From Serratia liquefaciens (GTDB lineage Bacteria > Pseudomonadota > Gammaproteobacteria > Enterobacterales > Enterobacteriaceae): a DNA stretch of 64,000 nucleotides. The stretch spans positions 4,277,019-4,341,018 of the forward strand of contig NZ_CP088930.1 in the NCBI RefSeq assembly GCF_027594825.1, in the 5' to 3' direction. The notes below the pieces were generated by a model. That model worked only from the letters and a program-made list of their open reading frames with translations. It made no database searches and was not told where the DNA came from. The translations under genes and the position numbers were made by a program. This document shows, piece by piece, positions 1 to 64,000 of this stretch (positions within the stretch are counted from its first letter, which is position 1; each line of letters opens with the position of its first letter).

Positions 1-1338
1 GGGACCAACTGGTCATATTTCTCACACTACGTCGGTGATATTTTCGGGGCCCCTCTGGCCATCGAAGGTCTGATGGCGTTCTTCCTTGAATCGACGCTGG
101 TCGGCCTGTTCTTCTTCGGCTGGGATCGTCTGGGCAAGGTGCAGCACATGGCCGTAACCTGGCTTGTGGCACTGGGCTCAAACTTCTCCGCGCTGTGGAT
201 CCTGGTAGCCAACGGCTGGATGCAGAACCCTATCGCCTCGGACTTCAACTTCGAAACCATGCGTATGGAGATGCTCAGCTTCTCCGAACTGGTGCTTAAC
301 CCTGTTGCGCAGGTGAAGTTCGTTCACACCGTGGCGGCCGGCTACACCTGTGGTGCGATGTTCGTACTGGGTATCAGCTCTTACTACCTGTTGAAAGGCC
401 GTGATATCGCCTTTGCCAAACGCTCCTTCGCCATTGCTGCCAGCTTCGGTATGGCTGCCGTGCTGTCCGTTATCGTTCTGGGTGATGAATCCGGCTACGA
501 AATGGGTGACGTGCAGAAAACCAAACTGGCCGCCATCGAAGCCGAGTGGGACACTCAACCGGCTCCGGCTTCCTTTACCCTGTTCGGTATTCCGAATCAG
601 GATAAAATGGAAAACTCCTACGCGATCCAAATTCCTTATGCGCTCGGCCTGATTGCCACCCGCTCAACAGATACACAGGTCACCGGCCTGAAAGATCTGA
701 TGGCGCAGCATGAAGTGCGTATCCGCAACGGGATGAAAGCCTACCAATTGCTGGAAGAGCTGCGCAGCGGCAATACCGATCCGGCGGTTCGCGCCGAGTT
801 CAATAAAGCCAAGCAAGACTTGGGCTATGGTTTGCTGCTGAAGCGTTATACCCAGAACGTCACCGACGCGACGGAAACGCAGATCCAGCAGGCAACCAAA
901 GACTCTATTCCACGCGTAGCGCCGCTGTACTTCGCCTTCCGCATCATGGTGGCCTGTGGCGTGCTGATGTTGCTGATTATCGGCCTGTCATTCTGGAGCG
1001 TGCTTCGTGGCCGCATTGGCCAGAGAAAGTGGCTGCACCGCGCGGCGCTGTATGGCCTGCCGCTGCCGTGGATTGCCATCGAAGCCGGCTGGTTTGTGGC
1101 TGAATACGGTCGTCAACCTTGGGCGATTGGTGAGGTGCTGCCAACGGCGGTCGCCAACTCTTCGCTGACTGCGGGTGACATTCTGTTCTCGATGGGGCTG
1201 ATTTGCGGCTTGTACACCCTGTTCCTGGTGGCTGAAATGTACCTGATGTTCAAATTTGCACGCCTGGGTCCAAGCAGCCTGAAAACTGGCCGCTACCACT
1301 TTGAACAACCGACTGCCGCCGTGCAGGAAGCGCGCTAA
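1..1338 (+). CDS. cydA: Cytochrome bd-I ubiquinol oxidase subunit I, 5' truncated by window edge
   Basis: Catalytic subunit of the quinol:O2 oxidoreductase of the inner membrane, carrying hemes b558, b595 and d. The frame is open from base 1, so the start lies outside. The visible 445 residues align with E. coli CydA from about residue 78 to the end, so about 77 N-terminal residues are missing, including His19. Visible ligands and conserved residues, in E. coli numbering, are Glu99 and Glu107 (in [15 protein letters not shown]) and His186 (in [10 protein letters not shown]). The C-terminus [16 protein letters not shown] matches the family. cydB follows 14 bp downstream, so the two are one operon. 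Confidence 0.97.
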
Positions 1339-1352
1339 ACAGGAGTCCACGT

Positions 1353-2492
1353 ATGTTTGATTATGAAGTACTGCGATTTATCTGGTGGATCCTGATTGGC
1401 GTACTGCTGATCGGTTTCGCCGTCACCGACGGTTTCGACATGGGGGTCGGCATTCTGGTGCGCATTATCGGTAAAACCGATACCGAGCGCCGGGTGATGA
1501 TCAACTCCATCGCGCCGCACTGGGACGGTAACCAGGTGTGGCTGATCACCGCCGGTGGTGCGCTGTTTGCCGCCTGGCCAATGGTCTATGCGGCGGCGTT
1601 CTCCGGTTTCTACGTCGCCATGATCCTGGTGCTGTCCGCCTTGTTCTTCCGCCCGGTCGGTTTTGACTACCGCTCGAAGCTGGAGAGCAGCCGCTGGCGC
1701 AACATGTGGGACTGGGGCATCTTCATCGGCAGCTTCGTGCCGGCGGTAGTGTTCGGCGTGGCGTTCGGCAACCTGCTGCAGGGCGTGCCGTTCCACATGG
1801 ACGAATACATGCGTCTGTTCTACACCGGCAACTTCTTCCAACTGCTGAATCCGTTTGGCCTGTTGGCGGGCGTGGTCAGCCTGACCATGCTGGTGACCCA
1901 GGGTGCGACCTACCTGCAGATGCGTACTAGCGGTGAGATCCACCTGCGTGCCCGTGCTGCGGCGCAGATCTCCACGCTGGTGATGGCGGTGTTCTTCCTG
2001 TTAGGTGGCATTTGGCTGGTGAAAGGCATCGATGGTTATGTCATTACCTCGGCGCTGGATACCATGGCGGAGTCTAACCCGATGCGTAAAGAAGTGGCTC
2101 ATCAGGCCGGTGCCTGGTTGATCAACTTCAACAAGTATCCGCTGCTGTGGGCACTGCCTGCTCTGGGCGTGGTGCTGCCGCTGTTTACGGTGCTGTTCTC
2201 TCGCATGTCGAAAGACGCGCTGGCATTCGTGACTTCGTCACTGACCATTGCCTGCGTGATCCTGACTGCCGGTGTGACCATGTTCCCGTTCGTGATGCCG
2301 TCAAGCACCGTGCCTAACATCAGTCTGACCATGTGGGATGCCACCTCCAGTCTGTTGACGCTGGAAGTGATGACCGTTGTCGCGGCGATCTTCGTGCCTA
2401 TCGTTCTGGGGTACACCAGCTGGTCGTACTACAAAATGTTCGGCCGTCTCGACAAGAACTTTGTCGAGAACAACAAGCATTCGCTGTATTAA
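1353..2492 (+). CDS. cydB: Cytochrome bd-I ubiquinol oxidase subunit II
   Basis: The 379-residue membrane partner of CydA has the same length as in E. coli. It is a multi-span protein opening MFDYEVLRFIWWILIG, with the family signature GFAVTDGFDMGVG and GNQVWLITAGGALFAAWP. It stabilises heme binding at the interface with CydA. An AGGAG ribosome-binding site lies upstream of the ATG, and cydX follows after 17 bp. No regulatory site is visible because the operon promoter lies outside the window. Confidence 0.97.
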   Translation: MFDYEVLRFIWWILIGVLLIGFAVTDGFDMGVGILVRIIGKTDTERRVMINSIAPHWDGNQVWLITAGGALFAAWPMVYAAAFSGFYVAMILVLSALFFRPVGFDYRSKLESSRWRNMWDWGIFIGSFVPAVVFGVAFGNLLQGVPFHMDEYMRLFYTGNFFQLLNPFGLLAGVVSLTMLVTQGATYLQMRTSGEIHLRARAAAQISTLVMAVFFLLGGIWLVKGIDGYVITSALDTMAESNPMRKEVAHQAGAWLINFNKYPLLWALPALGVVLPLFTVLFSRMSKDALAFVTSSLTIACVILTAGVTMFPFVMPSSTVPNISLTMWDATSSLLTLEVMTVVAAIFVPIVLGYTSWSYYKMFGRLDKNFVENNKHSLY

Positions 2493-2509
2493 GGATAGGG
2501 AGCTAAACC

Positions 2510-2623
2510 ATGTGGTATTTTGCCTGGATTCTCGGAACGCTTCTTGCCTGTGCCTTCGGTATCATCACGGCGCTGGCGCTTGAGCACCACGAAGATTCTA
2601 AAGCACAGCAAGACGGTAAGTGA
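2510..2623 (+). CDS. cydX: Cytochrome bd-I accessory small subunit CydX
   Basis: This 37-residue single-span protein starts MWYFAWILGTLLACAFG and is nearly identical to E. coli CydX (YbgT), which binds CydAB and is needed for stable oxidase activity. One transmembrane helix (about residues 3-24) is followed by a short charged tail (EHHEDSKAQQDGK). It lies 17 bp after cydB with a GGGAG ribosome-binding site. Its stop codon overlaps the ybgE start (TGATG), which points to translational coupling. Confidence 0.95.
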   Translation: MWYFAWILGTLLACAFGIITALALEHHEDSKAQQDGK

Positions 2624-2919
2624 TGAGTTCGTCATTAACTGACAAGCTGTACGCCATGACTGACAAGGGCCCGGTCCGGGCCCTTTCACTGGTGCTGGCG
2701 TTGATTTTGGCGGGCTGTATTTTCTGGGATCCGACCCGCTTTGCGGCGAAGACCAGCTCGCTGGAGATTTGGGAAGGGCTGTTGCTGATTTGGGCCGTTT
2801 GCGCCGGGGTAGTTCACGGCGTTGGTTTCAAACCGCAGCGGACGTTATGGCGCGCTTTTTTTGCGCCACTTCCGGCAATTGTGATCCTCGCCGCAGGATT
2901 ACTTTACGTTTCTTTATAA
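2623..2919 (+). CDS. ybgE: Cyd operon protein YbgE
   Basis: A 98-residue inner-membrane protein found in cyd operons; its exact function is unsettled. It resembles E. coli YbgE (97 aa) with the shared blocks GCIFWDPTRFAAKTSSLEIW and VCAGVVHGVGF and about three hydrophobic segments. The ATG at 2623 was chosen over the in-frame GTG at 2620 because it matches the family start and overlaps the cydX stop. A hairpin terminator at 2939 closes the operon. Confidence 0.9.
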   Translation: MSSSLTDKLYAMTDKGPVRALSLVLALILAGCIFWDPTRFAAKTSSLEIWEGLLLIWAVCAGVVHGVGFKPQRTLWRAFFAPLPAIVILAAGLLYVSL

Positions 2920-2938
2920 TCTCTTCTATATCCCCGCG

Positions 2939-2969
2939 TTATGGGCCCTTCCGGCCCATAATTATTTTC
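2939..2969 (+). terminator. Intrinsic terminator of the cyd operon
   Basis: A perfect 9-bp stem TTATGGGCC / GGCCCATAA with a 5-nt loop (CTTCC) is followed by TTATTTT. It lies 19 bp after the ybgE stop, before the ybgC-tol promoter region. Confidence 0.75.
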
Positions 2970-3049
2970 GTTCCCCTCTTGTAACCCATTCCCAACCCGA
3001 TCCGTCTTGCGTATAGTAGCACCGTTAAATTGCATTGCTGGGAAGTAGA

Positions 3050-4134
<1,085 letters not shown>

Positions 4135-4146
4135 GTAGGAGGTAGC

Positions 4147-4575
4147 ATGGCGAGAGTTCGTGGACGTAATCGGCGCGAGCTGAAGTCCGAAATTAACATC
4201 GTTCCGTTGCTCGACGTGTTGCTGGTGCTGTTGTTGATCTTTATGGCAACGGCGCCGATTATCACGCAGAGCGTTGAGGTTGATCTGCCGGACGCGACCG
4301 ATTCCAAAACGGTGTCCAGCGATGATAACCCGCCGGTGATCCTTGAGGTTTCAGGCGTGGGTCAATACACCCTGGTGGTGGATCATAACCGCATGGAGCT
4401 GCTGCCACCGGAACAGGTTGCCGCCGAAGCCAAGTCGCGTTTAGCGGCTAACCCGAAAACGGTCTTTTTGATCGGTGGGGCGAAGGAAGTACCGTACGAT
4501 GAGATTATCAAGGCACTGAATATTCTCCATCAGGCGGGCGTGGCTTCCGTGGGGCTAATGACCCAGCCAATCTGA
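4147..4575 (+). CDS. tolR: Tol-Pal proton channel subunit TolR
   Basis: A 142-residue single-span protein of the ExbD/TolR family. The cytoplasmic N-terminus is followed by a membrane helix (about 18-38) holding the essential proton-path aspartate Asp23 (IVPLLDVLLVLLL), then a periplasmic domain. A GGAGG ribosome-binding site precedes the ATG. It partners TolQ and TolA. Confidence 0.97.
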   Translation: MARVRGRNRRELKSEINIVPLLDVLLVLLLIFMATAPIITQSVEVDLPDATDSKTVSSDDNPPVILEVSGVGQYTLVVDHNRMELLPPEQVAAEAKSRLAANPKTVFLIGGAKEVPYDEIIKALNILHQAGVASVGLMTQPI

Positions 4576-4656
4576 CCCTGAGGTCAGTGGCAACCCGGTT
4601 CCTGTGCTGCGGTGCAGGAACCCCGTATAAGCAACACCAGTTTTTGGGAATCTATT

Positions 4657-5922
4657 TTGGTAAAGGCAACTGAGCAAAACGATAAGCTGAACCGCGCCGT
4701 TATTGTTTCGGTCGTTCTGCACTTTGTATTGATTGCCCTGCTGATTTGGGGATCGCTGCAAGAAAACGTCGACATGAACAGTGCCGGCGGTGGCGGCGAC
4801 GGTTCGGTCGTCGGTGCAGTGATGGTCGATCCCGGGGCAGTGGTGGAGCAGTACAACCGCCAGCAACAGCAGAGTAACGACGCGCAGCGTGCTGAAAAGC
4901 AGCGCCAGAAAAAAGCGGAACAACAAGCCGAAGAGCTTCAGCAGAAGCAGGCGGCGGAACAGCAGCGCCTGAAAGAGCTGGAGAAAGAGCGTTTGTCTGC
5001 GCAGGAAAAAGCGGCACAGGACGCGAAAGAACAGGCTGAACAGCAGAAGCAGGCCGCAGAGCAACAGAAACAGGCGGCGGAGCAACAAAAGCAGGCTGCT
5101 GAACAGCAAAAAGCGGCCGAGAACGCCGCGGCGAAAGCCAAAGAACAACAGAAAGTAGCGGAAGCGGCCGCCGCCAAGGCGAAGGCCGAGGCAGATAAAG
5201 TCGCTAAAGCGCAGGCCGACGCGCAGAAGAAAGCAGAGTCTGAAGCCAAGAAAGAAGCCGCCGCCGCCGCTGCCGCCAAGAAACAGGCGGAAGAAGCGAA
5301 GAAAGCCGCTGCTGCCGAAGCCGCAGAGAAAAAGGCCGCAGCTGAAGCAGAGAAGAAAGCTGCAGCAGAAGCGGAGAAAAAAGCCGCTGCTGATGCCGAG
5401 AAGAAAGCAGCCGCAGAAGCGGAGAAAAAAGCCGCCGCTGCCGAAAAAGCGGCCGCTGAGAAAGCTGCTGCCAAGAAAGCGGCAGACGCCAAGAAGAAAG
5501 CCGCTGCCGCAGCTGCAGCTCAGTCTTCGGACGTCAATGATCTGTTTGGCGACCTGGCGGACGGTAAAAACGCGCCGAAAGGCGGTGGGGCTAAAGCTAA
5601 GGGTGACGGCAAACCGGCCGGTCAGGGCAATGCCAAGGCCGCGGGGGCCAGTGGTGCTGATATTGAGGGGTATGCGGGGCAGATTCGCACAGCGATTCAG
5701 AATAAGTTTTATGATGCCAGTTCGTTCGCCGGTAAGACTTGCAACCTACGCATCAAACTGGGGCCTGATGGCTTTTTGATTAACGTGACATCGGTGGGTG
5801 GCGATCCCGCTCTGTGCCAGGCGGCTGTAGCTGCTGCGAATCAGGCGAAGATCCCGAAACCGCCGAGCGATGCCGTTTATCAGCACTTTAAGAATTCGAC
5901 CCTTGTATTTAAGCCACAATAA
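4657..5922 (+). CDS. tolA: Tol-Pal energy transducer TolA
   Basis: TolA spans the periplasm and links TolQR to TolB/Pal. It has an N-terminal membrane anchor (about 14-34), then a long Ala/Lys/Glu/Gln-rich helical domain (about 70-310) with repeats such as QQKQAAE and AEKKAA, then the globular domain III with its paired cysteines (GKTCNLRI and GGDPALCQAA). The TTG at 4657 gives MVKATEQNDKLNRA and 421 residues, the E. coli length, and GGGAA precedes it. An in-frame ATG 15 codons upstream reads through non-homologous sequence. Confidence 0.93.
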   Translation: MVKATEQNDKLNRAVIVSVVLHFVLIALLIWGSLQENVDMNSAGGGGDGSVVGAVMVDPGAVVEQYNRQQQQSNDAQRAEKQRQKKAEQQAEELQQKQAAEQQRLKELEKERLSAQEKAAQDAKEQAEQQKQAAEQQKQAAEQQKQAAEQQKAAENAAAKAKEQQKVAEAAAAKAKAEADKVAKAQADAQKKAESEAKKEAAAAAAAKKQAEEAKKAAAAEAAEKKAAAEAEKKAAAEAEKKAAADAEKKAAAEAEKKAAAAEKAAAEKAAAKKAADAKKKAAAAAAAQSSDVNDLFGDLADGKNAPKGGGAKAKGDGKPAGQGNAKAAGASGADIEGYAGQIRTAIQNKFYDASSFAGKTCNLRIKLGPDGFLINVTSVGGDPALCQAAVAAANQAKIPKPPSDAVYQHFKNSTLVFKPQ

Positions 5923-6054
5923 CGGTTGATTAGCTAAGTCATATCGCAGGGATGTACTAAGGTAACCAACAGGGATTATGTAGTTTTGTTTGCGTTGGTT
6001 TGTTAAAATTCTGCTAATTTATCGCAGGCATCCCGCCTGGATAAGGGAGATGAG

Positions 6055-7347
6055 ATGAAGCAGGCATTTCGAGTAGCGTTAGGTTTTTTAATACTGTGGG
6101 CCTCCGTTCTTCACGCGGAAGTTCGCATTGAAATCACCCAGGGGGTCGACTCCGCTCGCCCGATTGGTGTGGTGCCGTTTAAATGGGCTGGCCCAGGCAC
6201 GCCTCCGGAAGATATTGGCAAGATTGTCGGCGCAGACCTGCGCAACAGCGGCAAATTCAACCCAATTGACGTAGCGCGCATGCCGCAGCAACCGACCACC
6301 GCGTCTGAAGTGACGCCGGCGGCCTGGACTGCATTGGGCATTGACGCAGTCGTGGTCGGCCAGGTGCAACCTGGTGCGGACGGTGGCTACCTGATCTCTT
6401 ATCAACTGGTGGACACTTCAGGTTCTCCAGGCACCGTATTGGCGCAGAATCAGTATAAAGTGACCAAGCAGTGGTTGCGTTATTCTGCTCACACCGCCAG
6501 TGACGAAGTGTTTGAAAAGCTGACCGGTATCAAGGGCGCATTCCGTACCCGTATCGCTTACGTTGTGCAGACCAACGGCGGGAAATTCCCGTACGAGCTG
6601 CGCGTAGCGGATTACGACGGCTACAACCAGTTTGTGGTACACCGTTCACCGGAACCACTGATGTCCCCGGCCTGGTCGCCGGACGGCAGCAAACTGGCGT
6701 ACGTGACCTTTGAAAGCGGCCGCTCTGCGCTGGTGGTTCAGACCCTGGCTAACGGCGCTATCCGTCAGATCGCCTCGTTCCCGCGCCACAACGGTGCACC
6801 GGCGTTCTCACCGGACGGCAGCCGCCTGGCCTTTGCGCTGTCTAAAAGCGGCAGCCTGAACCTGTACGTGATGAATCTGGGCTCTGGTCAGATTACCCAA
6901 ATCACCGACGGGCGCAGCAACAATACCGAACCGACCTGGTTCCCGGATAGCCAGTCTCTGGCGTATACCTCCGATCAGGGTGGCCGGCCACAGATTTATA
7001 AAGTCAGTGCCAGTGGCGGTGCGTCACAGCGTCTGACATGGGAAGGCTCTCAGAATCAGGATTCTGAAGTCAGCTCTGATGGTAAATTCCTGGTGATGGT
7101 GAGCTCAAACAACGGTGCTCAGCATATCGCCAAACAAGATCTCGGATCGGGTGCCGTTCAAGTGTTAACCGGCACCTTCCTGGACGAAACGCCTAGTATT
7201 GCGCCAAATGGCACCATGGTGATCTATAGCTCCACGCAAGGTATGGGCTCCGTGTTGCAACTGGTATCGACTGATGGGCGTTTTAAAGCGCGTCTTCCGG
7301 CAACTGATGGACAGGTCAAATTCCCTGCCTGGTCGCCGTATCTGTGA
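6055..7347 (+). CDS. tolB: Tol-Pal periplasmic beta-propeller protein TolB
   Basis: A 430-residue periplasmic protein of the same length as in E. coli. The signal peptide (about 1-21, ending LHA) is followed by an N-terminal alpha/beta domain and a six-bladed beta-propeller with repeated [13 protein letters not shown] blades. It binds Pal and TolA. GGGAGATGAG precedes the ATG. It is separated from tolA by 132 bp, where a secondary promoter could lie, and is followed by pal. Confidence 0.97.
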
Positions 7348-7391
7348 TGCATGTGTAAATATGTATGGCAAACTATAAAAGGATTAAAGAA

Positions 7392-7907
7392 ATGCAACTG
7401 AACAAAGTGCTGAAAGGGCTTCTGCTGGCACTGCCAGTCCTGGCTGTAGCAGCTTGTAGTTCTAACAAAAGCGCAAACAACGACCAATCTGGTCTGGGCG
7501 CTGGCGCTGGCACTGGTACAGAAAACGGCAGCAGCAACCTGTCTTCTGAAGAACAAGCTCGTCTGCAGATGCAAGAACTGCAGAAGAACAACATTGTTTA
7601 CTTCGGTCTGGACAAGTATGACGTGAGCTCTGAGTTCGCTCAGATGCTGGACGCACACGCTGCATTCCTGCGTAACAACCCGTCTTACAAAGTGACCGTA
7701 GAAGGCCACGCGGATGAGCGCGGTACGCCGGAATACAACATTGCCCTGGGTGAGCGTCGTGCTAACTCCGTGAAAATGTACCTGCAAGGTAAAGGCGTTT
7801 CAGCTGACCAAATCTCTATCGTTTCTTACGGTAAAGAAAAACCAGCAGTACTGGGCCACGACGAAGCGGCTTATGCTAAAAACCGTCGTGCAGTTCTGGT
7901 CTACTAA
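7392..7907 (+). CDS. pal: Peptidoglycan-associated lipoprotein Pal
   Basis: A 171-residue outer-membrane lipoprotein that binds peptidoglycan. The lipobox ends at Cys22 (LAVAAC). A Gly/Ser-rich linker leads to an OmpA-like domain containing [22 protein letters not shown], the peptidoglycan-binding region. The ATG at 7392 (MQLNKVLKG) follows AAAGGA and gives a proper signal peptide. An in-frame ATG 9 codons upstream would add a non-signal extension. Confidence 0.96.
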
Positions 7908-7916
7908 GAGAATCGC

Positions 7917-8717
7917 ATGAACAGTAACTTCAGACGTCACTTGTTGAGTCTGTCGTTACTGGTTGGCGTAGCGGTCCCATGGGCCGCTACTGCCCAAGCG
8001 CCAATCAGTAATGTCGGCTCCGGCTCGGTCGAAGACCGTGTCACCTCGCTTGAGCGCATCAGCAATGCTCAAGGCCAGCTTTTAAACCAACTCCAGCAAC
8101 AACTCTCTGACAATCAGCGCGATATTGACTCGCTCCGCGGGCAAATCCAGGAAAGCCAATATCAACTGAATCAGGTCGTTGAACGCCAAAAGCAAATCTA
8201 TCAACAGATGGATAGCATCAGCCAGGGCGGCGCTCAGAGCTCTGCTGCCGCAGCGGGTGCCGCGGGTGGAGCAGCAGCGGCTGCGTCCTCCGAAGGCGCT
8301 GACAATGCGTCTGCGGGCGCTACAGCAGCTGCACCGGCCAGCTCTGGTGATGAAAACAGCGACTACAACGCCGCTGTTTCATTGGCGCTGGAAAAAAAAC
8401 AGTATGACCAGGCAATCTCCGCTTTTCAGACCTTCGTAAAACAGTACCCAAAGTCTACTTATCAGCCTAATGCCAACTACTGGCTGGGGCAGTTGTATTA
8501 CAACAAGGGTAAGAAAGACGATGCGGCTTACTATTATGCGGTCGTGGTGAAGAATTACTCAAAGTCACCTAAGGCGCCGGACGCCATGTACAAGGTGGGT
8601 ATCATCATGCAGGAAAAAGGGCAGGCCGATAAAGCCAAAGCCGTGTTCCAACAGGTGATTAAACAATACCCAACCAGTGCGGCGGCCAAACAGGCGAAAA
8701 GTCGCGTAGCCGGTTAG
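7917..8717 (+). CDS. cpoB: Cell division coordinator CpoB
   Basis: A 266-residue periplasmic protein (formerly YbgF) that couples Tol energy state to PBP1B-driven peptidoglycan synthesis at division. The signal peptide (about 1-27, ending AQA) is followed by a coiled-coil trimerisation segment (about 35-100), an Ala/Gly/Ser linker and C-terminal TPR repeats (about 145-262; e.g. YQPNANYWLGQLYYNKGK). It starts 9 bp after pal and is the last gene of the cluster. Confidence 0.95.
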   Translation: MNSNFRRHLLSLSLLVGVAVPWAATAQAPISNVGSGSVEDRVTSLERISNAQGQLLNQLQQQLSDNQRDIDSLRGQIQESQYQLNQVVERQKQIYQQMDSISQGGAQSSAAAAGAAGGAAAAASSEGADNASAGATAAAPASSGDENSDYNAAVSLALEKKQYDQAISAFQTFVKQYPKSTYQPNANYWLGQLYYNKGKKDDAAYYYAVVVKNYSKSPKAPDAMYKVGIIMQEKGQADKAKAVFQQVIKQYPTSAAAKQAKSRVAG

Positions 8718-8721
8718 TCAG

Positions 8722-8772
8722 AAAAAAAATGAGCCCAGAAGTTAGTCGATTTGACCGCTTTCTGGGCTCATT
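8722..8772 (-). terminator. Hairpin after cpoB, with its U-tract on the minus strand
   Basis: A perfect 13-bp inverted repeat (8728-8740 and 8760-8772) encloses a 19-nt loop. The run of eight A lies on the cpoB side, so only the minus-strand transcript has a stem followed by a T-tract. On the plus strand the stem is followed by CGCGTG. It could still end cpoB transcription weakly or protect the mRNA 3' end. Confidence 0.6.
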
Positions 8773-8816
8773 CGCGTGAAGAACAAGCAGTTGAACCCCT
8801 TGTTCAAAAATTTAGG

Positions 8817-8844
8817 TTGCGCTGCCAAGATAAATTAGTAATAT
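8817..8844 (+). promoter_or_regulatory. Putative promoter of the tRNA-Lys/Val operon
   Basis: TTGCGC (8817-8822) and TAATAT (8839-8844) are separated by 16 bp, and a GC-rich stretch (GCCGCCG) follows, like the discriminator of stringently controlled stable-RNA promoters. It lies about 50 bp before the first tRNA. Confidence 0.55.
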
Positions 8845-8861
8845 ATGCCGCCGTTGCCAAG

Positions 8862-8877
8862 ACATCTTGCAAGATGT
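8862..8877 (+). repeat. Palindrome in the tRNA operon leader
   Basis: ACATCTTGCAAGATGT is a perfect 16-bp palindrome between the promoter and the first tRNA-Lys. It could fold as a leader hairpin for RNase processing of the primary transcript. Confidence 0.5.
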
Positions 8878-8895
8878 TAAAGCAGCAAGGAAATT

Positions 8896-8971
8896 GGGTC
8901 GTTAGCTCAGTTGGTAGAGCAGTTGACTTTTAATCAATTGGTCGCAGGTTCGAATCCCGCACGACCCACCA
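8896..8971 (+). tRNA. tRNA-Lys(TTT), copy 1
   Basis: A 76-nt cloverleaf with encoded CCA. The acceptor is GGGTCGT/ACGACCC, the D-arm contains AGCTCAGTTGGTAGAGC, the anticodon loop CTTTTAA carries TTT, and the T-arm is GCAGGTTCGAATCCCGC. It is the first gene of the cluster at the same site as E. coli lysT-valT-lysW. Confidence 0.97.
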
Positions 8972-9107
8972 ATTCCTGAAATAAGAAATGAAGTGAAATC
9001 GTAAGGGTGAGAACCGTAAAGGTTCGAGTCTCGCAAAGCGAGACAACATCACGAAGTGATGGCCCGAAGGGTGAGGCGTAAGCCGAATAATCCCGCACGA
9101 CCCACCA
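8972..9107 (+). repeat. Diverged tRNA-tail repeat unit between tRNA-Lys 1 and tRNA-Val
   Basis: This 136-bp segment ends in AATCCCGCACGACCCACCA (9089-9107), the 19-nt 3' end of tRNA-Lys. Upstream it holds a T-arm fragment AGGTTCGA (9020-9027) and the blocks GGGTGAGAA and GGGTGAGGC found in the array units downstream. It is probably an older, diverged copy of the same unit. Confidence 0.75.
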
Positions 9108-9139
9108 ATTTCTGAAGTAGTAGCAGTAACCACGTCAGT

Positions 9140-9215
9140 GGGTGATTAGCTCAGTTGGTAGAGCATCTCCTTTACACGGAGGGGGTCGGCGGTTCGAGCC
9201 CGTCATCACCCACCA
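9140..9215 (+). tRNA. tRNA-Val(TAC)
   Basis: A 76-nt cloverleaf with encoded CCA. The acceptor is GGGTGAT/ATCACCC, the anticodon loop TTTACAC carries TAC, and the T-arm is GGCGGTTCGAGCCCGTC. Its position among tRNA-Lys copies matches the valT position in E. coli. Confidence 0.96.
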
Positions 9216-9222
9216 CTGCTGT

Positions 9223-9298
9223 GGGCCGTTAGCTCAGTTGGTAGAGCAGTTGACTTTTAATCAATTGGTCGCAGGTTCGAATCCCGCACGGCCCACCA
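9223..9298 (+). tRNA. tRNA-Lys(TTT), copy 2
   Basis: Identical to copy 1 except for a compensated change in the acceptor stem: GGGCCGT pairs with ACGGCCC (C4:G69 instead of U4:A69). The CCA is encoded. It begins only 7 bp after tRNA-Val. Confidence 0.97.
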
Positions 9299-9368
9299 TT
9301 TCAGAATTGTTTTTCCTCAATACGGGCTTCGGTTTTGTATTGGTTGTTCAGCAGTAAACCACGTCAGT

Positions 9369-9444
9369 GGGCCGTTAGCTCAGTTGGTAGAGCAGTTGAC
9401 TTTTAATCAATTGGTCGCAGGTTCGAATCCCGCACGGCCCACCA
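9369..9444 (+). tRNA. tRNA-Lys(TTT), copy 3
   Basis: A 76-nt gene identical to copy 2, including the C4:G69 pair. It is preceded by the recurring spacer CAGTAAACCACGTCAGT. Confidence 0.97.
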
Positions 9445-9499
9445 TTATTGCAGCGAGTTCCTCTCCTGCTTACGCGGTTCAGCAGTAAACCACATCAGT

Positions 9500-9575
9500 G
9501 GGTCGTTAGCTCAGTTGGTAGAGCAGTTGACTTTTAATCAATTGGTCGCAGGTTCGAATCCCGCACGACCCACCA
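9500..9575 (+). tRNA. tRNA-Lys(TTT), copy 4
   Basis: A 76-nt gene identical to copy 1 (U4:A69 acceptor pair). It is the last intact tRNA, and the tandem repeat array begins directly at its 3' end. Confidence 0.97.
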
Positions 9576-9747
9576 CTTCTCAAAGCACCTCAGCACTTTT
9601 TCCCAGAATCAAAAATCACATAGCATGCGAATCCTGTGAGTGAGAAGCTGCGCTCAGGTTCGACAAAATTGCCTGTCAATTTTGAACAGCGCTTGCGCTG
9701 GCCCGCTGGGTGAGGCCAAAGGCCGAGTCATCCCGCACGACCCACCA
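9576..9747 (+). repeat. tRNA-tail tandem repeat unit 1
   Basis: This 172-bp unit follows the CCA of tRNA-Lys 4 and ends with ATCCCGCACGACCCACCA (9730-9747), the last 18 nt of tRNA-Lys. Internally it has CAGGTTCGA (9655-9663) matching the T-arm, and hairpins CAAAATTG/CAATTTTG, CAGCGC/GCGCTG and GGCC-AAA-GGCC. It resembles the tyrT/rtT repeat layout of E. coli. Confidence 0.85.
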
Positions 9748-9919
9748 CTTCTCAAAGTACCTCAGCACTTTTTCCCAGAATCAAAAATCACATAGCATGC
9801 GAATCCTGTGGGTGAGAAGCTGCGTTCAGGTTCGACAAAATTGCTTGTCAATTTTGAACAGCGCTTGCGCTGGCCCGCAGGGTGAGGCCAAAGGCCGAGT
9901 CATCCCGCACGACCCACCA
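9748..9919 (+). repeat. tRNA-tail tandem repeat unit 2
   Basis: A second 172-bp copy, nearly identical to unit 1 by eye (a few substitutions), ending with the same 18-nt tRNA-Lys tail at 9902-9919. Confidence 0.85.
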
Positions 9920-10090
9920 TTCTTAAAGAAATACTCTTTCTTAATTAAAACTCTGAATTGGCATATAGCACGAATCGTGTGGGTGAGAAGCTGCGTTCAG
10001 GTTCGACAAAATTGCCTGTCAATTTTGAACAGCGCTTGCGCTGGCCCGCAGGGTGAGGCCAAAGGCCGAGTCATCCTGCACGACCCACCA
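9920..10090 (+). repeat. tRNA-tail tandem repeat unit 3
   Basis: A 171-bp copy whose first 60 bp differ (AT-rich, TTCTTAAAGAAATACT) while the rest matches units 1 and 2. The tRNA tail has one substitution (ATCCTGCACGACCCACCA). Confidence 0.82.
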
Positions 10091-10184
10091 CTTCTCAAAG
10101 TACCTCAGCACTTTTTCCCAGAATCAAAAATTACATAGCATGCGAATCCTGTGGGTGAGAAGCTGCGCTCAGGTTCGGCAAAAT
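10091..10184 (+). repeat. tRNA-tail tandem repeat unit 4, truncated
   Basis: The first 94 bp match the start of unit 2. Similarity stops just after CAGGTTCGGCAAAAT, so the unit lacks the hairpins and the tRNA tail. Confidence 0.75.
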
Positions 10185-10314
10185 CTCCGGTTCAATGCCT
10201 CTCTAGAAAAAGCACTTTGCCCCTGCAGATCTCTCGCTTTGATCAAAAATTCAATCCATTAAACTTCATTGGCGTGACATTGAAAATATCAGCGGACTTT
10301 TCGCTCGATTTTAG

Positions 10315-11463
<1,149 letters not shown>

Positions 11464-11484
11464 CCGTTTAATAAGGATGATAAA

Positions 11485-12210
11485 ATGAGCTTTTTCAGTA
11501 CCAGCAACATCTTGGTGCATATCCCGCTGGGTGCGGGGGGCTATGATCTGTCGTGGATTGAGGCGATCGGCACCTTGTTCGGTTTGTTGTGTATCTGGTA
11601 TGCCAGCAAAGAGAAAATCATCAATTACCTGTTCGGTCTGATTAACGTCACGCTGTTCGCGGTGATTTTCTTCCAAATCCAGCTTTACGCCAGTCTGCTG
11701 CTGCAGCTGTTCTTCTTTGTTGCCAATATCTACGGCTGGTACGCCTGGAGTCGCCAGACGCAGGATAATCAGGCCGAGCTGAAGATTCGTTGGTTATCGT
11801 TGCCGAAGGCATTGGGCTGGGCGGCGGTCTGTGTGATCGGCATTGCGCTGATGACCTTTAATATCGACCGCGTTTTCGCCTGGTTGACCCAGGTTGCGGT
11901 GACGGTAATGCAGGGATTGGGCCTCAGCGTGCAAATGCCTGAGTTGCAACCGGACGCCTTCCCGTTCTGGGATTCAGCGATGATGGTGCTGTCGATCGTC
12001 GCGATGATTCTGATGACGCGCAAGTACGTGGAGAATTGGTTGCTGTGGGTGGTGATTGACGTGATCAGCGTGGCGATTTTTGCCTATCAGGGCGTTTACG
12101 CCATGGCGCTGGAATACGTGATCCTGACGCTGATTGCGCTGAACGGTTCCTGGCTGTGGATCAAAAGCGCCGGCAACAACCAATCGCGGCCTTTGTCTTC
12201 CGCACCTTAA
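11485..12210 (+). CDS. pnuC: Nicotinamide riboside/mononucleotide transporter PnuC
   Basis: A 241-residue inner-membrane transporter for NAD precursors (E. coli 239 aa). It has about seven hydrophobic segments. Conserved blocks are FFSTSNILVHIPLGAGGYDLSW at the start, LLLQLFFFVANIYGWYAWSRQ in the middle, and ELQPDAFPFWDS before the last helices. It follows nadA with an AAGGA ribosome-binding site, so salvage and de novo supply are co-expressed, presumably under NadR. Confidence 0.95.
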   Translation: MSFFSTSNILVHIPLGAGGYDLSWIEAIGTLFGLLCIWYASKEKIINYLFGLINVTLFAVIFFQIQLYASLLLQLFFFVANIYGWYAWSRQTQDNQAELKIRWLSLPKALGWAAVCVIGIALMTFNIDRVFAWLTQVAVTVMQGLGLSVQMPELQPDAFPFWDSAMMVLSIVAMILMTRKYVENWLLWVVIDVISVAIFAYQGVYAMALEYVILTLIALNGSWLWIKSAGNNQSRPLSSAP

Positions 12211-12218
12211 AATATCGC

Positions 12219-12242
12219 CGGGGCGCCCTATAAGGCGCCCCG
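12219..12242. terminator. Hairpin between convergent pnuC and zitB
   Basis: A perfect 9-bp stem CGGGGCGCC / GGCGCCCCG with a 6-nt loop lies 8 bp after the pnuC stop and 6 bp beyond the zitB stop. Neither strand has a strong U-tract, so it may act as a shared, weaker terminator. Confidence 0.6.
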
Positions 12243-12248
12243 ATGGTA

Positions 12249-13211
12249 TTAATGATGATGCCCCAGATGGGAATGCGAACCGGAATGTGAGTGGTCACTC
12301 GGCTCGGGAGCCCGGTTAACTCCGCAGTCGGGCGTATCGCAATGCTGGTATTCCATTTGAATGGTCACGTGGCCAATCCGGTAGTGTTCCAACAGATAGC
12401 CCTGAATGCGGCGCAGTAAGCCATCATGGTCATTCGGCGGTATCACCTGCGCATGCAACGTCATCAGTTTCTGTTCACCAATCTGCCAGACGTGGACGTG
12501 GTGGATGTTGCGCACCTCAGGAATATTCAGGCACAGGTCTTTTTGCAGTTTGGCGATATCCACTTCTTGCGGCGTCCCCTCCAGCAGCTCGTGGAAGCTC
12601 TCCTTCAGCAGCCGCCAGGCACTGCGTATCACCAGGCAGGACACCAGCACCGACAGTATCGGGTCGATCGGCGTCCAGCCGGTGGTCAGGATCACAATCG
12701 CTGCGGCAATGGCCCCCACCGACCCCAGTAAATCCCCCAACACGTGCAGTGCCGCGGCCCGCACGTTGATGTTCTTCTCTTCGCTACCGCGGTGCAGCAG
12801 CCAGAAGGCGAACAGGTTAGCCAGCAGCCCCGCAATGGCGATAATCAGCATCGGCGTACCCATCACCGGCTGTGGCTCGAAGAAACGCCGTATCGCCTCC
12901 CACAGGATGAATACCACGATCACCAACAGCGCGGCGGCGTTGAGGAAGGCCGCGAGGGTGGTCAGGCGCAGATAACCAAAGGTATGGCGTGCATTGGGCT
13001 TGCGCTGCGAGAAGTGCACCGCCATCAAGGCGACCAGCAGCGCAGCGGCATCGGTGAGCATATGGCCGGCATCGGCCAGCAGCGCCAGTGAACCTGAAAT
13101 TAACCCACCGGCCACTTCGGCGATCATAAATACCGCGGTGACTAAAAAAGCGGTCAGTAGGCGTTTACTATTACTGTCTTTCGGCTGGTGTACGTGCGGA
13201 CTGTCCGACAT
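12249..13211 (-). CDS. zitB: Cation diffusion facilitator zinc exporter ZitB
   Basis: A 320-residue inner-membrane Zn2+/H+ antiporter of the CDF family. It has six membrane spans with the metal-site motifs ADAGHMLTD (helix II) and HVLGD (helix V), a cytoplasmic C-terminal domain (IHHVHVW) and a His-rich tail ([14 protein letters not shown]). Its ATG overlaps the stop of the upstream sensor kinase by 1 nt (TAATG), so it is probably co-transcribed with the two-component genes, unlike stand-alone zitB in E. coli. Confidence 0.93.
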
Positions 13212-16200
13212 TATTCATCCTTATGGTGCATAACAATAGACGACGCGTTAGCGCTGACCAGACCATCCAGTTCTATCAGTATCTGTTCCACTAACGCACT
13301 TAATTCAGTATAGGTGGCCTGAAGCAATGTTCCTTCACGCCCGCTGTCCACCAGTTGTTGACACAGGCTGGCTGCCGCCGGCAGTTGCAGCATCAACAGG
13401 CTGCCCTTAATGCGATGCGCGGCTTGCCCAAGCTGCAGCCAGTCCTTGCTCTGTACCGCCTGCTCAAGCCGCTGCTGGTCCTGCCGCAGCGTTGTCAGCA
13501 GCGTTGTCGCCAGACGCTGGATCATCGGTCGGTCATTACCGGCCATATCGGCCAGGGACTGCTGAAGGTCAGTAAGGACTAACTGCTGCTCCAGCGCCTG
13601 GGATTGCTGTGGCAACGTCTGGGCGAGTGCATCCAGTGAAATGGGCTTGGTTAAAAAGCGATCTATGGCCACCAGCTCCGGCGGGATACGGGTAAATTCC
13701 TGCACGTCCGCCGAGCAGAGGATAATTTGGCAAGCCGGACGATGATGGCGCTGCTCGTCACGCCTTATCAGCCTCGCCAGCGTCAGGCCATCCGGACGCG
13801 GCATATTGTAATCAATAAACAGCAGGTCAAACGGCTGCTCACGATGGGCTTTCAACAGCGGGTAACCCTGCTCGAACAGCGTCGGCTGCAGGCCGAAGTG
13901 GCGCAGCTGTCGCTCCATCAGCAGCAGATTGGTGGGGTGATCGTCGATCAACGCCACGCGCAAGGTCGGCGGGGGCAAATTGAGCGGCATATCGGCCTGC
14001 TGTACCGCCGAGCCAAGGGCGACCTGGCTGACCGGGATGGACAGGGTAACTTCGGTACCGATGCCTAACTGCGAGTGCAACTCTATCCTGCCGCCCATTT
14101 GCTCGATGATTTCCTTGCAGATAGACAGCCCGAGCCCGGTTCCCTGCACGGACACGCGCTGTGCGCCGCGTGCGCGGTAAAACGGCTGAAACAGCTTGTC
14201 GATCTCATCGGCGGCGATGCCACAACCGCTGTCGGTCACCGTCAGCGACAGTTCCCCCAGTGGCGCTGACTGTTCACGCCAGCCGAGACTGACCTGAATG
14301 CTGCCGCGCGGGGTGAACTTAATGGCATTATTTATCAGGTTGTTAGCGACCTGAAGTAAACGCTCACCATCGATAACAACGGCGGCTGGCAAGTTGTCGC
14401 TCGCACTCACGCCGAAGGTTACCGGGCGTTCACCGATCAGTGGCCGATACAGGGCACTGATGTGGTCAATCCAGGGTTGCAGGGCCACGGCCTTGGGCAC
14501 TAGGGTCAGCGAGCCGGTAGCCAGCCGGGCATGGTCTTGCAAGTCATTGAGCAGGTTGAGCAATGATGATGCCGAGCTGTAGATCACCGGCAGCCCCTCG
14601 GGAGTCGGCTGGCGCTTTAGCTCCAGTTCCAGCAAGCCAAGAATGGCGTGCATCGGGGTGCGCAGCTCGTGGCTGACGGTGGCCAGAAACTTGCTCTTCA
14701 TTCGGTTTTCGGCTTCGGCATGCCGACGTGCCTGCTCAATCACTTCCCGTTCACGTGTTTCGCGTCTTTGCAGGATAAAACGGCGTAGGGTCAGCCCCAG
14801 CAGCAGCAGGATCGCCGCAGCCAGCAATGCCAGCAGCCAGGTGGTTTGCGGCTGCATGCGGTTTTCATTCACGGCGTCGATCAGGTTGCTGCGATCGACA
14901 ATCCACTCATCGCGCAGTGACTGCAGCGTTTCCGACGGGATTTGCATCAGGTTCTTGTCGAGAATAGCCAGCAGCAAAGGTTGATCCTGCCGCACACCGA
15001 AGGCAACCGGATAGGCGATATTATTGGCGGCGAAGGCCAGCTTTATCGCCCCGGAGTAACGCGACAGCGCGACAAAATTTGCCGAAATCACATTATCCAC
15101 CAGCGCATCCAACTGGCCGTTAGCCAGGGCGTCATACATGGCTTTGCTGTCGGCAAAACGGATCTGTTCTTCATTGGCGGGCACCAGGCCCTGCGCCAAA
15201 TCGCCCTGCAACACGCCGATACGTTTACCGGCCAGATCGCTCCAGGTGGAAATGCCGTTGTCGTGCTGGCCCACATACACCCCCCACAGCGAACGGTGGA
15301 TGGGCATACTTGCGCTGTAACGCGCTTTAACCCCACGCGCCAGTGGCAAAGCGGTACGAAAGCTGGCCTGGCCGGACTGTACCAGTTGATCCGCCTGTTC
15401 GGCATTGCGCGCCCAGAGTGGAACAAAGCGCAACCCGGTGTTTTGCGCGATGATATTCAAAATGTCGATGGCATAACCGCGCGCTTGCCCACCGGAACCG
15501 CGGTAAGCGAAGGGAAAGTTATTCTCGATGGCGGCGTAATAGACGGTGGGGTGAGTCTTCACCCAGCTTTTCTCCATCTGCGTCAGATCGGCGTTGCCGG
15601 TATCGAGATAGCTGGGGATCTTTTTACTCCAGCGGCTTTGGATGGCATTCATCAACTCCATCGGGGTGTCGGCGATGGCCACGTTGAGGGTCTCGATCAG
15701 CGCCGGGTTGGCGGCGGCAAATACGAACGACAGGTTACCGAGGTTGAGGGTACTTTCGATCTGATAAAGCTGGCCGAGCTGCAACTGGTCGATAATAAAG
15801 CTGGCGCTGGCTTCATCGGCAATAAAGTAGTCGCTGCTGCCGTTGAGCAGGGCATACACCGCCTGAAGGTTGTTGTCATAGCGTTGGACGTGGGACGACA
15901 CCGTTTTTAGCGCATTGCCGGCCTGCATATCGGTCAGGGTGCTGATCGCCACCCGTGCATTGGCGGAGTTGAGCATCACTTTGCGATCGTTGCTGCGATC
16001 CCGCAGCACGCGCAGGTTACTGACGTAATAAGGCTGAGAAATTTTCAGGCCGTGCAGCGCTTCGTTTTGCGGAATGCCGTACACCAGATCGACTGTCCCG
16101 TCATGCAACGCTTGCTCAAGCTTCGCCAGGTCTGAGAAGCCGTAGATCTGAAAGTGGATGCCGGTGACCTGCTGAACATAGCCCAGGTAGTCGGCATTCA

Positions 16201-16426
16201 GACCGTAAAGATCGTCATCCACAATAATGTTATAGGGACTGGCATTTTCACTGATGATACCGATGCGCAGCGTCGCGTCGCGCCAGGGGTTTTTCTCGCT
16301 GGCGATCAGCAGGTCGGGCGGGATATTCAGGTTGCTGACCAATTGATAGCGTACCGGCTGCGCCGCGTGCGCCAGACTACCGACGCACAGCAGCAGGGTT
16401 AACAGCAGCAAAAGCGCACGCATCAT
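13211..16426 (-). CDS. BvgS/EvgS-type hybrid sensor histidine kinase
   Basis: A 1071-residue multi-step phosphorelay sensor. A signal peptide (1-22) is followed by two periplasmic SBP_bac_3 (Venus flytrap) domains (about 50-270 and 290-515), a membrane helix (about 529-548) and a short coiled coil. Then come the HisKA domain with His586 ([10 protein letters not shown]), the HATPase with an N-box near 696-700 and G-boxes at 732-736 and 762-766, a receiver with Asp872 and Lys927, and an Hpt domain with His1004 (AAHRIKGS). I see no PAS domain between membrane and HisKA, which BvgS has. It overlaps the response regulator by 4 nt and zitB by 1 nt. The ligand is unknown. Confidence 0.9.
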
Positions 16427-17028
16427 GGCGCCAGCTCTTTAAACACCGCCACCAGCTCCAACAGATTACTGGCGCCGGTCTTGCGCAGAATATTCTTCTT
16501 GTGAGTACTGACGGTTTTGTTGCTGATGTTCAGCATCTCGGCGATTTGCAGATTGGACAAGCCTTTGCTGAGCAGCCCGAGCACCTGCAGTTCTTTTGGC
16601 GTCAGCAGCGTGCCTTCTGCCGGCAGCGCCTCTTCTGTCATGGCGGCGGCGGGAAAGCTCAAGCTTCCATCCAGTACGGTTTCAATCGCCAGCACCAGTT
16701 CTTCAAGCCGGCTGCCCTTGTGCACAAATCCGTTGGCACCGGCCGAATAGGCCATGCGGGCGTAGATATCTTCTTCCTGTGCGGTATAGATCAGGATCGG
16801 CTGCTGCGGATAGTGGCGGCGGATTTTTTTCAATAATTGCAAACCGTCCACTTGTGGCAGACCGATATCGAGGATCACCAGCGCAAAATCGGCCGTGGCC
16901 AATTGGGCCAGTGCCTGAACGTCGTCTTGTACCGCCTGCAGGTGATAGCGGCGGGATGACTTGATTAGCGCCGCTTCCAGTGCGACATGAACCACCGGGT
17001 GGTCATCAACTAATAACAAAGAGGGCAT
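16423..17028 (-). CDS. LuxR/NarL-family response regulator, partner of the hybrid kinase
   Basis: A 201-residue BvgA/EvgA-like transcription factor. The receiver domain (about 1-120) has Asp8/Asp9, phospho-acceptor Asp54 (LVILDIGLPQVDG), Thr82 and Lys104. The C-terminal LuxR helix-turn-helix (about 137-198) contains LTPKELQVLGLLSKGLSNLQIAEML and the recognition helix NKTVSTHKKNI. It is the first gene of a three-gene minus-strand operon (regulator - kinase - zitB) and is divergent from aroG. Target genes cannot be read from the sequence. Confidence 0.9.
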   Translation of the reverse strand: MPSLLLVDDHPVVHVALEAALIKSSRRYHLQAVQDDVQALAQLATADFALVILDIGLPQVDGLQLLKKIRRHYPQQPILIYTAQEEDIYARMAYSAGANGFVHKGSRLEELVLAIETVLDGSLSFPAAAMTEEALPAEGTLLTPKELQVLGLLSKGLSNLQIAEMLNISNKTVSTHKKNILRKTGASNLLELVAVFKELAP

Positions 17029-17140
17029 GGCTTGGCTCGAGTAACAGTATCCTGGTCGTTAGCATAACGAAAAAGGAGCCACTGCGCTCCCCCGATGAAA
17101 CAGCACAATCTACTGTTAATTTAGAGGTTCATTCGGCACG

Positions 17141-17158
17141 TGGCAAAGGTGATTTACA
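17141..17158 (+). promoter_or_regulatory. Putative TyrR box upstream of aroG
   Basis: TGGCAA-AGGTGA-TTTACA fits the TyrR box TGTAAA-N6-TTTACA (right half perfect, left half 4 of 6). It lies about 76 bp before the aroG start. TyrR represses aroG with phenylalanine in E. coli. Confidence 0.45.
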
Positions 17159-17234
17159 GCGTTACCCTCTCAGGCTAAATTGGATGGATCTATGCTCTGC
17201 GAAATACCGCCTCTCGATACCGAATGGAAAAGTT

Positions 17235-18287
17235 ATGAATTACCAAAACGACGATTTACGCATTAAAGAAATTAAGGAACTCCTGCCACCGGTGGCCCTG
17301 TTAGAGAAGTTTCCGGCTACTGAGCGCGCAGCAGAGACGGTGTCAAAGGCACGCAGTGCCATTCATCAGATCCTTCGCGGCAGTGACGATCGCCTGCTGG
17401 TGGTTATCGGCCCTTGTTCAATCCACGACACCAAAGCGGCGAAAGAGTATGCCGGTCGCCTGCTGTCGCTGCGTCAGGAACTGAGCGGCGAGCTGGAAGT
17501 GGTGATGCGGGTTTATTTTGAAAAGCCGCGTACCACCGTGGGCTGGAAAGGGTTGATCAACGATCCGCAAATGGATAACAGCTTCCAGATCAACGACGGT
17601 CTGCGTCTGGCCCGTAAGCTGCTGCTGGATATCAACGATACCGGTCTGCCGGCAGCGGGCGAATTCCTCGACATGATCACCCCGCAGTATCTGGCGGATC
17701 TGATGAGCTGGGGCGCGATCGGCGCACGCACCACTGAATCTCAGGTGCACCGTGAGCTCTCTTCCGGCCTGTCCTGCCCGGTTGGCTTCAAGAACGGTAC
17801 CGACGGTACCATCAAGGTTGCCATTGACGCCATCAATGCTGCCAGCGCACCACACTGTTTCCTGTCGGTGACCAAGTGGGGCCATTCAGCCATTGTAAAC
17901 ACCAGCGGCAACGGCGATTGCCACATTATTCTGCGCGGCGGCAAAGAGCCGAACTACAGTGCGGCGCACGTGAAAGAAGTCAAAGAAGGCCTGGTCAAAG
18001 CGGGCCTGCCGGCGCAGGTGATGATCGATTTCAGCCATGCCAACAGCAGCAAGCAGTTCAAAAAGCAGCTGGAAGTGAATGCAGACGTTTGCAAGCAGAT
18101 TGCCGGCGGTGAAAAGGCGATTATGGGCGTGATGATTGAAAGCCATCTGGTGGAAGGCAACCAGAACCTGGAAAGTGGCGATCCGCTGGTTTACGGCAAG
18201 AGCGTCACCGACGCCTGCATCGGTTGGGAAGACACCGAAACCGTGCTGCGCGAGCTGGCGACAGCGGTGAAAGCGCGCCGCGGCTGA
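17235..18287 (+). CDS. aroG: Phe-sensitive 3-deoxy-D-arabino-heptulosonate-7-phosphate synthase
   Basis: First committed enzyme of the shikimate pathway, condensing PEP and erythrose-4-phosphate. It has 350 residues, the E. coli AroG length, starting MNYQNDDLRIKEIKELLPP, with a GGAAAAG site before the ATG. Conserved blocks include VVIGPCSIHD, GARTTESQVHRELSSG and SVTKWGHSAIVNTSGN. Reading further upstream in frame gives no homology. It ends 20 bp before a strong terminator shared with gpmA. Confidence 0.96.
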   Translation: MNYQNDDLRIKEIKELLPPVALLEKFPATERAAETVSKARSAIHQILRGSDDRLLVVIGPCSIHDTKAAKEYAGRLLSLRQELSGELEVVMRVYFEKPRTTVGWKGLINDPQMDNSFQINDGLRLARKLLLDINDTGLPAAGEFLDMITPQYLADLMSWGAIGARTTESQVHRELSSGLSCPVGFKNGTDGTIKVAIDAINAASAPHCFLSVTKWGHSAIVNTSGNGDCHIILRGGKEPNYSAAHVKEVKEGLVKAGLPAQVMIDFSHANSSKQFKKQLEVNADVCKQIAGGEKAIMGVMIESHLVEGNQNLESGDPLVYGKSVTDACIGWEDTETVLRELATAVKARRG

Positions 18288-18307
18288 TAAGCCTGCTTGG
18301 TTCCAAT

Positions 18308-18340
18308 AAAAAAGCCCCCGGCCAAAACCGGGGGCTTTTT
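18308..18340. terminator. Bidirectional terminator between aroG and gpmA
   Basis: Stem GCCCCCGG (18314-18321) / CCGGGGGC (18328-18335), with an A-tract on the left and TTTTT on the right, can work on both strands for the convergent genes. Confidence 0.9.
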
Positions 18341-18357
18341 AGATCAACCAGCGAAAA

Positions 18358-19110
18358 TTACTTCGCTTTACCCTGGTTTGCCACGGCGGCCGCTTTGGCA
18401 GCGATCTCGTCGGCATTGCCCAGGTAGTAACGTTTGATTGGCTTGAAGTTCTCGTCAAATTCATACACCAACGGCACGCCGGTTGGGATGTTCAGCTCGA
18501 GGATCTCGTCTTCGCTCAGGTTATCCAGGTATTTCACCAGCGCACGCAGGGAGTTGCCGTGTGCAGCAACGATAACGCGCTCGCCGCTTTTGATGCGTGG
18601 CAGAATTTCTTCGTCCCAGTAAGGGATAACGCGATCGATGGTCAGCGCCAGGCTTTCGGTCAGCGGCAGCTCTTTCTCGGTCAGTGCGGAATAACGCGGA
18701 TCGTGGCCCGGGTAACGTTCGTCATCTTTGGTCAGCTCTGGTGGAGTAACGGCGAAGCCGCGACGCCATTGCTTAACCTGCTCGTCACCGTATTTTTCTG
18801 CGGTTTCAGCCTTGTTCAGACCCTGCAGCGCGCCGTAGTGGCGTTCGTTCAGTTTCCAGGATTTCTCAGTCGGCAGCCAGGCCTGATCCAGTTCGTCCAG
18901 AATGTTCCACAGGGTGTGGATAGCGCGCTTCAGTACGGAGGTGTAAGCAAAGTCAAAAGAAAAACCTTCGTCTTTCAACAGTTTGCCTGCTGCTTTCGCT
19001 TCGGTGCGGCCTTTGTCGGACAAATCAACATCATACCAACCGGTGAAGCGGTTTTCGTTGTTCCACTGGCTTTCGCCGTGACGCACCAGAACCAGCTTAG
19101 TTACAGCCAT
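18358..19110 (-). CDS. gpmA: 2,3-bisphosphoglycerate-dependent phosphoglycerate mutase
   Basis: A glycolytic mutase interconverting 3- and 2-phosphoglycerate in the cytoplasm. It has 250 residues, as in E. coli. The catalytic histidine lies in [18 protein letters not shown], with the conserved run [16 protein letters not shown] and the second active-site histidine in [13 protein letters not shown]. An AAGGAG ribosome-binding site precedes the ATG. A Fur-like box lies 30 bp upstream of the start. Confidence 0.97.
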
Positions 19111-19139
19111 AGCTTAACTCCTTAATAATCTGACATTTC

Positions 19140-19160
19140 AATGATAACGAAAATCATTAT
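19140..19160 (-). promoter_or_regulatory. Putative Fur box upstream of gpmA
   Basis: The inverted repeat halves AATGATAA and AATCATTAT around CGAA resemble the Fur consensus GATAATGATAATCATTATC. It sits 30 bp before the gpmA start. Fur control of gpmA has been reported in E. coli. Confidence 0.7.
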
Positions 19161-19280
19161 ATTGCCGCGGCCGGGGCCTCGGCAATCGATAGTGTTTAAC
19201 CATAGCCAATTTCTTGCCGCAAAGTAAGTGCTGTTCTGAGGAAAAGCTGAATCGATCAGGCTGGTGCGTACAGGGAGTGT

Positions 19281-19309
19281 GGCACGGCGAAGGGAGATTC
19301 GGCCGTGCC
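19281..19309. terminator. Hairpin downstream of psiF
   Basis: An 8-bp stem GGCACGGC / GCCGTGCC with a 13-nt loop lies 15 bp beyond the psiF stop on the minus strand. No U-tract follows, so termination is uncertain. Confidence 0.4.
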
Positions 19310-19323
19310 GTGGGGAAGGGTAA

Positions 19324-19662
19324 TCAGGCCGCTTTTTTCAGGCAATTGCTCATAAAGGTTTTGCGCTCGTCGCCCTTCAGGCTTTTGGTTTTGGCGTCGG
19401 CGTTACAGGTTTTCATTTTCTGCTGCTGCGGAGTCAGCGTTTTGGTCGCAGCGGTGCCTTCGGATTTCAGGCAGGTGCTCATAAAGGTAGAGCGATCCGC
19501 GCCTTTCAGCGTTTTGCTGGTGGCCTGTTGATTACAATCGGTCATGCGTTTCTGCTGCGCGGCCTGTGCTGGTGATGGCGTTTTTGCTGCGGTCTCGGCA
19601 GCCATCAGATTGGTGCTCAGCAGTAAACCCGCCAGTAATGGAAGTGCAGTAATCAGACGCAT
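19324..19662 (-). CDS. psiF: PsiF-family periplasmic protein
   Basis: A 112-residue small exported protein. The signal peptide (about 1-21, LLLSTNLMAAE) is followed by two PsiF repeats with the pattern QQ(K/Q)RM..CN..A....LKG..R..FM..CLK, giving two cysteines per repeat. E. coli psiF is a phosphate-starvation-induced gene of unknown role beside phoA; here it sits between galM and gpmA. The ATG at 19662 follows AAGGAA. An in-frame ATG further upstream lacks a signal peptide and reads through the upstream hairpin region. Confidence 0.85.
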   Translation of the reverse strand: MRLITALPLLAGLLLSTNLMAAETAAKTPSPAQAAQQKRMTDCNQQATSKTLKGADRSTFMSTCLKSEGTAATKTLTPQQQKMKTCNADAKTKSLKGDERKTFMSNCLKKAA

Positions 19663-19826
19663 AGGTGTTCCTTCAGCTATTGGCCGGCCGGGGTGGCCGA
19701 AAATTGTGACGTTGCACAAGGTGTTGTGCTTATCACCGTAGCCTGATTCTAGTGCGCGCTTTGGAATAAGGAAAGGCAGCCCCCGGCGCGGCAGTGGGGT
19801 AAAAAGGTAAGCATTTATAACAAACG

Positions 19827-19850
19827 GCCCCTCGCCGCGTGGCAAGGGGC
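19827..19850 (-). terminator. Hairpin downstream of galM
   Basis: GCCCCTCGCC / GGCAAGGGGC pair with one mismatch around a 4-nt loop, 9 bp beyond the galM stop. On the minus strand it is followed by CGTTTGTTA, a weak U-run. Confidence 0.5.
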
Positions 19851-19858
19851 GTAGCGGG

Positions 19859-20902
19859 TCAGATAGGATAAAACTGATAATGGGTGGCGCTCAGGTATTG
19901 TTGCCCCGGCTGTAGCCAACAGTCGGGCTGCGGCCATTCCGGGTGGTTCGGGCTGTCCGGCAAAAACTCGCTTTCCAGCGCCACGCCGGCGTAATTGGCG
20001 TAGCTGCCGCCTTCGCGTGCCGGGGTTCCGCTCAGATAGTTGCCGCTGTAGAGCTGCAACGCCGGCGCACTGGTGAAGACGCTCATTTGAACCTGGCCAT
20101 CAGCCGACCAAAGATGGGCCGCCGGGCAGTCCAATGCGCCACAGGTGCGATGCAGCAAAAAGGCATGATCGTAGCCTTTTACTCGCTGTTGACAGCGATC
20201 GCTCAAAAAATCCTGCAGCAGCGTTTTTGGCTGGCGGAAGTCCATGCCGCTGTCTGCCACCGGGGTAAGATCGGCATAGGGGATCCCTTCGCTGTCGACC
20301 GGCAGATAGCGGTCGGCAAACAGCTGCAGCCGCTGATGGCGGGCATCGGTTCCGGCGCCGTCGAGGTTGAAGTAGGCGTGGTTGGTTAAATTGACCGGGC
20401 AGGCGCGGTCGGTCCGCGCCTGATAGCTGATTTCCAGTCGATTGTCGGCAGTGAGTCGATAGTTGACCTGAACGTCAAGATTGCCGGGAAAACCCTGGTC
20501 ACCCTCTGGCGAATGCAAGGCGTAGCTCACCTGCTGCTGATCCTGCTGGGTAATGCGCCAGCGGCGGGCATTAAAGCCCTCCGGCCCACCGTGCAGTTGG
20601 TGTTCCCCCTGATTGGCGACCAGCGGATGCGGTTTGCCATCAATCTGCAGGCTGGCGTGCGCGATGCGGTTGGCATAGCGCCCGACGGTAGCGCCAAGGT
20701 AGGCAGCCTGATTCAGGTAGTCTGCTGGGGTGCGACAGCCCAGCAGCAACTCGCGCGTTTTGCCCGATTTCAGCGGCAATACCGCTGAGAGCCAGGTAGC
20801 GCCCCAATCCATCAGCGTTACCGTCATTCCGCCGGCGTTTTTCAGCTGCGTCAATTGGTAGGGCTGGCCGTCAGGGGCCAACGTTTGGCTGTCGCTCAGC
20901 AT
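19859..20902 (-). CDS. galM: Galactose mutarotase (aldose 1-epimerase)
   Basis: A 347-residue enzyme that interconverts alpha and beta anomers of galactose so that GalK can use the alpha form. The catalytic-His region [12 protein letters not shown] and the substrate segment [14 protein letters not shown] are visible, with the C-terminal Glu context [19 protein letters not shown]. The start overlaps the galK stop by 7 nt, so galTKM is one operon. Confidence 0.95.
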
Positions 20903-22047
20903 CTGCCGGCCCCCTCTGACGCCTTACAGACGTAAAAGGTTTCTTTCAGCCCCTGGGTTTGCAGCGGGTATTCGCGTGCTACTGCCTCACGAACCGGCTC
21001 GACCAGCGCCTGTGGCATCAGCGCCACGATACAGCCGCCAAAACCGCCGCCGGTCATGCGTACGCCGCCGCGGTCGCCGATAACGGCTTTGACAATCTCC
21101 ACCAGCCGGTCGATCGGCGGCACGGTAATTTCAAAATCATCGCGCATCGAGGCGTGTGACTCCGCCATCAGTTTGCCCATCAGCTTCATATCACCGGCGG
21201 CCAGCGCATCGGCAGCAGCCAATGTACGATCGTTTTCGCTGATCACATGACGCGCTCGTTTGGCGACGATCGGATCCAGCTCATTCTGGATCGGAAAAAA
21301 CAGATCCGGGCTGACATCGCGCAGCGCTTTGACACCGAAGAAGCGCGCGGCTTCCTCACACTGCTTGCGGCGGGTGTTGTATTCGCTGTCTACCAAACCG
21401 CGTTTCACATTGGAATTGATGATCACCACCGCGACATCTTCCGGCACCGATACCGCGCGGGTTTCCAGCGTTCGGCAGTCGATCAGCAAAGCATGATCCC
21501 GTTCGCCGAGCGCGGAAATCAGTTGATCCATAATCCCGCAGTTACAGCCGACAAACTGGTTCTCCGCTTCTTGACCATTGAGGGCCAGCGCTACGCCATC
21601 CAGCGGCAGGGCATACAGCGCCTGCATGGCCTGGCCAACGGCGACCTCCAAAGAGGCGGAAGAACTGAGGCCGGCCCCCTGCGGCACGTTGCCGGCAATC
21701 ACCAGATCTGCACCGCCAAAATCGCTGTTGCGCTGCTGCAGGTGCTTGATCACGCCGCGTACATAGTCTGACCAGCGTTGGCTAGGATGGCTGACGATCG
21801 GATCGTCGAGCGAAAAGAGATCCTGCTGGGCGTCGTAATCGGCGGCGATCACCCGGATCTGACGATCGTCGCGTTTGGCGCAGGCGATCACCGTCTGGTA
21901 ATCGATGGCGCACGGCAGCACAAAACCGTCGTTATAGTCGGTATGCTCGCCGATCAGGTTCACCCGGCCCGGGGCCTGGATAGTCAGCGCGGGCGCGTAG
22001 CCAAAACGTTCGGTAAAAAGGGCGTGGGTAAGGTTCTTTAAACTCAT
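20896..22047 (-). CDS. galK: Galactokinase
   Basis: GHMP-family kinase that phosphorylates alpha-D-galactose at C1 with ATP. It has 383 residues (E. coli 382). It shows the galactokinase signature [19 protein letters not shown], the ATP-binding loop [18 protein letters not shown], the catalytic Asp in [12 protein letters not shown] and the C-terminal motif [13 protein letters not shown]. It overlaps galT by 4 nt and galM by 7 nt. Confidence 0.97.
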
Positions 22048-23096
22048 TGTTGGGCTCCGGCTTCACGGTAATGAACATCGCTGACGGCGCGCAGGCGCTC
22101 TGCGGCCTGTTCTGCAGTCAAATCGCGCTGGGTTTCTGCCAGCATCTCGTAACCCACCATAAATTTACGCACCGTGGCGGAACGCAGCAGCGGTGGATAG
22201 AAGTGGGCGTGTAGTTGCCAGTGGCGGTTATCCGCGTCGTTAAACGGAGCCCCGTGCCAACCCATGGAATAGGGGAAGGAGCACTGGAACAGATTGTCGT
22301 AACGGCTGGTCAGTTTTTTCAGCGCCACGGCCAGGTCGCGGCTCTGTTCGGCGCTGAGATCGGTAATGCGCTGCACCGAACTCTTCGGCAACAGCAGCGT
22401 TTCAAACGGCCAGGCCGCCCAGTAGGGCACCACGGCCAGCCAGTGCTCGGTTTCCACCACCGTACGGCTGCCGTCAGCCTGTTCGCGCTGGACGTAATCC
22501 GACAGCATCGCGGAGTGGTGCCGTTGGAAATACTCGCGCTGCAGACGATCCTCATGCTCGACTTCGTTCGGCAAGAAGCTGTTGGCCCAAACCTGCCCAT
22601 GCGGATGCGGATTAGAGCACCCCATCGCGGCGCCCTTGTTTTCAAAAACCTGCACCCACGGATAGCTGCGCCCCAGATCGGCGGTCTGCTCCTGCCAGGT
22701 GGCAATCACCCGTTCCAGCGCTTGCAGCGGCAATTCCGGCAAGGTTTTGCTGTGATCGGGCGAGAAGCAAATCACCCGGCTGGTGCCACGGGCACTCTGG
22801 CAGCGCATCAACGGATCCTGACTTTCCGGTGCCTGCGGGGTGTCCGTCATCAGCGCGGCAAAGTCGTTGGTGAACACGTAGGTGTCCTGATAGTTCGGGT
22901 TTTTATCGCCGGTAACACGGGTGTTGCCCGGACAGAGGAAGCAGTCGGGATCGTGCTGTGGCAACGTTTCTTGCTGTGTGGACTCCTGCTGGCCTTGCCA
23001 CGGCCGTTTGGCACGGTGCGGCGAGACCAATACCCATTGGCCGGTCAGCGGGTTGTAGCGGCGATGGGGATGATCTACGGGGTTAAAATCCGTCAT
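22044..23096 (-). CDS. galT: Galactose-1-phosphate uridylyltransferase
   Basis: Transfers UMP between UDP-glucose and galactose-1-phosphate in the Leloir pathway. It has 350 residues. The nucleophile motif is [13 protein letters not shown], and zinc-site cysteines lie in DCFLCPGN. The ATG at 23096 gives [16 protein letters not shown], matching E. coli, and follows AAGGAA. An in-frame ATG 16 codons upstream is not homologous. It is the first gene of a galTKM operon in which galE is absent. Confidence 0.95.
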
Positions 23097-23238
23097 GGCG
23101 GTTCCTTTTTCTCGGGCGATGCGGCGCGGTGTAATCGCTTTCATCTGCCGCTAACCTGCCCTTGACTCATACAAATGGATAACTATGAGCAAAAAGATAG
23201 CACGTCCCACAGGGGAAAAAGGTGATCCAGAGCGAAAA

Positions 23239-23254
23239 ATGGAATCGTTTACAC
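23239..23254 (-). promoter_or_regulatory. GalR/GalS operator upstream of galTKM
   Basis: On the minus strand GTGTAAACGATTCCAT differs at only the last base from the external gal operator of E. coli. It sits about 145 bp before galT. A promoter-like CATAGTTAT follows closer to the gene, as in the E. coli gal promoters. Confidence 0.8.
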
Positions 23255-23381
23255 TACGTGATACAAGTGAGAAACCGCTGGCAGTGTCGAACGGCTAAAG
23301 CTGGGAAAGTGGGTGTCAGGCAGCGAGTGATAGCGTTTTCACACCCATGACCGGCAGGCGTTCACCTGCCGGTCATGGCGA

Positions 23382-24203
23382 TCAGGAATGCTGGTACAGC
23401 GGGTAAGTGAATAGCAGCAGATGGGTCAGATTCAGCCCGAAGTGGAATAATATCGGCACCCACAAGCGGCCACTCCACATCCACGCCAGGCCGTAAATCA
23501 ACCCGGCAAGCGTGGCGAAAATGACCATCAGCATGCCACCGGCCAGATGCGCGGCGCCAAAAATCAGCGCGGCAATAATCAGTGCCGGCCAGGCTCCCAA
23601 CCATTGGCTAAGCCGTTGCTGCAGATAACCACGGAACAGCGCTTCTTCAGCCATGCAGACAAAGAACAGGTTGGCCATGATAAACGGCAGGATCCAGGCT
23701 GGGGTATGCAGCTCTATTTTAAGGCCGCCGAGCGCCACCGCCAGCAACAGCAAGGCCGGAACGCTGATAATCAGCGCCGTCCAGGCAGAGGTGCCTACGC
23801 TTTTATCCGGCTTGTCGAGTTTAAATAACGTCGGCAAACAGGCAAACAACAGGAAGGGCACTATAGCCTTGTCAAAGTTGTAATACATGGTGAAAGGGGC
23901 GCTTAACGGGCCTGCTTTATCGCCGTCGATCATCAATTGGTTATTGATCCCCGGCACCAGGTGCAGGAATAGCGCCACACAGCTTAAAACCACCAACGCT
24001 TCAAGTGGCACAGCCAGATTACGCTGTGCCCGAAAATGGTGTCGCAGCCCCGCGAGAGCGGCAATACCTAGTAAGCACGTCAGGCTGAGCGGGGTGAGTA
24101 CCGCGTGGTACATGCCCATCCCCGCCGATGCGGCCAAAATCAACCAGGCAATAAGCCGGTTAAATGGCAAAAAGAATAACGAAGAAGCCAGTACGCCCCA
24201 CAT
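23382..24203 (-). CDS. CPBP-family intramembrane metalloprotease
   Basis: A 273-residue, very hydrophobic protein with about eight membrane segments. It carries the CPBP (Abi/CAAX protease-like) motifs: EExxxR in CMAEEALFRGYLQQR (about 188-202), FxxxH in FGAAHLAGG and the later FHFGLNLTH, which together place Glu, Arg and His in the membrane active site. Substrates are unknown. It stands alone on the minus strand between the gal promoter and the isochorismatase-like gene, where E. coli has galE. Confidence 0.8.
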   Translation of the reverse strand: MWGVLASSLFFLPFNRLIAWLILAASAGMGMYHAVLTPLSLTCLLGIAALAGLRHHFRAQRNLAVPLEALVVLSCVALFLHLVPGINNQLMIDGDKAGPLSAPFTMYYNFDKAIVPFLLFACLPTLFKLDKPDKSVGTSAWTALIISVPALLLLAVALGGLKIELHTPAWILPFIMANLFFVCMAEEALFRGYLQQRLSQWLGAWPALIIAALIFGAAHLAGGMLMVIFATLAGLIYGLAWMWSGRLWVPILFHFGLNLTHLLLFTYPLYQHS

Positions 24204-24356
24204 AACAATGTCCCTTTAAAATATGCACACGGTACCCATTACCGAAGGCAATCATTGCTTTATCGGTGTGCGAATGATCGGTGAGTTGGGCACTATCCCG
24301 GATAGTAGCACAGCGAAATGACGGTAAAGGTCGGTGCAGTGGGTAAAATCGTGCGG

Positions 24357-24929
24357 TTAACCCTTCATCCAGGCCTGCGAGCGGGTGATTTCTGCCAGGT
24401 TCTGCAGGATATCCAGACTCTGCTGGTGGATTTCCTGCGTCGGAGCGGCGCATAAGTCCTGCAAGACGGTCACCTGAAAACCGGCGTCGTGCGCCTGTCT
24501 TGCGGTGCTTTCGATCGCCAGCGGGGTACTGACCCCGCCCAGCAACAAATGGTGGCAGCGATGCTGCTGCAGCCAGGCTAACAAATTGTTACCGGCAAAG
24601 GCGCCAACGCCGTTCTTTTCGAACTGAATATCCGTTGGCAGCACCTGCAAATCCTTATCCCATTGGCAACCGGGGCTGCTCAGGCGCAGTGCCCCAATCT
24701 GTTTCAGGTGGCTAAACAGCGGAGAGTGAGCGGGAATGTCGTGGTAATCGTCGGCAAAACCGACGCGCACCCAAATCACCGGAATTTTACGTACCCGGGC
24801 GTAAGCCGCGGCGGCGTTGGTGTTGGCAATCAGGTTTTGCGCCAACACCTGTTCACGGCAATGATTTGCACGCCCTTTGGGGCCAATCAGATCGTCGATA
24901 AGATCGATAATAATCAGTGCGGCGGACAT
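24357..24929 (-). CDS. Isochorismatase-like hydrolase lacking the catalytic cysteine
   Basis: A 190-residue cysteine-hydrolase fold of the isochorismatase family. The N-terminal Asp of the triad is visible (ALIIIDLIDDL, Asp9), as is the Lys (FEKNGVGAF). The usual GVxTxxCVxxT segment reads GGVSTPLAIESTARQA, placing Ala where the nucleophilic Cys is expected. It may be a non-catalytic relative or use other chemistry; the substrate is unknown. It is flanked by the CPBP gene and modF, all on the minus strand, with gaps over 100 bp, so probably its own unit. Confidence 0.75.
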   Translation of the reverse strand: MSAALIIIDLIDDLIGPKGRANHCREQVLAQNLIANTNAAAAYARVRKIPVIWVRVGFADDYHDIPAHSPLFSHLKQIGALRLSSPGCQWDKDLQVLPTDIQFEKNGVGAFAGNNLLAWLQQHRCHHLLLGGVSTPLAIESTARQAHDAGFQVTVLQDLCAAPTQEIHQQSLDILQNLAEITRSQAWMKG

Positions 24930-25060
24930 GGTGTCTCCAGAAGCGGATCCTTTACCCTTTATGATAAAAGGCCAAATGTGATGTGTTACAGAGGAAGTGT
25001 TGCCGGATATGTCATCGGATGAGTAGCGGGGCTACCCATCCGCGCGGGGTCTCGAGGATT

Positions 25061-26533
25061 TCAGAGCAGCCTATCCAACTGATAACGGTAACCGTCGCCG
25101 TCAGGGACAAAGCTCAGGCGGTGAGTAATACTTTGCGGCGCGTCTTCCGCATGGTGGGAGACAAACAGCAGTTGGGTTGCCCCTTGGCCGATCAACACGT
25201 CGACAAAGCGACGCACCAACTGACGATTGAGCGGATCCAGCCCCTGCAGCGGCTCGTCGAGGATCAACAGCGCCGGATGCTTGACCAGGGCGCGGGCGAT
25301 CAGCGCTAACCGTTGCTGGCCCCAGGAAAGGCTGTGGAAGGGGGCTTCGCCGTTTGTACCGCCCAGCCCCAGCAGCGCCAGCCACTGGTCGGCCAATTGC
25401 CGTTGGCGATCGGATACCGCCTGGTAAATGCCGATCGAATCGAAGAAGCCGGACAGGATCACGTTGCGCACGCTGCTGCTGACGCGGTAATCCAGATGCA
25501 GGCTGCTGCTGACGTAGCCGATATGGCGTTTGATATCCCAGATGGTTTCCCCGCTGCCGCGGCGGCGGCCGAACAGGGTAAGATCGTTGCTGTACCCCTG
25601 AGGATGATCGCCGGTGATCAGGCTGAGCAGCGTCGATTTACCGGCCCCGTTCGGGCCGACGATCTGCCAGTGTTCGCCGGGATTAACCTGCCAGTCGAGG
25701 TGATTGAGAATGGCTCGATCGTTGTAGCTGACCCTCCCGTCGCGCAGGATAATTAACGGTTGATCCGCCGGCAGCGTGGTTTTCTGCGCCGGATCTTCGG
25801 TTTCCGGCAGTGCCAGGCCATCCAGATTCTCGCTGTGCGCCAGTTGCGCCACTAATGCTTCCGCCATCACCTGCCGGCGCGTCCCCTGGCTTGCCAGGGT
25901 GCAATCGGCCAGCACGCCCACGTTACGGATAAAGTCCGGCACTTCGTCAAAGCGATTGAGCACCAGCACCAGGGTATAGCCATGCCCGGAGAGGTCATTT
26001 AACAGCGCAGCCAACTGAGCGCGCGAATTCACGTCCAGCCCATCGAAAGGCTCATCCAGGATCAGTAAATCGGGCTGCGGCATCAGCGCCCTGCACAGCA
26101 GGGTTTTGCGCGTTTCGCCGGTAGAAAGGTATTTAAAGCGACGTGACAACAGCGGGGTAATGCCGAACTGTTCGGCCAGTTGCGCGCAGCGTACGGGGTC
26201 TTTGACCTCTTCCTGAATAATTTCCTCCGCGGTGCGTCCGGTATCTTCCTCGCCGGGGCTGAGCAGGTCGGTATTGTTACGTTGCCATTCGTCGCTGACC
26301 AGCTTTTGCAACTGTTCGAAAGAGATGCGTACCGCATGGCTGAAATCGCTGCGGCGCTCGCCGCTAAGCAGCACCAGTTCATCCGCCAGCGCGCGTGCCA
26401 GCGCGGATTTGCCGCTGCCGTTGGCGCCGACAAAGGCCCAGCTGTCGCCGGCCTGTATGTCCAGGGCCTCCAGCGTCAGGGTACGGGTATCGCTTAAGCG
26501 AAATGAACCTTGCGAAATGTGCAACGACGACAT
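25061..26533 (-). CDS. modF: Molybdate-linked duplicated ABC ATPase ModF
   Basis: A 490-residue protein, the E. coli ModF length, with two ABC ATPase domains and no membrane part. Walker A motifs are GANGSGKSA (about 37) and GPNGAGKST (about 290). Signature motifs are unusual (YLSTGETRK and SLSWGQQRL), as in E. coli ModF. Walker B motifs are LLILDEPFDGLD and LLILDEPLQGLD. The exact role is unknown. The ATG at 26533 (MSSLHISQGSF) follows AAGGAAC. It lies 90 bp downstream of modE on the same strand. Confidence 0.93.
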   Translation of the reverse strand: MSSLHISQGSFRLSDTRTLTLEALDIQAGDSWAFVGANGSGKSALARALADELVLLSGERRSDFSHAVRISFEQLQKLVSDEWQRNNTDLLSPGEEDTGRTAEEIIQEEVKDPVRCAQLAEQFGITPLLSRRFKYLSTGETRKTLLCRALMPQPDLLILDEPFDGLDVNSRAQLAALLNDLSGHGYTLVLVLNRFDEVPDFIRNVGVLADCTLASQGTRRQVMAEALVAQLAHSENLDGLALPETEDPAQKTTLPADQPLIILRDGRVSYNDRAILNHLDWQVNPGEHWQIVGPNGAGKSTLLSLITGDHPQGYSNDLTLFGRRRGSGETIWDIKRHIGYVSSSLHLDYRVSSSVRNVILSGFFDSIGIYQAVSDRQRQLADQWLALLGLGGTNGEAPFHSLSWGQQRLALIARALVKHPALLILDEPLQGLDPLNRQLVRRFVDVLIGQGATQLLFVSHHAEDAPQSITHRLSFVPDGDGYRYQLDRLL

Positions 26534-26623
26534 CACTTGTTCCTTTTTATGCAATTATTTTGTTTAGAAATAGGCGCATTGCGGAGCGATGTCAATCGGC
26601 AAAAATGCAACGTCACGTTGCGT

Positions 26624-27415
26624 TTAGCACAACGTGGCGACAATCACCCGATCGGCGTTAAACAAGGCGTGCACCGGGCTGGCGGGGCGCAGTTTAAGCT
26701 GCTGCAGTTCGGCATTGCTTACGGTGGCGCACAGGGTTTCGCCGCCCGTCAGCGTGACCAGCACTTCGCTGTGATCGGTGCCCGGTTGAATGCTGGCGAC
26801 CACGCCCGCCAATGCGTTGTCCGCAGCGCCGACCAGGGCCGGATCGGTATTCAGTTTTACCCAGGGGGCTTTAATCAGCGCCAGCACTTCCTTGCCGGGC
26901 GAGAGCTGCAGCCGATCGGCGCTCTGTTGAGTAATGGCCGCGCTAAGACGCGTTTTACCGTCGTTAAGGAGAATATCCAGATGCTGCTGCACCTGCTGGT
27001 GATCGCGTTCGATCACGGTGCCAAAGAACTGGTTGCGGGCGCTGGTTTGCAGTGAGAAACGCGAGATTGCCGCCAGCAGGCTGTCGAGCGGCAGCTCATC
27101 CTGTTGCAATACGTCGAAGGCTTTTTGCTGGATCTGCCCCAGCAGATCGTAAAGCTGAATCAACCGCTCCCCGTAGCGAGTCACCTGGGCCCCGCCACCA
27201 CCTTTGCCGCCGGTGGCACGTTCCACCACCGTCTGCTCCGCCAACTGATTCATTTCGTTAATCGCGTCCCAGGCACTTTTATAGCTGATGCCCGCCAGCT
27301 TGGCGCCCTGGCTGATGGATCCGGTGTGCCGGACTTGTTTCAGCAGCGCGATGCGGCGCGGATCGGCGAACAGTTTTTGCTGAAGTTTTAGGGTAAGAAG
27401 AATTTCGGCCTGCAT
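26624..27415 (-). CDS. modE: Molybdate-responsive transcriptional regulator ModE
   Basis: A 263-residue DNA-binding molybdate sensor. The N-terminal winged helix (about 1-110) contains GSISQGAKLAGISYKSAWDAINEMN and the glycine run GGKGGGGA. Two tandem MOP/TOBE molybdate-binding domains follow (about 125-262; e.g. SARNQFFGTVIERD and SEVLVTLTGGETLCATVS). It represses modABC and activates moaA in E. coli; matching boxes are present here at 33773 and 51922. The ATG at 27415 matches the family start MQAEILLTLKL. Confidence 0.95.
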   Translation of the reverse strand: MQAEILLTLKLQQKLFADPRRIALLKQVRHTGSISQGAKLAGISYKSAWDAINEMNQLAEQTVVERATGGKGGGGAQVTRYGERLIQLYDLLGQIQQKAFDVLQQDELPLDSLLAAISRFSLQTSARNQFFGTVIERDHQQVQQHLDILLNDGKTRLSAAITQQSADRLQLSPGKEVLALIKAPWVKLNTDPALVGAADNALAGVVASIQPGTDHSEVLVTLTGGETLCATVSNAELQQLKLRPASPVHALFNADRVIVATLC

Positions 27416-27529
27416 AACGCGTCCTGTCGGCTGCAAAAGCCTTATTGTCGCCGATTTAGTCGCAAAGCGCCAAAAGTGCGTCGGCAACAGCCTGGGAGTG
27501 AGAGCAATAAAAACTGGCCTTCAATTATT

Positions 27530-27552
27530 GAAATGTTATAACATAACAAAAA
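27530..27552 (+). promoter_or_regulatory. Putative Zur box upstream of the TonB-receptor operon
   Basis: The left half GAAATGTTATA is a perfect match to the Zur operator, and after one base the right half begins CATAACA (6 of 7 to TATAACA); only the outer four bases fail. It overlaps the promoter: TATAAT lies at 27554-27559, and the receptor starts 58 bp further on. Zn-loaded Zur would repress the operon. Confidence 0.72.
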
Positions 27553-27609
27553 ATATAATGATTGATGCCGGTCACGGCGGGTTTTTATTTCACCAAAGGG
27601 ATGCTGTAA

Positions 27610-29775
27610 ATGAGTGCTGCACGCCTGGGTTTCGTCACGCCCAAAAAATCACCTTATTACCTGATTACCGCTTTGCTGTTAAGCCTGCCGAACGTCGCGC
27701 AGGCCGCCAGCGATTGCGACAAAACCGAAAAGTCATCAGGTTGCGAAGACAGCTTAACCGTGCAGGCAGCCAGCCAGCCCCAGAGTACCTATGGCTCGCT
27801 GGATGTGGTCGCCCGTTCGGCATCGCGTCTGGGCTTGACCAGCAAAGAAACGCCGCGCAGTATTGAGGTTATCAGCGCACAAGCTATTGGGCAGCGGGGT
27901 GACAAAACGCTCGCCGACGTTGTCGAGCACGCGACAGGCATGTCAGGCGTGGCTTCACCCACGCTCAGCAACAATTTTTCGTTACGCGGTTTCAGGCCTG
28001 TGTCCTGGCTGTATAACGGCGTCGAAACGCCGGGCAGCACCCTTCAGCTAGCGGATCCTTCTCATTATGGCAGTGTAGAAGTGTTGCGCGGCCCCGGATC
28101 GGTGCTCAATGGCCTGAGCGCCGCCGGTGGCAGCGTCAATCTGCTTTCGCGCCAGCCTACCTTCAGCCGCCAGCCCATCGAGCTCGACTATGGCCTGTCG
28201 AGTTATAACAGCCAGCGCCTGCACCTGGGGGCGGGCGGCACGTTACTGGACGATGTGGCGGCTTACCGTTTGGACGTCAGCGGCAGCGACAGCGGCACCA
28301 ATGTGCAATATGAGCGTGATAAACAGAAGCGGGTATCCGGCGCACTGCTGTTTAAGTTGTCTGATAATGCCCTGCTGACATTAAACCTGGATCGCATGCT
28401 CAACCGCACCAACAACCCTTACTACGGCACGCCGCTGGTGGAAGGGAAGGTGGCTCGCGAGCTGCGCGATATCAACTACAACAACCTGACCGACAGCCGT
28501 ATCCAGAGCAATGCCACGTCGTTTCAGGCCAGCCTGGACTGGTTCACCACGCCCGAAATTGAGCTGCATAATCAGTTTTACTACTACAGCGGTTTTCGCG
28601 AATGGCGCAATGTGGAACGCTTTCGCGTCTCGGCGGCCACCCAGCCCGGCTATGTCAATCGCGATTCGTTCGGGGCGCTGGCCCACGATGATGACCTGAT
28701 CGGCAACCGCAGTTCCCTGGTGTTCGACCGGCCGCTGGGCGGCTTCGATAACCGGTTTATTGTCGGCATTGACCTGAGTAAACGCCGCTTTCAGTATTAC
28801 TCCAACGGCTTCCCCGGTTCCGAAGAGGTTCCGCTGCAGGCACCGATCAGAGAAAGTTTTTCTCAGGGCACCGATAGCCAACGTTCTCCGGTTCGTCGCG
28901 TTACGCAAAACCAGTACGCCGCCTTTTTGGAAGACCGCTTCAGCCTGACGGAGCGTTTAACCCTGCTGGGGCAGTTACGCTACAACCATATGGAGATGGA
29001 TTGGCATTTTCAGGGGCCGCAAGAAGAGCGCTCCTCGCAAACCTACGCCTTCAGCGTCTGGAGCCTTGGCCCCAGCTATGCGTTGACCGACAACCTCAAT
29101 ATTTACGCCAACTACACTACCGGCCAGGAGCCTGGCAACGATCTGTTCTTTTTAAGCCCGGCGCAAACCAGCCTGCCGCTGACCCGGGTACGCCAATGGG
29201 AAGTCGGTGCCAAGGGGCAGTTTTGGGATAACAAGGGTGAGGCCACGCTGGCACTGTACGAGCTGCGCAAGGACAACCTGTTCGTGCCCAATGCGCAGCA
29301 GCCGGATACGCTAAATGCGGTCGGTCGGCAGACTTCGCGCGGTGTGGAAGTCAACCTGATGCTGCGTCCTACCGATCGGTTGGAGCTGGCTGCCAATGCG
29401 GCCTACACCCATGCCCGTTACGATGAATACCGTGGCGGCAGCCCGTTGCGCAGCTATAACGGCAATCGCCCGGCCTACATCCCTGACTGGACCGCCAACC
29501 TCACGGCACGTTATATGCCGACGGAGCAGTGGGGGCTCACCTCATCGCTACGCTACGTGGGCAGCAGTTATAACGACGACGCCAACCAGCGTAAAATGCC
29601 GTCCTATACCACGCTCGATCTGGCCACGGACTATCAGATCACCCGGTCCGTGGGTGTGGGCGTGCGTATCAGAAACGTCACTAACCAGTTGTATGCCTAT
29701 CAACGTACATACCCGGATCAGGTGCTGATTGCGCCATCGCGCACTTACGAAAGCTTTATTTCGGTGAGGTTCTGA
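27610..29775 (+). CDS. TonB-dependent outer-membrane receptor, probable metal-chelate importer
   Basis: A 721-residue siderophore-receptor-like protein. The signal peptide (1-32, NVAQA) is followed by a short segment with two cysteines (Cys36 and Cys45), a TonB box DSLTVQA (47-53), a plug domain (about 68-180, with SLRGF and VEVLRGPGSVLNG) and a 22-strand barrel ending in Phe (ESFISVRF). It heads a five-gene operon for uptake across both membranes. The ligand is unknown; the Zur-like box points to zinc or a zinc chelate rather than iron. The gene lies between modE and modABC, a place empty in E. coli. Confidence 0.88.
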   Translation: MSAARLGFVTPKKSPYYLITALLLSLPNVAQAASDCDKTEKSSGCEDSLTVQAASQPQSTYGSLDVVARSASRLGLTSKETPRSIEVISAQAIGQRGDKTLADVVEHATGMSGVASPTLSNNFSLRGFRPVSWLYNGVETPGSTLQLADPSHYGSVEVLRGPGSVLNGLSAAGGSVNLLSRQPTFSRQPIELDYGLSSYNSQRLHLGAGGTLLDDVAAYRLDVSGSDSGTNVQYERDKQKRVSGALLFKLSDNALLTLNLDRMLNRTNNPYYGTPLVEGKVARELRDINYNNLTDSRIQSNATSFQASLDWFTTPEIELHNQFYYYSGFREWRNVERFRVSAATQPGYVNRDSFGALAHDDDLIGNRSSLVFDRPLGGFDNRFIVGIDLSKRRFQYYSNGFPGSEEVPLQAPIRESFSQGTDSQRSPVRRVTQNQYAAFLEDRFSLTERLTLLGQLRYNHMEMDWHFQGPQEERSSQTYAFSVWSLGPSYALTDNLNIYANYTTGQEPGNDLFFLSPAQTSLPLTRVRQWEVGAKGQFWDNKGEATLALYELRKDNLFVPNAQQPDTLNAVGRQTSRGVEVNLMLRPTDRLELAANAAYTHARYDEYRGGSPLRSYNGNRPAYIPDWTANLTARYMPTEQWGLTSSLRYVGSSYNDDANQRKMPSYTTLDLATDYQITRSVGVGVRIRNVTNQLYAYQRTYPDQVLIAPSRTYESFISVRF

Positions 29776-29782
29776 TCCCGCT

Positions 29783-30778
29783 ATGCAGCCGATAATCTGC
29801 CTGCTGGTGGCGCTGGGCCTGTCGTTTAACGCGCTGGCACAGACCGGCGCCGTCACCCTCAACAACTGCGGCCAGCCGTACCGTTACCCGGCGGTGCCTG
29901 AGCGCGTGCTGGTTTACGCCAATCCCGCGTTGGAAAACATGCTGGCGCTGGGGTTGGCACAACGCATCGTCGGCATCATCGGTTATGACTACGCGCAGGA
30001 TACGGCCCCGTCTGCGGCGAAATGGGGCAAAGCACTGAGCAAACTGTCGGCTGCCGCGCCGCCTGCGGCGGAACCTTTGCTGTTGCTCAATCCGGATTTT
30101 GTCTATTCGGCCAGTTACTACTGGTTTAACAGTCCGGAAACGCCCAGTCGCGATCGGCTGACGGAGTGGAAAATAGCCACCTATCTCTCGCCTGACGTCT
30201 GCAGTGGCCAACAAAGTACCGTAAGCCGCTCGGCGAGCTTCGAGGGTATTTTTGCCGAACTGCGTGATATTGCCCGAATTTTTAACGTCACCGGCGTGGC
30301 TGAACGCTTAATTAAAAAGCAGCAGTCACAACTGCGGGAACTGGAGCGACAGGCGGCGTCCTTGCCCCAACAGCGGCTATTTTGGTGGTATGCCGGTACG
30401 CAAACCCCTTATGTGGCGGGATGCTGCGGGGCACCGGCACTGCTGACCCGTCAGATTGGCAGTCAAAATCTGTTTGGCGACCTGCGCGAGCTTTGGCCCA
30501 CCGTATCCTGGGAAACCATTGCCGCCCGCGATCCCGACGTGATTGTGCTGGGCGATTTGCCCCGTGGCGGCCTCGGCGACAGTGCCAAAGACAAGATCCA
30601 TTTTCTGGAGCATCACCCTCTTACCTCAAGCCTGCGCGCCGTGCGCCAAAAACGCTATGTCATTTTGCCCGGCTACGATCTGGATCCCTCGGTACGTACC
30701 CTGGCGGCTTTGCAACGTTTAATTCAGGGCCTGCAGCAACAGGCCTTAGGATCACCCATTCCCAAAAAGGAACCCTGA
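29783..30778 (+). CDS. Periplasmic substrate-binding protein (Peripla_BP_2 family)
   Basis: A 331-residue class III binding protein of the FhuD/BtuF/HmuT type. The signal peptide (about 1-19, NALAQ) is followed by the N-lobe (RVLVYANPALENMLALGLAQRIVGI), a helix linker and a C-lobe (DPDVIVLGDLPRGG). Cysteines at 29, 140, 214 and 215 (AGCCGAP) are unusual and could bind metal or form disulfides. It starts 7 bp after the receptor and should hand the ligand to the permease below. Confidence 0.85.
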   Translation: MQPIICLLVALGLSFNALAQTGAVTLNNCGQPYRYPAVPERVLVYANPALENMLALGLAQRIVGIIGYDYAQDTAPSAAKWGKALSKLSAAAPPAAEPLLLLNPDFVYSASYYWFNSPETPSRDRLTEWKIATYLSPDVCSGQQSTVSRSASFEGIFAELRDIARIFNVTGVAERLIKKQQSQLRELERQAASLPQQRLFWWYAGTQTPYVAGCCGAPALLTRQIGSQNLFGDLRELWPTVSWETIAARDPDVIVLGDLPRGGLGDSAKDKIHFLEHHPLTSSLRAVRQKRYVILPGYDLDPSVRTLAALQRLIQGLQQQALGSPIPKKEP

Positions 30779-30779
30779 T

Positions 30780-31535
30780 ATGTCCTCTCTTTCATTCTCC
30801 TCACTGCTGACCTCGTGGGATCAACAGCAGGGCGCTTATATCGCCGAACGAGAAGCGCGTTTCAATGCCCAACTCGACGTGTTAGCGCTTTCGGTCGGCG
30901 AGGATTTTCACGTGCTCGATTTGGCCTGTGGGCCGGGATCGCTAAGCCTGCGCATCCTTCAACGTTTCCCGCAGGCCAAAGTAACGGCGATGGATCTCGA
31001 TCCGTTACTGTTGGCCATCGCCCGCGGCGCCCTGGCGGACTATGGCGACAGGATCCGCATCATTCAGGCCGATCTCGCCGATCCTGAGTGTTTCTCATCG
31101 CTTGAAGGGGCAACGCCTGACGCGGCGGTTTCCAGCACGGCGCTGCACTGGCTAATGCCGGAACAGCTGACGGTGCTGTATCGAAACATCGCCGAACTGC
31201 TACCCACGGGGGGCGTATTTCTGAATGCTGACCACCAGCGTTACGACCATCGGCAGCCACGCGTTAAAACGTTGGCTGAACTGCACGATAACCAGACGCA
31301 ACAACGGGCCTGGCGAAACGGCGTCGAAGACTGGGATCGGTGGTTTGACAAGGTGCAGCAACTGCCGGAGCTGGCGCAATATCGGCAACAGCGGGAAAAC
31401 CTGTTCGCCGGGCGTCCTGTCCCTCCGGCGACGGCATTGGACTTCCAACTTGCCAGCCTGACGCAGGCGGGGTTTACCGAGGTCGGGCCGGTCTGGCAAC
31501 TGCTGGATGACTACGTGATTGCAGGCTGGAAATAG
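30780..31535 (+). CDS. Class I SAM-dependent methyltransferase of the import operon
   Basis: A 251-residue cytoplasmic methyltransferase. Motif I is VLDLACGPGSLSLRIL (about 41-56), the acidic end of beta-2 is VTAMDLDPLLLAIARG and motif IV is DAAVSSTALHWLMPE. This layout resembles BioC/Tam-type enzymes. It starts with ATG 1 bp after the binding-protein stop, behind AAAAAGGA. Its substrate is unknown. Encoding a methyltransferase between the binding protein and the permease suggests chelate modification, but this is inference. Confidence 0.85.
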   Translation: MSSLSFSSLLTSWDQQQGAYIAEREARFNAQLDVLALSVGEDFHVLDLACGPGSLSLRILQRFPQAKVTAMDLDPLLLAIARGALADYGDRIRIIQADLADPECFSSLEGATPDAAVSSTALHWLMPEQLTVLYRNIAELLPTGGVFLNADHQRYDHRQPRVKTLAELHDNQTQQRAWRNGVEDWDRWFDKVQQLPELAQYRQQRENLFAGRPVPPATALDFQLASLTQAGFTEVGPVWQLLDDYVIAGWK

Positions 31536-31536
31536 T

Positions 31537-32568
31537 ATGAACGTAACGGTACGCCGGGGGGCGAGGCGTTCAGGTGGCTGGTTGTGCATGCTGGCGCTGG
31601 CGTTGCCGCTATTTTTGCTCGGTGCCTCGTTGTACGGACCGGCGCCAATATCGCTGCATGACGCGTGGCGTATTTTGTCTGCCCCTGGCGTTAACGCCGA
31701 CGACGGTAGCGAGATTTATCAACGGATAATCTGGTCATTGAGACTGCCCAGGGCGCTGTTGGCCGCGGTGGCGGGGGCCGGTCTGGCGTTGGCCGGCACC
31801 GTCCTGCAATCGCTGACGCGCAACCCATTGGCCGATCCCTGGGTGTTGGGGATCTCTTCCGGGGCGGGCGTGGGCGCCGTTCTGGTGCTGGTGTTGGGGC
31901 TCGGCGGCGGTCTGCTGTCGGTGTCTGGCGGGGCATTTATCGGTGCGGCCGGGGCCTTTGCCCTGGTTTTACTGCTCGCCGGGCGTTCCCTGAACGCCGA
32001 GTCATCGCTGTTTATTTTGGCGGGGGTCGCGGTCACGCAACTGCTTTCGGCACTGACCTCGCTGATTACCCTGTGGCAAGCGGACGCTAACGCCACGCGT
32101 GGTGTGATGTTCTGGCTACTGGGATCCTTCAGTGACGCTCGCTGGCCGCAGGTGGGGCTTTGCGCTCTGCTGCTGGCGGCGGCACTGGCGATTTGCTGGA
32201 TGAAAGCGGGCGAGCTGGACGCATTGGCGTTCGGCGGCCTGACCGCGGCGTCGTTGGGCGTGGCGGTGGCGCCGCTGAAACTGCTGCTGTACGGCATTAC
32301 CATGGCGCTGACGGCCGTTATCGTCGCCTTCAGCGGCGCGGTGGGGTTTATTGGGCTGACGGTGCCGCACGTCGCCAGACTGTTGGTCGGGCCGCGTCAC
32401 CGATTGCTGTTGCCGGCCAGCGCGCTGTGCGGCGCTTTGTTTGCCGTCGCGGCGGACACCCTGGCCAGAACCTTGTTTGAACCGCGCGAACTGCCGGTGG
32501 GCGTCTTGACCGCGTTGTTGGGTGTCCCGGTATTTCTCGCCTTGCTGTATCGGAAAATAAACGCATGA
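31537..32568 (+). CDS. FecCD-family ABC transporter permease
   Basis: A 343-residue inner-membrane permease with about ten spans. It carries the FecCD/BtuC markers LRLPRALLAAVAGAGLALAGTVLQ, RNPLADPWVLGISSGAGVGA and GAVGFIGLTVPHVARLLVG, the last being the ATPase-coupling region. The ATG at 31537 follows GGAAA and lies 1 bp past the methyltransferase stop. Its stop overlaps the ATPase start by 4 nt (ATGA). Confidence 0.9.
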   Translation: MNVTVRRGARRSGGWLCMLALALPLFLLGASLYGPAPISLHDAWRILSAPGVNADDGSEIYQRIIWSLRLPRALLAAVAGAGLALAGTVLQSLTRNPLADPWVLGISSGAGVGAVLVLVLGLGGGLLSVSGGAFIGAAGAFALVLLLAGRSLNAESSLFILAGVAVTQLLSALTSLITLWQADANATRGVMFWLLGSFSDARWPQVGLCALLLAAALAICWMKAGELDALAFGGLTAASLGVAVAPLKLLLYGITMALTAVIVAFSGAVGFIGLTVPHVARLLVGPRHRLLLPASALCGALFAVAADTLARTLFEPRELPVGVLTALLGVPVFLALLYRKINA

Positions 32569-33350
32569 ACAATGAAAGCCGGTTAACGGGGCTGCGTGCC
32601 GAAGGGTTGGGGTGGTCAACGGCAGAAAGAGTGGTGTTGAATAACCTCAGTTTTCACGCCCGGCCCGGTGAAATTACCGGCGTGCTCGGCGTCAACGGCA
32701 GCGGAAAATCTACGCTGCTCAAGTTGCTGGCGGGATTGATTTCCCCCAGCCGTGGCCGGGTGTATTTGCAGCAAACCGATATTGCCTCAATGAAAGGGCG
32801 CGAACGAGCCAAATGCATGACTTTCCTCGAACAGTCCGGGCCCGGTGCGTTTGCCATTGTGGTGAAAGACGTGGTGTTGCTCGGGCGTCTGGTTTACGCC
32901 AGTCGCTGGGCAGGGTTCAGCGCGGAAGATTATCGCATTGCCGGGCAGGCGATGGAGCAGGTCGGTATTTCGCACCTGGCCGATCGTGAATGGCAACAGC
33001 TGTCCGGCGGGGAACAGCAACGTGTTCATCTGGCACGCGCGCTGGCGCAACAAACGCCATGGCTGTTATTGGATGAGCCTGCCAACCATCTTGATATTGC
33101 CCATCAGCAGCAGTTTATGGCGTTATTGCGGCGGCTGGGCATCAGCGTAGTGGTTTCGCTGCACGACCTGAATTTGGCGGCCTGCTACTGTGACCGGCTG
33201 ATGTTGTTAAAGCAGGGAGGTTTGCACGCCTTCGGCCCCCCGCAGCAGGTGCTGACATCGGAGACGATAGACAAGGTTTATGGCGTAGAGGCTCGGCTGG
33301 TTGCGATTAGCGATTACGCCGCGCCGCTGATCTATTACCCCGTTCAGTAA
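32565..33350 (+). CDS. ABC transporter ATPase of the metal-chelate importer
   Basis: A 261-residue ATPase of the FepC/BtuD type. Walker A is GVNGSGKSTLLK (about 44), the signature is LSGGEQQRVHLARAL, Walker B is WLLLDEPANHLD and the H-loop is SLHDLNLAA. It powers the FecCD-family permease encoded just upstream and is the last gene of the operon. No clear terminator is visible in the 170 bp before acrZ. Confidence 0.92.
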   Translation: MNNESRLTGLRAEGLGWSTAERVVLNNLSFHARPGEITGVLGVNGSGKSTLLKLLAGLISPSRGRVYLQQTDIASMKGRERAKCMTFLEQSGPGAFAIVVKDVVLLGRLVYASRWAGFSAEDYRIAGQAMEQVGISHLADREWQQLSGGEQQRVHLARALAQQTPWLLLDEPANHLDIAHQQQFMALLRRLGISVVVSLHDLNLAACYCDRLMLLKQGGLHAFGPPQQVLTSETIDKVYGVEARLVAISDYAAPLIYYPVQ

Positions 33351-33519
33351 CGTCCACCGCAAGCCGAAAGGCGGCACCGGAGCACAAATGGCACGTTTGG
33401 CCGGTTACAAATTCTGCACAGTCTTTAAAATAACCCCGTTTTAGTCGGTTTTTTGGTTTAAACTGGAATTTACGTGGCGGTGTTCATTACCGCTCAATGG
33501 GCAGTTAAGTGAGGCTACC

Positions 33520-33669
33520 ATGTTGGATTTATTGAAAAGTTTGCTGTTCGCTGTGGTCATGGTTCCGGTGGTTATGGCCATCATCCTCGGCCTGATCTAC
33601 GGTTTGGCGGAAGTGTTCAACATTTTCTCCAAAGTGGGCCGTTCGAAAGAAAACCGCACCCAGCACTGA
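33520..33669 (+). CDS. acrZ: Multidrug efflux accessory protein AcrZ
   Basis: A 49-residue single-span protein, [20 protein letters not shown] with a C-terminal charged tail ([11 protein letters not shown]). It is the same length as E. coli AcrZ (YbhT), which binds AcrB and widens AcrAB-TolC export. A GAGG site precedes the ATG. As in E. coli it sits just before modA; it is small enough to be missed by length-limited gene calls. Confidence 0.93.
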
Positions 33670-33693
33670 TCGTTACCCGTTCCCCTTTTTAAG

Positions 33694-33715
33694 CCTGCCG
33701 GCGTCGTTCGGCAGG
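33694..33715 (+). terminator. Hairpin downstream of acrZ
   Basis: A 7-bp stem CCTGCCG / CGGCAGG with an 8-nt loop is followed by TGTTTCTC, 24 bp after the acrZ stop. The U-run is modest. Confidence 0.55.
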
Positions 33716-33772
33716 TGTTTCTCAAGATATCTCACACCCTGCCGATAAACCGCATGACAAGCTTCTGCGCGA

Positions 33773-33796
33773 CGTTATATTATTTTTTATATAACG
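33773..33796 (+). promoter_or_regulatory. ModE box at the modABC promoter
   Basis: CGTTATAT-N8-ATATAACG is a perfect inverted repeat matching the ModE operator of E. coli modA. It lies 37 bp upstream of the modA start. Molybdate-bound ModE is expected to repress here. Confidence 0.9.
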
Positions 33797-33832
33797 AAGA
33801 GTGATAATGCACGTTAACTTGCGGAGAAAACA

Positions 33833-34606
33833 ATGAAACAGCAATGGACTAAGTGGGTCGGCGGTATCGTATTGGCATCCGGTATGGTCATGCAGGCATC
33901 GGCAGCGGATAAAATTACCGTTTTTGCGGCCGCCTCGCTGACTAACGCGCTGCAGGATATCGCGACCCAATACCAGAAGGGCAAGGATGTGCAGGTGGTT
34001 TCCTCATTCGCCTCCTCTTCTACGTTGGCGCGCCAGATTGAGCAGGGCGCACCGGCCGATCTGTTTATCTCTGCCGATCAGCAGTGGATGGATTACGCCA
34101 TCGACAAGCAGCAAATGGTTAAAGACACCCGTTATACCCTGTTGGGGAACGAACTGGTGCTGATCGCCGCAAAAGATGCCAAACCGGCTAAAATCACGCT
34201 CGACAAGCAAACCGACTGGGCAAAACTGCTCAATGGCGGCCGCCTGTCGGTGGGCGATCCGGACCACGTGCCTGCCGGCATTTATGCCAAGGAAGCGCTG
34301 CAGAATCTCGGTGCCTGGACCGCGCTGGAGCCTAAGCTGGCACGGGCCAACAACGTACGCAGCGCCATGGCACTGGTAGAACGCGGCGAAGCGCCGTTGG
34401 GCATTGTTTATGGCTCAGACGCGGTAGCCAGTGATAAAGTCAGCGTGGTGGCCATCTTCCCGGAAGACAGCCACAAACCGGTGGAATACCCGATGGCGAT
34501 AGTTAAAGGGCATCAAACTCCGGCCGTCAGCGCGTTCTACAGTTACCTGAAGAGCCCGGAAGCGGCTGCTATTTTCAAACATTATGGATTCTCCCCGCGT
34601 AAATGA
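33833..34606 (+). CDS. modA: Molybdate-binding periplasmic protein ModA
   Basis: A 257-residue binding protein for molybdate/tungstate. The signal peptide (about 1-24, MQASA) is followed by the SBP_bac_11 fold with ITVFAAASLTNALQDIA, the oxyanion-contact segment FASSSTLARQIEQGAPADLFISAD and the late RGEAPLGIVYGSDA. It is the first gene of modABC, and its stop overlaps the modB start by 4 nt. Confidence 0.96.
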   Translation: MKQQWTKWVGGIVLASGMVMQASAADKITVFAAASLTNALQDIATQYQKGKDVQVVSSFASSSTLARQIEQGAPADLFISADQQWMDYAIDKQQMVKDTRYTLLGNELVLIAAKDAKPAKITLDKQTDWAKLLNGGRLSVGDPDHVPAGIYAKEALQNLGAWTALEPKLARANNVRSAMALVERGEAPLGIVYGSDAVASDKVSVVAIFPEDSHKPVEYPMAIVKGHQTPAVSAFYSYLKSPEAAAIFKHYGFSPRK

Positions 34607-35292
34607 TCCTGAGTGAGTACGAGTGGCAGGCCGTTGAACTGAGCCTGAAAGTGTCCGCCCTGGCGGTGGTGTGCAGTTTACCCTTTGGCATTCTGATGGC
34701 CTGGGTGCTGGTACGCTGCCGTTTCCCGGGTAAATCGCTGCTGGACAGTATTATTCACCTGCCGCTGGTACTGCCGCCGGTGGTGGTCGGCTATTTATTG
34801 CTGATCGCCATGGGGCGGCGCGGCGTGATTGGCGAATGGCTGTATGACTGGTTTGGCTTCAGTTTCAGCTTTAGCTGGCGCGGTGCGGCGCTGGCTTCCG
34901 CCGTGGTGGCGTTTCCGCTGATGGTGCGAGCCATACGGTTGGCGCTGGAGGCGGTGGATACCCGGCTCGAGCAGGCAGCCCGCACCCTGGGCGCCAACCC
35001 GTGGCGGGTGTTTTTCACCATCACGCTGCCGCTGTCGCTGCCCGGCGTGATTGTCGGTGTGGTATTGGCCTTTGCCCGTTCTCTGGGCGAGTTCGGCGCC
35101 ACCATTACCTTTGTTTCCAACATTCCCGGCGAGACGCGCACCATACCGCTGGCGATGTATACCCTGATTGAAACGCCGGGGGCTGAAGCCGCTGCCGCGC
35201 GCCTGTGCGTGATAGCCATAGTGCTGTCGTTGGTTTCACTGATGGTGTCCGAGTGGCTGGCCCGCTGGGGCCGTAAACGGATGGGCGTATAA
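34603..35292 (+). CDS. modB: Molybdate ABC transporter permease ModB
   Basis: A 229-residue inner-membrane permease (E. coli 229 aa) with five spans and the coupling motif [26 protein letters not shown], followed by [13 protein letters not shown]. It overlaps modA by 4 nt and modC by 1 nt (TAATG), so the three are translationally coupled. Confidence 0.96.
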
Positions 35293-36359
35293 TGCTGGAG
35301 CTGGATTTCTCCCAACGCCTTGGGGATTTAAACCTTAACGTGCGCGCCGATCTGCCCGCTCAGGGCATAACCGCGATTTTTGGCCTGTCCGGCGCGGGTA
35401 AAACGTCCTTAATCAATGCCATTGGCGGCCTGACGCGCCTGCAGCAAGGCCGTATTGTGCTGAATGGCCGTACGCTGGTGGATACCGCCAGCGGCCTGTG
35501 CCTGCCACCGGAGAAGCGGCGGATTGGCTATGTGTTTCAGGACGCGCGCCTGTTCCCGCATTATCGGGTACGCGGCAACCTGCAATACGGTATGGCGACC
35601 AGCATGCGCGCGCAGTTCGACAACATTGTTGAACTGCTGGGCATCGGGCCCTTGCTCAACCGCCTGCCGTTGACGCTGTCCGGCGGCGAAAAACAGCGGG
35701 TGGCGATTGGCCGTGCTTTATTGACCGCGCCGGAGTTGCTGTTAATGGATGAGCCTCTGGCGTCGCTGGACCTGCCGCGCAAACGCGAACTGCTGCCGTA
35801 TCTGGAGCGGTTGGCGCAGGACGTCAATACGCCGATCCTTTACGTCAGCCACAGCATGGATGAGATTCTGCGACTGGCAGAGCAGGTGATGGTGCTGGAT
35901 AACGGTCAGGTCAGGGCATTTGGCGGGCTGGAAGAAGTATGGGCCAGCAGCGCATTGCGGCCATGGTTGCAGCGTGAAGATCAAAGCAGCGTGCTGCGCG
36001 TCAGCGTGATTGAACATCATGCGCGCTACGCCATGACGGCTCTGGCGTTGGGCGACCAACGCCTGTGGGTCAGCGGGGTCGATGCCGCCTTGGGTGCTCA
36101 ACTGCGTATCCGAATCAACGCCGCCGACGTTTCATTGGTGCTGCAGCCACCGGTCAACAGCAGTATCCGCAACGTACTGCCGGCCAAAGTCACCGAATGC
36201 CTGGACGTGGATGGACAGGTGGAGGTGAAACTGGCGGTGGGGGAGAGCGTGTTGTGGGCACGCATTACGCCGTGGGCGCGTGATGAGCTGGCGATCCGCC
36301 CCGGTCAATGGTTGTATGCGCAGGTGAAAAGCGTGTCGATCAGCCGCGAGGCGCGTTAA
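35292..36359 (+). CDS. modC: Molybdate ABC transporter ATPase ModC
   Basis: A 355-residue ATPase energising ModB. Walker A is [10 protein letters not shown] (about 31), the signature is [16 protein letters not shown], Walker B is [12 protein letters not shown] and the H-loop is [11 protein letters not shown]-terminal MOP/TOBE domain (about 285-350) may bind oxyanion for trans-inhibition. It is the last gene of modABC. Confidence 0.96.
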
Positions 36360-36362
36360 ATA

Positions 36363-36383
36363 GCGCCCTCCCTGCGGGGAGGG
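36363..36383. terminator. Hairpin between convergent modC and ybhA
   Basis: GCCCTCC and GGAGGGC arms enclose a short GC-rich loop 4 bp past the modC stop. There is no strong U-tract on either strand. Confidence 0.5.
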
Positions 36384-36393
36384 CAATCACGAA

Positions 36394-37218
36394 TTATTGA
36401 CCCAGTACGCGCGTGCGGATCACCTCGGCGATGCCGGGTTGCAGGTGATCGGCGATCACCAAATCGGCGCGTTGCTTGATAGCGTCATCGGCGTTGCCCA
36501 TCGCCACGCCCAGACCTACCGCTTCCAGCATGCTGAGGTCATTGTAGTTATCCCCGAAAGCCACCACCTGATCCATGCTCAGGCCCTGCGACTCGACCCA
36601 CTGCTGCAGGCGTTTGCCTTTGCTGTTGCCGCCTTTGGCGATATCGACCTGATCGTGCCACGACCATTCGCAGGCCAGTCCCAGTTCTTTTTCCACCGTC
36701 TCGGCAAACTGGCGCAGCGCAGGAATATCGGCGTGCGAAGTGGCGAACTTCCAGATTGACTGCGCTTCATCGGCTGCTTGCACCAGGCTGTTGACCTGCA
36801 ACAGCGTTGGGCGTTGCGCCGGCGGCAGGGTTTCCGCCCAGGCCAGTGAACGGGTGACGTGGCCGCTTGGTTCCTGATACAGCATGGCGTCGTCCACGTA
36901 CATCAGGCCGTGAATGCCGCTTTGTTTCAGCATTTGCAGCACCAGTTTGGCCTGATCTTTGGCCAGCGGATCGGCGGCCAGCACTTTTTGCTGCTGGAAG
37001 TCATACAGATAGGTACCGTTGCAGCAGATTGCCGGTGTGTCTATCTCCAGCGCCTGATAAAACGGGTGGATCGCCACGTGATGGCGGCCGGTGACGACAA
37101 TCACTTTGATACCGGCAGCGCGCGCTTGCGCCAGGGCTGCCAGCGACTGCGGTAAAATGCGTTTTTGGTTGTCCAGCAGGGTGCCATCCAGATCGAGGGC
37201 AATGACGCGGTAGCTCAT
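36394..37218 (-). CDS. ybhA: HAD-family Cof-type phosphatase YbhA (pyridoxal phosphatase)
   Basis: A 274-residue cytoplasmic phosphatase; E. coli YbhA hydrolyses pyridoxal phosphate and other sugar phosphates. The catalytic motif is VIALDLDGTLLD (about 5-16), the second motif VVTGRH, and motif IV VAFGDNYNDLSMLE with GVAMGNADDAIK. The ATG at 37218 (MSYRVIALDLDG) matches the family start. An in-frame upstream ATG adds 15 non-homologous residues. Confidence 0.92.
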   Translation of the reverse strand: MSYRVIALDLDGTLLDNQKRILPQSLAALAQARAAGIKVIVVTGRHHVAIHPFYQALEIDTPAICCNGTYLYDFQQQKVLAADPLAKDQAKLVLQMLKQSGIHGLMYVDDAMLYQEPSGHVTRSLAWAETLPPAQRPTLLQVNSLVQAADEAQSIWKFATSHADIPALRQFAETVEKELGLACEWSWHDQVDIAKGGNSKGKRLQQWVESQGLSMDQVVAFGDNYNDLSMLEAVGLGVAMGNADDAIKQRADLVIADHLQPGIAEVIRTRVLGQ

Positions 37219-37396
37219 AGGGATCTCATTATCGTTAGCAACAAAATTAAACCGATGGTACACCGGATAAGCGATGGATAAAACAGCACAGATTTCCTCA
37301 GCAACACAGGGTTGTTATGTCACGGATGTGAGGTAAGCTAGGGGAAACCGAAAAACCTGAAACCGGTTTCTCTCTTACCCTATTCAAGGAGAACAC

Positions 37397-38392
37397 ATGA
37401 AGCAAATCGTTTATGTCGCCAGCCCGGAAAGCCAGCAAATTCACGTCTGGCAGTTAGGCGATGCAGGGGCCCTGGCGCTGCTGCAAACCGTCGAAGTTCC
37501 GGGTCAGGTGCAACCGATGGCGATCCACCCGGACCGAACGCACCTGTACGTCGGCGTGCGCCCGGCGTTCGGCATTGTCAGCTACCGCATCGAGGCGGAC
37601 GGCACGCTGCAACAGGCGGGCATGGCACCGCTGCCGGGCAGCCCGACCCATATCTCTACCGATTTGCAGGGGCGTTATCTGTTTTCCGCCTCCTACAGCG
37701 GCAACTGCGCCAGCGTCAGTCCTATTGGCCATGACGGCGTAGTGGGTGCGCCTATTCAGCAGATTGACGGTTTAACTGCGCCGCACTCGGCCAATATCGA
37801 CCCGACCAACCAACTGCTGTTGGTGCCCTGCCTGAAAGAAGATCGCATTCGTCTGTTCAATTTGGATCAGCAGGGCGAACTGACGCCGCATGCTCAGGAA
37901 GCGGTAGCAACCGCCGCCGGTGCCGGTCCGCGCCACATGGCATTCCACCCGAACGACAAATATGCCTACTGCGTAAACGAGCTGGACGGTACGGTAGACG
38001 TGCTGGCCATCAGTGAAAACGGCGCTAAATACACCCAGGCGCAAACGCTGGATATCATGCCTGCCGATTTCAACGGCACCCGTTGGGCGGCGGATATTCA
38101 CCTCACGCCGAATGGCCGCTTCCTCTACACCAGCGACCGCACCGCCAGCATACTGACGATTTTCAGCGTCTCCGAAGACGGTAGCACCCTGTCGGTCGTC
38201 GGCTACCACCCGACCGAAGAGCAGCCACGTGGCTTCAACATCGACCACAGCGGCCGCTTTGTGATCTCGTCCGGTCAGAAGTCCGATCATATCGGGGTGT
38301 ATGAAATCGATCAGACCAGCGGCAAGCTGGCCACTCTGGCACGTTACCCGGTGGGTAAAGGCCCGATGTGGGTAAGCGTATTAGCGAAGTAG
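37397..38392 (+). CDS. pgl: 6-phosphogluconolactonase
   Basis: A 331-residue seven-bladed propeller lactonase (E. coli 331 aa) hydrolysing 6-phosphogluconolactone in the oxidative pentose phosphate pathway. It starts [18 protein letters not shown] behind AAGGAG. Conserved segments include [46 protein letters not shown] and [11 protein letters not shown]. It is divergent from ybhA across 178 bp. Confidence 0.95.
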
Positions 38393-38435
38393 AAGTAAAT
38401 GATGCCCGGTTGCCCTAAGGGCGAATGAATAATGA

Positions 38436-38455
38436 GGGCGCAGCATGCTGCGCCC
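38436..38455. repeat. GCATGC-core palindromic element, copy 1
   Basis: GGGCGCAGCATGCTGCGCCC is a perfect 20-bp palindrome 44 bp after pgl, in the convergent pgl/ybhB gap. Near-copies lie at 48401 and 55948. It could act as a terminator or be a REP-like repeat. Confidence 0.65.
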
Positions 38456-38492
38456 CTACAGTCTCTCGGGATGGGGTTCTTTTTCCCGAGAA

Positions 38493-38975
38493 TCAGCTGT
38501 ATTTCACCGTCAGCGTGGCGCTGCCAAGGCTATGGAAGTGCACGTTGAAACCGACCAGGGCACCGCTGGAACCTTCATCCACCTCAATGCTTTCTACGTC
38601 CAGTGCGTGGACGGTGAAGTGATAGCGGTGGCTTTCTCCCTGCGGTGGCGCTGCGCCGCCATAACCGGCGGAACCAAAATCGGTGCGGGTCTGCACGGCG
38701 CCGGCCGGTAAGCCGCCCTTGCCGGAACCTGCGCCCTGCGGCAGTTCACGCGTGGCAGCCGGGATATTGGCTACCACCCAGTGCCACCAGCCGGAGCCGG
38801 TCGGCGCATCGGGATCGTATACCGAAATCACGAAACTCTTGGTGCCTTTCGGCACGCCGTCCCAGGCCAGATGCGGAGACAGATTATCGCCTTGATAGCC
38901 CATGCCGTTAAACACCTGGCGCTCCGGCATTTTCGCGCCGTCCTGCAGATCGTTGCTGTACAAACGAAAGCTCAT
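38493..38975 (-). CDS. ybhB: PEBP-family protein YbhB (Raf kinase inhibitor-like)
   Basis: A 160-residue phosphatidylethanolamine-binding-protein fold of uncertain role. The anion-pocket motifs YDPDAPTGSGWWHWVVANIP and GYGGAAPPQGESHRYHFTVHAL are intact. It has no signal peptide, so it is cytoplasmic. The ATG at 38975 (MSFRLYSNDLQDG) matches the E. coli start; a longer in-frame start is not supported. Confidence 0.92.
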   Translation of the reverse strand: MSFRLYSNDLQDGAKMPERQVFNGMGYQGDNLSPHLAWDGVPKGTKSFVISVYDPDAPTGSGWWHWVVANIPAATRELPQGAGSGKGGLPAGAVQTRTDFGSAGYGGAAPPQGESHRYHFTVHALDVESIEVDEGSSGALVGFNVHFHSLGSATLTVKYS

Positions 38976-39140
38976 AATGACTCCATTGGTCGGTAAAAGC
39001 TGAATGCCTAAGCTAGACCTTTTTGACGTCATAACACAAGCCTCATTGCACCTCGCCAGCGGCCTGCCCTATGGGTTATCCTCGTTAACGCCGAAGCTAC
39101 ATACACGACATCAATAATTCACAGATCGATAAAAGCAATC

Positions 39141-39542
39141 ATGATTTCATTAAAAAAACGCACGCCGTGGTTTGGTTGGCTGCGCCGCTGGGCCAAGGGC
39201 ATCAAGCGCGACATTTATGCTCTTTGGCTGGCCGCCCGCGACCGGCGCACGCCCTGGTATGCCAAATTGATCGCCCTGCTGGTGGCGGGTTATGCGGTAT
39301 CGCCTATCGATCTGATCCCGGACTTTATTCCGGTGCTGGGCTATCTGGACGACGTGATTATAGTGCCGCTGGGCATTATGCTGGCGGTGCGGTTGATCCC
39401 CAAGCCGCTGATGGCAGAGTTTCGCGAGAAGGCGCAAAGGCGTATCGATAATCCTACCGGCCGGATGGCGGCGGTAATGATCATATTGCTGTGGGTGTTG
39501 TGCCTGATATTGCTGGCCCGTTATCTGGACCAGCATTGGTAA
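39141..39542 (+). CDS. YkvA-like DUF1232 membrane protein
   Basis: A 133-residue protein with a basic N-terminus and the DUF1232 signature [21 protein letters not shown] (about 51-71) between two hydrophobic segments. A third membrane span lies near the C-terminus (about 111-128). Function is unknown. It is convergent with bioA, only 4 bp from its stop, and has no counterpart at this place in E. coli. Confidence 0.82.
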
Positions 39543-39546
39543 CCTG

Positions 39547-40821
39547 TTACTGCACCGCGGCGGTGACGGCGGCGGTCAATTTGCTGAGCTGTTCAGGCTC
39601 GATGATGTAAGGCGGCATCAAATAAATCAGTTTGCCGAAGGGGCGGATCCACACGCCGCGCTCGACGAATCCGCGCTGTAGCTGCGCCATATCCACAGGT
39701 TCGCGCATTTCCACCACGCCAATCGCTCCCAATACCCGCACGTCCGCTACTTTTGGCTGCATTTTCAGCGGCAATAGCTGCTGTTTCAACTGGGTTTCGA
39801 TAGCGGCCACCTGCTGCTGCCAGCGATTCTCCGCCAGCAGCGACAGGCTGGCATTCGCCACCGCGCAGGCCAAAGGATTGCCCATAAAGGTAGGGCCGTG
39901 CATAAAGCAGCCCGCAGCGCCGTTGCTGATGGTTTCCGCCACGTGGCGCGTGGTCAGGGTGGCGGAAAGCGTCATATAGCCGCCGGTCAACGCCTTGCCC
40001 AGACACAGAATATCCGGTACTACCTCGGCATGTTCACAGGCAAACAGCTTGCCGGTACGTCCGAAACCGGTGGCGATCTCATCGGCAATCAGCAGCACCT
40101 GATAGCGGTCGCAGAGCTCGCGTACCCGTTTGAGGTAAGTCGGATGGTAGATGCGCATGCCGCCCGCCCCCTGGACTACCGGTTCCAAAATCACCGCCGC
40201 CACTTCACCGGCATGCTGCTCCAGCAGTGCGGCGAACGGGGCAATATCATGTTCATCCCAGGCCTGATCGAAACCGCACTGTGGCGCAGTGGCGAACAGG
40301 TGTGGCGCGAGATATCCCTGATACAGGCTGTGCATCGAGTTGTCCGGATCGCACACTGACATCGCGCCGAAGGTATCCCCGTGGTAGCCGTGGCGCAGAG
40401 TCAGAATACGCTGCCGCCGTTCTCCGCGCGCTTGCCAGTATTGCAACGCCATCTTCAGCGACACTTCCACCGCCACCGAGCCGGAATCTGCCAGGAACAC
40501 GCACTGTAGCGCTTCCGGCGTCATGGCGACCAGCTTGCGACACAGCTCGATCGCGGCGGGATGGGTAATGCCGCCGAACATCACGTGCGACATTTTTTCC
40601 AACTGCTGAGTCGCAGCCAGGTTCAACTGCGGGTGGTTATAACCGTGAATGGCCGCCCACCAGGACGACATACCGTCAATCAGGCGTCGGCCATCGGCCA
40701 GCTGCAGTTCAACGCCGCTGGCGGCCTCTACCGGATAACAGGGCAGTGGGTGGCTCATCGAGGTGTAAGGGTGCCAGATATGGCGCTGATCGAATTCCAG
40801 GTCGGAGGTAGTGACAGACAT
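39547..40821 (-). CDS. bioA: Adenosylmethionine-8-amino-7-oxononanoate aminotransferase
   Basis: PLP-dependent enzyme of biotin synthesis that converts KAPA to DAPA using SAM as amino donor. It has 424 residues. Blocks include [34 protein letters not shown], the PLP-site Asp in [15 protein letters not shown] and the PLP lysine in [17 protein letters not shown]. The ATG at 40821 ([22 protein letters not shown]) matches the family. An in-frame ATG six codons upstream lies inside the operator. It is divergent from bioBFCD. Confidence 0.94.
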
Positions 40822-40823
40822 AC

Positions 40824-40857
40824 TTGTAAACCAAATCATGTGTGTAATGGTTGACAG
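40824..40857. promoter_or_regulatory. BirA operator (bioO) between bioA and bioB
   Basis: TTGTAAACC-N16-GGTTGACAG matches the E. coli bioO inverted repeat TTGTAAACC-N16-GGTTTACAA (left half perfect). TTGACA inside the right half, with TAAACT 16 bp downstream, could be the bioB promoter. Minus-strand TATACT could serve bioA. BirA-biotinyl-AMP would repress both. Confidence 0.9.
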
Positions 40858-40911
40858 TATATCCACAATATCTAAACTGACGACACTTTTTTCATTTTTG
40901 GAGACGCCGTG

Positions 40912-41949
40912 ATGGCCGATCGCATTCACTGGACAGTGGGTCTTGCCCAGACCCTGTTTGATAAACCCCTGCTTGAGTTATTGTTTGAAGCCCAGACGGT
41001 TCACCGCCAGCATTTTGATCCGCGTCAGGTGCAGGTGAGCACGCTGTTATCAATCAAAACCGGCGCCTGTCCGGAAGACTGCAAGTACTGTCCGCAAAGC
41101 TCCCGCTACAAAACCGGCCTGGAGTCGGAGCGGCTGATGCAGGTGGAGCAGGTGCTGGAATCGGCACGCAAGGCCAAGGCAAACGGTTCGACCCGATTCT
41201 GCATGGGCGCGGCGTGGAAAAACCCGCACGAGCGCGATATGCCTTATCTGCAGCAGATGGTGCAAGGCGTGAAGGCCATGGGGATGGAAACCTGCATGAC
41301 GCTGGGCACGCTGGAGGGATCTCAGGCGGAACGCTTGGCCGAGGCCGGGCTGGATTATTACAACCACAACCTGGATACCTCGCCGGAATTCTACGGCAGC
41401 ATCATCACCACCCGCAGCTATCAGGAACGTCTGGATACGCTGGGCAAGGTGCGCGGTGCGGGCATCAAGGTCTGTTCCGGCGGCATCGTTGGGTTGGGGG
41501 AAACGGTGCGTGACCGCGCCGGGCTGCTGGTGCAGTTGGCCAATCTGCCGACACCGCCGGAGAGCGTGCCGATCAACATGCTGGTGAAGGTCAAGGGGAC
41601 GCCGCTGGCTGATAACGACGACGTCGATCCTTTTGATTTCATTCGCACTATCGCAGTGGCACGCATCATGATGCCGGCCTCTTACGTCCGTCTTTCTGCC
41701 GGTCGCGAACAGATGAACGAACAAACCCAGGCAATGTGCTTTATGGCCGGCGCCAACTCCATCTTCTATGGCTGCAAGCTGCTGACCACGCCAAACCCGG
41801 AAGAGGACAAGGATCTGCAGCTGTTCCGCAAGCTGGGCCTCAACCCGCAGCAAACCGAAACCGAGCACGGCGACAATCAGCAACAACAAGTGCTGGCTGC
41901 GCGCCTGATGCAGGCCGATACCGCCGAGTTTTACAATGCGGCGCTGTAA
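40912..41949 (+). CDS. bioB: Biotin synthase
   Basis: Radical-SAM enzyme inserting sulfur into dethiobiotin. It has 345 residues. The SAM-cluster cysteines are in [12 protein letters not shown], with [18 protein letters not shown] and RLSAGREQM further on. The ATG at 40912 was preferred to GTG at 40909; TTGGAG precedes it. The stop overlaps the bioF start (TAATG). Confidence 0.97.
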
Positions 41950-43100
41950 TGAGCTGGCAACAACGTATTGAACAGGCGCTGGAGGAGCGGCAACAGAGCG
42001 CCGCTTACCGCCGCCGTCTGGTGAATCAGGGCGGCAATGGTCGCCATCTTCAGCTTAACGACCAGCGCTACCTGAATTTTTCCGGCAATGATTATCTGGG
42101 CCTGAGCCAGAATGCGCAGGTAATCGCTGCCTGGCAGCAGGGTGCGCAGCAATATGGCGTGGGGTCCGGCGGTTCCGGCCACGTGACCGGTTTTTGCACC
42201 GCACACCAGGCGCTGGAGCAGCAGTTGGCGCAATGGCTGGGCTATCCACGTGCGCTGCTGTTTATCTCCGGCTATGCCGCCAATCAGGCGCTGCTGGCGG
42301 CGTTGATGCAGGAAGAGGATCGCATTCTGGCCGATCGGCTTAGCCACGCTTCGCTGCTGGAGGCGGCGGCTCACTCACCGGCCCAACTTCGGCGTTTTCG
42401 GCATAACCAACCGCAGGCATTGGCCGATTTGCTGGCGAAACCCTGTGGCGGCCAGACGCTGGTGGTCACCGAAGGAGTTTTCAGCATGGACGGCGACAGT
42501 GCCCCTCTGGCAGCGCTGCACCGTTTGACCCGCCAAGCAGGCGGCTGGTTGATGGTTGACGACGCACACGGCATTGGCGTTCAGGGTGAACAGGGGCGCG
42601 GCAGTTGCTGGCAGCAGGGCGTACGGCCCGAGTTGTTGGTGGTCACTTTCGGCAAAGCCTTTGGCCTCAGTGGCGCTGCGGTCCTGTGCGATGAAGCTAC
42701 GGCAGAATACCTGCTGCAGTTTGCCCGTCATCTGATTTACAGCACGGCGATGCCGCCGGCACAGGCCTGTGCGCTGCAAGCGGCTCTGCATTGTATCCAG
42801 CAGGGCGACGAACTTCGCACCCGGTTACACAGCAATATTCATCGTTTTCGCCAGGGGGCGGCCCAATTGTCGCTGACGCTGACGGAGTCGCTTACCGCCA
42901 TTCAGCCGTTGCTGGTGGGGGATAATCAGCGAGCGCTTGATTTGGCGCAGCACCTGCGTGGGCAAGGCCTGTGGGTGAGTGCGATCCGCCCGCCGACGGT
43001 ACCGCCGGGCGGCGCGCGTCTGCGTATTACCCTGACGGCAGCGCATCAGCCGCAGGATATCGATCGTCTGCTGGAGGTATTGCATGACGTCAGCGTTTGA
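41949..43100 (+). CDS. bioF: 8-amino-7-oxononanoate synthase
   Basis: PLP enzyme condensing pimeloyl-ACP/CoA with alanine to KAPA. It has 383 residues (E. coli 384). Conserved segments are NDYLGLSQN, the glycine run [27 protein letters not shown] and the PLP lysine in [13 protein letters not shown]. The ATG at 41949 overlaps the bioB stop by 1 nt; the gene overlaps bioC by 17 nt. Confidence 0.96.
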
Positions 43101-43851
43101 ACAGGTTAACAAGCAAGCGGTCGCTTCGGCCTTTAGCCGCGCGGCCGTAAGTTATGACGCGGCGGCGGTATTGCAGCGTGATGTGGGTGAGCGCTTACTG
43201 GGGATGGGGCAGGAACACCGTGGCGAGCAACTGCTCGATGCCGGCTGTGGCACCGGTTATTTCAGCCGCCGCTGGCGAGAGCTGGGCAAGCAGGTGACGG
43301 CGCTCGATTTGGCACCGGGCATGCTGGCCTTTGCCCGACAGCAGCAGGCTGCGGATGATTATCTGTTAGGCGACATCGAAAATGTGCCCCTACCCGACGC
43401 CGTCGTGGACATCAGTTTCAGCAGCCTGGTGGTGCAATGGTGCAGCGATCTGCCGCGTGCGTTGGCAGAGCTGTACCGCGTTACCCGCCCGGGCGGCGTG
43501 ATTCTTTTTTCCACCCTGGCGCAAGGATCGCTGCAAGAACTGGGTGATGCCTGGCAGCAGGTGGACGGTGAGCGCCATGTTAATGATTTTCTGCCGCTGG
43601 CGCAGATTGAGGCGGCCTGTGCGGGTTATCGCCATCACCTGCAGGCGGAATGGCAAACCCTGAATTACGCGGACGTAATGGCGTTGATGCGCTCCCTCAA
43701 GGGGATCGGTGCCACCCATTTGCATCAGGGGCGCGAAGCCGGCCTGCTGTCCCGACAGCGCCTCGCGGCTTTGCAGGCAGCCTATCCCTGCCGCCGCGGG
43801 CAGTTCCCGCTCAGTTATCATCTGGTTTATGGAGTGATTTATCGTGATTAA
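43084..43851 (+). CDS. bioC: Malonyl-ACP O-methyltransferase BioC
   Basis: A 255-residue SAM methyltransferase that methylates malonyl-ACP to start pimelate assembly on the fatty-acid machinery. Motif I is [15 protein letters not shown], followed by [16 protein letters not shown] and [15 protein letters not shown]. It overlaps bioF by 17 nt and bioD by 8 nt, as in E. coli. Confidence 0.95.
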
Positions 43852-44524
43852 GCGTTGGTTTGTCACCGGCACCGACACCGAAGTGGGCAAAACCGTGGCC
43901 AGCAGCGCCTTGCTGCAGGCAGCCAATTTGGCGGGTTACCGCACGGCCGGCTACAAACCGGTGGCTTCAGGCAGCGAGATGACCACGGAAGGGCTGCGAA
44001 ACGGCGATGCGTTGGCATTGCAGGCCAACAGCGCGGTGGCGCTAAGCTATGGCGAAGTAAACCCTTATGTGTTTGCAGAACCGACCTCACCGCACATTGT
44101 CAGCGCCGACGAAGGGCGGCCGATCGAACTGGCCCGGCTTTCCGCCGGGTTACGTCATCTGGAGCAGCGGGCCGATTGGCTGTTGGTCGAGGGTGCCGGG
44201 GGCTGGTTTACGCCGCTTAGTGAGCAACATACCTTTGCTGACTGGGTGCAGCAGGAACAACTGCCGGTTATTTTGGTGGTCGGAATACGGCTGGGCTGCA
44301 TTAACCATGCCGTGCTGACCGCACAGGCTATCCGGCAGGCGGAGTTGCCGCTGGTCGGTTGGATCGCCAATGACGTTTGCGCACCGGGTCGCCGCCATCA
44401 GGAATATATGGCCACGCTGCGCCGCATGTTACCGGCCCCGCTGCTGGGGGAGATCCCCCATCTGCCCGAAGTTGAACGACAGGCGCTGGGGCATTATCTG
44501 GATTTGAGCGTTTTACCCCTTTAA
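43844..44524 (+). CDS. bioD: ATP-dependent dethiobiotin synthetase
   Basis: A 226-residue enzyme closing the ureido ring of DAPA with CO2 and ATP. The P-loop is FVTGTDTEVGKTVASSALLQ, with YKPVASGSE and the catalytic LLVEGAGGWFTPL. The GTG start at 43844 ([16 protein letters not shown]) fits the family and overlaps bioC. It is the last gene of bioBFCD. Confidence 0.95.
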   Translation: MIKRWFVTGTDTEVGKTVASSALLQAANLAGYRTAGYKPVASGSEMTTEGLRNGDALALQANSAVALSYGEVNPYVFAEPTSPHIVSADEGRPIELARLSAGLRHLEQRADWLLVEGAGGWFTPLSEQHTFADWVQQEQLPVILVVGIRLGCINHAVLTAQAIRQAELPLVGWIANDVCAPGRRHQEYMATLRRMLPAPLLGEIPHLPEVERQALGHYLDLSVLPL

Positions 44525-44534
44525 GCGTTAGATC

Positions 44535-44564
44535 CTCCGTCCAGGGTATTCGCCATGGACGGAG
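44535..44564 (+). terminator. Hairpin downstream of bioD
   Basis: A 9-bp stem CTCCGTCCA / TGGACGGAG with a 12-nt loop starts 10 bp after the bioD stop. There is no clear U-tract on the plus strand. Confidence 0.5.
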
Positions 44565-44581
44565 ATCGGTTGGTTGCCTAT

Positions 44582-46258
44582 TTACATGGCGGTGATACAA
44601 GCGTTATCCACGTATAAAACCCCGTTTTTAGCTAAAGCATACAAATTGAATGACAAGATAATGTGAGTTGCCCAAACCGGCACTTTTCGCCTGTTGCTAT
44701 TAAATCGGTATTCTTTGAATTCGAGATAGTCATTGGTGTTTAGCCTGCCATCCCAGGCGGCGGCATCCGATTTCGCGATGATCGATACACCATTGCTTTC
44801 GGTTTCCAGAATACAGGCATAGTGCAGCGTGGAAAATAAATTGCCGGTGCCGCCATTCAGTGTTTTCAGAGTAAAACAGGCACCTAACTGTTCATATTGC
44901 GACGCTGGCACAACCAACCTTAGGCCGGCATTGGCGTTGGTATTGCCCAATTTTGTCACTTTTAACGCATTACTGCCGTTAGTGCCTGCACCGGATTCGA
45001 TAGCGATAGTGATGGCGTCTGAGGTGAAGGGATCGCTGACGCTACCGCCAGAGACCTCCCAACCTATTGGTTTCGTCGTGAATGAAAAACCACCATCTTT
45101 AATTTTGTTATTATTCATGGTGGTTAAAGTTTGAATACCTTTGCCTCCGCCGCCACCATCGAGCCGACTATTCCGGATCACGAAGTCACCGGTGCCGCCG
45201 AAATAACGTCCTGTAGTGGTTCTCACACCATAAAATTTGACATTTTCGACGATAATTCCACTACTGCCAGCTTCGGCAAAAAAACAGTATTCTTTGGTCA
45301 GAGGGCCTTCCAGCGTAATAATCTCACCCCCCTGAATAAGTAACGAGGCATTTTGGTTGGCGCTACAGCGGAACGGGAAATCAGTAAGCGGACTATTTTC
45401 ATTATTGAACTCGATATGGCAACCGTGTAATTCGACGCTCCCTGCTTGCACATTTACAATAGCTCCAGCGTAATCTATCGATGTACCGAAAAAACGAAAT
45501 GCACCGTTCGGATTCTGGTTGCCAATGGCCAGACCTTGCGAGTTACCGACAGTACCGCCAAAGAAGTTAATCCCTTCGCCAAAGTTTTTAGCACCAGATT
45601 CAGCGGATGGCATATGCACGCATTCATAACAACGGATGACCTCACAGGCGTAGTGATGTCCAATATAGGCGTTGGCCCCAAAATACATACCGTAATAAAA
45701 ACCCGAGATATACACGTTATTAACGGAAAAGTTCCCCAGCAGGCCTCCCAGTAGATTTCCCTGAGGACCTTTTTTTTCTGGCGAATCAAACAAGATCCCA
45801 TCAATAAAGTTGTATTCGTCTTTTTTGTCATCTGCCATATCAGATAACGCAGTTTTTTTCTTTGCACCGATCCCTTTGACGCTAAAGTTCTTTAATATTG
45901 GCGCTGGCCGAATGGGGACACCATTATCCAGTGCGAGCGAGGTCGCATAGCAACGTATAAAGTAGTTGTGATCGTTTTCAGTGCCACTTGGAATGTTAGT
46001 GGTGATTTTTACACCATTGCCGTCAATATAAACGAAGCCAACGTCGATATCTGTCTTGGGGGCTATCCAGGTCTCAAACGGGGAGGCGAATTTTACGGTT
46101 GTCGGTCTTTTTAAGGTGTCTTTAATGAAGGTTTGCGCTTTGACCAGCTCGTCGCGCGACTTGACGTAAATACCCGCCACATCGAGACGCTCTTTTAGCG
46201 TCCAGACTTTACTGTTCAGATCGCTATATTGGATAAATTGTGCATCATTATCAGCCAT
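44582..46258 (-). CDS. Orphan right-handed beta-helix (tailspike/pectate-lyase-like) protein
   Basis: A 558-residue protein I cannot assign to a named family. The N-terminus (MADNDAQFIQYSDLNSKVWTLKERLDVAG) looks like the adaptor of phage tail proteins. The middle (about 100-390) is rich in short Asn/Gly turns (NVYISGFYYGMYFG, FVIRNSRLDGGGGG, MNNNKIKDGGF) typical of a parallel beta-helix. The C-terminus (about 400-558) looks like a beta-sandwich module. There is no signal peptide. It is visibly AT-richer than its neighbours and stands alone, so it may be a phage-derived cargo or a polysaccharide-acting enzyme. GAGGG precedes the ATG. Confidence 0.6.
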   Translation of the reverse strand: MADNDAQFIQYSDLNSKVWTLKERLDVAGIYVKSRDELVKAQTFIKDTLKRPTTVKFASPFETWIAPKTDIDVGFVYIDGNGVKITTNIPSGTENDHNYFIRCYATSLALDNGVPIRPAPILKNFSVKGIGAKKKTALSDMADDKKDEYNFIDGILFDSPEKKGPQGNLLGGLLGNFSVNNVYISGFYYGMYFGANAYIGHHYACEVIRCYECVHMPSAESGAKNFGEGINFFGGTVGNSQGLAIGNQNPNGAFRFFGTSIDYAGAIVNVQAGSVELHGCHIEFNNENSPLTDFPFRCSANQNASLLIQGGEIITLEGPLTKEYCFFAEAGSSGIIVENVKFYGVRTTTGRYFGGTGDFVIRNSRLDGGGGGKGIQTLTTMNNNKIKDGGFSFTTKPIGWEVSGGSVSDPFTSDAITIAIESGAGTNGSNALKVTKLGNTNANAGLRLVVPASQYEQLGACFTLKTLNGGTGNLFSTLHYACILETESNGVSIIAKSDAAAWDGRLNTNDYLEFKEYRFNSNRRKVPVWATHIILSFNLYALAKNGVLYVDNACITAM

Positions 46259-46427
46259 GATCTAACCCTCGATTCAAGTATATCGGATGTGAAAACCCGT
46301 TGAATATGGAGGGAGTGTCTGACCACTTCCAGTCTCTATCGTTCTGTCTGCGCTGGTACAACGGCAGAGGTGTTAATTCAGCATCGGCTAATTGAAAACA
46401 GGGACGCATTATTAGCGTCCCTGCTTG

Positions 46428-47138
46428 TCACACCGCCAGATAGGCATTGATCAAATCCTCATCCAACTGTTCCAGCGTACCATTCGCCACGCTGCGCCCC
46501 TGATCCATCAGGCAAAAGCGATCCGCCACGCGGCGGACAAAGGGCAGCTTGTGCTCCACCAGCAGGATAGTCATGCCCAATTCCCGGTTAAGCTTGCGGA
46601 TCACGTTGCCGATATCGGCGGCGATGGACGGTTGAACACCGCTGGTGGGTTCGTCGAGGATCAGCAGCTCCGGTTCCAGTACCAGCGCACGGCCAATTGC
46701 CAGCTGTTGCTGTTCACCGTCGCCCAAATCGCCGGCCCGACGGCCGCGCATCTCCCTCAGGTTGGGAAACAGGTTATAAATCAACGGTGGAATGCGGCGG
46801 GATTTATCTCGCCCGGCCATCAGCGCCACCTGCAGGTTTTCCTCTACGCTGAGCTGCGAAAATATCTGTCGCCCCTGAGGAACGTAGCTGATCCCCAGCT
46901 CCGTGCGGGTTTCTACGGGCTGCTGCAGCAGGTTTTGCGGAGGTTCGTCTGCCAACTGCCAGGTCATACTGCCGCTGACCACCGGCAAATGGCCCATAAT
47001 GCAGTTGACCAACGTGGTTTTGCCTACGCCGTTACGGCCGATAAGTACCGTGCATTGGCCACGCGGCAGTTCCAGATTGATATCCCACAGGGTATGGTTT
47101 TGCCCATAAAACTGATTCACTGACCTTAAACTCAACAT
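46428..47138 (-). CDS. Orphan UrtE/LivF-like ABC ATPase with degenerate signature
   Basis: A 236-residue ATPase closest in recalled sequence to UrtE of urea transporters (PVETRTELGISYVPQGRQIFSQLSVEENL; EPTSGVQPSIAADIGNVIRKL). Walker A GRNGVGKTTL and Walker B LLILDEPTSG are intact. The usual LSGGQ signature reads LGDGEQQQ, a change expected to weaken ATP-dimer function. No permease or binding-protein partner is near, so it looks like the survivor of a lost urt/liv operon. AGGAG precedes the ATG. Confidence 0.75.
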   Translation of the reverse strand: MLSLRSVNQFYGQNHTLWDINLELPRGQCTVLIGRNGVGKTTLVNCIMGHLPVVSGSMTWQLADEPPQNLLQQPVETRTELGISYVPQGRQIFSQLSVEENLQVALMAGRDKSRRIPPLIYNLFPNLREMRGRRAGDLGDGEQQQLAIGRALVLEPELLILDEPTSGVQPSIAADIGNVIRKLNRELGMTILLVEHKLPFVRRVADRFCLMDQGRSVANGTLEQLDEDLINAYLAV

Positions 47139-48270
47139 CTGGCATTCTCCTCAAAGACCTGTCTGCCACTCGTGGTTGTACGCTCATGGCGGGCGACGGC
47201 GTAACGCAGCTTTAACAGGCCGCGCCGATTTCACCTGCCTGAACCGCAGGGCGGCCGTTGCAGGGAAGGGGGGCGAACCCGTTCTTCCTTGCTTCATCCA
47301 CTCCCTACTGCGATTTCCGCCTTAGCGGTTTCTTTCCCGAGTGTTTCAATGTCTGGAACAAAATGCTGATCTGCTACCTTCAATGAGGTAGTTAAGTTTT
47401 GACTTAAGCAAGCAATACATAGGTGAAAATGGCAGCTAAAGGCCATTCGTCAGCGCTCTCTCATGTTTATGTCGTCAATGTCAGTTGATTCGCATTGGCG
47501 TGACGCTAAACCCCGAGCAGCTCATTCTGTCGTTTCGGGGCGTTGATTTCCCCGAGCCCACTTTCGCCGTGAAAGGGTAATGCAACCCTTGGGCCAACTT
47601 TTTAAACGGCGTAAATCAGAGATTGTTATTGCCTTGTTAACGGTCTGGCGCGCCAGACGTGGGCTGGGTGGAACCGGGGAAAAACAGCGGGAAAGTTAAC
47701 ACGGACGATTTTTGCACTCTTCCGGTGCTGAACAGAAAAGTTATGGTGCAAGCTATTTCATCGCTCGCCGCAAGATGCAGCAAAGGAAGGTAACAATGGG
47801 ACAAATCTGTTTTTGGCAATGGGGCTTTTTAGCATTAATCGGCATAAACAAAGCGATATTTTTGTGAAAAAATAACTAAAAAAGCCATCTTGGCCGACAG
47901 AAACGGCAAAAAGCGTTCTTTCTGCAACTCCCGCCGGGGGCGGGGCGGTGAGAGTTATCCACTATTCCTGTGGATAACCTTGTGCATTAGATTTAGAAAA
48001 CCGGTTTAAAGCGAGAGCGGACGCGGGTTCTGTTCGCTTTGTCCGCAATCTCGTCTTTTTTATAAAATCATTATTAATCAATAAATTAACTAAAATCAAG
48101 CGGCCGATGTATTGATGAAGTTCCTATGTATGATTTTTCGCCACAGTGCTATCAATAAGTTAATTCGTGGCGGATTTTGGGGATAAATCTGTTATTGACA
48201 ATAAAAATGTCACGCCGCTGTAACCCTGGCGGTGCATTCGGCCTGATTTGGCGCACGCTAAAGCGACGAA
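47139..48270. other. Gene-poor region between the orphan ATPase and the uvrB promoter
   Basis: I find no convincing gene in about 1.1 kb. On the minus strand an open stretch of about 31 codons after a stop overlaps the ATPase start by 6 nt; it could be the relic tail of a lost upstream gene. The right half is AT-rich and holds an inverted DnaA-box pair (47955-47977). Confidence 0.5.
47955..47977. promoter_or_regulatory. Inverted pair of DnaA boxes upstream of uvrB
   Basis: TTATCCACT (8 of 9 to TTATCCACA) and TGTGGATAA (perfect, opposite strand) are separated by 5 bp. DnaA sites upstream of uvrB have been described in E. coli. Confidence 0.65.
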
Positions 48271-48274
48271 CCGC

Positions 48275-48302
48275 TTGAAGCTGGTTTTATATCCAGTATC
48301 AT
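48275..48302 (+). promoter_or_regulatory. uvrB promoter with embedded LexA (SOS) box
   Basis: TTGAAG (48275-48280) and TATCAT (48297-48302) are separated by 16 bp, and the spacer is exactly CTG-GTTTTATATC-CAG, a LexA box of the form CTG-N10-CAG, close to that of E. coli uvrB. LexA binding would block the promoter. Confidence 0.85.
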
Positions 48303-48400
48303 AGGCACTGGCGAAAATCGCCGTGGCTTTCCATAATTAGAGGCCATTCACCGAGCAACAGCTCCATGGCCGCCCGAGCGCGCGCCTCTCCGCCAGGCAG

Positions 48401-48420
48401 GGGCGCTGCATGCTGCGCCC
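48401..48420. repeat. GCATGC-core palindromic element, copy 2
   Basis: GGGCGC-TGCATGCT-GCGCCC is a near-palindrome sharing arms and core with the elements at 38436 and 55948. It falls in the uvrB leader, 52 bp before the start codon. Confidence 0.5.
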
Positions 48421-48471
48421 GCCCACTACGACAGCCGGTAGCAACGCGGCAATTTGAAAGACGAAGGGTCT

Positions 48472-50484
<2,013 letters not shown>

Positions 50485-50592
50485 CCTACTGGCGCGCTGC
50501 AGAGCGCGGCGCCGCCAAAACATAAAATCCTTGTCGCCTCCGCCAAAGCTGATTATGGTGTGCGGCCATTTGACTACTGCGAGCTACCGACC

Positions 50593-50850
50593 ATGACCCA
50601 ACACCAGTCCAAAGACCCGATGCACGGCATCACTCTGGAACAGCTTCTGAATAAACTGGTGGAAAACTACGGTTGGTCAGGACTGGCTGAACGAGTTCGC
50701 ATCAACTGCTTCAGCAGCGATCCCAGCATCAAGTCCAGCCTGAAATTTTTGCGACGCACACCCTGGGCGCGCAAACAGGTGGAAGATCTTTATCTCGACA
50801 TGGTCGAGCAGGCCGCCAGCGATAACCCTTGGCTACGTGGCGGCAAGTAA
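50593..50850 (+). CDS. VF530-family (DUF2132) small protein
   Basis: An 85-residue cytoplasmic protein of unknown function with the DUF2132 core [21 protein letters not shown] and [22 protein letters not shown], which suggests nucleic-acid-binding-like helices but is not proof. The ATG at 50593 begins [12 protein letters not shown]. An in-frame GTG 11 codons upstream is less likely. It lies 108 bp after uvrB and is convergent with ybhK. Confidence 0.82.
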
Positions 50851-50854
50851 GCGC

Positions 50855-51772
50855 TTAGGCGCGGGCACCTAATTCGATCAACGCCTGATCCAGCGCCTGG
50901 CGCAGCAACTGACGATCGTGGCGGTAAGGAATATCCTGTGCTTCCAACGGCTGTTTGATCACCACCCGATCCTGCACTTCACGGGTATCTGCCGTTGGCC
51001 CGACAATGACGGCATCAATCATCTGGCGGCCAATTTTCGCCTCCATCAATTCCAGCTTGTTCTTCAGCGTCAAGGCCGCCGCCGCGACGCTTAATTCGCG
51101 TCCGAGGTTGTCGATATAAATCATATTGGCGCTGCTGCGACGCAGAGCCTGCGTAAGGTCATCGAGCAACAGCAGAGGCATCAGGCTGGTCAGAAAGCTG
51201 CCCGGTCCGATCAGGATCACGTCGGCCTGCGCGATGGCATCCAGCGCTTCGCGCGTGGCGTTGACGTGGGGCGACAGCATCAACTCTTGTGGCATGTCGG
51301 TAAGTTGATCGACATTCACCTCACCGTAAACGTGGTTGCCTTCATGATCGTGCGCCATCAGATCCACCGGCTGTTCGGACATCGGGATCAGCGCCGCGTC
51401 CACCTTCAGCAGGCTACGCACCAGGTTGATCGCTTCCAATGGGCGTACGCTCAGGTGATCCAGGGCTTTCAACATCAGATTGCCGAGGTTGTGCCCAGAC
51501 AGCTCGCCGTTGCCGCTGAAGCGGTATTCGAACATCGCGGAAGCCACGCTCGGTTCGGTAATCAGCTGGTTCAGGCAGTTACGGGTATCGCCCCAGGCAA
51601 TGCCCCCTTCCGAACGGCGAATACGGCCGGTAGAACCGCCGTTATCGGTGGTGGTGACAATACCGGTTAAACGGGAGCCTAAAGACGACAGGGAAGACAT
51701 CACGCGACCAAGACCATGACCGCCGCCTAATGCCACCACCCGATCGAGATCGGCCAGGGTTCGATTACGCAT
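50855..51772 (-). CDS. ybhK: YvcK/CofD-like gluconeogenesis factor YbhK
   Basis: A 305-residue CofD-fold protein (E. coli YbhK 302 aa). Bacillus homologue YvcK binds UDP-GlcNAc and affects cell-wall and carbon metabolism; the enteric role is not settled. Diagnostic runs are [36 protein letters not shown] and [16 protein letters not shown]. It is divergent from moaA. Confidence 0.93.
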
Positions 51773-51921
51773 AAATTTCCTTACAAGGGGGCTTAACTGC
51801 CCGCATAAAGTAGCGGATTTGGCGTAAAAACGCGAAAAAGAGTGTGATTTGCGTGATTCCGGTCAATTCGTCTACGTAAAGGGCGTTTATCATGGTTTAC
51901 CAGATTAGGAACCGCATAAAA

Positions 51922-51947
51922 TCGCTGTATACACAATTATATAGCGA
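51922..51947 (+). promoter_or_regulatory. ModE box upstream of moaA
   Basis: TCGCTGTATA-N6-TATATAGCGA is an inverted repeat with one mismatched pair, matching the ModE consensus around TATATA. It lies 215 bp before moaA. ModE-molybdate activates moaA in E. coli. Confidence 0.8.
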
Positions 51948-52044
51948 AATTGCGCGTTGGCTATCGCGTTTGTTTAGCGCTAGAATTCTGATGAAAACCA
52001 CGGTTTCGTTCCGGCTACTCCGACTGCGGGAACTGAGACCAAAA

Positions 52045-52155
52045 CTCCTAGCCTCTGGGCCTACGTTGTTCTGGCGAACAATATGGCGCTTGGGCCGTGG
52101 CGAAGTCAGCCACCAGGGTGCAGAGCGGAAACGTTCGCATCTCCCGACTTTGGAA
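52045..52155 (+). ncRNA. Moco-riboswitch-like moaA leader
   Basis: The leader carries the sequence blocks I recall from the E. coli moaA Moco RNA: AGCCTCTG, GGCCGTG near a GCCACCAGGG segment, a hairpin GCGGAAACGTTCGC, then CTCCCG and the GGAAGGTG ribosome-binding region. The boundaries are approximate. It probably lowers moaA translation when molybdenum cofactor is abundant. Confidence 0.72.
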
Positions 52156-52161
52156 GGTGTT

Positions 52162-53148
52162 ATGGTGCCGCAACTCATTGATGCTTATGAGCGCAAGTTC
52201 TATTACTTGCGTTTGTCGATCACCGACGTGTGCAACTTTCGTTGCACCTACTGCTTGCCGGACGGCTACCGCCCGAACGGCAGCCCTAAAACATTCTTGT
52301 CGCTTGATGAGATCCGACGCGTCAGTCGCGCATTTGCCGAACTGGGCACCGAAAAAGTGCGCCTGACCGGCGGAGAGCCTTCTCTGCGCCGCGATTTCAC
52401 CGAGATCATCGCCGCCGTGCGTGAAAACCCGGCCATCCGCCAGCTCGCTGTGACCACCAACGGTTACCGTATGGCGCGCGACGTCGCCGGCTGGCGTGAT
52501 GCCGGCCTGACTGCAGTCAACGTCAGCGTCGACAGCCTGGATCCCCGCCAATTTCATGCCATTACCGGGCAGGACAAGTTCCGCCAGGTGATGGACGGCA
52601 TCGACGCCGCCTTTACCGCCGGTTTCAGCAAGGTGAAGGTCAACGCGGTGCTGATGCGTGACGTGAACCACCAACAGCTCGGCACCTTCCTTAACTGGAT
52701 TAAAGACCGCCCGATTCAGCTGCGCTTTATCGAACTGATGGAAACCGGCGAGGGGGGCGATCTGTTTCGCAAGCACCACGTTTCCGGTGAAGTGATCCGT
52801 TTGCAGCTGGAACAGCAGGGCTGGCAGCGCCAGCCGCGCGGCCGCAGCGACGGTCCGGCGCAGGTGTTCAGCCACCCGGATTATCAGGGCGAAGTGGGCT
52901 TGATCATGCCGTATGAAAAAGACTTCTGTGCCAGCTGCAACCGGCTGCGTGTTTCCGCTATCGGCAATTTGCACCTGTGTCTGTTCGGTGAGCAGGGCAT
53001 TGGCCTGCGCGATCTGCTGACGGATGACCAGCAGCTTGATGAACTGAAGGACCGCATCCAGGGCGGGCTGCTGAGTAAAAAACAGACTCACTTCCTGCAT
53101 CAGGGTAACAGTGGCATAACGCAGAACCTGTCGTTTATCGGCGGATAA
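52162..53148 (+). CDS. moaA: GTP 3',8-cyclase MoaA
   Basis: Radical-SAM enzyme that makes the first intermediate of molybdopterin from GTP. It has 328 residues. The N-terminal cluster motif is CNFRCTYC and the C-terminal cluster cysteines are in [21 protein letters not shown]; it ends with the catalytic GG (LSFIGG). The ATG at 52162 follows GGAAGG. The long open frame upstream is the structured leader, not protein. Confidence 0.96.
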
Positions 53149-53175
53149 CTTTTTCAAATTGCACGGGAGCAAGCA

Positions 53176-53688
53176 ATGAGTCATGCCAGCAGTGAATTCA
53201 TTCCGGTACAAATTGCTATTTTGACCGTTTCGGACAGCCGTGGCGAAGCGGAAGACACCTCGGGCCAGTACCTGCAAGAAGCGGCGCTTGAAGCCGGACA
53301 CCGGGTAGTGGATCGCGCCATCGTCAAAGACGACAAATATCTGATCCGCGCACGCGTTTCCGCGTGGATCGCAGATGAAAGGGTGCAGGCCGTGCTGATC
53401 ACCGGGGGCACCGGCTTTACCGCCAGAGACTACACCCCGGAAGCGCTGCTGCCGCTGTTCGATCGTGAAGTGGAAGGCTTCGGCGAACTGTTCCGCATGG
53501 TGTCTTATGAAGAGATTGGCACCGCCACTGTCCAGTCGCGAGCGCTGGCCGGTATGGCCAACCAGACGGTGATTTTTGCCATGCCGGGCTCGACCCGCGC
53601 CTGCCGTACCGCCTGGGAACGTATTATTGAAGAGCAGTTGGACGCGCGTCACCGCCCGTGCAATTTTCTGCCACATCTGAAGAAATAA
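53176..53688 (+). CDS. moaB: Molybdenum cofactor protein MoaB
   Basis: A 170-residue MogA/MoaB-fold protein (E. coli 170 aa) thought to adenylylate molybdopterin or to be dispensable. Motifs are [16 protein letters not shown] and [19 protein letters not shown], with [15 protein letters not shown] near the end. It lies 27 bp after moaA. Confidence 0.95.
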
Positions 53689-53693
53689 AAATT

Positions 53694-54173
53694 ATGACGC
53701 AGCTAACTCACATTAACGCCGCGGGCGAAGCTCATATGGTCGACGTTTCAGCCAAAGCAGAAACGGTGCGCGAGGCGTGCGCCGAAGCCTTCGTCGAGAT
53801 GCTGCCGGCCACGCTGGCGATGATTATCGATGGCAGCCACCATAAGGGCGACGTGTTCGCCACGGCGCGCATCGCCGGTATCCAGGCCGCGAAGCGCACC
53901 TGGGAGCTGATCCCGCTGTGCCATCCGCTGATGCTGAGCAAGGTCGAAGTGCAGTTGGAGGCACAGCCGGAACACAGCCGGGTGCGGATTGAAACCTGCT
54001 GCCGTCTGACCGGCAAGACCGGTGTTGAAATGGAGGCCTTAACCGCGGCGTCAGTGGCTGCGTTAACCATTTACGACATGTGTAAGGCGGTACAGAAAGA
54101 CATGGTGATCGGCCCGGTGCGCCTCCTGGCGAAAAGCGGCGGCAAATCCGGTGATTTTAAGGTGGAGCTATGA
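53694..54173 (+). CDS. moaC: Cyclic pyranopterin monophosphate synthase MoaC
   Basis: A 159-residue enzyme that converts the MoaA product to cPMP. Conserved blocks are [20 protein letters not shown] and [24 protein letters not shown]. The ATG at 53694 is 5 bp after moaB; it overlaps moaD by 4 nt. An in-frame upstream start would overlap moaB and lacks homology. Confidence 0.96.
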
Positions 54174-54415
54174 TTAATATTCTGTTTTTTGCTCAGGTGC
54201 GCGAACTGGTTGGCACCGGCGATTTATCGATGCCGGCAGATTACCCGACGGTTGAAGCGCTACGTAAGGCGCTGTGTGAACGCGGTGACCGTTGGGCGTT
54301 GGCGCTGGAGTCTGGCAAGCTGCTGACCGCGGTGAACCAGTCGCTGGTGGCGGCCGAACATCCGCTGCGTGCCGGCGATGAAGTCGCTTTCTTTCCACCG
54401 GTAACCGGAGGTTAA
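54170..54415 (+). CDS. moaD: Molybdopterin synthase sulfur carrier subunit MoaD
   Basis: An 81-residue ubiquitin-like sulfur carrier with the essential C-terminal Gly-Gly (PVTGG) that becomes thiocarboxylated. It overlaps moaC by 4 nt. A CGGAGG near its end serves as ribosome-binding site for moaE. Confidence 0.95.
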
Positions 54416-54417
54416 GA

Positions 54418-54885
54418 GTGGAAAATACCCGTATCCGCGTGGGTGAGGCGCCGTTTAGCGTCGGCGACGAATACCAGTGGTTGGCGCAGTGTGACGATGA
54501 TGGCGCCGTGGTCACCTTTACCGGCAAGGTACGCAACCATAATCTGGGCGATAACGTCAGTGCACTGACGCTGGAGCATTACCCTGGCATGACCGAAAAA
54601 GCGCTGGCGGAGATCCTGGACGAAGCCCGTAGCCGTTGGCCCTTGCAGCGCGCGACGGTGATCCACCGCGTGGGCGAACTGTTTCCCGGTGATGAGATTG
54701 TCTTCGTTGGCGTGACCAGTGCGCACCGCAGCATGGCGTTCGAGGCCGCCGAGTTCATCATGGATTACCTGAAAACCCGGGCGCCCTTCTGGAAACGCGA
54801 AGCCGTCGGCCAGGGAGACCGTTGGGTCGATGCGCGCGACAGCGATCGGCAGGCCGCGGAACGCTGGCATAAAACTATTAAGTGA
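54418..54885 (+). CDS. moaE: Molybdopterin synthase catalytic subunit MoaE
   Basis: A 155-residue catalytic subunit that uses MoaD thiocarboxylate to convert cPMP to molybdopterin. Blocks are GAVVTFTGKVRNHNLGDNV, LEHYPGMTEKAL, VFVGVTSAHRS and the active-site lysines in TRAPFWKREA. The GTG start at 54418 is 7 bp after CGGAGG. It is the last gene of moaABCDE. Confidence 0.95.
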   Translation: MENTRIRVGEAPFSVGDEYQWLAQCDDDGAVVTFTGKVRNHNLGDNVSALTLEHYPGMTEKALAEILDEARSRWPLQRATVIHRVGELFPGDEIVFVGVTSAHRSMAFEAAEFIMDYLKTRAPFWKREAVGQGDRWVDARDSDRQAAERWHKTIK

Positions 54886-54889
54886 ACTG

Positions 54890-55095
54890 AATACCCTATG
54901 AATTTTAAGTCGTAACTAGGCGCCCAGCTTACTCATCCCCAGGCGCTTACTAAAGTCAAGTAACTGGGGTGAAAAATCTGCCGGGAGCAGATTTGAACGC
55001 TGCTGGCAGCGGCCCCCAAAAGGGGTGTGGCCCATGGACGGGCCACATAATTGAGTGCAGGTAACAACGCTACGGCTTGAAAGGCGACGGGTATA
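54890..55095. repeat. Long palindromic intergenic element (Serratia/Yersinia-type)
   Basis: Nearly the whole moaE-ybhL gap is occupied by a structured element. It opens with ATACCCTATG and closes with GACGGGTATA; inside are CCCCAG and CTGGGG arms around GCGCTTACTAAAGTCAAGTAA, and GTGGCCC-ATGGAC-GGGCCAC. I recall the same ends and CTGGGGTGA block from dispersed intergenic repeats in Serratia and Yersinia. It codes for nothing that I can support. Confidence 0.6.
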
Positions 55096-55218
55096 AACAG
55101 CGGAAACAAATCAATACCTTTGCCGCTTTGCCATCAGGTTTTATGTGGTACGCTTATAGCAGGCCGAACCCCATAAATGGGGCTCGAAATCTTGTTTCAT
55201 ACGCAAAAGGTAACCGTC

Positions 55219-55929
55219 ATGGACCGATATCCACGCTCTAATGGTTCAATCGTCGAACGTGCCAACAGCGGCATTCAGGCTTATATGGCGCAGGTTTATG
55301 GCTGGATGACCTGCGGTATGCTGTTGACGGCGTTTGTTTCCTGGTACGCGGCCAACACGCCTGCGATCCTTAACTTTATCTTCTCCAGCCAGATCACCTT
55401 CTTTGGCCTGATTATCGCGCAGTTAGGGCTGGTGTTCGTCATTTCCGGCATGGTTAATCGTCTCAGTGGCACGGTCGCCACCTCGCTGTTTATGCTCTAT
55501 TCGGCGCTGACCGGGCTGACGCTTTCCAGCATTTTCATCGCTTACACCTACAGCTCGATCGCCAGCACCTTCGTGGTGACCGCCGGCATGTTCGGTGCGA
55601 TGAGCCTTTATGGCTACACCACCAAGCGTGACCTGAGCGGCTTCGGCAGCATGCTGTTTATGGCGCTGATCGGCATTGTGTTGGCTTCGCTGGTCAATAT
55701 CTGGCTGAAAAGCACGGCGTTGATGTGGGCGATTACCTACATCGGCGTGGTGGTGTTTGTTGGCCTGACGGCGTACGACACCCAGAAACTGAAGGCCATG
55801 GGCGAGCAACTGAACGCCGATGATAAAGACAGCTTCCGCAAATACGCCATTGTCGGCGCGTTGACGCTGTATCTCGATTTCATCAACCTGTTCCTGATGT
55901 TGCTGCGCATTTTCGGCAACCGTCGTTAA
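55219..55929 (+). CDS. ybhL: Bax inhibitor-1-like membrane protein YbhL
   Basis: A 236-residue inner-membrane protein of the BI-1/YccA family with seven hydrophobic segments and the conserved run AGMFGAMSLYGYTTKRDLSG, then GLTAYDTQKLKAMG and the C-terminal YLDFINLFLMLLRIFGNRR. E. coli YbhL has 234 aa; function is unclear (possible ion channel). The ATG at 55219 (MDRYPRSNG) follows AAAAGG. Confidence 0.93.
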   Translation: MDRYPRSNGSIVERANSGIQAYMAQVYGWMTCGMLLTAFVSWYAANTPAILNFIFSSQITFFGLIIAQLGLVFVISGMVNRLSGTVATSLFMLYSALTGLTLSSIFIAYTYSSIASTFVVTAGMFGAMSLYGYTTKRDLSGFGSMLFMALIGIVLASLVNIWLKSTALMWAITYIGVVVFVGLTAYDTQKLKAMGEQLNADDKDSFRKYAIVGALTLYLDFINLFLMLLRIFGNRR

Positions 55930-55947
55930 ACGCGATATACACTGTAG

Positions 55948-55974
55948 GGGCTCAGCATGCTGAGCCCTTTTTTT
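55948..55974 (+). terminator. Terminator of ybhL; GCATGC-core palindrome, copy 3
   Basis: GGGCTCAGCATGCTGAGCCC is a perfect palindrome followed by seven T, 18 bp after ybhL. It shares its core with the elements at 38436 and 48401. Confidence 0.88.
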
Positions 55975-57079
55975 ATGCAATTTTGCGGCGGAACATGGCG
56001 TAAGCGGCGCTGCCGGTGGTGGCGGTAATGGCCAACAGCGGCCACAGGCTGTGCCAGATGATGCTGAAACTGGCGTCTTTCAAATAGATCTGCTTGGTGA
56101 TGTCGGTGAAGTGGCGGATGGGGTTTACCCAGGTAAGGTTTTGCAGCCACACGGGCATATTCTCCACCGGCGAAACATAACCGGAGAGCAGGATGGCCGG
56201 CATCATAAACACGAAGACGCCGATAAACGCCTGTTGCTGGGTGGCGCACAGCGACGAAATCAGCAGGCCGAATCCCACCAGCGACAGCCCGTAAATCAAC
56301 ATGGTGCCGTAGAACAGCAGCAGCGAACCGGCGAACGGGATCTGATAGATAAAGATGCCGATCAGCAACACTATACTGGCCTGGAAGGTGGCGACGATCA
56401 GCGCCGGCACCGCTTTGCCGATAAAAATCTGCCAGGTGGTCAACGGCGACACCAGCAACTGCTCCAGCGTGCCCTGTTCACGCTCGCGCGCGACCGACAA
56501 CGATGTGACAATCAGCACGCCAATGGTGGTGATCATGGCGATCAGCGATGGCACCACGAACCACTTGTAATCCAAATTCGGGTTATACCAGTTGCGCACC
56601 ACCAATTCGCTGTTGTTCGGTTTGGCGCGGCTGCCGATCAGCTCATTTTGGTAATCCTGCACGATTTGTTGCACATAGTTGGCGGCGATCTGCGCGCTGT
56701 TGGAGTTGCGCCCATCGAGCAACAACTGCAGCGGGGCCGTATTGCCGCTGGCAATATCCCGTGAGAACTGGGCCGGGAAACGGATCAGCAGCAGCGCTTT
56801 TTGGTTATCGATAACGCTTTGTATCTCTTGCGGGCTGCGCAGTAGCAGCACGTGGGAGAAGGCCTTGGCCTTGGCAAAACGCTGGGTCAGCTCGACCGAG
56901 GCATGACCGCTGTCTTCGCTGTACACCGCAATGGTGGCATTGGTCACCTCCAGCGTGGCGGCGAAGGGAAACAGCAGCACCTGCAGAATAACCGGCAAAA
57001 TCAGAATGGCGCGGGTCTGCGGGTCGCGCAGCAGCGATTGCATTTCCTTAATGATTAACGTCCAGAGACGGTGAAACAT
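55973..57079 (-). CDS. ybhR: ABC-2 type efflux permease YbhR
   Basis: A 368-residue permease. One N-terminal span (about 22-45) is followed by a periplasmic loop to about 170 and five more spans, with [16 protein letters not shown] marking the ABC-2 fold. With YbhS and YbhF it exports drugs or ions (Na+/Li+, tetracycline have been proposed in E. coli). It lies 11 bp after ybhS. Confidence 0.92.
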
Positions 57080-57090
57080 CTTCTTTCCCC

Positions 57091-58245
57091 TTAATCCAGC
57101 CGCCGCTGGGTTTTCCAGGCCGTCAGGCCGATAAACACCACCGCAGAAGCGATCAGGAACAGCAGGTTAATCATCAACACCGTGCCGACGTTGCCCGCCA
57201 GGAACAGCGTTTGCAACGTGCTGACGAAGTAACGCGCCGGAATGATATAAGTGACGGCGCGTACGATGGCCGGCATGCTGTCGATCTGGAAGATAAAGCC
57301 GGACAGCATAATCGACGGCAGAAAGGCGGCGTTCAGCGCCACCATCGCCGCGTTAAACTGGTTGCGGGTAATGGTGGAAATCAGCAGCCCCATGCCGAGC
57401 GTACTGGCGAGGAACAGGCTGCTGATGACGAACAGAATCAGCAGCGAACCGCGATAGGGCACCCCGAGCACCCACACAGAAACCACCATGCACAGCAGCA
57501 TGGCGATCATGCCAAGGAAGTAATAGGGCACCAGTTTGGACAACAGCAGTTCGGCCCGTGTCACCTGCGTGGAAAGCAGCGCTTCCATGGTGCCGCGCTC
57601 CCATTCGCGGGCGATTACCAACGAGGTGAGGATGGCGCCGATTACCGTCATGATAATGGTGATTGCGCCGGGAATGATGTAATGCCGGCTGATGGCCGCC
57701 GGGTTGAACCAATAGCGCATCTGCACGTCGATCAGGGGTTTTTCTTCGTGCCCGCTGTCGGTGGCGCGCTGTTGTTGCCAGATTTGCCACACGCCCTGGG
57801 TATAGCCCTGAACGAAGTTGGCGGTATTGGGCTCACTGCCGTCGGTAATGATTTGCAAGGGGGCGTTGTCGTGCGGCCGTGCCATGCGTTGGGCAAAATC
57901 ATTGGGGATCACCACCAGCCCGCGAATGCGCCCGGCTTGCATCAGCTGGATCAGCTGCTGGCGATTGTCGCTGATGGTGGGCTCGATGTAAGGCGAACCG
58001 GTAAAAGCGTTAGCCAGATCGCGCGACTCTTCGCTTTGTTGTTCCATCAAAATCCCCAGCCGCAGCTTGCTGGAATCCAGGTTGATGCCGTAGCCGAAAA
58101 TAAACAGCAGCATCAGCGGAATGACGAAGGCGATCAGCCCGCTGCTCGGATCGCGCATAATTTGCCGCGTCTCTTTCAGGCACAGCGCGCGTAGCCGCCG
58201 CCAGGAGAAACCGCTGTCGTCGGCACTGGCCGTTTCGCTATTCAT
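57091..58245 (-). CDS. ybhS: ABC-2 type efflux permease YbhS
   Basis: A 384-residue permease paralogous to YbhR with the same topology and the motif [23 protein letters not shown]. The N-terminal cytoplasmic stretch [22 protein letters not shown] precedes the first span. It overlaps ybhF by 4 nt. Confidence 0.92.
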
Positions 58246-59972
58246 GCTTTTTCCTCCTGATCATAACCCTGCACCAGTTCGATAAACGCTTGCTCCATCG
58301 ACGGATTGGGGTTCTCGCTGCTGGCCACCTGATGCTTGAGATCGTCCGGGGTCCCGGCGGCGATGATTTTTCCGCGATACACCAACCCGATGCGATCGCA
58401 ATATTCCGCCTCGTCCATAAAGTGGGTGGTAACCATGACGGTGACGCCCTTGTCCACCATGCCGTTGATGTGCAGCCAGAATTCACGGCGGGTGAGGGGA
58501 TCGACACCGGAGGTGGGTTCATCGAGAAATAGGATATCCGGCTCGTGCATCAGCGCGCAGGCCAGCGCCAGCCGCTGTTTGAAGCCGAGCGGCAGCGAAT
58601 CTGGCGTCTGGTTGATGATGGGGTCGAAGTTGAAGGCGCTGGACATCTCACTGATTTTTTCGCGCTGCGCTTTGCCGCTCAGGCCGTACACGCCGGAGAA
58701 AAATTTCAGGTTTTGCGCCACCGTCAGGTTGCCGTACAGCGAGAATTTCTGCGCCATATAGCCCAAATGTTGGCGCGCCTTGCCGGAGCTGGTTTTCAGA
58801 TCCATCCCCAGCACCAACGCCTTGCCTTCGGTTGGCACCAACAGCCCGCACATCATTTTGAAAGTGGTGGACTTACCGGCCCCGTTGGGGCCCAGCAGGC
58901 CAAAAATCTCGCCGCGCTGCACTTTAAAATCCACGTGGTCGGTGGCGGCAAAGTCGCCGAATTTCTTCGTCAGTCCCTGCGCTTCGATCACGGTTTCAGT
59001 GCTTTCCCCTGCGACGGTTGGCATGATTTCCGCCAGTGCCGACTTGCTGTTCGGTCCGCCGCCGAGCAGATCGATAAACGCATCTTCAAAGCGCGGTTCC
59101 GCTTCGCTCAGTTCGGCGTCCGGCAGATCCAGCGCCTGCAACACCTGCCGGTGATCTTCGCCTTCTTTCAGGATCAGGCGCAGGTATTTGCCCTGGATCA
59201 CGCCGTCGGTGACCGCAGGCAGGCAGATCGCCCGTTGTAACAGAGCACGGTGGCTGCCGGCAGGCGGCGCGATCAGTACCGTGCGCCCGGCCATGCGCTG
59301 GGTGAGATCTTTAGGTGCGCCGCTGAACAACAGTTCTCCTTCATTGAGCAGCAACACTTCGCGGCACTGTTCCGCTTCGTCCAGATAGGAGGTGCTCCAC
59401 AGGATCAGCATGCCGTCGTTGGCCAGCTCATGCACCATACGCCACAGCTCGCGGCGCGAGATCGGATCGACGCCGACGCCGGGTTCATCCAGCAGCAGCA
59501 CCTGTGGCTGCCCGACCAGCGTGCACGCCAATCCGAGCTTCTGTTTCATGCCGCCCGACAGCTTGCCCGCCAGTCGGGTGGTGAAGCGGGTGAGATCGGT
59601 AAATGTCAGCAGCCGATCGAAAGTCTGTTTACGCAGATCGCCGGTGACGCCGCGCAGATCGGCATACAGCGTCAGGTTCTCCATCACCGTCAGATCTTCG
59701 TACAGGCCAAATTTTTGCGGCATATAGCCGAGGATCGCGTGCAACTGGCGATCCTGAGCGATCGGATCCAGCCCGGCGACGCGCAACCTGCCGCTGCTGG
59801 GCTTGAGCAAACCCGCCAGCATGCGCAGCAGGGTGGTTTTTCCGGCGCCGTCCGGGCCAACCAGTCCGGTCACCGCGCCGCTGGTCAGCCGGGTAGTCAG
59901 GCTGGCGACCGCCGGTTTTTGCAGCGACGGAAAACGTTTCTCCAGCGCTTCCAGCTCAATCACCTGTTCCAT
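58242..59972 (-). CDS. ybhF: Duplicated ABC ATPase YbhF
   Basis: A 576-residue protein with two ATPase domains. Walker A motifs are GPDGAGKTT (about 36) and GPNGAGKST (about 365). The first signature is LSGGMKQKL; the second is degenerate (LPLGFKQRL), as in E. coli. Walker B motifs are [12 protein letters not shown] and [12 protein letters not shown]. The ATG at 59972 ([15 protein letters not shown]) follows GAGGGG. It drives the permease pair encoded downstream. Confidence 0.94.
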
Positions 59973-59982
59973 CACCGTCCCC

Positions 59983-60969
59983 TCAAGGTTTGGCAAAGTG
60001 AACGGTAACCGGCATCCCCTGGCGCAGCGCGTCATCGGCATCGGTGACGATCACCCGCAAGCGGTACACCAGATCGGTTCGCAGGTCCGGGGTTTCGACG
60101 CTTTTCGGCGTGAATTCAGCGGTCGGAGACACAAAGCCAATTTTGCCGTGATAGGGCTTGTCAGGCCGGCTGTCGGTATAAATTTCCAGTTCGGTGCCCG
60201 GCGTTGCTTTACCCAGGTTGGCTTCATTCACATAGGCGCGTACCCAGACCGGACGGGTCAGCGACAGGGTAAACACCGTGCCGCCGGCGTTGAGCATGGT
60301 GCCTGGCTCGACGGCCCGCGTCAGCACGGTGCCGGCCGACGGCGAAACCAGGGTGGTGTCGTGTAAATTAAGCTGTGCCTGAGCCAGTGCGGCTTCGCTC
60401 TGCGCCAGATTGGCTTTGGCTTCTTCGATCTCCTGCGGGCGGTTGCCTTTCAGGTATTGCGCCAGCTTGTCCTTTGACGCCTGCAGGTTGGCCTGCGCCT
60501 GATTGCGTGCGGTACGGGCATCTTCCAGCGCATCGGCAGAAGTGGCGTTTTTCGCCCACAGCCCTTGCTGACGTTTCAGGTAGCTGTCGGCGTAGCTGAA
60601 CGCAGACAGACGCTGAGCCATTTCCGAACGTACCTGGGCGATTTCCTCGGTGCGGTAACCAGCCAGCAGCAGCGCCAGTTTGGCTTTGGCGCTGCCGACG
60701 TTGGCCTGTGCCTGCTGCAGGGCGTTGATGTAAGGTGCGTCGTCCAGTTTCCCGAGCAATTGCCCCGGCTGAAGGGCATCGCCTTCATCCACCGTCAGCG
60801 ACGCCAGCCGCCCATCGACGCGGAAGCCCAAATTCACCGTGCGGATATCCACGTTGCCGTACAGCGTCAGCGGTTTGTCCTGCTGCTGCTGGTAATACCA
60901 AACCCCGTAAACGGCCGCGGCGATCAGCACAATAACCGCCACAATAAGGGCACTGCGTTTCTTGTTCAT
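59983..60969 (-). CDS. ybhG: HlyD-type membrane fusion protein YbhG
   Basis: A 328-residue periplasmic adaptor. The N-terminal anchor (about 7-26) is followed by a lipoyl-like half, a long coiled coil (about 80-210, rich in [15 protein letters not shown] heptads) and a beta-barrel domain ([21 protein letters not shown]). It links the YbhFSR pump towards an outer-membrane channel. It lies 18 bp after cecR. Confidence 0.92.
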
Positions 60970-60987
60970 AACACTCCCTGCCTGAAT

Positions 60988-61677
60988 TTACGCGCCATAG
61001 CGTTGGCGCAGCCCATTAACCAGAATCTCGATATGTTCAGCCAGCACCTCGCTGATTTGTTCCGCCTCGGCTGCGCCGATCTGCTGCCACCCGGCCTGAC
61101 GGCGAACGGTTTCCCGCGCCACGCGAAACGACAGCACTTCGCCGATCAGCGCGTGGGTATGCAACACAATTTTGGTCGAATGCGCATCCAGGCCGGTGTA
61201 GGCCGCCAGCAGGCGACAAAGCTTGTCATGCAGCGGTGCTACTACCTGCTGGTGGATCAGCGGGTAGGCATCGGTGGGGGAAAGCTGCTCGCGTGACATG
61301 ATTTTGCTCAGGTTCAGCGTCTGCGGTTGCGTCATCAGATCGCTGAACGCCAGCAGGCCGCGTTTCAAGTGGTCGAGGTAGCACTCCGGCGGGCGTTCGG
61401 CGGCCGGCAGCTGCCAGAAAAGGTCTATCTCTTCGGCCAGGGGGCGAAACGCCTGCTGGATAAAATCGGCAATCCACTGCGCAACGGCCAGATACAGGCC
61501 TTCTTTGGAATTGAAGTAGTAGGTGATGGCGGCGATGTTGTGCCCGGCGCGCTGGGCGATATCGCGGGTGGTCGCACCCTGAATGCCATATTCGCCGAAC
61601 ATCTCGATGGCGGCGGCGATCAGCTGCTGTCGCGCCTGCTCACCCCGTGCCCGGCTGGCGGTCTGATTATTTGGCAT
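60988..61677 (-). CDS. cecR: TetR-family regulator CecR (YbiH)
   Basis: A 229-residue TetR-type repressor. The N-terminal helix-turn-helix (GEQARQQLIAAAIEMFGEYGIQGATTRDIAQRAGHNIAAITYYFNSKEGLY) is followed by the DUF1956-type ligand domain (LSKIMSREQLSPTDAYPLIHQQVV). In E. coli CecR controls ybhGFSR and rhlE and affects cefoperazone and chloramphenicol sensitivity. The ATG at 61677 was preferred to the in-frame GTG three codons upstream. It is the first gene of the cecR-ybhGFSR operon. Confidence 0.93.
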   Translation of the reverse strand: MPNNQTASRARGEQARQQLIAAAIEMFGEYGIQGATTRDIAQRAGHNIAAITYYFNSKEGLYLAVAQWIADFIQQAFRPLAEEIDLFWQLPAAERPPECYLDHLKRGLLAFSDLMTQPQTLNLSKIMSREQLSPTDAYPLIHQQVVAPLHDKLCRLLAAYTGLDAHSTKIVLHTHALIGEVLSFRVARETVRRQAGWQQIGAAEAEQISEVLAEHIEILVNGLRQRYGA

Positions 61678-61691
61678 TGACGGCACTCGCT

Positions 61692-61719
61692 AAAGTTAAT
61701 CAATCATATGATTAACTTT
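61692..61719. promoter_or_regulatory. Putative CecR operator between cecR and rhlE
   Basis: Perfect 11-bp inverted arms AAAGTTAATCA / TGATTAACTTT are separated by 6 bp, 15 bp upstream of cecR. Position and symmetry fit autoregulation by the TetR-family CecR. Confidence 0.72.
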
Positions 61720-61843
61720 ATGCCAGCTTGGGTAAAATGCAACCAGTAGGCATCGTTTATTTAAGGTTATTTTTTCGGACTAGGCTGAATTCTCGGCATA
61801 TTGTGCTTTGAGCCAGTAAAATTGCGTTTTCTTGTTCGAGTTC

Positions 61844-61852
61844 TGCTACAAT
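61844..61852 (+). promoter_or_regulatory. Putative extended -10 promoter of rhlE
   Basis: TGCTACAAT is an extended -10 element about 128 bp before rhlE. Candidate -35 hexamers upstream (TTGCGT, TTGTTC) are poorly spaced. The long leader contains GGTGCACTGCAGTTT and AAACTGCACC, which can pair. Confidence 0.45.
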
Positions 61853-61979
61853 CCCCCGCTTGGTGCACTGCAGTTTGTGCCAATCCCTCGTGGTCATGCT
61901 TAATGTCCCGTCTGATAATCCTCCCAGGAAACTGCACCGAACACTGTTAGGTTAGGGGGGATCTGGAGTTTTTCTCTTT

Positions 61980-63341
61980 ATGTCATTTGAAACCCTCGGC
62001 TTAAGTGCTGAAATTCTGCGCGCTGTTGAAGAACAGGGCTATCGCGAACCTACGCCAATTCAGCGCCAGGCTATTCCTGTCGTATTGGAAGGTCGTGACC
62101 TGATGGCCAGCGCCCAGACCGGTACCGGTAAAACCGCTGGCTTTACCCTGCCGCTGTTGCAGCTGCTGAGTAAGCATGACCATCCGGTCAAAGGCCGTCG
62201 TCCGGTACGCGCGTTGATCCTGACGCCAACCCGTGAGCTGGCAGCGCAGATCGGCGAAAACGTCGAAGCCTACAGCAAATACCTGCGCCTGCGTTCGCTG
62301 GTGGTATTTGGCGGTGTGAGCATCAATCCGCAGATGATGAAACTGCGCGGCGGCGTCGATATTCTGGTGGCAACACCGGGTCGCCTGCTGGATCTGGAAC
62401 ACCAACGAGCCGTTGACCTGTCCAAAGTTGAAATTCTGGTGCTGGACGAAGCCGACCGCATGCTGGATATGGGCTTTATCCATGATATCCGTCGCGTGCT
62501 GGCCAAGCTGCCTGCCAAGCGTCAGAACCTGCTGTTCTCTGCGACCTTCTCCGACGATATCAAGGGGCTGGCCAACAAACTGTTGCACAACCCGGCATCG
62601 GTTGAAGTGGCGCGCCGCAATACCGCGTCCGAGCAGATCGAACAAAGCGTGCACTTCGTCGACAAGAAGCGTAAGCGGGAATTGCTGTCCCAGATGATCG
62701 GTGAAGGCGACTGGAAGCAGGTGCTGGTGTTCAACCGCACCAAGCACGGCGCTAACCATCTGGCCGAACAGCTGAACAAAGACGGCATCACGGCCGCTGC
62801 GATCCACGGCAATAAAAGCCAGGGGGCTCGTACCCGTGCGCTGGCCGATTTTAAAGACGGCAAAATTCGCGTCTTGGTTGCTACCGACATCGCGGCACGC
62901 GGTCTGGACATCGACCAGTTGCCACACGTGGTGAACTACGAGCTGCCTAACGTACCGGAAGATTACGTTCACCGTATCGGCCGTACCGGCCGTGCAGAAC
63001 GTACCGGTGAGGCTATCTCGCTGGTGTGCGTGGATGAACACAAGCTGCTGCGCGATATCGAACGCCTGCTCAAGCGTGAAATTCCACGTATCGCATTGCC
63101 AGGCTACGAGCCGGATCCAAGCATCAAGGCGGAGCCGATCATCAATGGCCGTCAGGGTGGTGGACGTGGTGCGCCGCGCGGCAATGGCGGTGGTCAACGC
63201 GCCGGTAACGGCGGCGGCCAGCGCAGTGGCAACGGTGGCCAGCGTGAAAACCGCGGTGGCGGCAGCGCCCGTCCGCAGGGTGATGGCAAACCGCGTTCAG
63301 GCGCGCCTTCGCGTCGTCCGCGCAGCCGTCCTGCCGAGTAA
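61980..63341 (+). CDS. rhlE: DEAD-box ATP-dependent RNA helicase RhlE
   Basis: A 453-residue RNA helicase involved in ribosome assembly and RNA turnover. Motifs are [10 protein letters not shown] (Q), AQTGTGKT (I), PTRELA (Ia), VLDEADRML (II), FSATF (III), [12 protein letters not shown] (V) and [10 protein letters not shown] (VI). The tail (about 393-453) is a basic Gly/Arg/Asn-rich RNA-binding region. It is divergent from cecR. Confidence 0.96.
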
Positions 63342-63357
63342 GCCGACACCTGCTGAT

Positions 63358-63388
63358 AAAAAAGCCACCGTTTACGGTGGCTTTTTTT
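63358..63388. terminator. Bidirectional terminator after rhlE
   Basis: The stem GCCACCG / CGGTGGC with loop TTTA, flanked by an A-tract and seven T, serves rhlE and possibly the convergent HlyD-like gene. Confidence 0.9.
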
Positions 63389-63432
63389 ATGCGAAATCGA
63401 GTAGGGCAGTATAAAACAAACGCGACAAAGGC

Positions 63433-64000
63433 TCAGCGCATTTCGAGTTCCGGCACCACCGACATACCGACGCGCAACCGTGCCAGGTCCGATTGGTTCG
63501 GCTCCAGCAGGATCTTCACCGGCAGGCGTTGCACCACTTTGGTGTAGTTGCCGGTTGCGTTATCGGCGCTGATGGCGGCAAAGGTAGCGCCGGTGGCAGG
63601 CGCTATGCTGTCGACATGACCGCGTAGCGTTACGCCGGGCAGCGCATCTACGCGGATCGATACCGGCTGGCCGGCAGAGACATTGGCCAACTGGGTTTCC
63701 AGGAAGTTGGCGACGACATAGCTCTGCTGCAGCGGCACTACCGCCAGCAACCTCGTACCGGCAGAGACCCAGGCCCCTTCGCGCACGGCGCGCTGGCCTA
63801 CGGTGCCGGCAATGGGCGCGACGATTTGGGTATAGGAAAGATTCAGGCGGGCCTGGTCAACGCTGGCCTGTGAGGCGGCAATGTCAGCTTCGGCCTGTTT
63901 TCTGCTGGCCTGCAATACGCCGACTTCTTTGCGTGCAGAGACCACGGCAGCCTGATTTTGCTTCAGCTGTGCCGCGGCGGTTTGCATTGCGGAGGCGGAT
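63433..64000 (-). CDS. HlyD/EmrA-like membrane fusion protein, N-terminal part outside the window
   Basis: The last about 188 residues of a periplasmic adaptor. The frame stays open to the window edge, so the start lies beyond 64000. The visible part has the end of the coiled coil (ASQASVDQARLNLSYTQIVAPIAGTVGQRAVREGAWVSAGT), the EmrA-type barrel (VVANFLETQLANVSAGQPVSIRVDALPG) and ATGATFAAISADNATGNYTKVVQRLPVKI, diagnostic of EmrA/HlyD exporters. The partner pump gene should lie upstream, outside. Confidence 0.85.
   Translation of the reverse strand, partial: SASAMQTAAAQLKQNQAAVVSARKEVGVLQASRKQAEADIAASQASVDQARLNLSYTQIVAPIAGTVGQRAVREGAWVSAGTRLLAVVPLQQSYVVANFLETQLANVSAGQPVSIRVDALPGVTLRGHVDSIAPATGATFAAISADNATGNYTKVVQRLPVKILLEPNQSDLARLRVGMSVVPELEMR

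Follow-up and report, generated by a model that had tools for sequence, protein, structure and literature searches.

By architecture and regulation, the nearest worked-out system that we found is PA2911-PA2914 of Pseudomonas aeruginosa, for which pyochelin-cobalt has been proposed as the cargo under severe zinc shortage (PMC11481552). A second group comprises the systems of the opine zincophores staphylopine, pseudopaline and yersinopine; FecCD-type importers occur in many of their gene clusters, and within one group eight clusters additionally encode a PF13649 methyltransferase, a feature tied to actinomycetes with FecCD only (PMC7438024). With respect to the receptor, CrtA (BfrG) of B. pertussis takes up chelated copper, was found in one of its crystal forms with citrate bound in the pocket, requires an essential histidine, His358, and is encoded by genes that are followed by PepSY_TM genes in >75% of the loci (PMC12914433). 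Finally, the class I SAM methyltransferase MSMEG_6055 of M. smegmatis, whose gene lies among ABC genes in a cluster that responds to zinc, was induced 28-fold with TPEN (q <0.0001) and 498-fold without Zur; the q value printed for the latter is 1.00, which is also the value printed for other very strongly induced genes (PMC7174638).

Here we describe a five-gene operon of Serratia liquefaciens that shares features with each of these systems. A literature search covering listed titles, the openings of abstracts and selected passages, with most subscription papers outside its reach, returned no description of this operon.

Gene content of the operon

The operon was analysed within a 64-kb stretch of DNA, hereafter the window. 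It contains five co-directional genes located between 27610 and 33350, and the junctions, in gene order, are gaps of 7, 1 and 1 bp followed by a 4-bp overlap. The gene families and the tight spacing given in a first-pass annotation of this DNA are confirmed. The features of the operon are as follows.

27530 to 27550, + strand: Zur-type box, GAAATGTTATAACATAACA; the 19-mer at 27532-27550 departs at three positions from the Zur box published for gamma-proteobacteria
27610 to 29775, + strand: TonB-dependent receptor, 721 aa, with CrtA (9rvq) as the closest solved structure
29783 to 30778, + strand: periplasmic binding protein (SBP), Peripla_BP_2 (Pfam), 331 aa
30780 to 31535, + strand: class I SAM-dependent methyltransferase (MT), PF13649 (Pfam), 251 aa
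31537 to 32568, + strand: FecCD-type ABC permease, from its ATG start (the mechanical ORF begins at a TTG at 31519)
32565 to 33350, + strand: ABC ATPase, 261 aa; among the compared loci, found only in the Serratia copies

According to Pfam, all four transport proteins are members of families that import chelates, and PF07715, PF00593, PF01497, PF01032 and PF00005 are found together in one operon, as is characteristic of TonB/FecCD-type chelate importers. The binding protein, permease and ATPase did not reach the cut-off of any of the NCBIfam families listed; for the ATPase, this concerns the best 25 of 193 models, of which the heme-transporter model NF010068 came closest (255.7 versus 261). 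The best NCBIfam matches of the ABC parts were EitABC and the "putative F420-0" ABC models TIGR03868, TIGR03869 and TIGR03873, again all below the curated cut-offs (for the binding protein, 181.5 versus 392.4 and 127.1 versus 640), and a role related to F420 is not expected in Serratia. A search of an anti-phage library with the binding protein gave no match.

A conserved Zur-type box precedes the operon

The sequence GAAATGTTATAACATAACA spans positions 27530-27548, about 60 bp 5' of the receptor gene, and consists of GAAATGTTATA, one base, and CATAACA, exactly as the first-pass annotation had it. The 19-mer at 27532-27550 is the sole match in the window, at up to three mismatches, to the 19-bp gamma-proteobacterial Zur box that we took as reference from PMC2706843, and none of 100 shuffled windows yielded a match at this threshold. 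When the entire genome was scanned (5,347,174 bases, one contig), the 27530 19-mer was matched with up to three mismatches seven times on the forward and four times on the reverse strand, and the reversed pattern was matched on neither (0 + 0). The genome encodes Zur itself (NF008646, 322.5 bits versus a cut-off of 167). Of the 25 receptor genes of the genome, that of the operon alone carries a site with no more than one mismatch in the 1.2 kb preceding the plug; a two-mismatch site occurs at one other. Fur was considered as an alternative regulator: a 19-mer Fur consensus matched the whole window with up to three mismatches only at 19143, and not near the operon. Scans of the region 27400-34000 gave five promoter matches (3.2 in shuffles), none of them before the receptor gene, and ten terminator matches (7.7 in shuffles); being close to the shuffle level, these counts carry no weight.

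To assess the conservation of the box, we used loci obtained by scanning contigs with two peptide patterns derived from the receptor alignment, an incomplete census that gave 23 loci: 21 from enterobacteria (10 Serratia and 11 non-Serratia), one from an Acidithiobacillus MAG and one unrelated. A Zur-like box with 2-5 mismatches in its best-matching 19-mer is present 5' of the receptor gene at each of the 21 enterobacterial loci, and five mismatches were reached in none of 1156 control windows of equal size from the same loci, which are mostly coding. At the Acidithiobacillus locus, the best 19-mer has eight mismatches, so that there is no box, and no other gene of the operon lies nearby. Within the genus Serratia, the receptor is found in 20 of 30 genomes, although in one of them (G215) its gene is split into three pieces, and a box with 2-5 mismatches accompanies it at 16 of 16 loci from these 20 receptor-positive genomes; this set overlaps partly in species with the 21 enterobacterial loci. 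In the relative G087, no box was found within 250 bp of the receptor ORF, and the nearest site with one mismatch lies about 0.6 kb upstream. The S. liquefaciens and S. marcescens groups have differently built boxes at about the same position, which indicates that the site has been retained in spite of drift in its sequence.

The binding protein, MT and FecCD permease are likewise encoded at all 21 enterobacterial loci, with the MT gene always between the other two. Plasmids yielded 26 records with receptor matches, all below 60% identity (the 20 listed have 30-34%), and 301 records with relatives of the binding protein, many of them in E. coli at about 31% according to the listing. The binding-protein loci of Duffyella and Rhodococcus are annotated as SBP-FecCD-ATPase without an MT.

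Other Zur-like boxes in the genome

The 15-mer core of the box occurs, with at most one mismatch, at 11 places in the genome. Its neighbours include a group of folE2 and ZigA (NCBIfam, over the cut-off) with a carbonic-anhydrase-like gene, which stands back to back with a peptide-type ABC system, and the genes for a type B ribosomal protein L31 (over the cut-off), a Zn/Mn-type ABC system (judged by eye), a second peptide-type ABC system, an ATPase-SBP-FecCD set, a DksA paralogue in which most of the zinc-finger cysteines are replaced, and an operon with genes of the opine-zincophore type, which is discussed below; the present operon is also among the 11. A further core site, at 1667550, lies in front of what appears to be a ZevAB-like gene pair, and two sites, at 4159020 (ppiB/cysS-like genes) and 4888349 (EptA-type gene), have no clear link to zinc. 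The gene for ZnuA (over the cut-off) is preceded by a weaker core site with two mismatches. ZnuABC not counted, six ABC importers of this genome are associated with Zur-like boxes that have no more than one mismatch.

The short core alone is not proof of Zur control. At up to two mismatches it is matched 33 + 35 times versus 25 + 18 times for the reversed control; in six relatives, the reversed control is matched 1-6 times per strand at up to one mismatch, and in G087 the core pattern is no commoner at this threshold than its reversed control. Since the core is not rare by itself, we put the weight on the longer box, its neighbours and its conservation. The predicted control of the operon by Zur is very likely in our view, because the genome has its own Zur, similar boxes stand at zinc-starvation genes, the box is conserved together with the operon and there is no Fur-like site nearby. 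The zinc control suggested by the first-pass annotation has therefore gained comparative support.

The methyltransferase and the ATPase

The operon has two unusual features: the presence of an MT gene within an importer operon, and the absence of the ATPase gene from all 11 non-Serratia operons.

In 36 chosen members of the MT family, the SAM motif C50-G53 is invariant, as are W13, Q16, Q17, Y20, R24, R27, H123, W124, D151, H152 and R154. Because these residues do not vary, the MT is expected to be an active enzyme. Some of its relatives are annotated as trans-aconitate (carboxyl) methyltransferases, and the nearest named homologues outside Enterobacterales, among the matches listed, many of which are nameless, are actinobacterial, with about 50% identity. 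The order SBP-MT-FecCD-ATPase recurs in one actinobacterium, Nonomuraea gerenzanensis, with identities of 38, 47, 58 and 46%, respectively. There, the probable start of the first gene is covered in part by a site with two mismatches to the actinobacterial Zur-box consensus, where 0.01 such matches would be expected in the stretch (cf. PMC5472717 for an actinobacterial motif). The actinobacterial sample consists of five records of a plasmid collection with an MT match. Besides Nonomuraea, these include the Streptomyces plasmid L181, which has a Zur-like palindrome with two mismatches just before the MT gene, and three further Streptomyces records, in which the MT gene is preceded by a weaker Zur-like palindrome (L182), lies beside an Opp-type ABC system (L129) or is found in an unrelated biosynthetic setting (L180). 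The other operon genes searched for gave no matches in L180-L182. With one full cassette and one lone MT gene at Zur-like sites among only five records, the Zur link across phyla comes from few loci.

Reduction, by which iron is released from its chelates, does not work for zinc, and an enzyme that methylates the donor groups is therefore an attractive candidate for its release. The imported chelate is a possible substrate of the MT, whose action might set the redox-inert zinc free. A more specific version, to which we give limited credence, is that the MT is a metal-release enzyme that, by methylating carboxylates or amines with which the imported chelate binds its metal in the cytoplasm, would weaken this binding and thereby free the zinc, and that the SBP-MT-FecCD-ATPase cassette has been kept under Zur from Enterobacterales to Actinomycetota. 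If true, the MT would be the zinc counterpart of the siderophore reductases and esterases.

The ATPase gene is present in 10 of 10 Serratia loci. Two of the non-Serratia loci have nearby ATPases of about 30% identity, which apparently belong to different ABC systems. In five of six non-Serratia genomes looked at, a Zur-like box stands at or upstream of another ABC set that includes an ATPase; the exception is G112, in whose examined stretches none was found. These observations are only suggestive of an ATPase lent by the second set; for such sharing there is a precedent in S. aureus, where FhuC serves another permease (PMC9598555).

Proposed function

Judged from the box, the protein families and their conservation, the operon is probably a Zur-repressed, TonB- and ATP-driven importer of metal chelates for times of zinc shortage. 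In the presence of zinc, Zn-Zur would occupy the box at 27530 and block the promoter. Under zinc starvation, the receptor would carry a zinc chelate (or a zinc-sparing cobalt chelate) across the outer membrane and the binding protein would hand it to the FecCD permease and the ATPase for transfer into the cytoplasm, as their families suggest, where the MT would modify the imported ligand or a product of it. The ligand would most likely be a metallophore of the carboxylate or opine/nicotianamine type, often made by others, and S. liquefaciens perhaps also imports its own opine zincophore. Of the zinc-chelate route proposed in the first-pass annotation, chelate import is well founded and a zinc chelate is the most likely cargo, although a cobalt chelate is a possible one as well.

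To our knowledge, two questions are open in this field, namely how redox-inert zinc is freed from an imported chelate, and which receptors take up zincophores in Enterobacterales. The operon offers a concrete candidate for both: a conserved, Zur-linked receptor, and an MT that remains associated with the importer. Should the ligand be identified, a zinc-chelate route would be added for Serratia and related enterobacteria, and non-producers would be shown to import chelates made by others.

Alternative readings

The receptor might serve specifically the opine zincophore made by the cell itself, for which an outer-membrane receptor is otherwise missing. The first-pass annotation had proposed to search for neighbouring metallophore genes; none lie beside the operon, and cntL and cntM in particular are absent next to its transporter. 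Elsewhere in the genome, at about 5.20 Mb and unlinked, there is an operon of the order SBP-FecCD-ATPase-CntL-CntM-EamA, preceded by a Zur-like box with one mismatch, and no receptor gene was found in the stretch examined around it. Neither its CntL nor its CntM reaches the cut-off of the respective staphylopine equivalog model, but CntM is over its Pfam cut-off. All eight Serratia genomes with the CntM dehydrogenase have the receptor, versus 12 of the 22 others; however, this co-occurrence is weak, with a one-sided p of 0.022 over the 30 genomes and 0.081 without four reduced ones, both uncorrected for kinship. Moreover, the opine operon carries its own ABC importer, and PF10100 was matched in none of 15 other receptor-positive genomes tested, the receptor gene being broken in G113 and G215; the control genomes were also without a match, and the model does match in the S. 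liquefaciens genome. In a draw from the family, PF10100 was found in 1 and the receptor in 10 of 198 genomes. Because 15 of 15 receptor-bearing genomes lack the dehydrogenase, foreign chelates are likely to be used, and in general, uptake of chelates from other producers is the better reading. We therefore consider a dedicated link to the cell's own opine doubtful.

It is rather unlikely, in our estimate, that the cargo is a zinc-sparing cobalt chelate or a mixed-metal siderophore imported under Zur control. The operon shares architecture and regulator with PA2911-PA2914, where TonB receptor and ABC permease genes are under Zur, and since pyochelin-cobalt is the cargo proposed for that system, a cobalt chelate has to be considered here by analogy; on the other hand, no methyltransferase is mentioned for PA2911-PA2914 in the parts of PMC11481552 consulted.

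Uptake of an iron siderophore under Fur would agree with the receptor being just above the cut-off of the siderophore-receptor subfamily TIGR01783 (226.7 versus 223.5 bits), but the box at 27530 is of the Zur type and is conserved as such, and with the sole Fur-like site of the window far from the operon, control by Fur was rejected and this reading is very improbable.

Uptake of a copper chelate, as by CrtA, is just as improbable. CrtA is by far the nearest solved structure (9rvq, E 6.5e-64; next 9e-29), and H359 of the receptor, which is invariant in nine of nine receptors and corresponds to Val in FhuA, aligns with the essential His358. However, as read from the alignment, only two of the six conserved residues of the CrtA pocket are identical (E337 and H358); W265 is replaced by Tyr, and with Y130, Q356 and R395 different as well, transport of the same metal does not follow. 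Moreover, the receptor gene is not followed by the PepSY_TM gene that accompanies most CrtA genes, but by genes for the SBP, MT, FecCD permease and ATPase, and it stands behind a Zur box. The PDB entries 6i96-6i98, entitled "Metal-pseudopaline receptor CntO", were set aside as evidence on CntO, because another entry of seemingly the same protein bears both names and they appear to be FoxA.

The remaining alternative derives from the position of the operon in the molybdate locus, for which the following features are relevant.

26624 to 27415, - strand: modE, left neighbour outside the system; start inferred from a model alignment
27475 to 33385, no strand: inserted segment, with ends known to within a few bases
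33520 to 33669, + strand: presumably acrZ, right neighbour outside the system
33773 to 33796, no strand: ModE-type palindrome before modA, which differs from the Zur box
33833 onwards, + strand: modA-B-C

At each of the 10 named Serratia loci, the operon is found with modE on one side and modA on the other, as the first-pass annotation had stated for this one, except that acrZ also lies between the ATPase gene and modA. Alignment and reading by eye against empty sites place the junctions of the 5.9-kb insert at about 27474/27475 and 33385/33386, and its G+C content of 59.0% resembles that of the flanks (57.6 and 57.9%). Among eight Serratia genomes without a receptor match that were searched for modA, seven have it, and in six of these seven stretches modE stands beside acrZ-modA, i.e. 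the site is empty and acrZ sits beside modA in the same way; modE was not seen in the seventh. At the non-Serratia loci, modE, modF, modA and modB were found beside the operon in 0 of 11 (flanks of up to 7 kb, shorter upstream at L080), two loci showing a 30% match to a ModC-like ABC ATPase in the flanks, and the loci without mod neighbours keep the Zur-like box. The position in the mod locus is thus incidental to the operon. Uptake of a molybdenum or tungsten chelate, which the constant position in Serratia had suggested, is highly improbable and was rejected in view of the non-Serratia synteny, the empty sites and the separate ModE-type palindrome before modA.

Comparison with known systems

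Compared by description only, PA2911-PA2914 resembles the operon in its combination of a receptor with an ABC importer and in the regulation by Zur and the role in severe zinc shortage that are predicted here, and differs from it in the proposed pyochelin-cobalt cargo and, as far as described, in lacking a methyltransferase. The opine zincophore systems have in common with it the uptake of a zinc chelate, which is probable for the operon, the FecCD-type importers and, in eight clusters, the PF13649 methyltransferase; in contrast, the operon is without CntL and CntM, and the opine operon of this genome is unlinked and has other ABC genes. CrtA/BfrG is the nearest solved receptor, with its essential histidine aligned, but it is controlled by copper and CruR, has a PepSY_TM partner and differs in four of six pocket residues (PMC12914433). 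MSMEG_6055 may serve as a lead, being, by description, a Zur-linked class I SAM methyltransferase with ABC neighbours like the MT of the operon; M. smegmatis is not named among the best 120 MT homologues listed, many of which are nameless.

Other importer sets

A Zur-boxed opine-zincophore operon is present elsewhere in the S. liquefaciens genome, which also carries two peptide-type ABC sets at Zur-like boxes, and an importer set related to that of the operon under study was found on a Rhodococcus plasmid:

L098 736-5761 and L125 14894-15787 (~5.200-5.207 Mb), opine-zincophore operon
L022 4360-12542 (~507 kb), divergent unit flanking a Zur-like box
L020 9328-14223 (~637 kb), second peptide-type ABC, immediately downstream of a Zur-like box
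L128 7878-10806 (Rhodococcus plasmid), SBP-FecCD-ATPase set without the methyltransferase

The opine-zincophore operon has the gene order SBP-FecCD-ATPase-CntL-CntM-EamA-type exporter, and no TonB receptor gene was found within the stretch fetched at this locus. One arm of the ~507 kb unit consists of folE2, a carbonic-anhydrase-like gene and ZigA, and the opposite arm encodes the peptide-type ABC, with SBP_bac_5 followed by permease-like and ATPase-like genes. The permease of the ~637 kb set looks like a fusion. The Rhodococcus set adjoins an aliphatic amidase gene and an acetamidase/formamidase gene.

Leader and receptor gene

Side observations on the receptor gene (window 27610-29775) and its leader are the following:

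window 27566-27588, terminator-like hairpin with a T run, between the Zur-type box and the receptor start
G215 C2:860626-862677 (Serratia), receptor gene in pieces
G113 C1:3132309-3134155 (another enterobacterial genome), receptor gene in pieces

Comparable G+C-rich repeats followed by T runs lie upstream of the receptor in two other Serratia (L026 and L027). The hairpin is a possible site of leader attenuation, with the proviso that comparable matches are frequent in shuffled sequence. The broken receptor genes may reflect either decay or assembly error. At the receptor N-terminus, a cysteine pair directly precedes the likely TonB box in five of the nine aligned receptors (three from Serratia and those of loci L028 and L032), and is absent from the remaining four.

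Other Zur-like sites

Three further Zur-like sites were located in the S. liquefaciens genome:

L024 7359-7784 (~5.011 Mb), DksA paralogue downstream of a perfect Zur core
L096 ~6021 (4159020), perfect Zur core palindrome, flanked by ppiB-like and cysS-like genes
L097 ~5551 (1667550), one-mismatch Zur-like site where a gene pair begins

The zinc-finger cysteines of the DksA paralogue are mostly substituted. The gene pair at 1667550, judged by eye, resembles ZevAB.
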